Assembly: GCA_004292785.1 (NCBI GenBank)
Contig: RDXG01000207.1
Coordinates: 1-33,407 of the forward strand
Direction of reading: 5' to 3'
DNA: 33,407 bases
Source: Bacteroidota bacterium
GTDB lineage: Bacteria; Bacteroidota; Bacteroidia; Cytophagales; Thermoflexibacteraceae
Below the pieces are notes generated by a model. That model saw only the letters and a list, made by a program, of their open reading frames with translations. It had not been told where the DNA came from and made no database searches. A program made the position numbers and the translations under genes. Below are positions 1 to 33,407 of this stretch, piece after piece (position 1 is the stretch's first letter; the number at the start of each line of letters is the position of its first letter).

Positions 1-1598
1 AATCCAAATTTCTTGAAAATCTTTGCTAATTTCTTTTCTAAATCCATCAAAAGTCCTTGCATTGATAAAACTCCGATTGGTTACAAACGCCACAATGCCA
101 TTTCCATTCAACCTATCCGTAGCCCAACGAACAAAGCGAACATACATATCGTAAAGATCGCCTTTGCGTTGTGCTGTACCTCTTTTAACGTAGGTTTCTT
201 TGACGCGCCGATCAATATCTGTATAAAAACGGTTGGCGTTTTGCAAATTATAATTTTCCTGATGCGCGTTGTAAGGCGGATTTCCAATAATCACACTAAT
301 TTTTTTTGCGTTTTGATCCTTGATGCGCCTAAAATTTTCCATCGAAATTTGACCAAAAAAATCATTTTGCTTGCCTTCATAAGCCAATGCCGCCGTATTA
401 TCAAGTGTGTCCACAAAACACAAATTCTTAAACTCTATATAATTTTCCATTTTTTGCTGATAAACGGCTTCTATGTTCAAATTTGCCACATAATAAGGCA
501 ATAAAGCCACTTCATTCGCATGGATTTCGTTTCTAGAATATGCTCGATGAGTTCGCAAATATACGTTCCCGTTCCTGTGCAGGGGTCTAAAATTTCTACA
601 TTTGGCTCGCCCAAAGTTCGTTCAAAATGTTTGTCTAACAAAAAATCTGTGCCTTCAATCATAAATTTTACGATCTCGATGGGCGTGTAAACAATGCCTA
701 AACGATCTGCGCCTTTTGGGTTGTATGCCTTATAAAAATTTTCGTAAACTACTTTCAAAAAACCTTGTTTATCGCTATGCGTAACCATTTCGGTTGCCCT
801 AGCCTTGATTTTGTTGTAATAAGGTCGGATCGAAGCTAAGAGATTTTGCTTGCTTTCGCCTTTAAAAAAAGTTCTTTCCAACTCATAAAGGGTTTGCGCA
901 ACGTTGTTATCTCTGTGATAATCGGCATTTCCAAAAACAGAAACAAAAATTTCTTCGGTCAAAATGTGCTGAATCAGCATTTCCCTCACTTCAATCGGAC
1001 TCAAATTTGGGTTAATGGATTGCTGACAAATCGTCAAAAAATTATTTCTTTGCCTCTGAAATTCTTGATTTTCAACAGAAGCCTGATCCAATAAGGTACG
1101 CAAAACCTGCAAAATATCGGGCAAATTTTCGCCAAATTTGGCTACGGCTGTGTTAAAATCTTTGACTTCGGGGCGTTCATAATTGATAAAACGCTTCAAT
1201 AAAGGCAAAATTTCCTCTTCTTTGTAAATAGAAGCCTCATAACGTTTTCCTTCCTGAAAAAGAACAGTTTTTTGGCTATCGTCAAAAAGTATGTTATTTT
1301 TTGGATAACCTTTATCAAATTTGGCTTGAATTTCTTTCTCAAAATCGTCTTTTTGGTCTTTGCTTTCCCAATATCCATGATCATATTGCAAACTATTTCT
1401 CAAAATTCCATCAGGTCTGATGTTCGTTCCGATGCTACTTCTGATAAAAATTTCGCGCACTACTGCCAGATTTTGTTCTTCCGCCATGCCGTTGATAAGG
1501 TTAAAAAAAGGCGTTTTTAGCGTTTCCTCGTTGGTATTGCCGCGCTGTTTGGCAATATGTACCTCTTTGTAATATTGATTTAAGAGAGCTTTAGACAT
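1..1598 (-). CDS. Type IIG/ISP-like restriction-modification protein: N-terminal PD-(D/E)XK-like nuclease plus N6-adenine methyltransferase; partial at left edge, frameshifted near 536
   Basis: ORF 477..1598 holds RPDGILRNSLQYDHGYWESKD (nuclease-like) and SAM motif I EILDPCTGTGTYICELI. After a -1 frame break the other minus frame reads HANEVALLPYYVANLNIEAVYQQKMENYIEF...VIIGNPPYNAHQENYNL to the window edge, including the NPPY motif. Confidence 0.8.
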
Positions 1599-1660
1599 AA
1601 AAAAAACAGATTATTTTTGCAAAAATAAGGAAAATTAGAATTTTCTTAGCATAAATGATG

Positions 1661-1699
1661 ATAAACGTTACAAGGTTTCCAAAACCTTATAACGTTTAT
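1661..1699. repeat. Long inverted repeat/hairpin between genes (18-bp stem with one mismatch, 3-nt loop)
   Basis: ataaacgttacaaggttt-cca-aaaccttataacgtttat. Confidence 0.75.
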
Positions 1700-1707
1700 T
1701 TGTTTTT

Positions 1708-3318
1708 TTAATGTGCCGCAACTGTTTTTTGCCTATCTTTCCCGCCCAAATAAGGACATTCTAGCAATTTTTTCATGTTCTCAAAAGGAACAATCGCCTT
1801 TTCATATTGGTAAGTTTTGAACAAAGGTTCAGTTTGCCCATGCCCGCCGTTTCCAACACTTACGTCATTCATGGTCATTTGCGAAGGGTGTTCGTAGCCG
1901 CAAGCGTGAGCAATTTCTAAAATTTCTTTGCGCAAAGTTTTGGAATAATTGTAAAAACGCACCGCTTTGTTGGCAGGATCAAGCCCCGACTCTAACCATT
2001 TGTTTTGCGTAGCAACTCCCGCAGGACAGCGGTTGGTGTGGCAAACTTGCGCCTGAATACAACCAATAGACATCATGGCTTCTCGTGCCACATTGATCAA
2101 ATCTGCGCCCATTGCAAAAGCCATCAAAGCCGTAGCAGGAAAACCAATTTTGGCAGAGGCAATAAAAGTAATGTCTTTGCACAAATCGCGTTTCAAAAAT
2201 ACTCTGTAAACATCTGTAAAAGCATAAACAAAAGGCAAAGCCACGTGATCGGCAAAAGCAGGCGGCGCAGCTCCTGTGCCTCCTTCTCCTCCGTCAATCG
2301 TAATAAAATCAGGTCCCTTTCCTGTGCTTTTCATCAAATCCGCCAACTCTTCCCACATTCCCATTTTGCCTACTGCCGATTTGATTCCTACGGGCAAACC
2401 TGTTCTTTCTGCAATCAATTCAATAAAATCGATCATGCTCGGAATGTCTTTAAAAGCAGTATGATAGGAAGGCGAAATTACATCTTTTCCCATCACCACT
2501 CCTCTAATTTCTGCAATTTCAGGCGTAATTTTTTTGGCAGGCAAAACGCCTCCCTTCCCTGGTTTTGCTCCTTGTGAAAGTTTGATTTCGATCATTTTCA
2601 CAAAAGGATTTTTTTCGATCAAAGCCGCCAATTTGTCGATATTAAAACTTCCATCTTCGCTTCGGCAAGCAAAATAGCCTGTACCAATCTGAAAACAAAC
2701 ATCTGCTCCGTAACTGTGATAAGGCGAAAGTCCGCCCTCGCCTGTGTTGTGAAAACAACCCGACATTTTCGCGCCTTTATTCAAAGCAGTCAAAGCATTT
2801 GCCGAAAGCGAACCATAACTCATGGCAGAAATATTGACGATAGAATACGGTCTGAACGGTTTTTTACGATTGTGTGGCAATCCGATCACTTTGGCGCAAG
2901 GTGCAAAATAAGGGTCAGAATGGTTTGGGTGGTCGTTTTTGACAGGAAAAGGAAACAAAGTTGGACTAATAAAAATGTGTCCAGGGTGAAACAAATCTTT
3001 GTCCGTTCCAAAACCCTGATAATTGTTTTCCGATTTGGAAGAAGCATAAACCCAAGCGCGTTGGCTACGATTAAAAGGCAATTCTTCGCGGTTGTTGGCA
3101 ACAATATATTGCCTTAATTCAGGACCGATGGCTTCGAGCATATACCTAAAATGCCCTACCACAGGAAAATTATTTTTGATGGTTTGCTTTTTTTGTCGCA
3201 AATCTCGGATCGCAACAATGATCACAAAGATCACAAAAAAGATAAAAAAGTAAAAAAACCAGTGTACGTCTGCTATTTTGTCCAAAAAAGCCTCGTAAAT
3301 ATCAATCAAGTGCTGCAT
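1708..3318 (-). CDS. FMN-binding glutamate synthase family protein with N-terminal transmembrane segment
   Basis: 536 aa; GltB2-type domain with MSYGSLSANALTALNKGAKMSGCFHNTGEGGLSPYH, ITIDGGEGGTGAAPPAF and CHTNRCPAGVATQ. Confidence 0.9.
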   Translation of the reverse strand: MQHLIDIYEAFLDKIADVHWFFYFFIFFVIFVIIVAIRDLRQKKQTIKNNFPVVGHFRYMLEAIGPELRQYIVANNREELPFNRSQRAWVYASSKSENNYQGFGTDKDLFHPGHIFISPTLFPFPVKNDHPNHSDPYFAPCAKVIGLPHNRKKPFRPYSIVNISAMSYGSLSANALTALNKGAKMSGCFHNTGEGGLSPYHSYGADVCFQIGTGYFACRSEDGSFNIDKLAALIEKNPFVKMIEIKLSQGAKPGKGGVLPAKKITPEIAEIRGVVMGKDVISPSYHTAFKDIPSMIDFIELIAERTGLPVGIKSAVGKMGMWEELADLMKSTGKGPDFITIDGGEGGTGAAPPAFADHVALPFVYAFTDVYRVFLKRDLCKDITFIASAKIGFPATALMAFAMGADLINVAREAMMSIGCIQAQVCHTNRCPAGVATQNKWLESGLDPANKAVRFYNYSKTLRKEILEIAHACGYEHPSQMTMNDVSVGNGGHGQTEPLFKTYQYEKAIVPFENMKKLLECPYLGGKDRQKTVAAH

Positions 3319-3384
3319 AAATTGGTTTAGGGTTTAGAATTTATTTGAAATATACAAAAATTGATCTAATTATTCCTATTTTTT

Positions 3385-3462
3385 TAGGACTTACGCAAAA
3401 TGTATCGCAAACAGGAATGTTTGCGGTACAGGCTTCAAAATTTAAGATTTGCGTAAGTCCTA
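3385..3462. mobile_element. MITE-like nested inverted repeat, non-coding
   Basis: Perfect 15-bp outer arms taggacttacgcaaa (3385-3399) / tttgcgtaagtccta (3448-3462). Inner stem tgtatcgcaaac (3401-3412) / gtttgcggtaca (3419-3430) with one mismatch. No ORF inside. Confidence 0.55.
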
Positions 3463-3580
3463 TTTTTTGCAACTATATTTAATAATTTTCAAACCCCAAA
3501 CCTCAATTATTGGCTATTTTACTTTTATACTATATTTTTTTGATGCAATGATTTGCTGGAAATTAATGCACCATTAGCTT

Positions 3581-4153
3581 TTACTTTCGCCAATATCTTG
3601 GAAGATTCATTGATTTGGCAAATGGCTGGCAAGGCTGATAATTTGCAATAAATTGCAACATTTTGTTGGTATCATCTTCAAAAACAATGTGATAATCCTC
3701 GTGTATTTTTTCTAGTTTTTTGAGGACAAAATCTGCTTTTTTTACTACATATTCGGCAAAATTCTCTGCTCTTTTGGCTTTTTGAGCAAGCATATTTGGG
3801 TGTTCGGCAAAAGCGTGGTTTACCAAACACAAAGTAAGTTCTATTTCGCCTAATTTGTCTTTTGTAATTTTTACATGGCGAGTAATGTTTCCGTTCATAT
3901 CGCGCATTTCCATCATTAACAAGCCTGGAGTATCGCTATAAGAATTGTTGTTTTCAGTACCCAAATATTTTTGGATATGTGCCAAAAGTTCACTTCTTTT
4001 GTTTTTCATATCTTCTTCTCCTTCAAGGAGTTGATGTTGTAATTGAGCTATTAGCATGAAATCTTTGGCAATGAGTCTTAACAAAAGTTTGTTTTTTTCT
4101 TTGTCAGGCATTTCCAAAATTGCCAATTTAAGATCGTCAGATATTTTAGCCAT
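3581..4153 (-). CDS. Hypothetical protein (190 aa, helical, Lys/Glu-rich)
   Basis: Complete ORF MAKISDDLKLAILEMPDKEKNKLLLRLIAKDF... with no recognised domain. Confidence 0.65.
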   Translation of the reverse strand: MAKISDDLKLAILEMPDKEKNKLLLRLIAKDFMLIAQLQHQLLEGEEDMKNKRSELLAHIQKYLGTENNNSYSDTPGLLMMEMRDMNGNITRHVKITKDKLGEIELTLCLVNHAFAEHPNMLAQKAKRAENFAEYVVKKADFVLKKLEKIHEDYHIVFEDDTNKMLQFIANYQPCQPFAKSMNLPRYWRK

Positions 4154-4194
4154 TTTTTTTTATTTAAAAATATTAAAATAAAATTAAAGCGTTT

Positions 4195-4288
4195 TAAGTA
4201 AGTAGTAAGACAGTTTAAAAGTACAATTTTATATAACAGACAAAAACAGACTAAAGTCTGTTGTACATTTATTTTGAGTTCTTACTTA
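4195..4288. repeat. TAAGTAA-bounded intergenic repeat element with central palindrome acagactaaagtctgt
   Basis: TAAGTAA 4195-4201, palindrome 4246-4261, TTACTTA 4282-4288. Its reverse complement aligns with 5672-5715. Confidence 0.5.
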
Positions 4289-4665
4289 TTAATCAAACTA
4301 AGAATGTATTTTTTTGCCCATTTCAACATTTTTACAATTTCATAAATGTCGTCTTGGGTGGCATCAAAATTTTTTGTTTTGGCGTATTCTTTGCCTTCCA
4401 AAACCAAAAAACACCACATACAACCAAAAGTATATAAACCAATCATGGGTTTCTGATCCTTATTTTTGGCTTGCGCAGCAATCATGCTTGCCAATAATTG
4501 CCCAATGGGTTCGTGTTGGTTGAATTGGAGTTTGTATTCATTCAGAAAAAAATAGGGCGTAATTGGGTACTGAACGCCACTTGCGACCAGTAATTCGACT
4601 CGCCCACGCAACATTCCTGTATTCCCAAATTTGTCTGTAACTTCTGCTTTCTGCCCAAGCATCAC
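4282..4665 (-). pseudogene. C-terminal fragment of a PD-(D/E)XK-like hypothetical protein, out of frame with its apparent N-terminus fused to prmA
   Basis: LRGRVELLVASGVQYPITPYFFLNEYKLQ...HEPIGQLLASMIAAQAKNKDQKPMIGLYTFGCMWCFLVLEGKEYAKTKNFDATQDDIYEIVKML resembles the C-terminal half of a family whose N-terminus looks like KPFEKWAFQEVEETFGISRVQKLPLLESWL in the preceding frame. Confidence 0.5.
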
Positions 4666-5659
4666 TAAAAATGCTTAATCTTTCTTGCAAAGGCACTATT
4701 TTTTCGCGATCTTTTTCTGTAATTTCTTCCGTATTATTGAGCCAAGATTCTAACAAAGGCAATTTTTGTACCCTCGAAATGCCAAATGTTTCTTCTACTT
4801 CTTGAAAAGCCCATTTTTCGAAAGGCTTAAATTTGAAACGCAAGGCGCACCAATCATTTTTTAATTTTTGCGATTCGAAAATTAGCCCGAATTTTTTGGC
4901 GTGATCTTGCAAAGTCAAACTGTCTTTTTCGTAGAAACCACTGATGAGCAAAATGCCGTTTGTTTTCAAAATTTTAGCGTATATTTCCATTTCGTCAAGC
5001 AAAACATTTAACTGAATATTAGCCAAAACCACATCATAAAAATCGGTTTGGTAAATAAAAAGTTCGACTGTTCCTTGTTCTATATAAAACTTCATTTGGT
5101 TTAAGGCTGCATTTTCTCTTGAATTTTCTATTGCCCACTCTTCAATGTCGCAAGCATTGACCAAATCCGCTTTCATTTTTTTGGCTAAAATTCCCAAAAT
5201 GCCTGTTCCACAACCCAAATCAACCACTCTTTTGTCTTTAATTTCTGTTTCTAGTTCAAATTCCAGCATCAATGCGGTAGTTTGGTGGTGTCCTGTGCCA
5301 AAAGACATTTTTGGATTGATCAAAATTCGATGCTCAAAATTGCCTTCGATTTTGTGAAAATCGGCATGAATAAAAATTTTGTTTTGAACGATGATCGGAT
5401 CGTAATTTCGTTCCCAAAGCTCATTCCAATTTTGTTTTTCAACAATTTTTTTGTCAAAACCAATATTTTCCACCGATTCGTAACGGCTAAAAATTTCTTG
5501 GACTTCGGTTTCAGAATAAATATCGGACTCGATGGAAGTTTCAAAAGATTGATCATCAATATCCAAAAAAATATCGAAACCAATTTGGGACAATTCGGCT
5601 TTCAAAATTTCTGAAAACTCGCTTTCTGCCTTGACTGTAAGCACTGTAAAATGACTCAT
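4538..5659 (-). CDS. prmA: Ribosomal protein L11 methyltransferase (PrmA), with a non-PrmA C-terminal extension after about residue 275
   Basis: MSHFTVLTVKAESEFSEIL...NPKMSFGTGHHQTTALML...VVDLGCGTGILGILAKKM...DVVLANIQLNVLL...NDWCALRF. ATG chosen at 5659; the listed ORF extends upstream without homology. Confidence 0.85.
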   Translation of the reverse strand: MSHFTVLTVKAESEFSEILKAELSQIGFDIFLDIDDQSFETSIESDIYSETEVQEIFSRYESVENIGFDKKIVEKQNWNELWERNYDPIIVQNKIFIHADFHKIEGNFEHRILINPKMSFGTGHHQTTALMLEFELETEIKDKRVVDLGCGTGILGILAKKMKADLVNACDIEEWAIENSRENAALNQMKFYIEQGTVELFIYQTDFYDVVLANIQLNVLLDEMEIYAKILKTNGILLISGFYEKDSLTLQDHAKKFGLIFESQKLKNDWCALRFKFKPFEKWAFQEVEETFGISRVQKLPLLESWLNNTEEITEKDREKIVPLQERLSIFSDAWAESRSYRQIWEYRNVAWASRITGRKWRSVPNYALFFSE

Positions 5660-5673
5660 TTTTAGATTTTTAA

Positions 5674-5756
5674 TAAGTAAACAGAAAAATAAATGTAACA
5701 CAGACTTTAGTCTGTGGATAAATAAAAATATTGAAAAAATAATTGGTTTTAAGTAA
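5674..5756. repeat. Related TAAGTAA repeat with central palindrome acagactttagtctgt
   Basis: TAAGTAA 5674-5680, palindrome 5700-5715. aataagtaaacagaaaaataaatgtaacacagactttagtctgt aligns with the reverse complement of 4246-4290. Confidence 0.45.
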
Positions 5757-5809
5757 TGGAACATATTTATCCGACACCTCAAAGGTGTCGGATAATTACA
5801 TTTTACTTA
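5750..5809. repeat. TAAGTAA...TTACTTA element with hairpin ttatccgacacct-caa-aggtgtcggataa
   Basis: Termini TAAGTAA 5750-5756 and TTACTTA 5803-5809; 13-bp perfect stem at 5767-5795. Confidence 0.6.
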
Positions 5810-5838
5810 GAAAACAAAATTAAGCATTTTTTTTGTTT

Positions 5839-7959
5839 TTACAACTGAATCCGCAAACCAGGACCCAACACAAAAAACCATTTTTCCTCTTTGATCATAT
5901 ACCCAAAACCTGCGTACAAAGGCAGGCTCAATTTTACGTCTTTTCGGGTTGGGAAAACTGAACCCAAAACCACCACCGCCAAATCTCGGTTAGTGCTGTT
6001 GTCATTTAGGTTAAAAACATTGAAAGCAAGCGTTCCAACCCCGATTCTGTAAGGTTGCAAACGTTCTATTTTATCGTTTTTATAAAACTTAAATTGTGCC
6101 AAAACCGACATACTCACGCCGTTAAAACTTCCGTAACCTTGTTCGCCTAACTTCTTGACTATCAGCCCGCCAGGAAAAGAAAGATCGATATCAAAAGAAT
6201 ATTTGCGTTTCAAAATAATTTCTATTTTTTTGCTGAATGTTTTTTGGTTTGGATAAGCACTTTCTTTGTGTTTAAACGTAATTTCGATGCGTGACCATTC
6301 GTCTAAATCATGAGTTTTTCGAGCCAAATAAGTATTTAAACTAATCATATTTTGCTGACAATCTGTTCTAACATACAATTTTCCACGCAAAGAATTTTCT
6401 GATGGACAAACGACCACATTTTCAATTGTGTTAATTTCTACGAGTTGGTTTGCCTTGTTCATAATTTTTACATCAATCGTTAAATGTTGTTTTCCTACAA
6501 AATTTTCGGCAGAATCTAGCTTTTCGGGCAAAAAACTAATCGTAATATCGCGGATAGTTTTGGAATATAGCAAAGGTTGCGTAAAATCTTTCAAAGGCAT
6601 TTTTTCATCACCCAAATCAATTTGAATAAAATCCAATTCGCTTGCTTTTTGGTATTCGCTAATGTTTAAAGCATAAGAAGTGGCGTTTTCGTGGTTGTAA
6701 AGCGTGATTTTGCGGCTTGCGATTTGGCTTGGAACTTTGAGATCATAAATCACCACATTGTCAGTTTTTATGGTTGAATCGGTTTTGAGGTCGAGTTGGC
6801 TTTCAAACTGAAAATTACTTCTACTCAATCCTTGCCCTTCAATTTTTAGCGAAATATTTTCGTTTGGGAAAACGGTCAAGTTAGTAGTCCATTCCGATTT
6901 TTCTCTTAAAATACTGATTTTTTCGATGTTTGTTTTGTGAACAATATCAAAATTAGTAATAAATTTGGCTTGATCTCCGTCTTTGATATACAAATATCCG
7001 TCTATTTTTCGGTGGTAAGTATAAAAACGCAACCAGCACAAAATGCGGTTATTGGTGAGTCGGCTTCGAGTAAAAATTTCGCCAAGCAAGGCACCTCCTG
7101 CCGATTCTTGCTTTTCAATTCTGTAGGTTTTTTCTAATTTCAGTCCTCTGGTATCATCTAACTGTATTTCAATTCCTTGATTTGCTTTGTCGTCCAAAAT
7201 GACTTCATTGGGTTCGACATTCAAAAATGCCAAACGGCTCGATTTAACCTTAAAAGTATGTTTGAGTTCCGTAAAATCGTAAATTGGACGTTTTCTTTCG
7301 TCTAAAAAAGGCTTAAAAATGCTTATTTTTAGGTTTAAATCTATATTTCCTGTTACGTTTGGAATGACGTGCAATTTGAGTTTTCCGTTGTTTTTTGTAA
7401 TTTTATAGTCCATTTTTTCGCTAGTAACCCACATTTCTTGCGTTCTGATGTTGTTTGACAAATTCGAAATCAAATCAAAAGTTTTTTCTTCTCCAATAAA
7501 TAATTCTTCTGGCGGTGTCTGAAAACCTATTTCGGTTTTAGCATAAGGAAAAAGTGGAATTTCGCGCAAAAACTCGTATTCAGAAGTTTTGATCTTAAAA
7601 ATAAAAGTCAAAAATTGGCTTTTGGTCAAATTTTTAAACTTGATTCGAGTTTTAAAATATTCTTCTTCCAAAAAAATCAAAGAATCCAAAATTTCGTAGT
7701 CCGCAGAAGGTTGTAAACTTATTTTTTGGATATTAGAAAATCTGGTAAAAATTCGTATTTCTACTATTTCTTCTTCTTTTTGGTAAGAAAAAGCCAAAAA
7801 TCTGTTATTTTGATAACGAATTTGGTCTTTTTTCCAAGAAAAAACGCTAGTATCAATTTTCAATTCTAAATCTTTTAACCAATCTTCTGCTCTTTGTGCA
7901 AAAATATTTTGCGCAAAAATTATCGTTAAAACTGCCAATAAAAATATTTTTTTGAACAT
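5839..7959 (-). CDS. Secreted or envelope hypothetical protein (706 aa) with signal peptide and beta-rich C-terminus
   Basis: N-terminal MFKKIFLLAVLTIIFAQNIFAQ signal peptide. Ends RKDVKLSLPLYAGFGYMIKEEKWFFVLGPGLRIQL, like an outer-membrane strand. Confidence 0.7.
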   Translation of the reverse strand: MFKKIFLLAVLTIIFAQNIFAQRAEDWLKDLELKIDTSVFSWKKDQIRYQNNRFLAFSYQKEEEIVEIRIFTRFSNIQKISLQPSADYEILDSLIFLEEEYFKTRIKFKNLTKSQFLTFIFKIKTSEYEFLREIPLFPYAKTEIGFQTPPEELFIGEEKTFDLISNLSNNIRTQEMWVTSEKMDYKITKNNGKLKLHVIPNVTGNIDLNLKISIFKPFLDERKRPIYDFTELKHTFKVKSSRLAFLNVEPNEVILDDKANQGIEIQLDDTRGLKLEKTYRIEKQESAGGALLGEIFTRSRLTNNRILCWLRFYTYHRKIDGYLYIKDGDQAKFITNFDIVHKTNIEKISILREKSEWTTNLTVFPNENISLKIEGQGLSRSNFQFESQLDLKTDSTIKTDNVVIYDLKVPSQIASRKITLYNHENATSYALNISEYQKASELDFIQIDLGDEKMPLKDFTQPLLYSKTIRDITISFLPEKLDSAENFVGKQHLTIDVKIMNKANQLVEINTIENVVVCPSENSLRGKLYVRTDCQQNMISLNTYLARKTHDLDEWSRIEITFKHKESAYPNQKTFSKKIEIILKRKYSFDIDLSFPGGLIVKKLGEQGYGSFNGVSMSVLAQFKFYKNDKIERLQPYRIGVGTLAFNVFNLNDNSTNRDLAVVVLGSVFPTRKDVKLSLPLYAGFGYMIKEEKWFFVLGPGLRIQL

Positions 7960-8055
7960 ATTTTTTTAAATTATAAAAAAAAAACACAAATTGCAAAATA
8001 CTTCAAAATCAAAATCAGAATTATTCAAATAATCCTTACAAATATATAAAAAACA

Positions 8056-9462
8056 ATGAAGACTTTTTGCAAATCAAAAGCCAGTTTGTTATTATTTTTT
8101 TGCTTGTTTGCCACTACTTTTGCCTTTGCGCAAGGATCAATTCCTGAACTCAAAACGCGCTTAAACAAAGAAAATGATCGGGCAAATAAAGTAGATATTG
8201 CCTTCAAAATAGCCAATTCTTATACCGAACAGGAAAATTTGGAAGAGGCTAGACGCTATTATGGAATTGTTAGTGAACAAGGAAAAGTTACCATTTCTGC
8301 TTTGCAAAAATCCTTGCCATCCAGTCTTAATTCTAGAGATAAGAACAAAATCAAAGAAAAAATTTTTTTGGTGAATAACCGAGTCAGGCAAGCAGATCAA
8401 CTTTTGGTTTCATTAAGAAATATTGCTGGAAATTCTAAGAAAAATGGTGGTAATAAAAATAGTTCGGTTAGCTGGTCGGCTTTTAAAGCACTTAGAAAAA
8501 AATTGGACGAACAAAAAGATTTGATCGAAAACCAACAAGAAGACCTTGCCATTATGGATTCTACGATCAACTATCAAGATTTGGTCATGGAAAGGCAAAA
8601 AAGCGAATTGCAACAACAAGAAATTGAATTGCTACGAAAAGAGCGCGAAAAAGACAAACAAGAGCGCGAATTGGAACACGCCAACGATTTGCTTCGCCAA
8701 AACGATTTAGAACAACAACGCTATTTGATTGGCTTGGTAGCAATGGCTGCTTTGTTAGGTTTGGCAGTTTTTGCTTTTGTAAGAATTAGAAATGCAAAAA
8801 AAGAAATTGAACTCGAAAAAGGTAAATCCGATGCTTTATTGCTCAATATTTTACCAAAATCTACTGCCGAAGAACTCAAAAAAAATGGACGTGCCAAACC
8901 AAAATCTTACGAAATGGTAACAGTTCTTTTTACCGATTTCAAGGGTTTTACGCAAGTAGCAGCCAAATTGACTCCTGAAGAAGTAGTCAAAGAATTAGAC
9001 AAATGTTTTGGCGGATTTGATGAAATTATTAGCCGACACGGACTCGAAAAAATAAAAACTATTGGCGACTCTTATATGTGTGCAGGCGGAATCCCGATGG
9101 AAAACCAAACCAACCCATTCGATGCGATCAATGCAGCCTTAGAAATGGCTGAATTTATTGAAAAATGGAAAGCCGAACAAATTGCCAAAAACGAACCTTT
9201 TTTTGACATCAGAATTGGTTTGCACACAGGAAAAATTGTGGCGGGAGTGGTTGGAAGCAAAAAATTTGCTTATGACATTTGGGGAGATGCCGTAAATTTG
9301 GCAAGCCGAATGGAATCTAGCGGAGAACCAGGGAAAGTAAATATTTCGGGCGAAACCTACGAAATAGTCAAAGAAAAATATGTTTGCACCCCTCGCGGAA
9401 AAGTTTATGCCAAAAACAAAGGTGACGTAGAAATGTATTTTGTAGAAAGTAAAAAATTATAA
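8056..9462 (+). CDS. Class III adenylate cyclase with signal peptide, TPR-like and coiled-coil sensor region and one transmembrane helix
   Basis: Signal peptide ...LFATTFAFAQ; TM YLIGLVAMAALLGLAVFAFVRI; catalytic VTVLFTDFKGFTQ, LEKIKTIGDSYMCAGG, IRIGLHTGKIVAGVVG, YDIWGDAVNLASRM. Confidence 0.92.
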   Translation: MKTFCKSKASLLLFFCLFATTFAFAQGSIPELKTRLNKENDRANKVDIAFKIANSYTEQENLEEARRYYGIVSEQGKVTISALQKSLPSSLNSRDKNKIKEKIFLVNNRVRQADQLLVSLRNIAGNSKKNGGNKNSSVSWSAFKALRKKLDEQKDLIENQQEDLAIMDSTINYQDLVMERQKSELQQQEIELLRKEREKDKQERELEHANDLLRQNDLEQQRYLIGLVAMAALLGLAVFAFVRIRNAKKEIELEKGKSDALLLNILPKSTAEELKKNGRAKPKSYEMVTVLFTDFKGFTQVAAKLTPEEVVKELDKCFGGFDEIISRHGLEKIKTIGDSYMCAGGIPMENQTNPFDAINAALEMAEFIEKWKAEQIAKNEPFFDIRIGLHTGKIVAGVVGSKKFAYDIWGDAVNLASRMESSGEPGKVNISGETYEIVKEKYVCTPRGKVYAKNKGDVEMYFVESKKL

Positions 9463-9472
9463 ATCATTGAAA

Positions 9473-9901
9473 ATGAAAAAGATAGCAGTCGGCGGAGATC
9501 ACGCTGGTTTTGATTATAAAAGACAAATTTTAAGTTTTTTGTCTGAAAATTACCAAACAGGAAATTTTGGGGCTTTAAGCAACGAATCGGTGGATTATCC
9601 AGATTGTGCGCATCCTTTGGCAAAGGCAGTTGCCCAAAACGAATACGATTTTGGCATTTTGATTTGCGGAAGTGCCAACGGAGTTGCGATTACTGCCAAC
9701 AAACATAAAAGTATTCGCGCTGCCATTTGTTGGACTCCAGAAATTGCAAGTTTGGCTCGGCAGCACAACAACGCCAATATTTTGTGTATTCCTGCGCGTT
9801 TTGTGTCCGTAGAAACGGCTTTTGAGATGATCGAAACTTTTTTAAACACCGATTTTGAAGGAGGCAGACACCAAAAAAGAGTAGAAAAAATTGATTTGTA
9901 G
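9473..9901 (+). CDS. rpiB: Ribose-5-phosphate isomerase B
   Basis: MKKIAVGGDHAGFDYKRQI...DYPDCAHPLAKAV...GILICGSANGVAITANKHKSIRAA...RQHNNANILCIPARF. Confidence 0.93.
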   Translation: MKKIAVGGDHAGFDYKRQILSFLSENYQTGNFGALSNESVDYPDCAHPLAKAVAQNEYDFGILICGSANGVAITANKHKSIRAAICWTPEIASLARQHNNANILCIPARFVSVETAFEMIETFLNTDFEGGRHQKRVEKIDL

Positions 9902-9909
9902 AGAAATTT

Positions 9910-10800
9910 ATGATGCAAAAAAATCAGCGTCAATTTCAGAGTAATATTGGAAGTTATCCGCATACAAGCATTGTTTTAAGCATTACTGCGGCTAATTTTG
10001 TGATTGGAATTTTTTTGTTGCTAGTCATGCACGCCCAAGAATTAACCGCTTTGGTGCGTGCAAATTTGGAAATTCATATTTATTTGCAACGCAATATTTC
10101 TGAAAATGACAAGCAACATTTAACAAATTCTTTATCGCAACTCAAATTTATTGATCCGCAAAGTAAACCCAAATTTATTTCTAAAGAAGTTGCTGCCCAA
10201 GAGCTGATTAGGCAAACAGGCGAACAATTTATAGACTTTTTGGGCGAAAATCCTTTGCGTGACGCTTTTGTGATCAACATCAAAGAAGAGTTTTACAAAA
10301 CCGACAAACTCAAAGTCATTGCCACACAATTAGCAAGTTTACAAGGCGTTTTTGAGGTTAATTATCAAGAAAGTTTGATTGACCAAATCAATGCCAACAT
10401 CCAACAACTGACTTTAATGGTTTCTGTTTTTATCCTGATTTTGTTGCTTACAGTCGTGATTTTGATCAACAGTGCGATCAAAATTGCTTTGTTTTCGCAA
10501 CGTTTTCTGATCAGAAGTATGCAATTGGTGGGTGCAACGGCATTTTTTATCAAAAAACCGTTTTTGTTGCGAGCCGCCACACAAGGTTTTATTGGGGCTT
10601 TGTTTGCTTGTTCTTTGCTCTTATTGGTGCTTACTTATTCCAATTTGCAGATCGAAGAATTGGCTTTGTTACAAGATTTGGGAACATTAATTTTGCTTTT
10701 TATCTTGCTGATTATCATAGGAATAGGCGTAAGTTTGTGCAGTGCATATTTGGCAGTTAGCCGTTATCTGAAATTTTCTACAGAAGAATTTTACGAATAA
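9910..10800 (+). CDS. ftsX: Cell division protein FtsX (permease-like)
   Basis: About 296 aa with four TM segments; N-terminal SIVLSITAANFVIGIFLLLVMHAQEL, extracytoplasmic domain with EVAAQELIRQTGEQFIDFLGENPLRDAFVI, C-terminal FtsX permease region. Confidence 0.85.
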   Translation: MMQKNQRQFQSNIGSYPHTSIVLSITAANFVIGIFLLLVMHAQELTALVRANLEIHIYLQRNISENDKQHLTNSLSQLKFIDPQSKPKFISKEVAAQELIRQTGEQFIDFLGENPLRDAFVINIKEEFYKTDKLKVIATQLASLQGVFEVNYQESLIDQINANIQQLTLMVSVFILILLLTVVILINSAIKIALFSQRFLIRSMQLVGATAFFIKKPFLLRAATQGFIGALFACSLLLLVLTYSNLQIEELALLQDLGTLILLFILLIIIGIGVSLCSAYLAVSRYLKFSTEEFYE

Positions 10801-10875
10801 TTTTTTGAACAATCTTTTTTTTGTTTTGTTTTGCAAATATGTTACTTTTTGTATAGTTTATTACATATTTCTTTC

Positions 10876-12957
10876 ATGTTTTCTATGCGTCTTTTCTGTT
10901 GGGTCATTTTTCTGTTTTTATTTTCTGAATCTGTTTTGGCGCAACAAATTGATAGCCTTAGTTATTTGTTATCTTTGCCTGTTTCTGGAGAAAAAATTAG
11001 CTTAAACATAGATTTTGCCCAAAAAGTAGCGGAAAGGAATCCTACACAAACTTATCTGTTGGCAAAAAGTATCGTTCAAAAAGACCAAAATAACAATTTG
11101 CAACTCAATGCAAGTGCTTTTTATATTATTGGCTATTCAGGAATGTTAATCGGTGAATATGCAGAATCTACAAAAAATTTGTATAAAGCCATAGAATTAT
11201 GGGAAAAATTGGAAAACAAAGAAGAAATTATCCGCACAAATTGTTATTTGGCAAGAGTTTATGCTCGAAATTATGATACCGCACAGGCTTTTTCGTATGC
11301 AAAAAAAGCCTTAGACTTGGCTGTTTCTATCAAAAATTTGAAGTTACAAGGACTCGCCTATCATCAATTTGTAATTGGTTATTTTTATATAAAAGACTTT
11401 TCCAAATCTTTGCCTTTTAGTAACAAAGCATTACAAATGCGATCCAAAGCTGATGATAAACAAGGAATTATGTCTTCTTATAATATGTTAGGCTTGGCTT
11501 CGGCTCGTTTAGAAAGATACGATTCGGCACTATTTTTTTATCGGAAAGCAAAAACGATTAATGAAAAATACTTGCAAAATTTGGATATGCTTTCTGCCAT
11601 TTTTGATAATCTAAGTGATGTTTTTTTGATCCTTCAACAATACGATAGTTCTTTTTTTTATTTGGAAAAAGGTTTGAAAATTGCAGAAAAAATAGCCATT
11701 AGACCCAGAATAATGGAAAGTTATGAAAGTCTTGCAAACTATTATGAAAAAACCAATAACACGACATCTGCACTAGATTTTTACAGAAAATATATCAAGC
11801 TCAAAGATAGTATATTTAATGAACACAAAAATGAACTCATTTACAGAATGAATGCCAGCTATAATTTTGAAAAAAAAGAAGCTGAAAATGAAATTTTGCG
11901 ACAAGAAAAAACACTAAACCGTTACATTTTGCTTGCCGTAGGAAGTGCCTTATTTTTGATGTTTTTACTCGTAATTATACTCTTTTTCGCTTTCAAACAA
12001 CACAAAAAAAACCATTTTATTCTTCAAAAACAACAAAAAGAAATCCTTGAAAAAAATAAAATTTTGGAAATGCAAAAAGGCGAAATTATGACTCAAAATG
12101 TGGAATTAAACAATCAAAAACAAGAAATTATTGCCCAAAAAGATTATATTGTTTTAAGCAACGAAGAATTAAATCATCAATATTCGCAAATTCAGAAAAG
12201 TGTAGAAGCAGCCAAATTAATACAAGAAGCCATTTTGCCTTTTGAAGGTAGAGTAAAACAGTTTCTGCCAAATTATTTTGTTTTATATAAACCCAAAGAT
12301 GTAGTTTCAGGAGATTTTTTTTGGATAGAACAACTCGATTCTAAACTTTTTGTTGCCGTCATTGACTGCACAGGTCATGGCATTGCAGGGGCGTTTATGT
12401 GCATGATTGCCAATACTTTGCTCGACCAAATTATTAAAGTAAGAAAAACATTTAGCCCAGATCAAGTCTTAAACGAACTAAATACTGATATTCGAAGTGC
12501 TTTAAGGCAAAAAGCAGAAGACAACGACAACGGCATGGACGCAGCCTTTGTATGTGTGGAAAAAGCAGCACAAAATTTCAACTTGTCTTTTGCAGGATCA
12601 AAACACCCTTTGTTTTATTTTTGTTCACAAACAAAAGAAGTGAAAATTATCAAAGGAAATAAGTTTTCGATAGGCGAAAAACGTAGTTTGAACAAATTAT
12701 TTAACAAAGAAACTGTTATTTTACCGTATGAAAGTATTTTTTATCTTTTTTCTGATGGTTATGTAGACCAATGTAATCCTGAACGCATGGTTTTTGGTTC
12801 GCCCAAACTTTTTCAATTAGTTTCTGAAATTGCCAATTTACCCATCAAAACTCAAAAAATAATAGTTGAAAATACTTTAAACGATTTTCAAAAAGATACA
12901 GCCCAAAGAGACGATATTTTGTTGGTGGGAATAAAAATAGAATCAAACATTATTTAA
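10876..12957 (+). CDS. TPR-containing SpoIIE/PP2C-family protein phosphatase, membrane-anchored
   Basis: Signal peptide MFSMRLFCWVIFLFLFSESVLAQQ, TPRs, TM RYILLAVGSALFLMFLLVIILFFAF, coiled coil, SpoIIE VLYKPKDVVSGDFFWIE, VIDCTGHGIAGAFMCMI, DNDNGMDAAFVC, LFSDGYVDQCN. ATG at 10876 preferred over TTG at 10831. Confidence 0.88.
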   Translation: MFSMRLFCWVIFLFLFSESVLAQQIDSLSYLLSLPVSGEKISLNIDFAQKVAERNPTQTYLLAKSIVQKDQNNNLQLNASAFYIIGYSGMLIGEYAESTKNLYKAIELWEKLENKEEIIRTNCYLARVYARNYDTAQAFSYAKKALDLAVSIKNLKLQGLAYHQFVIGYFYIKDFSKSLPFSNKALQMRSKADDKQGIMSSYNMLGLASARLERYDSALFFYRKAKTINEKYLQNLDMLSAIFDNLSDVFLILQQYDSSFFYLEKGLKIAEKIAIRPRIMESYESLANYYEKTNNTTSALDFYRKYIKLKDSIFNEHKNELIYRMNASYNFEKKEAENEILRQEKTLNRYILLAVGSALFLMFLLVIILFFAFKQHKKNHFILQKQQKEILEKNKILEMQKGEIMTQNVELNNQKQEIIAQKDYIVLSNEELNHQYSQIQKSVEAAKLIQEAILPFEGRVKQFLPNYFVLYKPKDVVSGDFFWIEQLDSKLFVAVIDCTGHGIAGAFMCMIANTLLDQIIKVRKTFSPDQVLNELNTDIRSALRQKAEDNDNGMDAAFVCVEKAAQNFNLSFAGSKHPLFYFCSQTKEVKIIKGNKFSIGEKRSLNKLFNKETVILPYESIFYLFSDGYVDQCNPERMVFGSPKLFQLVSEIANLPIKTQKIIVENTLNDFQKDTAQRDDILLVGIKIESNII

Positions 12958-13031
12958 CTGTCAAATATTTTTATTAATCAAAATAGCCAAAACAAATTCA
13001 AAATAATTATTTTTGCAGAAAAACAAATTTT

Positions 13032-14657
13032 ATGAAAAAATATTTCTTCATGCTTGCTTTTATTTGTGCAAATTCATTGGTTTTTGCTCAAAAATTTCAA
13101 ATGATTTATTTGAAAGACAAAGCCAATACCAATTTTTCAACCAACAAACCGCTAGAATTTTTGACTCAAAAGGCAATAGATCGCCGCCAAAAACAAAATA
13201 TCAAAATTGGTTATAGAGATTTGCCCGTAAACCCAAATTACATTAACGAAATACGCAAATTAGAACCCAATATTTGGTATGCAAGTCGTTGGTTTAATGC
13301 AGTTTTGATACAAACTGATGATGCAACTTTGGCAAAAATTAATCAATTAAGTTTTGTTCAGAAAACAGAAAGATTGAGTTCGCAAAGCCTAAAAATAGAA
13401 GGTTTTGAAAAGCAAATTTTATTGAACAAAAACACAAATTTCCAACGATTCGAAGAGGAAAATTATGGGTCTTCTTTTGCACAAATTTCCATGCTCGGCA
13501 TTGACAAAATGCACAACAAAGGCTATCGTGGCGAAGGAATTACGATAGCAGTTATTGACAACGGTTTTACCAATGCCGACATTAATCCATCTTTGAAACA
13601 ACTCAAAATTTTAGGAACTTACGATTTTACAACCCGAAAAAATAACGTTTTTAATAATTCTGTTACACATGGGTCAAATGTGTTGAACATTTTGGCAGCC
13701 TACAAATCTGGAGAAATGATTGGTGGAGCTTTTGCTGCAAATTATTTTTTGTTCAAAACTGAAATAGATAATGCCGAAAACAAAGCAGAGGAAGCGTTTT
13801 GGTTGGCAGCCGTAGAACGCGCAGACAGTTTAGGCGTGGACATTATCAGCACTTCTTTGGGTTACAGCGATTTTGATGACGTGAGTATGAACTACAAAAC
13901 TTCGGATTTGACAGGAAAAATTGCCTTAATTTCTCGTGCAGCAACCATGTGCGCCAATGTGGGCATGATCGTAGTTAAAAGTGCTGGAAATGAGGGGAAT
14001 AGCGCATGGAAAAAAATTACTTTCCCCGCAGACGCAGACTCTATTTTGGTGGTAGGATCGGTAGATAGCAACGGAAGACGTGCTTTGACGAGTTCCTTAG
14101 GTCCCACCGCAGACGGCAGACGCAAACCAGATGTCATGGCTTTGGGACAAGGCACAGTATACTGCACCCCAAGCGGATTTGTAAGTTCTGGAAATGGCAC
14201 TTCTTATGCTACGCCTTTGATTACAGGTTTGGTGGCGGGAGTTTGGCAGGCATTTCCGAATTTAAGTAATATGCAAATTATGGATTATATTCGCCGTTCT
14301 TCAAACCGATATTTTAATTCCAACGACTCAATAGGTTATGGCGTGCCAAATTTTGAGAAAATTAATAATTTGGTAACTTCTACCGAAAAAGAATTAGGCA
14401 GTCAAACTATTAAAATTTATCCAAATCCGACCAAAAATGGACAATTTCAAATAGATTTCAAGCCTGAATATGTAGGAAAATCTTTTGTTATTAAAATTTA
14501 TGATTCTTCAGGCAGAGAATGGTTTAGCAAAAATTTGCATTTAGACAAAAGTACGCAAAGCATTGATGCAGAAAAAATATTGCCTTCCAGAGGTTGGTAT
14601 TTGCTTAGAATTTCGGGCGAAAAAGGAAATTTTACGCAGTCTTTAATTTATGAATAA
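13032..14657 (+). CDS. S8 family (subtilisin-like) serine peptidase with T9SS type A C-terminal sorting domain
   Basis: Catalytic triad regions VIDNGF, THGSNVLNIL, GNGTSYATPLITGL; C-terminal IKIYPNPTKNGQFQIDF... T9SS signal. Confidence 0.92.
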   Translation: MKKYFFMLAFICANSLVFAQKFQMIYLKDKANTNFSTNKPLEFLTQKAIDRRQKQNIKIGYRDLPVNPNYINEIRKLEPNIWYASRWFNAVLIQTDDATLAKINQLSFVQKTERLSSQSLKIEGFEKQILLNKNTNFQRFEEENYGSSFAQISMLGIDKMHNKGYRGEGITIAVIDNGFTNADINPSLKQLKILGTYDFTTRKNNVFNNSVTHGSNVLNILAAYKSGEMIGGAFAANYFLFKTEIDNAENKAEEAFWLAAVERADSLGVDIISTSLGYSDFDDVSMNYKTSDLTGKIALISRAATMCANVGMIVVKSAGNEGNSAWKKITFPADADSILVVGSVDSNGRRALTSSLGPTADGRRKPDVMALGQGTVYCTPSGFVSSGNGTSYATPLITGLVAGVWQAFPNLSNMQIMDYIRRSSNRYFNSNDSIGYGVPNFEKINNLVTSTEKELGSQTIKIYPNPTKNGQFQIDFKPEYVGKSFVIKIYDSSGREWFSKNLHLDKSTQSIDAEKILPSRGWYLLRISGEKGNFTQSLIYE

Positions 14658-14680
14658 GTTTGAATTGACTAACGACAACC

Positions 14681-16405
14681 ATGAAACCCAATTTCCTAAA
14701 CAATTTCGATCCAATTTGGGTAGAAAAAACCTTAGAATCTTTAAATGTTGAACAAAGAATCGCACAATTAATTTTTGCGGCGGCTTATTCGAACAGAGAT
14801 CAAAAACATGAGGCAGAAATTTTGGAATTGATCCAAAAATATCAAATTGGCGGACTGATTTTTTTTCAGGGAAACCCCGAAAAACAAGTCGATTTAAGCA
14901 ATTTGTATCAACAAAATTCTAAAAATCCGTTGATGCTTTGCATAGATGCCGAATGGGGTTTGGCTATGCGTTTAGACAACACGCCAAGTTTTCCTTACCA
15001 AATGACTTTGGGAGCAATTTCTGACAACTTTTTGATTTATGAAATGGGTTTGGAAATTGCAAAACAGTTCAGAAGAATGGGTTTGCACGTAAATTTTGCC
15101 CCTGTAGTTGATGTAAACAACAATCCCAACAATCCTGTCATTAGTTTTCGGTCTTTTGGGGAAGACAAAAAAAAGGTTGCAGACAAGGCTTGGCAATACG
15201 CAAAAGGCTTGCAAGATGGCGGAATTCTGGCAAATGCAAAACATTTTCCAGGTCATGGCGACACTGCCACCGACTCGCATTTGAGTCTGCCTTTGATCAA
15301 ACATTCGGCGCAGCGTTTGAACGAAATTGAATTATATCCTTTCAAAGAATTGATCGAAAAAGGCTTGTCAAGCATCATGGTGGCACATTTAGAAATTCCT
15401 GCACTAGATTCTACGCCAAATTTGCCTTCTACGCTTTCGCAAAAAATCATTACAGATTTATTGAAAAAAGAACTAAATTTTCAAGGTTTGGTTTTTACTG
15501 ATGCTTTGGATATGAAAGCAATTTCAGACAATTTTCCGAACGGAATTGCTGATAAAATGGCTTTAAAAGCAGGAAATGACGTGTTGTTGTTTGTCAAAAA
15601 TGTTCCAAAAGCGATTGAAGAAATAAAAAAAGCAGTTGAAAATGGCGAAATTTTGCAAAGTCAAATCGATGAGTCTTGCAGAAAAATTTTGCAAGCAAAA
15701 TCGAGCTTGGGTTTGGCAAATTGGACTCCAATTTCTAGCAAAAATTTGATAACAGATTTGAACAACGATCATGCCCGAAAACTGAACCAAAAATTGGCAG
15801 AATCGGCTTTGACTTTGCTAAAAAATCAAAATATTTTGCCAATCAAAAATCCGCAAAAACTCAAAATTGCGTCTTTGGCAATCGGCGCGAAAGACAAAAG
15901 TATTTCACCACATTCGGCGAGTAATTTGGCTGATTTACAACATCATAGCATCGAAAAAAACAATGAAATTGATCAAGAAATAAAAACGGTTTTTCAAAAA
16001 TCTTTAGAAAAATTTTGTGAAATTGATCATTTTTTTGTGAACGCAAATAGCAGTTTTTCGGAAATTGAAACTCTCAAAAAATCCCTCGAAAACTACGATC
16101 TGATTTTGGCAGGAGTGCATCATTTGGCAATGAAACCGCTGAATAATTTTGGAATTTTGGCATATCATCAAGATATTATTTCGTTTTTGGTGGATACAAA
16201 AAAAGCGGTTTTGGTTTTGTTTTCGAATGTTTACACGCTAAAATCTTTTGAGAAAATAGAAAATATGTCGGCTTTGATTTTGGCGTATCAAGAAAACGAA
16301 TATTTGCAAAAAGCTGCTTCCGACCTCATTTTTGGCGAAATTTTGCCCAAAGGAAAATTGCCTGTAAACGTGAATGAACATTTTGCGTTGGGAATGTTTG
16401 CTTAA
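14681..16405 (+). CDS. Glycoside hydrolase family 3 protein (beta-N-acetylglucosaminidase/NagZ-like)
   Basis: FAPVVDVNNNPNNPVISFRSFGED, AKHFPGHGDTATDSHLSLPLI, FTDALDMKAI. Confidence 0.9.
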   Translation: MKPNFLNNFDPIWVEKTLESLNVEQRIAQLIFAAAYSNRDQKHEAEILELIQKYQIGGLIFFQGNPEKQVDLSNLYQQNSKNPLMLCIDAEWGLAMRLDNTPSFPYQMTLGAISDNFLIYEMGLEIAKQFRRMGLHVNFAPVVDVNNNPNNPVISFRSFGEDKKKVADKAWQYAKGLQDGGILANAKHFPGHGDTATDSHLSLPLIKHSAQRLNEIELYPFKELIEKGLSSIMVAHLEIPALDSTPNLPSTLSQKIITDLLKKELNFQGLVFTDALDMKAISDNFPNGIADKMALKAGNDVLLFVKNVPKAIEEIKKAVENGEILQSQIDESCRKILQAKSSLGLANWTPISSKNLITDLNNDHARKLNQKLAESALTLLKNQNILPIKNPQKLKIASLAIGAKDKSISPHSASNLADLQHHSIEKNNEIDQEIKTVFQKSLEKFCEIDHFFVNANSSFSEIETLKKSLENYDLILAGVHHLAMKPLNNFGILAYHQDIISFLVDTKKAVLVLFSNVYTLKSFEKIENMSALILAYQENEYLQKAASDLIFGEILPKGKLPVNVNEHFALGMFA

Positions 16406-16429
16406 AAATTGAGATAGAACTGTTTAGTT

Positions 16430-16449
16430 AGTCAGACATTTGTCGGACA
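16430..16449. repeat. Intergenic palindromic repeat agtcagacatttgtcggaca, possible bidirectional terminator
   Basis: Exact reverse complement of 19935-19954; lies between convergent genes. Confidence 0.6.
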
Positions 16450-16485
16450 ATTTTGGGTAATTAGGAAATCAATAAATCTAGGAAA

Positions 16486-17844
16486 TTACTTATCTAAAAT
16501 TGGTTTTGGATAAGTTTTTCCTATCAAACATTGATAAAACTCCTGTTCCAAAACAGTCATTTTATAAGGTTCATAAATCAAATTGGAAGGTACATTTTTT
16601 AATTCTGGAATCCATTTTTTAATAAAAACGCTGTCAAAATCCTTGTCAATCAATTTTTTTCGTGGATTATAAATTTTCAGTTTACTATTTTCTGCCGTTC
16701 CTGCTTGCATTTGAAAATATAAAAAATGTATAGCAGGCTCATAATCAAGGAATTGCTGCGCCAAAAAGTGTACGCCTGTTCGCCAATCTTGTTGCAAATT
16801 TTGGGTCAAAAAAGAAACCAACAAAGCCCGCATTTTGTTGTTCAGAAAACCCGTTTCTTGCACACAACGCATACAGGCATCTACCAAAGGAAAACCCGTT
16901 TTTGCATCTTTCCATGCTTGTAAATATTTGATATTCAATGATTTAGCAATATTTTCTGTGGCGTTCAAATTCTCAAATTCTAAAAAATTCTGATCTTCAA
17001 ACTTTTGAATACAGCCAAAACGCCACTGCAAACGCAACCTAAAATTGTCTAAATTTTTTTGTTCAGAATCCTTAAATTTTGATTTAAAAAACTGAAAAAC
17101 TTGCTTCGAAGTCAAATTTCCGTAGGTCAAATAAGGCGAAATTTGGCTATTGGAAAAAGTTTTTTTGATAGGTTCTGCCACAGATTTTACATTCTTTTTT
17201 GTATGATTTTTCACAAAATTTCGCAAAGCAAGCCAAGCCGATTTTTCGCCTGCGGACTGAAAAGTTTTTGGATAATTTTCGAATTGGCGCGAAGTTTTGT
17301 AATCTGCCCAAAAAGCAATGTCAATTTCAAAATCTACGGCTTTAAGTTTGGGCAAATCGGGGTTTTGGAAAGGTTCTTGTAGCATTTCTAGCCATGCTTT
17401 TGTCAAATTTTTCTTTGTTTTTTTGCCTCTTTGCACGCCATTTGCTCCATATTCTTTCCAAACAATTTTTTGTTCTTCCAAAAAATTAGCCATCAAAATA
17501 TCTCTGTCAAAAGTAATTTTTGTTCCTGTTTCTTGGTGAGAAAAAACATTTTGAATTTGAAAATGAAGGGTCAAATGTTCGAAAACATCTTTGACTTCGC
17601 CATAATAAATCAAAATTTTGGCTTGATATTTTGCCAAATTTTCGTTCAGATTTTGTAGGGAATAATATTGAAAAAGCCAATGGCGAATATTCCAATCGGG
17701 ATATTTGCGGATAGATGGTTCAAAAACAAAGAGCAACAACAAAGGCAAATCCGTTTCTATGGCTTCCTTTAAGGGCTGATGATCGCTTAAACGCAAATCT
17801 TTTTTGAACCAAAGTACATTGACAAGAGGCTTTTCGCTAACCAT
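16486..17844 (-). CDS. Cryptochrome/deoxyribodipyrimidine photolyase family protein
   Basis: VLWFKKDLRLSDHQPLKEAI, LTYGNLTSKQVFQF, GFPLVDACMRCVQETGFLNNKMRALLVSFLTQNL, LDYEPAIHFLYFQMQAGTAENSKLKIYNP. Confidence 0.9.
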   Translation of the reverse strand: MVSEKPLVNVLWFKKDLRLSDHQPLKEAIETDLPLLLLFVFEPSIRKYPDWNIRHWLFQYYSLQNLNENLAKYQAKILIYYGEVKDVFEHLTLHFQIQNVFSHQETGTKITFDRDILMANFLEEQKIVWKEYGANGVQRGKKTKKNLTKAWLEMLQEPFQNPDLPKLKAVDFEIDIAFWADYKTSRQFENYPKTFQSAGEKSAWLALRNFVKNHTKKNVKSVAEPIKKTFSNSQISPYLTYGNLTSKQVFQFFKSKFKDSEQKNLDNFRLRLQWRFGCIQKFEDQNFLEFENLNATENIAKSLNIKYLQAWKDAKTGFPLVDACMRCVQETGFLNNKMRALLVSFLTQNLQQDWRTGVHFLAQQFLDYEPAIHFLYFQMQAGTAENSKLKIYNPRKKLIDKDFDSVFIKKWIPELKNVPSNLIYEPYKMTVLEQEFYQCLIGKTYPKPILDK

Positions 17845-17898
17845 AAAATTTTAAAATCTGGTTTGCAAAGGTAGAAATTATTTTTCAAAAGCAAAATT

Positions 17899-18318
17899 TT
17901 AGATTTTTCCTTGCTCTAAATCTTCTTCTTCTTTTAGTTTTGCCAACCTTATTTCTTCTATTTTTTCTAGTTCCAAAATGGCATCTTTTAACACTTCTCG
18001 CAACTGTTTTTCGACATATTTTGGCGGTTCTGCGCTCAAAGCCATGCAAGCCAATTTTTCACATTCGCGCCATTCTCCAATTTTGAAAGCAAGACAGGCA
18101 GCACTTCTGAAAATTACTGCACGAGTCAAATTATTTTCAGGAAGAGTCAATAATTCAAAAGCTGCTTTTTTTTCTAATTCAAAGGCTTTTCGGTAATTTT
18201 CTGCCACCAATTCAGGGCTTAATTTGCCTTTGATTTCGCCATAATAGGCATTGTCATAACATTCCATAGCTTGATCATGCAAAACTTCTGCATTACTTCT
18301 ATTTTCTAATGTATTCAT
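17899..18318 (-). CDS. Hypothetical protein (139 aa, helical repeat-like), second gene of a conserved-looking pair
   Basis: MNTLENRSNAEVLHDQAMECYDNAYYGEIKGKLSPELVAENYRKAFELEKKAAFELL...LTRAVIFRSAACLAFKIGEWRECEKLACMALSAEPP; 2 bp downstream of the 18321 stop. Confidence 0.7.
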   Translation of the reverse strand: MNTLENRSNAEVLHDQAMECYDNAYYGEIKGKLSPELVAENYRKAFELEKKAAFELLTLPENNLTRAVIFRSAACLAFKIGEWRECEKLACMALSAEPPKYVEKQLREVLKDAILELEKIEEIRLAKLKEEEDLEQGKI

Positions 18319-18320
18319 TT

Positions 18321-18854
18321 TTATCGTTTTATGATTTTGACTAATGGACGGCTAAATTCAACTACCACAATTAAGGCGGGCATATCTAAATGATCGCTTT
18401 GTTTGCTTTGTTGTACTTTTTCTTTCATTCTTTGTTCAATTTGGGCAGGTGTTCCCTTTAAAATTCCTGAAACTTCCATGCGAATTTCAATAAAATCTTT
18501 TTTATCTTCTGTGATTGTTTTTCTCAAAAAATAATCAACACCAGAATGTGTTTGAGATTGTTTAAACGCCTTAAATTCAGTCAATTCTTCGACCACCAAC
18601 ATTGCCACACAATAAGCTCCTTCTTCTACGGTTCTTTGTGTATTTTGGTTCGAATTATTGATTTCTTCGGTTATTTCTTGCCATTCTAATTCGAATTGGG
18701 CTTGCAAATCACCTTCAACAGTCAATAAAACAGGTGCTTGATGTTCAGAATTTGCTAAACAAACCGAAGCTGCTTCTGCAAAACCTTCGCAGCGAGCCTT
18801 AGATAGATAGCTTTTTTGTTGTAAAACAAAAACTTGGATTTTTTGGTAATTCAT
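18321..18854 (-). CDS. Hypothetical protein (177 aa), first gene of the pair
   Basis: MNYQKIQVFVLQQKSYLSKARCEGF...EEGAYCVAMLVVEELTEFKAFKQSQTHSGVDYFL...IRMEVSGILKGTPAQIEQRMKEKVQQSKQSDHLDMPALIVVVEFSRPLVKI; ATG at 18854 preferred. Confidence 0.7.
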   Translation of the reverse strand: MNYQKIQVFVLQQKSYLSKARCEGFAEAASVCLANSEHQAPVLLTVEGDLQAQFELEWQEITEEINNSNQNTQRTVEEGAYCVAMLVVEELTEFKAFKQSQTHSGVDYFLRKTITEDKKDFIEIRMEVSGILKGTPAQIEQRMKEKVQQSKQSDHLDMPALIVVVEFSRPLVKIIKR

Positions 18855-18870
18855 TGAACAAATATTTTTA

Positions 18871-18900
18871 CAAAAATAAAAAATTATTTTTTGTTTCAAA
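18871..18900 (-). promoter_or_regulatory. Bacteroidota-type promoter (TTTG-N18-TAnnTTTG) for the two-gene module
   Basis: Minus strand TTTG (18900-18897), 18-nt spacer, TATTTTTG (18878-18871), 17 nt before ATG 18854. Confidence 0.45.
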
Positions 18901-18915
18901 ATATTTTGCAAACAA

Positions 18916-19878
18916 TTATTTCCATCTCAAATTTATCCATTTTTCTTGTTGTCTTTCACTCAAAAATGTCCAAACCACCAAACGGCTGACCTTGTTTCCT
19001 TGTGCCATCTGAATGGTTTTTACTTCCCTTGCACCTGCTTTTTCGAGTGCTTCGTATATGTTTTTTAGGCTTGATTCTTTGGAAATTAGGCTAGAAAACC
19101 AAAAACAATTTGCCCAAAACTGTTTACTTTCCCAAACCATATCTCGTACAAATTTTTGTTCGCCTCCTTGACAACACAATTCACTGCTTTTTCCGCCAAA
19201 ATTCAACACTATTTTTGCATTTTTTTGCTGTTTCAAATGATTCAATTTACGCAAACTTTCGGCTTGTGCTTGTGCAACAGAGGAATGAAAAGGCGGATTA
19301 CAAATGGTCAAATCAATCAATTCGTCTTTTTGAATGATGCCATAAAAAATATTTTTTGGATTGTTTTGCAAAACCAATTCAATTTTATCCTCCAAAAAAG
19401 GATTAGATTCTATAATTTTATTTGCAGATTCTAAGGCAATCACGTCAATATCGGTAGCCACAAACGACCAGCCATATTCGGAATTTCCAATCAAAGGATA
19501 GACACAATTTGCCCCTACGCCAATATCTAAGCACTTTATCTGCTCTCCTGTCGGAATTTTATTTTCAAATTTACTGCCCAAAACGTCTGCTATATAATGA
19601 ATGTAATCGGCGCGGCTTGGAATTGGCGGACACAAATAATTTTCGGGAATGTCCCAATTTTTGATGCCATAAAAACATTTCAAAAGTGCTTTATTTAACA
19701 TTTTAACCGCCTTTGGATCAAAAAAATCAATCGACAAATCTTGATAATCATTTAACTCTACAAATTGCGCCAATTCTGGACAAAATTGGATCAATTCCTC
19801 AAAATTATAACGTTCCCGATGTTTATTTCTTGGATGCAAATTTGTTTTTTCCTTTGAATGTTCTATTTTTTTGGACAT
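18916..19878 (-). CDS. rlmF: 23S rRNA (adenine(1618)-N(6))-methyltransferase RlmF
   Basis: LHPRNKHRERYNFEELI, NWDIPENYLCPPIPSRADYIHYIADVL, CLDIGVGANCVYPLIG, LTICNPPFHSS. Confidence 0.92.
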   Translation of the reverse strand: MSKKIEHSKEKTNLHPRNKHRERYNFEELIQFCPELAQFVELNDYQDLSIDFFDPKAVKMLNKALLKCFYGIKNWDIPENYLCPPIPSRADYIHYIADVLGSKFENKIPTGEQIKCLDIGVGANCVYPLIGNSEYGWSFVATDIDVIALESANKIIESNPFLEDKIELVLQNNPKNIFYGIIQKDELIDLTICNPPFHSSVAQAQAESLRKLNHLKQQKNAKIVLNFGGKSSELCCQGGEQKFVRDMVWESKQFWANCFWFSSLISKESSLKNIYEALEKAGAREVKTIQMAQGNKVSRLVVWTFLSERQQEKWINLRWK

Positions 19879-19934
19879 ACGAATTTGGTAATTTTAACAA
19901 CAAAAATTCAGATACTTTTTTTGAAATAAATAAC

Positions 19935-19954
19935 TGTCCGACAAATGTCTGACT
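19935..19954. repeat. Palindromic repeat tgtccgacaaatgtctgact
   Basis: Exact reverse complement of 16430-16449. Confidence 0.6.
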
Positions 19955-19994
19955 TTTATTTATTTATAAAAATCGAACATTTCTGCATTTTCAG

Positions 19995-20016
19995 AAACGA
20001 ACAAAAATGTTCGTTT
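19995..20016. repeat. Hairpin aaacgaaca-aaaa-tgttcgttt downstream of argB
   Basis: Perfect 9-bp stem, 4-nt loop, just past the argB stop on the minus strand. Confidence 0.5.
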
Positions 20017-20033
20017 TACAAAAAAACAAAATT

Positions 20034-20816
20034 TTAATACAAAACTGTACTCACAAAATCAGGTTTTGCAAGTTTTCCCAACTGCAAAGCCTGTGCAATA
20101 TGAACTTTAGAAACACCTTTTTTGAGTGCATCAAAGGCATTATCAAGTTTTGGCAACATTCCATCGCTGACCGTTCCGTTGGCTTTTAGTTCTTGATAAG
20201 TTTGCCAAGTAATTTCTTTGATCAAGGAATCGTCATCTTTTGGATTTTGCAAAACGCCTTTTTTTTCAAAGCAATAAACCAATTCGGTTTCGTACAAATT
20301 TGCAAGCCCAACCGCCAAAGCAGAGGCAATGGTGTCGGCATTGGTGTTCAATAAATTTCCTTGCAAATCGTGGGTAATTGGGGCAAAAATTGGCGAAAAT
20401 TGGTTTTCCAACAAATTTTGGATCGCCTTTGCATTTACGCCTATAACATCACCAACCCAACCGTAATCCACTTCTTTAACTGCCCTTTTTACAGCCTGAA
20501 TGCTGTTCAAATCTGCTCCTGTCAAGCCGATGGCGTTACATTGTCGGGCTTGCAAATTTGCAACCATATTTTTGTTGATCAAACCCGCATAAACCATGAC
20601 AATGACTCGCAAATTTGCCTCATCAGTAATTCGCCTGCCGTTGTTCATTTGCACAGGAATTTTTAACTCCTCCGCTAATTTGGTGGCAATTTTTCCGCCG
20701 CCATGAACCAAAATTTTTCGGGCAGAAATATTGGTAAAATCGTCTAAAAAACGTTCCAAATCTGTTGGCGAATCAAGCACGTTTCCGCCAATTTTAATGA
20801 TGTATAATTTTTCCAT
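20034..20816 (-). CDS. argB: Acetylglutamate kinase
   Basis: YIIKIGGNVLD, KILVHGGGKIATKLAEEL, GLTGADLNSIQAVKR, GNLLNTNADTIASALAVGL, VSDGMLPKLDNAFDALKKGVSKVHI. Confidence 0.93.
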   Translation of the reverse strand: MEKLYIIKIGGNVLDSPTDLERFLDDFTNISARKILVHGGGKIATKLAEELKIPVQMNNGRRITDEANLRVIVMVYAGLINKNMVANLQARQCNAIGLTGADLNSIQAVKRAVKEVDYGWVGDVIGVNAKAIQNLLENQFSPIFAPITHDLQGNLLNTNADTIASALAVGLANLYETELVYCFEKKGVLQNPKDDDSLIKEITWQTYQELKANGTVSDGMLPKLDNAFDALKKGVSKVHIAQALQLGKLAKPDFVSTVLY

Positions 20817-20817
20817 G

Positions 20818-21180
20818 TTATTTTCTGTTTTCTTGCAAACTGACTGTTGCGCGCTGACAATTTCCTCCGATTGGTGGATTAAATTTGCTTACTTTTATTT
20901 CTACGCCTTCCACTTCTGCAAAACTTTCGAATACTTTGTTTTTAATTTTGTAGGCAATATGTTCCAGAAGTTTGGAAGGAATCATCATTTGTTCTTTGAC
21001 AATTTCGTATAATTTTCCGTAATTGACCGTATTTTTGATGGAATCTTCGGTTTCTGTGGCAGAGAAATCTACAAAAACTGTAATATCAACCGAATAGCGG
21101 TTTCCAATTTTTTGTTCTTCTTCAAAAACTCCGTGATACGCAAAAAATTCGATTTGTTCTAAGGTGATTTTATTGAGCAT
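20818..21180 (-). CDS. folB: Dihydroneopterin aldolase
   Basis: ITLEQIEFFAYHGVFEEEQKIGNRYSVDITVFVDF...TVNYGKLYEIVKEQMMIPSKLLEHIAYKI. Confidence 0.92.
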   Translation of the reverse strand: MLNKITLEQIEFFAYHGVFEEEQKIGNRYSVDITVFVDFSATETEDSIKNTVNYGKLYEIVKEQMMIPSKLLEHIAYKIKNKVFESFAEVEGVEIKVSKFNPPIGGNCQRATVSLQENRK

Positions 21181-21183
21181 AAT

Positions 21184-22173
21184 TTATTTAGTTTTTATAA
21201 TTTTAAACAAAGTTCCTAATGTAATCCTAAAAAACATCAAAAAACCGTTTTTGTAAGAGAATTCAGAAAAAATCCAATCTGAAAACAGACTAAAATTTGG
21301 CGAATTTTGCAAAAATAATTCTTTCCAATAAAAAGATAGTTCTTTGTCAAAATCTTTTTGAGAATAAATTTGTGTTTTTTGGTTCGCAATTCGCAATTTC
21401 AACAGCCAATTTTTGGCAATTTCCCAATCCAAAAAGTCCAAATCTGCAATTTTTTTGTGGTTTTGCAAATCGTTTTCGTTTGGCAAAATTCCCAAATTTG
21501 CTAAATTTGCGCCAACAATTTTGTAATGATTTTCCAACAACAACTCTTTTTTTGTTTGGCTAATGTTGTTGCCATGTACCCGATATTTGATCAAAATTTT
21601 GGGCAAATTTGCCATTTCGTATTTTTGCAAAATCCTTGACCACAAATCGTAATCCTCCGCAGGCGGATATTCGTTTCTGTAAGAAAATTCATTAAAAATT
21701 TCTCGCCTAATCATCATCGAAGGGTGTGCAAAACAGTTCCTAAAAAGCATTTTTACCTTAATTTCTTCACTTTTTGTAGGCAAATTCCAAGTATTTTTAA
21801 CATTGTTTTCCCCATCAATAACTTCTACCCAACTTCCCACTGCCGCCACTTTGGGGTGCTGTTCCAAAAAATTGACTTGTTCTTTCAAACGGTTTGGATA
21901 TGCCCAATCGTCGCAATCTAAAATGGCAAAATATTTTCTGTTTGCCTCTTGCAAAGCCCTATGTTTTGCCAATGCAAGCCCTTGATTTCGAGCATTTTGT
22001 AGAAAACGAATTTTTGGGGAATCAATCTCTCGCACAATTTGCGCGCTTCTGTCTGTTGAACCATCGTCAAGAATAAGCAACTCAAAATCCTGAAAACTTT
22101 GGTTCAGAATACTTTTTATTGCCGATTCCAAATATTTTTCTCCGTTAAAAACGAGCATACAAACCGTAATCAT
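21184..22173 (-). CDS. Glycosyltransferase family 2
   Basis: ITVCMLVFNGEKYLESAIKSILNQSFQDFELLILDDGSTDRSAQIV, FAILDCDDWAYPNRLKEQV. Confidence 0.92.
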   Translation of the reverse strand: MITVCMLVFNGEKYLESAIKSILNQSFQDFELLILDDGSTDRSAQIVREIDSPKIRFLQNARNQGLALAKHRALQEANRKYFAILDCDDWAYPNRLKEQVNFLEQHPKVAAVGSWVEVIDGENNVKNTWNLPTKSEEIKVKMLFRNCFAHPSMMIRREIFNEFSYRNEYPPAEDYDLWSRILQKYEMANLPKILIKYRVHGNNISQTKKELLLENHYKIVGANLANLGILPNENDLQNHKKIADLDFLDWEIAKNWLLKLRIANQKTQIYSQKDFDKELSFYWKELFLQNSPNFSLFSDWIFSEFSYKNGFLMFFRITLGTLFKIIKTK

Positions 22174-22210
22174 TTTTGAATTAATTTTGCTTGTGGTAAA
22201 TTTTTTTACT

Positions 22211-22262
22211 TTTTTGTGATGTCAAGTTCTCAAACCTTTTTGTGATGTCAGGTTCTCAAACC
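22211..22262. repeat. 26-bp tandem direct repeat, two copies (one mismatch)
   Basis: tttttgtgatgtcaagttctcaaacc / tttttgtgatgtcaggttctcaaacc. Confidence 0.75.
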
Positions 22263-22372
22263 TGACATATTTTGGTTTCTTAAAACCAAAATTGCAAGAT
22301 TTAAGAATCTTGCAACACGATCAAATTATTAGTAAAATATTTGCTATAAAAAGTCCGACTTGCGTCTGACTT
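22245..22372. repeat. Cluster of four hairpins, each with a 9-10 bp stem and a 4-nt loop
   Basis: atgtcaggtt-ctca-aacctgacat (22245-22268); attttggttt-ctta-aaaccaaaat (22269-22292); ttgcaagatt-taag-aatcttgcaa (22292-22315); aagtccgac-ttgc-gtctgactt (22351-22372, one mismatch). Confidence 0.75.
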
Positions 22373-22386
22373 AGGTTTAGTTTTTT

Positions 22387-23190
22387 TTATTTTAAAGAAT
22401 CAACGGCTTTTCTTACACTTCCGTGTTTTTCTAGCAATTCTGTGGCAATTTCTCGGCTTAATTGGGTTTCTTCCATAATCATTTTGATTCCTCTTTCCAC
22501 CAATTTTAGGTTGCTCATTTGCATATCAACCATTTTGTTTCCCTTCACTTTTCCCAATCGGATCATGATCGAAGTAGAGATCATGTTTAAGGTCAATTTT
22601 TGTGCAGTTCCTGCCTTCATTCGCGTACTTCCTGTAACAAATTCAGCTCCGACAATGACTTCAATCTTAAATTTTGCCACTTTTGTCAAGTCCGATTCTG
22701 GGTTACAAACAATGCAAGCAGTCAAAATATTTGCTTCATTGCATTTTTTCAAACCGCCAATTACATAAGGTGTTCTGCCAGAGGCGGCAATGCCAATCAC
22801 CGAGTCGTTTTCGTTAATTTGATGTGCTTTTAGGTCTTCCCAAGCCTGATGTTGGTCGTCTTCTGCAAACTCTACAGCCTTTCTGATGGCTTGATCTCCG
22901 CCTGCAATAATGCCGACTACCAAACCATGATCTACGCCATAAGTTGGTGGACATTCAGAGGCATCAACAATGCCCAATCTGCCGCTTGTGCCTGCGCCAA
23001 TGTAAAACAATCTGCCGCCATTTTTCATTTTTGCCACAATCGCTTCTACTGCTTTTTCTATTTGCGGAATGGCTTTTTCAACGGCAAGAGGTACGGTTTT
23101 GTCTTCTTGATTGATGCTTTTTAATAGGTTTCGAACCGACATTTGTTCGAGATTTTGATAATAAGAAGTAGATTCTGTAATTGATTTCAT
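22387..23190 (-). CDS. murQ: N-acetylmuramic acid 6-phosphate etherase
   Basis: MKSITESTSYYQNLEQMSVRNLLKSINQED, RLFYIGAGTSGRLGIVDASECPPTYGV, VVGIIAGGDQAIRKAVEFAED, GSTRMKAGTAQKLTLNMIST. Start trimmed to ATG 23190. Confidence 0.92.
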   Translation of the reverse strand: MKSITESTSYYQNLEQMSVRNLLKSINQEDKTVPLAVEKAIPQIEKAVEAIVAKMKNGGRLFYIGAGTSGRLGIVDASECPPTYGVDHGLVVGIIAGGDQAIRKAVEFAEDDQHQAWEDLKAHQINENDSVIGIAASGRTPYVIGGLKKCNEANILTACIVCNPESDLTKVAKFKIEVIVGAEFVTGSTRMKAGTAQKLTLNMISTSIMIRLGKVKGNKMVDMQMSNLKLVERGIKMIMEETQLSREIATELLEKHGSVRKAVDSLK

Positions 23191-23345
23191 GAATTTTTTG
23201 ATATTTATTAATTTATAAACTTTTAATTTTGTTACATTATTATTTGTTACCATAGGTTTTCTGCATCTTTGAAAGAAGTTTTTGTCTAATTTAAGCACTA
23301 TAATTGTCATAAGTATCCAATTAAAATTAGTTATAATTATTTTGT

Positions 23346-23415
23346 TAAGTAACTCCTTGATAATCAGATTTATCCGACACCTTCGAGGTGTCGGCTAATT
23401 GTGCATAATTACTTA
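23346..23415. repeat. TAAGTAA...TTACTTA element with hairpin around ccgacacct-tcg-aggtgtcgg
   Basis: TAAGTAA 23346-23352, TTACTTA 23409-23415; core matches the 5767-5795 hairpin. Confidence 0.6.
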
Positions 23416-23451
23416 TAAAAAAATATTTATTTGCTTAATTTTTACAAAACA

Positions 23452-23483
23452 TTTGGAAATATGAAATTTTTTTTTCAGTTTTG
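23452..23483 (+). promoter_or_regulatory. Candidate promoter for the rplM-rpsI operon (TTTG-N20-CAGTTTTG)
   Basis: TTTG 23452-23455 and CAGTTTTG 23476-23483, one mismatch to TAnnTTTG, 38 nt before the ATG. Confidence 0.35.
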
Positions 23484-23521
23484 CAAACATTTTTAAATAA
23501 ATTTTTAACAAAAATCCCTCA

Positions 23522-23974
23522 ATGGATACGCTAAGTTACAGAACTATCTCGGCAAACGCGCAAACGGTTGTCAAAGATTGGGTGATTGTCGATGCTCAAT
23601 CTGCGGTCTTAGGGCGATTTGCTAGCCAAGTTGCTATGATTATCAGAGGCAAACACAAAGCTAGTTACACGCCTCACGTGGACTGTGGAGATAATGTGAT
23701 TGTCATAAACGCTGACAAAATCCGACTCACAGGCAAAAAAATGAACGAAAAAGAAATTATTTCTTACACAGGTTATCCTGGTGGACAACGTTTTATTACG
23801 CCTAAGAAAATGTTAATCAAAGTTCCTACTCGTTTAGTAGAAAGAGCTATTAGATTGATGCTGCCAAAAAATCGTTTGGGCAGAAAACTTTTTACGAATT
23901 TGTATGTTTACGCAGGTTCTGAACATCCTCATCAAGCTCAACAACCTAAAAAAATTGAACTAAAATGGAAATAA
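23522..23974 (+). CDS. rplM: 50S ribosomal protein L13
   Basis: [73 protein letters not shown]. Confidence 0.96.
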
Positions 23975-24351
23975 TTAACACTTTAGGCAGAAGAAAAACC
24001 TCTGTGGCAAGAATCTATTTGTCACCAGGTAGCGGAAAAATTACTGTTAATAAGAGAGAATTTGCAGAGTATTTTCCTTCAGAAATTTCGCGCATCGTCA
24101 TTAATCAACCTTTTGTTACTACTAAAACATTAGGTACTTATGACGTAAAAGTAAACGTAAGTGGAGGTGGTTCTACAGGGCAAGCAGAAGCTATTCGTTT
24201 AGCTATTTCTAGAGCTTTGTGTGAAATTAGCCCAGAAAACAGACCACCGTTAAAAGTGGAAGGTTATCTTACTCGTGATCCGAGAATGGTGGAACGTAAA
24301 AAATACGGCAGACGTAAAGCTCGTAGAAGATTCCAGTTCTCTAAACGTTAA
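23965..24351 (+). CDS. rpsI: 30S ribosomal protein S9
   Basis: [26 protein letters not shown]...[14 protein letters not shown]; overlaps rplM by 10 bp. Confidence 0.96.
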
Positions 24352-24414
24352 TTTCTGTTTTTTTAGAAACTTTATGTTTTTAAGGAAATACACACTCTCT
24401 AACAAAGTATTAAA

Positions 24415-25224
24415 ATGGCTAATTTAGAATATAAAGATTTGCTAAACGCAGGTGTTCATTTTGGGCATTTGCGAAGAAAGTGGAATCCAAAAATGGCTCC
24501 CTATATTTTTATGGAGCGCAATGATATTCACATCATTGACTTAAACAAAACCTTAGCTTGCTTGGAAAAGGCAAGTGAGGCGATCAAAAAAATTGTACGT
24601 TCTGGTAGAAAAATCATGTTCGTTGCGACCAAAAAACAAGCCAAAGAGTTTGTTTCGGAAGAAGCGCGTCGTTTGAAAATGCCTTACGTAACAGAACGTT
24701 GGTTGGGCGGTATGCTTACTAATTTTGCAACGATCAGAAAATCATTGAAAAAATTGGCGGGCATCGAGAAATTGATGAAAGAAGAAGCCTACAAAAGTTT
24801 AGCAAAAAAAGAACGCTTAATGAAAATGCGTGAAAAAGCTAAATTGGAGAAAATTTTGGGCGGTATTTCTGACCAAACTCGTCTTCCTGCGGCTTTGTTT
24901 ATTGTTGACGTAAAACGCGAACACATTGCTATCAAAGAAGCACAGCGCTTAAATATTCCTATTTTTGCGATGGTAGACACAAATTCTGATCCTACTCTGG
25001 TAGATTTTCCTATACCTGCTAATGATGATGCTTTCAAATCTATTTCTTTGATTATGGGAGCTATCGGCAAAGCTATTGACGAAGCAGGAATGGAAAGAAA
25101 AAATGAAAAAGACACTGTTAAACTCAAAGAAGAAGAGGACTTTAAAAGAGGAGTTGACGAGGGCAGTGAATCTGATTCTAGTAAAAAATCAAAAAGAACA
25201 GATTCTGCTATTGATGAAGACTAA
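24415..25224 (+). CDS. rpsB: 30S ribosomal protein S2
   Basis: [79 protein letters not shown]. Confidence 0.96.
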
Positions 25225-25246
25225 GTTATTTTCATAAATTTGTTCT

Positions 25247-25290
25247 AAACTTCTAGAATCTATAAAGATTTTAGAAGTTTTTTTTATTTT
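25247..25290 (+). terminator. Rho-independent-type terminator after rpsB
   Basis: aaacttctagaatct-ataa-agattttagaagttt followed by a T-run. Confidence 0.75.
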
Positions 25291-25316
25291 TGTCTTTCAC
25301 TAAATAATTATTTCCC

Positions 25317-26216
25317 TTGAATATCTTAGAAATCCAAAAAGTAAGCAAAAACTACTCTGGGCATATTGCTTTGTCAGAAGTAAGTTTAAATATTCCTGAA
25401 AAATCTATTTTTGGGTTATTAGGACCTAATGGAGCAGGCAAAACTTCTTTAATTCGTATTATTACCCAAATAACTGCTGCGGATAGTGGGCAAGTATATT
25501 TTGGAGGTGAATTATTACAAAGGGAACACATTTCGCAAATTGGCTATCTTCCAGAAGAAAGAGGGCTTTATAAAAAAATGCAAGTGGGCGAACAACTCAT
25601 GTATTTGGCGCAACTTAAAGGAATGTCTGCCACAGAAGCCAAACAAAAATTAAAACTATGGTTTGAAAAATTTGAGATTGTAAGTTGGTGGAAAAAGAAT
25701 ATAGAAGACTTGTCTAAGGGTATGCAACAAAAAGTGCAATTTATTGCAACAGTTTTACATCAGCCTAGATTAATTATTTTAGATGAACCTTTCTCTGGCT
25801 TTGATCCAATCAATGCAAATTTGATTAAAGACGAAATTTTGGAACTTAAAAAACAAGGAAGCACCATTATTTTTTCTACACACCGCATGGAATCAGTAGA
25901 GGAACTTTGCGATTATATTGCATTGATTAATCAGGCTAGAAAGATTTTAGACGGAAAGAAAAATGATATAAAAAATGCTTACAAAGATAATATTTATCTT
26001 GTAGAAACAGAATCAGAGTTGCTTGGTAATGATACTTTTCAAGTCTTAAAAACTGAATCACTTGACGAAGTGAATAAAAACACAGTCAAACTTATTCAAG
26101 GAAACAGTAGCCATTTGATTCAAGAAGTTTTGAAACAAACAGCCATTATTTCTTTTAAGGAATATGTACCAAGTATCAATGAGATATTTATTTCCAAAGT
26201 AGGTAAAACAGAGTAA
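25317..26216 (+). CDS. ABC transporter ATP-binding protein (NatA-like, C-terminal DUF4162-type region)
   Basis: Walker A GLLGPNGAGKTSL, signature DLSKGMQQKVQF, Walker B LIILDEPFSGFDP, FSTHRMESVEEL; TTG start. Confidence 0.9.
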   Translation: MNILEIQKVSKNYSGHIALSEVSLNIPEKSIFGLLGPNGAGKTSLIRIITQITAADSGQVYFGGELLQREHISQIGYLPEERGLYKKMQVGEQLMYLAQLKGMSATEAKQKLKLWFEKFEIVSWWKKNIEDLSKGMQQKVQFIATVLHQPRLIILDEPFSGFDPINANLIKDEILELKKQGSTIIFSTHRMESVEELCDYIALINQARKILDGKKNDIKNAYKDNIYLVETESELLGNDTFQVLKTESLDEVNKNTVKLIQGNSSHLIQEVLKQTAIISFKEYVPSINEIFISKVGKTE

Positions 26217-26609
26217 TTAATTCTCATATTCTACTAAATTCATAGGAAACCCAGATTCTTCTATAAAGTCTTCTGCTTCCATTTGAAGTTCGTCATCGTC
26301 TGGATTTGGGTATAACCAATTAATGGTTATTTGTTTTCCGCTATCTTTGTGTTTCTTTAATAATTTTATCATTTCTAAAATAGCCCTAGAAGAACTCGTA
26401 TTAAAATAAGTGAGTTGAAAAGACAAATCAAGGCTTTGTCCTCCTTCGGAAAAATAATTATTAAGCCATTTCATCAAATTATTATAGAAGTCAAAGGACT
26501 CTTCAAGGTAAGATTCTCCTTGAATCAAACATTCTCCTGTATTGGCATCAAAACTAACATAAGGAGTAAAGTAAGTATTACTAACACCTTTGATTAATAA
26601 GTTCTGCAT
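26217..26609 (-). CDS. SiaC-family regulatory phosphoprotein (DUF1987)
   Basis: 130 aa; TPYVSFDANTGECLIQGESYLEESFDFYNNLMKWLNNYF, LTYFNTSSSRAILEMIKLL, INWLYPNPDDDELQMEAEDF. Confidence 0.85.
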   Translation of the reverse strand: MQNLLIKGVSNTYFTPYVSFDANTGECLIQGESYLEESFDFYNNLMKWLNNYFSEGGQSLDLSFQLTYFNTSSSRAILEMIKLLKKHKDSGKQITINWLYPNPDDDELQMEAEDFIEESGFPMNLVEYEN

Positions 26610-26630
26610 TTGATTAAAAATTTATTCGTT

Positions 26631-29504
26631 TTAAAGTTTTACACAAATTAAAGTAATATCATCACGTTGCTCTTCGTCTTGTTGGTGGTTTTCCAATGCA
26701 CTAACAAAAATTTGCTCTTGTTCATTGACAGAAAGTTCATGAGATTTCATGATTAAGGCTTTTAAATTTGTGCTTCCAAAGCTTCTTCTTTCTGCATTAC
26801 ATTGATCTGTAAATCCGTCAGAGGACATATAAATTGAGTCGCCTTTATTCAAAACGAACTGTTGATTTGTATAATTTCTGGTCTCTTCAGCCGTGGCTCC
26901 GCCAATTACCTTGCGATCTCCTTGAAGTTCCACAAGTTTATGATTAACAACAGCGTAGAACTTATTTTTGGCTCCTGCATGAGTAAGCCTAAATTCTCCT
27001 GATTCAAGAGGTTCTATCAAGCAAAAACCCAAATCCATACCGTCATTATTTGCTCCCTCGTTTTGACTCAATTTTTTTCTTACCCCCAGATGTAATTCGT
27101 TCAAAATGAGTGCTGGCTGAATTATTTTGCGTTCATTAATAATTTCATTCAAAATACTATTTCCTACCATAGACATAAAAGCTCCCGGTACTCCATGACC
27201 TGTGCAATCAATTACCGAAACCAAAGACTTATCTCCATGTTTAGAAATCCAATAAAAATCGCCTGAAACAATGTCTTTAGGTCTATAAATTAAAAAACTT
27301 TCAGGAAAGATACTTTTTCTTTGTGATGGTGTAGGCAAAATTGCAGATTGTATGCGTTCAGCATAACGAATACTTTGCGTTACTTTCAAATTTTGAGCCT
27401 GTAACTGATTTCTCTGTTTTTCTAAGGCTTCTTGTGTGGTTTGCAACTCTTCCATGTTTTGGCGCAATTCCTCATCACTTGATTGCAACTCTTCATTTTT
27501 TTGTTTGATAATGTTTTGATCGGCTTTTATTTTTTCAAGTGCTTTTTGCAAAACAGCTTCGTTGGCTACAATTTTAGCATTTATTTTTTCTAACTGCACA
27601 TTTGCCTTTTGAAGTTCTCCTTGTTTGCTTTCCATTTGCTCTTGTGTGGTTTGCAACTCTTCCATATTTTGGCGCAACTCCTCCTCATTAGATTGCAACT
27701 CCTCGTTTTTTCTCTTAATTTCTAACTGTTGAGTTTGCAATAATTTATTTGCTTTATTTCTCTGAAATAAGACAAATAAAATTAACAAAACAAATAAACC
27801 TGCTGCAACAATGGCAATCATGAAATATTTTCTTGTTGCTTCATCTTCTTCGCTTTTGAGTTTTAACATTTCCTCATTGGTTTTGCGAATTTCGTTTTCT
27901 TGTTCCAACAACTTGATTTTTTGTTGGCGTTCATTACTTTCTGCCTCTTTTTGTTTGTCTTTAATTGCGCTAATTTGTTGAGCTTGCTGCATGGCTTGAA
28001 TTTGCTTGTTTTTTTGTTCTGCTTGCAAACTTTGCTGCGCAAGCGCTAAGGCTTGTGAGAATCGTTCTTTTTCGAGTTTCTCTGCCTTTAATTTAGATTC
28101 TTGTAAATCTTTGTCTTGTTTGAGTAAAGCCAGTTCTTGATTTTTTTTATCAGCTTCCAAATTTAGCTGTTTCAATGTTAAGGCTTGTTTTTCCTTATCT
28201 GCAATAAGAAGTTTAAACTCACCTTCTTTTTGTTCTGCATTAAGTTGATTTTGTGCCAAACGAGCTTCTTCTGCCTTTTGCTCTTTTTCTATTTCTTCTT
28301 TCAAATCGCTGTGCATTTTGTAATATTTTTGCGATTCTTTAAAGTCATTTTCGCGTTCATAAATTGCGGACAAAATTCTATAACTTTCTTGCAAAACATT
28401 TTTTAATTTATTTGGTTCAGCGATCTCTATGGCTTTCTGGATACTTGCCATAGCTCGATCGTTGTTTCCATTGATGTAATGATTAGCTCCAATAAAATTA
28501 TTAACATTTGCAATTCCCTCAGGTTTACCATCTTTTTCGCTTACTCTCAATGCTTCGTCATAATAAGATTGTGCATTTTTGTAATCGTTTAAGTTGGTAT
28601 AAGCAACACCAATATTGGTCAAAATAACCACATTTTTTTTTGCATTTGAAGACTGATTATATGCTTTTTTAAATAAATCCAAAGATTGTTGAAAATATTG
28701 CAAAGACTTATTTACATCTTTTTTCTTTTTGTAAATGTAACCAATATTGTTATTGGTATGGGCAGCTCCCACCAAATCTTTAAGTTCGTTGTCAATTTCT
28801 AATTTTGCAAGAGAACTATTGATCGCATCATCATATTTGCCGTTTGCTTCATGAATGATAGAAATTCTGTGCAAAACGTCAGCCATTTCTTTTTTACTTC
28901 CTTGTTTTTTATAAATATCAAGCAGTAAATTATAGTTTTGAACAGCATTAGGAAAGTCATTAATTTGGAAATAAGCATTGGCAATATATTTTAAAGAAGT
29001 TGCAATTCCTTCTTTATTTCCGATTTTTTGTTCTATTTCATTGGCTTGTTTGAAGTATTTGATCGCTTTTTCATAAATTTTCCAATTTTGGTAAAGCAAA
29101 CCAATTTCATAATAATTTTCAGCTAAACGTTTTTGATCACTTGTAGATTCGTAAAGTATGGTAGATTGCAAATAATTATTGAGCGCGGAAGGAAAATCAC
29201 GTTTGAGTTCGTATGCTTTTCCTATCAGAAAAAAACTTTTTCCTTTGCTATCATTTCCGTTGAACTTATTTGCTATTTCTGTGGCTTGTTGCGAATAAGC
29301 AATAGCCTTGTCATAATCTTTTAATAAAATTTCTTCTTGAGCTATCTGATTTAGTAAGGAAGCTTTTTGAATATCATCTGTAGTTTGTTGGAGTTTGTTG
29401 ATCAAATTTCCAACCTTATCTTGGGCATAAACATCCGAAAAGCCACAAAATAGACTTGTAATCAGTAATATTCGAAAGTAAAAAGATATTTTCTTCATAA
29501 TCAT
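26631..29504 (-). CDS. TPR / coiled-coil / SpoIIE PP2C-family protein phosphatase (957 aa)
   Basis: Signal peptide ...LFCGFSDVYAQ, many TPRs, TM YFMIAIVAAGLFVLLILFVLF, long coiled coil, SpoIIE IYRPKDIVSGDFYWIS, VIDCTGHGVPGAFMSMVG, MSSDGFTDQCNAERRSFG. Confidence 0.9.
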   Translation of the reverse strand: MIMKKISFYFRILLITSLFCGFSDVYAQDKVGNLINKLQQTTDDIQKASLLNQIAQEEILLKDYDKAIAYSQQATEIANKFNGNDSKGKSFFLIGKAYELKRDFPSALNNYLQSTILYESTSDQKRLAENYYEIGLLYQNWKIYEKAIKYFKQANEIEQKIGNKEGIATSLKYIANAYFQINDFPNAVQNYNLLLDIYKKQGSKKEMADVLHRISIIHEANGKYDDAINSSLAKLEIDNELKDLVGAAHTNNNIGYIYKKKKDVNKSLQYFQQSLDLFKKAYNQSSNAKKNVVILTNIGVAYTNLNDYKNAQSYYDEALRVSEKDGKPEGIANVNNFIGANHYINGNNDRAMASIQKAIEIAEPNKLKNVLQESYRILSAIYERENDFKESQKYYKMHSDLKEEIEKEQKAEEARLAQNQLNAEQKEGEFKLLIADKEKQALTLKQLNLEADKKNQELALLKQDKDLQESKLKAEKLEKERFSQALALAQQSLQAEQKNKQIQAMQQAQQISAIKDKQKEAESNERQQKIKLLEQENEIRKTNEEMLKLKSEEDEATRKYFMIAIVAAGLFVLLILFVLFQRNKANKLLQTQQLEIKRKNEELQSNEEELRQNMEELQTTQEQMESKQGELQKANVQLEKINAKIVANEAVLQKALEKIKADQNIIKQKNEELQSSDEELRQNMEELQTTQEALEKQRNQLQAQNLKVTQSIRYAERIQSAILPTPSQRKSIFPESFLIYRPKDIVSGDFYWISKHGDKSLVSVIDCTGHGVPGAFMSMVGNSILNEIINERKIIQPALILNELHLGVRKKLSQNEGANNDGMDLGFCLIEPLESGEFRLTHAGAKNKFYAVVNHKLVELQGDRKVIGGATAEETRNYTNQQFVLNKGDSIYMSSDGFTDQCNAERRSFGSTNLKALIMKSHELSVNEQEQIFVSALENHQQDEEQRDDITLICVKL

Positions 29505-29700
29505 TAAAAGATAAACCTAGAAATATTTAAAAGTTGAACCCTTACATAGTTTACAAAAGTTCAAAAAAAAAAGATTAAATGCAACTAAAACCGAAAATTA
29601 TTTAATGATAAATAAAAAAGTTCTTAGAAAAAAAATCTACATTCAAAAATATATTATTTTTTACCAAACATCATGCCTAAAAATTAAAATTATTCAAAAA

Positions 29701-29747
29701 ATAAATTAAAGTTTTCCAATTTTTTAATTGAGAAAACTCTAATTTAT
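29701..29747 (-). terminator. Imperfect long hairpin downstream of the PLP decarboxylase, likely transcription terminator
   Basis: ataaattaaagttttccaatt ... aattgagaaaactctaatttat; about 20-bp stem with few mismatches. Confidence 0.45.
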
Positions 29748-29757
29748 CTGTTGCTAA

Positions 29758-31116
29758 TTATAACTCATTGGAAACCTGCCTTACTCTATCAAAAAAAATA
29801 TCTATATCTTCATTTTCTAAGTCAGGATTGACACAAGCCATTCTTACAAAAGTTTTTCCTCTGGCTGTGCCATAACTTACTTTTGCAAGTCCTTGTTTAT
29901 GAAGTAGATCGCAAATTTTTTGGTTGGATTTTCCTTTGACTTGAAAACAAACCGTTACCGATTCAGGCTCTTGAATAAGTTGCAGATTGGGGTCTTTTTT
30001 GATGATCGAAACTGCATATTGCGCAAGTTCGAACAAGCGATTGATCCTTTTTTCGTAGCCTTTGTGTCCGTAAAACTTCCAAGCCGACCAAACTTTGAGG
30101 GCATCATTTCTGCGACCACATTGAATAGAACGCAAACCAGGATTATAATCGTCTTCGTCGGCTTGAAACAAATAACTTGCTTTTTCAGAAATATGTCGTT
30201 TCAACATAAATTTGTTTCTGAACAAAATCACAGAAGCAGTTAACGGAACGCACATCATTTTGTGAGCATTCCAACTAAAAGAATCGGATTTTTCAGCACC
30301 TTTCAACAGTTTTTTATACTTTTTGCTCAAAGCCACACTTCCGCCTAAAGCTCCGTCCACATGAAACCAAATATCAAATTCTTTGGCAATATCTGCAATT
30401 TCGTCAAAAGGATCGAAAGCTCCCAAAACCGTAGTTCCCGCAGTAGCATTGATCATGAACGGAACAGAACCTTCGTTTTTGTCCTTAATAATTTGGTTTC
30501 TAAGGGCATTGATGTCCATTTTGCCAAATTTATCACTGGCAATGTTTTTGACATTATTTCTGCCCATGCCAATCATTCCCGCATTTTTTGGGATCGAATA
30601 ATGCCCTTCTATGGAAGTGTAAAGCGTCATTTTTTTCCCGCTAAATCCTAAATCTTTAATATTCGGGTCTTTTTCGTTGCGAGCAGCAATCATAGCAATC
30701 ATATTTGTCATTGAACCTCCTGGTGCAAAAGTGCCATCTCCACCTTCGTAGCCTACTTTTCTAAGCATTTGAGAAACTACTTCTTTTTCTAACAAAATCT
30801 GCGCACCGCCAACTTTATAGGTGTACATCGAATTGTTCATGATAGAAGCCAAAATTTCTCCGCTTATAGCGATCGAGTTTCTGCCGCCAAAAAGTTGATT
30901 AAAAAAAGAACGACTACCCGTTTTTGGGGTTGCCAAAACTATTTTTTCAAGGCTTTCGAAAAATATATTTTCTGAAACACCTTCAGAATTAATGTTTATG
31001 TCTAAGTCTTTTGATAAATCTTGTGGACTTTTGTAAGTCAAAACAGGATTTTTTTTGTCTTCTTCAAGAAAATACTCGGCAATCTGAAAGGTTTTTTTCA
31101 GTATATCCAGATTCAT
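29758..31116 (-). CDS. Pyridoxal phosphate-dependent group II decarboxylase (glutamate/cysteine sulfinate decarboxylase-like)
   Basis: GDGTFAPGGSMTNMIAMIAARN, NATAGTTVLGAFDPFDEIADI, WFHVDGALGGSVALS, SFSWNAHKMMCVPLTASVIL. Confidence 0.88.
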   Translation of the reverse strand: MNLDILKKTFQIAEYFLEEDKKNPVLTYKSPQDLSKDLDININSEGVSENIFFESLEKIVLATPKTGSRSFFNQLFGGRNSIAISGEILASIMNNSMYTYKVGGAQILLEKEVVSQMLRKVGYEGGDGTFAPGGSMTNMIAMIAARNEKDPNIKDLGFSGKKMTLYTSIEGHYSIPKNAGMIGMGRNNVKNIASDKFGKMDINALRNQIIKDKNEGSVPFMINATAGTTVLGAFDPFDEIADIAKEFDIWFHVDGALGGSVALSKKYKKLLKGAEKSDSFSWNAHKMMCVPLTASVILFRNKFMLKRHISEKASYLFQADEDDYNPGLRSIQCGRRNDALKVWSAWKFYGHKGYEKRINRLFELAQYAVSIIKKDPNLQLIQEPESVTVCFQVKGKSNQKICDLLHKQGLAKVSYGTARGKTFVRMACVNPDLENEDIDIFFDRVRQVSNEL

Positions 31117-31360
31117 TGGTTTTAAGGCTTTTGGGGTTGTTTGCTTTTTTTCAAACTCCTTGTATATACTTATAATATATCAATTATGTTTCAAAAAGAG
31201 AATTAAACAAAAATTTCACAAATATACGTGATCAATTTGTTGAAAAACTAAAAATTTGAAGTATTGATTTATTTTTATGAAAAATAAATACACGTTTTTT
31301 GCAAAAAAGAACAAAAAGAACGATAAAAATAGTAGTTTTGGGCTGTTTTTAAGAAAATCC

Positions 31361-32347
31361 ATGCAAAAAATTCTTGTTATTCAAACCGCTTTTATTGGTG
31401 ATGCTATTTTGGCAACGCCTGTTTTAGAAAAATTGCACCAATTTTATCCGAAAGCACAGCTCGATTTTTTGATCAGAAAAGGAAACGAATCTTTATTTGG
31501 CGAACACCCTTTTCTAAGAAAACTCATGATTTGGGACAAAAATAAAGGCAAATATAAAAATTTATGGAACATATTAACTCAAATTAGGTCAGAAAAATAC
31601 GATTTAGTCATAAATTTGCAAAGATTTTTGGCAACAGGCATTTTAACAGCTTTTTCAGGAGCAAAACAAAAAATTGGATTTAGTAAAAATCCACTTTCTT
31701 GGACTTTCGACAAACATTTTGCTCATGAATTGGGAAACGGCACGCATGAAGTTGCACGAAATTTAAGTTTAATTTCGCATCTGACCGACTCTAAGCAAAT
31801 TAGACCTGCTTTGTATCCAAGCACCAAAGATTATGAACTCACGCAAAAGCTAAAAAGTGAGGCTTATTTATGTCTTGCGCCTACTTCGGTTTGGTTTACC
31901 AAGCAGTTTCCTACGGAAAAATGGGTCGAATTTTTGCAAAAACAAAATTTTGAAGGAAATATTTATTTGTTAGGCGCAAAAACAGATCGAGAAACTTGTG
32001 AACAAATTTTACAAAAATCAGGCAAAAAAAACATCATAAATTTGGCAGGAGAACTTAATTTGTTGCAATCTACGGCATTAATGAAAGATGCAATCATGAA
32101 TTTTGTGAATGATTCTGCACCCATGCATTTGGCTTCTTCGGTCAATGCGAATACTTGTGCAATTTTTTGTTCAACCATCAAAGAGTTTGGATTTTATCCT
32201 CTTTCCGAAAATGCTACAATTATTGAATATGCACAAAAACTATCTTGTCGTCCTTGCGGAATTCACGGACATCAGGCTTGTCCCGAAAAACATTTTACTT
32301 GTGGTTTTGGCATTGAAGTAAGTAAAATGATTGATTTAATAAAATAA
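31361..32347 (+). CDS. Glycosyltransferase family 9 (LPS heptosyltransferase-like)
   Basis: MQKILVIQTAFIGDAILATPVLEKLHQFYPKAQLDFLIRKGNESLF...LAPTSVWFTKQFPTEKWVEFL...NDSAPMHLASSVNANTCAIF. Start trimmed to ATG 31361. Confidence 0.88.
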   Translation: MQKILVIQTAFIGDAILATPVLEKLHQFYPKAQLDFLIRKGNESLFGEHPFLRKLMIWDKNKGKYKNLWNILTQIRSEKYDLVINLQRFLATGILTAFSGAKQKIGFSKNPLSWTFDKHFAHELGNGTHEVARNLSLISHLTDSKQIRPALYPSTKDYELTQKLKSEAYLCLAPTSVWFTKQFPTEKWVEFLQKQNFEGNIYLLGAKTDRETCEQILQKSGKKNIINLAGELNLLQSTALMKDAIMNFVNDSAPMHLASSVNANTCAIFCSTIKEFGFYPLSENATIIEYAQKLSCRPCGIHGHQACPEKHFTCGFGIEVSKMIDLIK

Positions 32348-32478
32348 AATAGAATTTACCAAAATTTAACTTGCTTTTGAAAGAATAAAGTCTAATCTTT
32401 GAATTATGGTTGTAACAACAATTTCATTGGTAGCAAAAAACACTTTGTTTAATTATTTCAAAAAAATATTCAACAAAA

Positions 32479-32510
32479 TTTGTTTTTTTGTTTAATGTTA
32501 TTTACCTTTG
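32479..32510 (+). promoter_or_regulatory. Bacteroidota-type promoter (TTTG-N20-TAccTTTG) for the sigma factor gene
   Basis: TTTG 32479-32482, TACCTTTG 32503-32510, 21 nt before ATG 32532. Confidence 0.55.
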
Positions 32511-32531
32511 CTTAAACAAAATCATAAAGTT

Positions 32532-33083
32532 ATGACATCAGTAGAGTTTAGCAGTAATTTGCACGAAATTTCGGCAGCTTTAAAGCCCTTTGCCTTGAAA
32601 CTTACCAAAGATAGCGAAGATGCCAATGATTTGTTACAGGAAACTATGCTCAAAGCATTTACCAATCGCGATAAATTTGCTGAAGGTACAAACTTGAAAG
32701 CATGGTTATATACCATTATGAAAAATACTTTTATTACCAACTATCAACGTTTGGTGAGAAGGAATACATTCATAGACACTACTGAAAATTTGCACTACAT
32801 TAACTCTTCGGAAAACATTACGCAAAATTTGGCGTTTTCAACTTTCGCGATGGAGGATATCAATAAAGCTATAGAAAAACTAGAGGACTCGTTCAGACAG
32901 CCTTTTATCATGCATTTTAGAGGTTTTAAATATCATGAAATTGCAGAAAAATTACATATTCCAATTGGAACTGTTAAAAACAGGATACACATTGCACGCA
33001 AACCAATTGGAACTGTTAAAAACAGGATACACATTGCACGCAAAGAACTTAAAGATCGTTTGAAAGTGTACGGCAAAAATTAA
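32532..33083 (+). CDS. ECF-type RNA polymerase sigma factor with internal 14-aa duplication in region 4
   Basis: DANDLLQETMLKAFTNRDKF, NLKAWLYTIMKNTFITNYQR, FRGFKYHEIAEKLHIPIGTVKNRIHIARK(PIGTVKNRIHIARK)ELKDRL. Confidence 0.9.
   Translation: MTSVEFSSNLHEISAALKPFALKLTKDSEDANDLLQETMLKAFTNRDKFAEGTNLKAWLYTIMKNTFITNYQRLVRRNTFIDTTENLHYINSSENITQNLAFSTFAMEDINKAIEKLEDSFRQPFIMHFRGFKYHEIAEKLHIPIGTVKNRIHIARKPIGTVKNRIHIARKELKDRLKVYGKN
32961..33044 (+). repeat. Perfect 42-bp tandem duplication
   Basis: ccaattggaactgttaaaaacaggatacacattgcacgcaaa at 32961-33002 and again at 33003-33044. Confidence 0.98.
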
Positions 33084-33121
33084 TTTTTTGCTTACATCTT
33101 AAAAACTCCATATATGATACG

Positions 33122-33153
33122 AACCTTGTCAAGATTTGACAAGGTTTTTTTAT
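33122..33153 (+). terminator. Rho-independent terminator after the sigma factor gene
   Basis: aaccttgtcaa-gat-ttgacaaggtt followed by a T-run. Confidence 0.85.
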
Positions 33154-33154
33154 T

Positions 33155-33407
33155 TTAAGCCTTTAAAAAACCATATTCATAAATTTTAGGCTCTATTTTG
33201 CTTGCTAAAATTTGCATTTTCTCTCGCAAAATTGCCATCAATTCGCTATATTTTTCGTCTGCACTCGACGAGTTCATTCTGCCATTTTCGTTTCTGCCCT
33301 GAAAATACTCCCGAATGTCGTACAAAGAAGCGTTTATATTTACATTTGGTTCTATCATTCCCCAAAAATTAGGTTTATTGATTTTGGAATGATAATATTT
33401 CCAAATT
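33155..33407 (-). CDS. C-terminus of an unidentified protein, partial at right edge
   Basis: Minus frame open to the window end: IWKYYHSKINKPNFWGMIEPNVNINASLYDIREYFQGRNENGRMNSSSADEKYSELMAILREKMQILASKIEPKIYEYGFLKA*. Confidence 0.6.
   Translation of the reverse strand, partial: IWKYYHSKINKPNFWGMIEPNVNINASLYDIREYFQGRNENGRMNSSSADEKYSELMAILREKMQILASKIEPKIYEYGFLKA

Follow-up and report, generated by a model that had tools for sequence, protein, structure and literature searches.

A private second copy of a 42-bp unit in the recognition helix of an ECF sigma factor gene, with an assembly artefact as its leading explanation

Close to one end of a Bacteroidota contig, the gene for an ECF sigma factor carries two abutting copies of a 42-bp unit, identical at every position and in frame, in the part that encodes the helix-turn-helix of region 4. 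The window analysed here is the entire contig C342, 33,407 bp long, taken from a draft of 391 contigs that is 89.9% complete. As far as can be judged from alignment, only this assembly carries the second copy: all 109 homologous loci have a single one. Its leading explanation is an assembly artefact, an overlap that was never collapsed; this is unproven, and we lean towards it by a modest measure. Either an artefact or a harmless recent slip is more likely than a genetic switch.

The gene runs on the forward strand from an ATG at 32532 to a stop codon at 33083 and encodes 183 amino acids as assembled. Its sigma region 2 (residues 17–74, 32580..32753) matches PF04542 in the Pfam scan with 52.2 bits for a cut-off of 24 (5.2e-14), and its sigma region 4, which includes the helix-turn-helix (residues 109–157, 32856..33002), matches PF08281 with 48.6 bits for a cut-off of 25.7 (6.3e-13). 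The sigma70-ECF model TIGR02937 is also passed comfortably (76.3 bits, cut-off 42.9), whereas the narrower NCBIfam model NF058625 (PG0214/GFO_1088 ECF sigma factor) scores 79.3 bits, below its curated cut-off of 130 bits. When a profile of the relatives was compared with solved structures, ECF factors were matched, the best being Mycobacterium SigH (5zx2). The family assignment made in the initial sequence-only reading is thus well founded, and from these matches the product is classed as an ECF sigma factor made of region 2 and region 4 only, with predicted binding to RNA polymerase and promoter. Downstream on the same strand lies an inverted repeat, AACCTTGTCA/TGACAAGGTT, which resembles a terminator and has a run of T after it (33122..33152, read from the sequence).

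The repeat itself is beyond dispute at the level of the assembled letters. Tandem Repeats Finder reports an array at 32961-33044 with a period of 42, exactly 2.0 copies, a 100% match and no indels, and the array translates in frame as PIGTVKNRIHIARK|PIGTVKNRIHIARK, so that the perfect duplication described from sequence is confirmed by program, sequence and translation alike. Copy 1 (32961..33002, forward strand) encodes residues 144–157, and copy 2 (33003..33044, same strand) residues 158–171. The copies meet at GCACGCAAA|CCAATTGGA, where a single-copy sequence would run from GCACGCAAA into GAACTTAAAG. The window has no other perfect repeat with a unit of at least 10 bp, and a perfect tandem match over 42 bp is far beyond chance. 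Pfam and the structure-profile alignment both support the unit as encoding, in region 4, the turn and the greater part of the recognition helix. The Sigma70_r4_2 match (109–157) ends on the last residue of copy 1, and the second 14-residue copy comes after it. No microhomology flanks the repeat, which extends zero bases past 2 x 42. The age of the event is poorly constrained by the perfect identity, since a stretch of 14 codons has about a dozen silent positions, among which silent divergence of several per cent could hide.

Among homologues, one copy is the rule. In the alignment, PIGTVKNRIHIARK or a near-identical form occurs once in each of 109 homologous loci, of which 29 come from related genomes and 80 from a second collection, two sets that overlap in some genomes. 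The relatives' set comes without any listed genome of the same genus, and the second-collection scan omits the window's own genome record. Of the 98 genomes searched, 94 gave a match; many of these matches are to different ECF factors, and orthologues, at 70–81% identity, make up the best loci. The 80 loci of the second collection all encode Cytophagales-type proteins, at 67–78% identity. Three of them (L059, L066 and L094) come from records titled Thalassovita, Rickettsiales and Thalassobius. These names belong to Alphaproteobacteria, yet crtI and crtB stand beside a Cytophagales-type sigma gene in each, which probably means mislabelled records or mixed bins. None of the 14 duplicated residues varies among the 42 relatives that went into the structure model. 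This comparison had been proposed in the sequence-only reading, for which a shared repeat would have meant a fixed family feature. No relative has two copies, and that candidate is ruled out by the 109 single-copy loci. The expectation that removing one copy restores a canonical protein also holds, the homologues being single-copy and the Pfam region 4 complete with the first copy.

The duplicated region 4 was modelled as well, again as had been suggested. AlphaFold2, given the window protein and 42 relatives, returned a modest model (mean pLDDT 69.7, pTM 0.41). It consists here of helix 134–141, a turn, helix 145–156 within copy 1 as the recognition helix, an interruption at P158, and then an additional helix 162–181 into which copy 2 falls with lower confidence. 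A single-copy relative was modelled with one helix over residues 145–162, of 18 residues as against the 12 of helix 145–156; its pLDDT is 84 for residues 151–160, and the successive blocks of residues 151–180 in the window protein stand at 67, 59 and 57. The doubled protein would thus retain the turn and the N-terminal portion of the recognition helix, which makes the −35 contacts in ECF factors such as SigE, while the C-terminal half would be replaced. If the repeat is real, the model makes reduced but retained activity the likeliest consequence.

What the conserved factor does is suggested by its neighbours. The phytoene desaturase gene crtI directly follows the sigma gene in 60 of the 80 homologous loci (L058-L137, around 3001-6500), crtB also follows in 54, a crtZ-like hydroxylase gene is found in 11, and a MerR/CarH-like gene lies upstream in 20, all of these names having been assigned by reading and mutual similarity and not by a family scan. 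Because crtI follows in so many loci, the conserved sigma factor is probably a regulator of a carotenoid operon. In the window, crtI is not directly downstream; the terminator-like hairpin and then a dispersed element take that place. A crtB gene with 66% identity is present on another contig of the draft, and no close crtI homologue was found in this 89.9% complete draft, the best match reaching 28%. The literature search turned up no paper on exactly this sigma factor.

The draft was then considered as a whole. Exact two-copy repeats were surveyed in 815 kb of readable sequence from the 3.7-Mb draft, window included, and in about 1.2 Mb from relatives; most of these control assemblies have a higher G+C content, and some are better assembled than this draft. 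The draft sample holds five exact two-copy repeats of 40–52 bp (42, 44, 52, 40 and 47 bp) and one of 22 bp. Besides the in-frame repeat of the sigma gene, there is a 44-bp repeat on contig C3 (L040:6165-6252), whose unit contains a start codon and leaves the protein intact, and a 52-bp repeat on C289 (L052:2087-2190). This last was at one time taken to break its gene, a reading that has been withdrawn: with the stop codon inside the unit, copy 1 already gives an intact protein. The remaining three shift the frame, at 40 bp near the C-terminus of a 1555-aa histidine kinase (C110, L188:4594-4673), at 47 bp midway along a DNA-methyltransferase-like gene (C116, L194:19058-19151), and at 22 bp near the C-terminus of HemC (C219, L217:13219-13262); the identities of these three genes were read from sequence and not assigned by Pfam. 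All six extend zero bases beyond their two units and lack flanking microhomology. Exact cases of 21 and 30 bp and two arrays also occur in the draft sample; in the same draft, a 21-bp unit is repeated about 12 times with 93% identity (L162:7181-7437).

In the relatives, no exact two-copy repeat of 40–60 bp was found in the roughly 1.2 Mb outside the G003 array (five versus none, P ~0.01), their nearest exact two-copy units being 31, 32 and 38 bp. That array, L218:3763-11135, is built of a GTCGCAATCCATCTCTTATTGAAGGGAGTACTCCGAC-like unit with some neighbouring spacers identical, and looks like a CRISPR. Within the draft, two-copy repeats with units of 38–60 bp fall into five at 100% and a next one at 81%, with none between, and the shorter tandem repeats of 20–32 bp show a spread of identities. 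Stretches within 500 bp of a contig end make up 8% of the sampled bases but contain three of the six exact repeats, at distances of 363, 433 and 487 bp (P ~0.01). These distances may correspond to about a library insert length. For the 42-bp repeat the distance is 363 bp, and the contig stops inside the end portion of a dispersed multi-copy element on the reverse strand (33149..33407). Copies of this element occur at six other places in the genome, on contigs C79, C43, C3, C173, C289 and C296 of the same draft (G000), with 74–95% identity; its reading frame ends ...ASLYDIREYFQGRNE.GRMNSSSADEKY.ELMAILR.KMQ.LA.KIEPKIYEYGFLK. Elsewhere in the window, an intergenic 26-bp unit at 22211-22263 is present in two copies that are 96% identical, and is likely a natural counterpart of the exact repeats. 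All these statistics rest on small numbers and on tests chosen post hoc, with the data already seen.

How, then, might the second copy have come to be written? Two pieces that truly overlap by 42 bp would have been joined with the overlap left uncollapsed and so written twice, and the true gene would be that of an ordinary 169-residue ECF sigma factor with a single recognition helix. Both the join and a lack of reads across the junction are supposed in this account. The artefact is favoured because the repeat has an exact two-copy form, the relatives are single-copy, the draft holds five further exact repeats, and a contig end is nearby. It is also favoured because the 40–60 bp exact repeats exceed those of the relatives, because of the gap in identity between 100% and 81% together with three frame-shifting repeats, and because the contig ends in an element found elsewhere in the genome. 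What had been a caution about the assembly has in this way acquired evidence, from repeats of similar size and their closeness to contig ends. The main rival, less probable but a serious one, is a real, recent and private tandem duplication that is tolerated. Copy 1 would complete the helix-turn-helix so that promoter recognition is kept or weakened, copy 2 would be an extra C-terminal helix, and the genome, which is AT-rich, would contain several such young tandem duplications, this one among them, not yet purged by selection. In its favour, the reading frame is preserved, copy 1 suffices for a full Pfam match to region 4, and AlphaFold2 keeps the first helix-turn-helix and sets the additional helix apart. 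The 20–32 bp repeats of varied identity moreover indicate that natural duplication occurs in this draft. Against it stand the excess over relatives, the closeness to contig ends and the invariance of the 14 residues, as well as the fall of pLDDT in the region. The missing microhomology counts against it too: no Ku was found in any of 13 genomes of the family, among them that of the window itself, and this makes end-joining unlikely as a natural route to such duplications. Ku end-joining was accordingly set aside as an origin, as was slippage between short flanking repeats, given the zero extension past two units. The artefact has difficulties of its own. The junction is free of Ns, and de Bruijn assembly depends on reads that contain it, so that a chimeric read, an error in merging pairs or a join made after assembly must be assumed. 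Furthermore, four of the five repeats of frame-shifting length keep at least 90% of their protein, for instance by falling across a stop or start codon, against 23% expected from random placement in the same contigs (P ~0.011). This resembles selection on real events, although joins biased towards gene ends could also produce it. With this excess of harmless sites, with the small post hoc tests and the unequal control assemblies, and with junction reads being needed, the artefact keeps only a modest preference, and the tolerated duplication a substantial though smaller share.

Readings in which the repeat changes the fate of the factor fare much worse. A real duplication might inactivate or weaken it by cutting the helix at a proline after 12 residues and displacing the C-terminal half that packs on the domain, as the shortening from 18 to 12 residues at P158 would suggest; and crtI having no close homologue in the draft, the regulon may be reduced. 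Yet crtB is present, the draft reaches only 90% completeness and the sigma gene is otherwise intact, which makes this very improbable. The suggestion that the duplication disables the factor was not upheld by the Pfam match or by the model, in both of which copy 1 completes the helix-turn-helix. Scarcely more credit can be given to a reversible switch, in which part of the population would lose and regain the unit by recombination or slippage and so turn the factor on and off. Adjacent identical copies are in principle able to collapse into one, and phase-variable promoter repeats have been demonstrated in tuberculosis (PMC12817950, which also reports many reference errors). Here, though, there are only two long copies, their edges lack features that favour slippage, none of the 109 loci has two or three copies, and a collapsed single copy has nothing to re-expand from. 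Since 42 is a multiple of three and the repeat lies inside the gene, a change of copy number alters neither frame nor promoter spacing, and the suggested on/off switch is not supported. A real, polymorphic duplication whose helix gain and loss would reversibly shift the promoter choice of the carotenoid sigma factor, and hence give pigment phase variation, is highly doubtful.

The distinction matters beyond this gene. If the second copy is an artefact, the draft protein should not be cited for the existence of a doubled recognition helix in a sigma factor, of which no report was found in literature searches, and the exact 40–52 bp two-copy repeats of the draft need checking before genes are called broken. 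If it is real, it offers a natural insertion test of the tolerance of region 4 at an invariant helix. The adjacency of crtI and crtB in most relatives supplies a phenotype, pigment, with which either allele may be tested.

The Cytophagales orthologues (L058, L061 and L064, for example) resemble the window protein over their whole length, with 72–81% identity (alignment A1), and share its region 2 and region 4; each has one PIGTVKNRIHIARK and most have crtI and crtB next to them, and the window differs in both respects. SigH of Mycobacterium (5zx2), SigE of E. coli (1or7) and the SigR region 4 (5fgm) belong to the same ECF architecture of region 2 and region 4. In the SigH alignment, the motif 'pigtv..r.h..r' stands at the recognition helix, aligned with the profile of the relatives. 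All three are distant homologues and, unlike the window protein, show no internal duplication in the profile matches. Among transcription regulators, rcsB of E. coli O157:H7 also offers a case of short tandem duplication (PMC5343319); that one is 5 bp long, shifts the frame and breaks the gene, with its phenotype shown, whereas the one in the window is 42 bp long and in frame. On the side of the artefact, local errors, including wrong local repeat numbers, are common in uncurated metagenome drafts (PMC7111523, Chen et al., 2020). The same study describes joins of overlapping flanks at which sequence remained in duplicate, much as proposed here; in the published case Ns lie between the copies, and in the window the copies abut.
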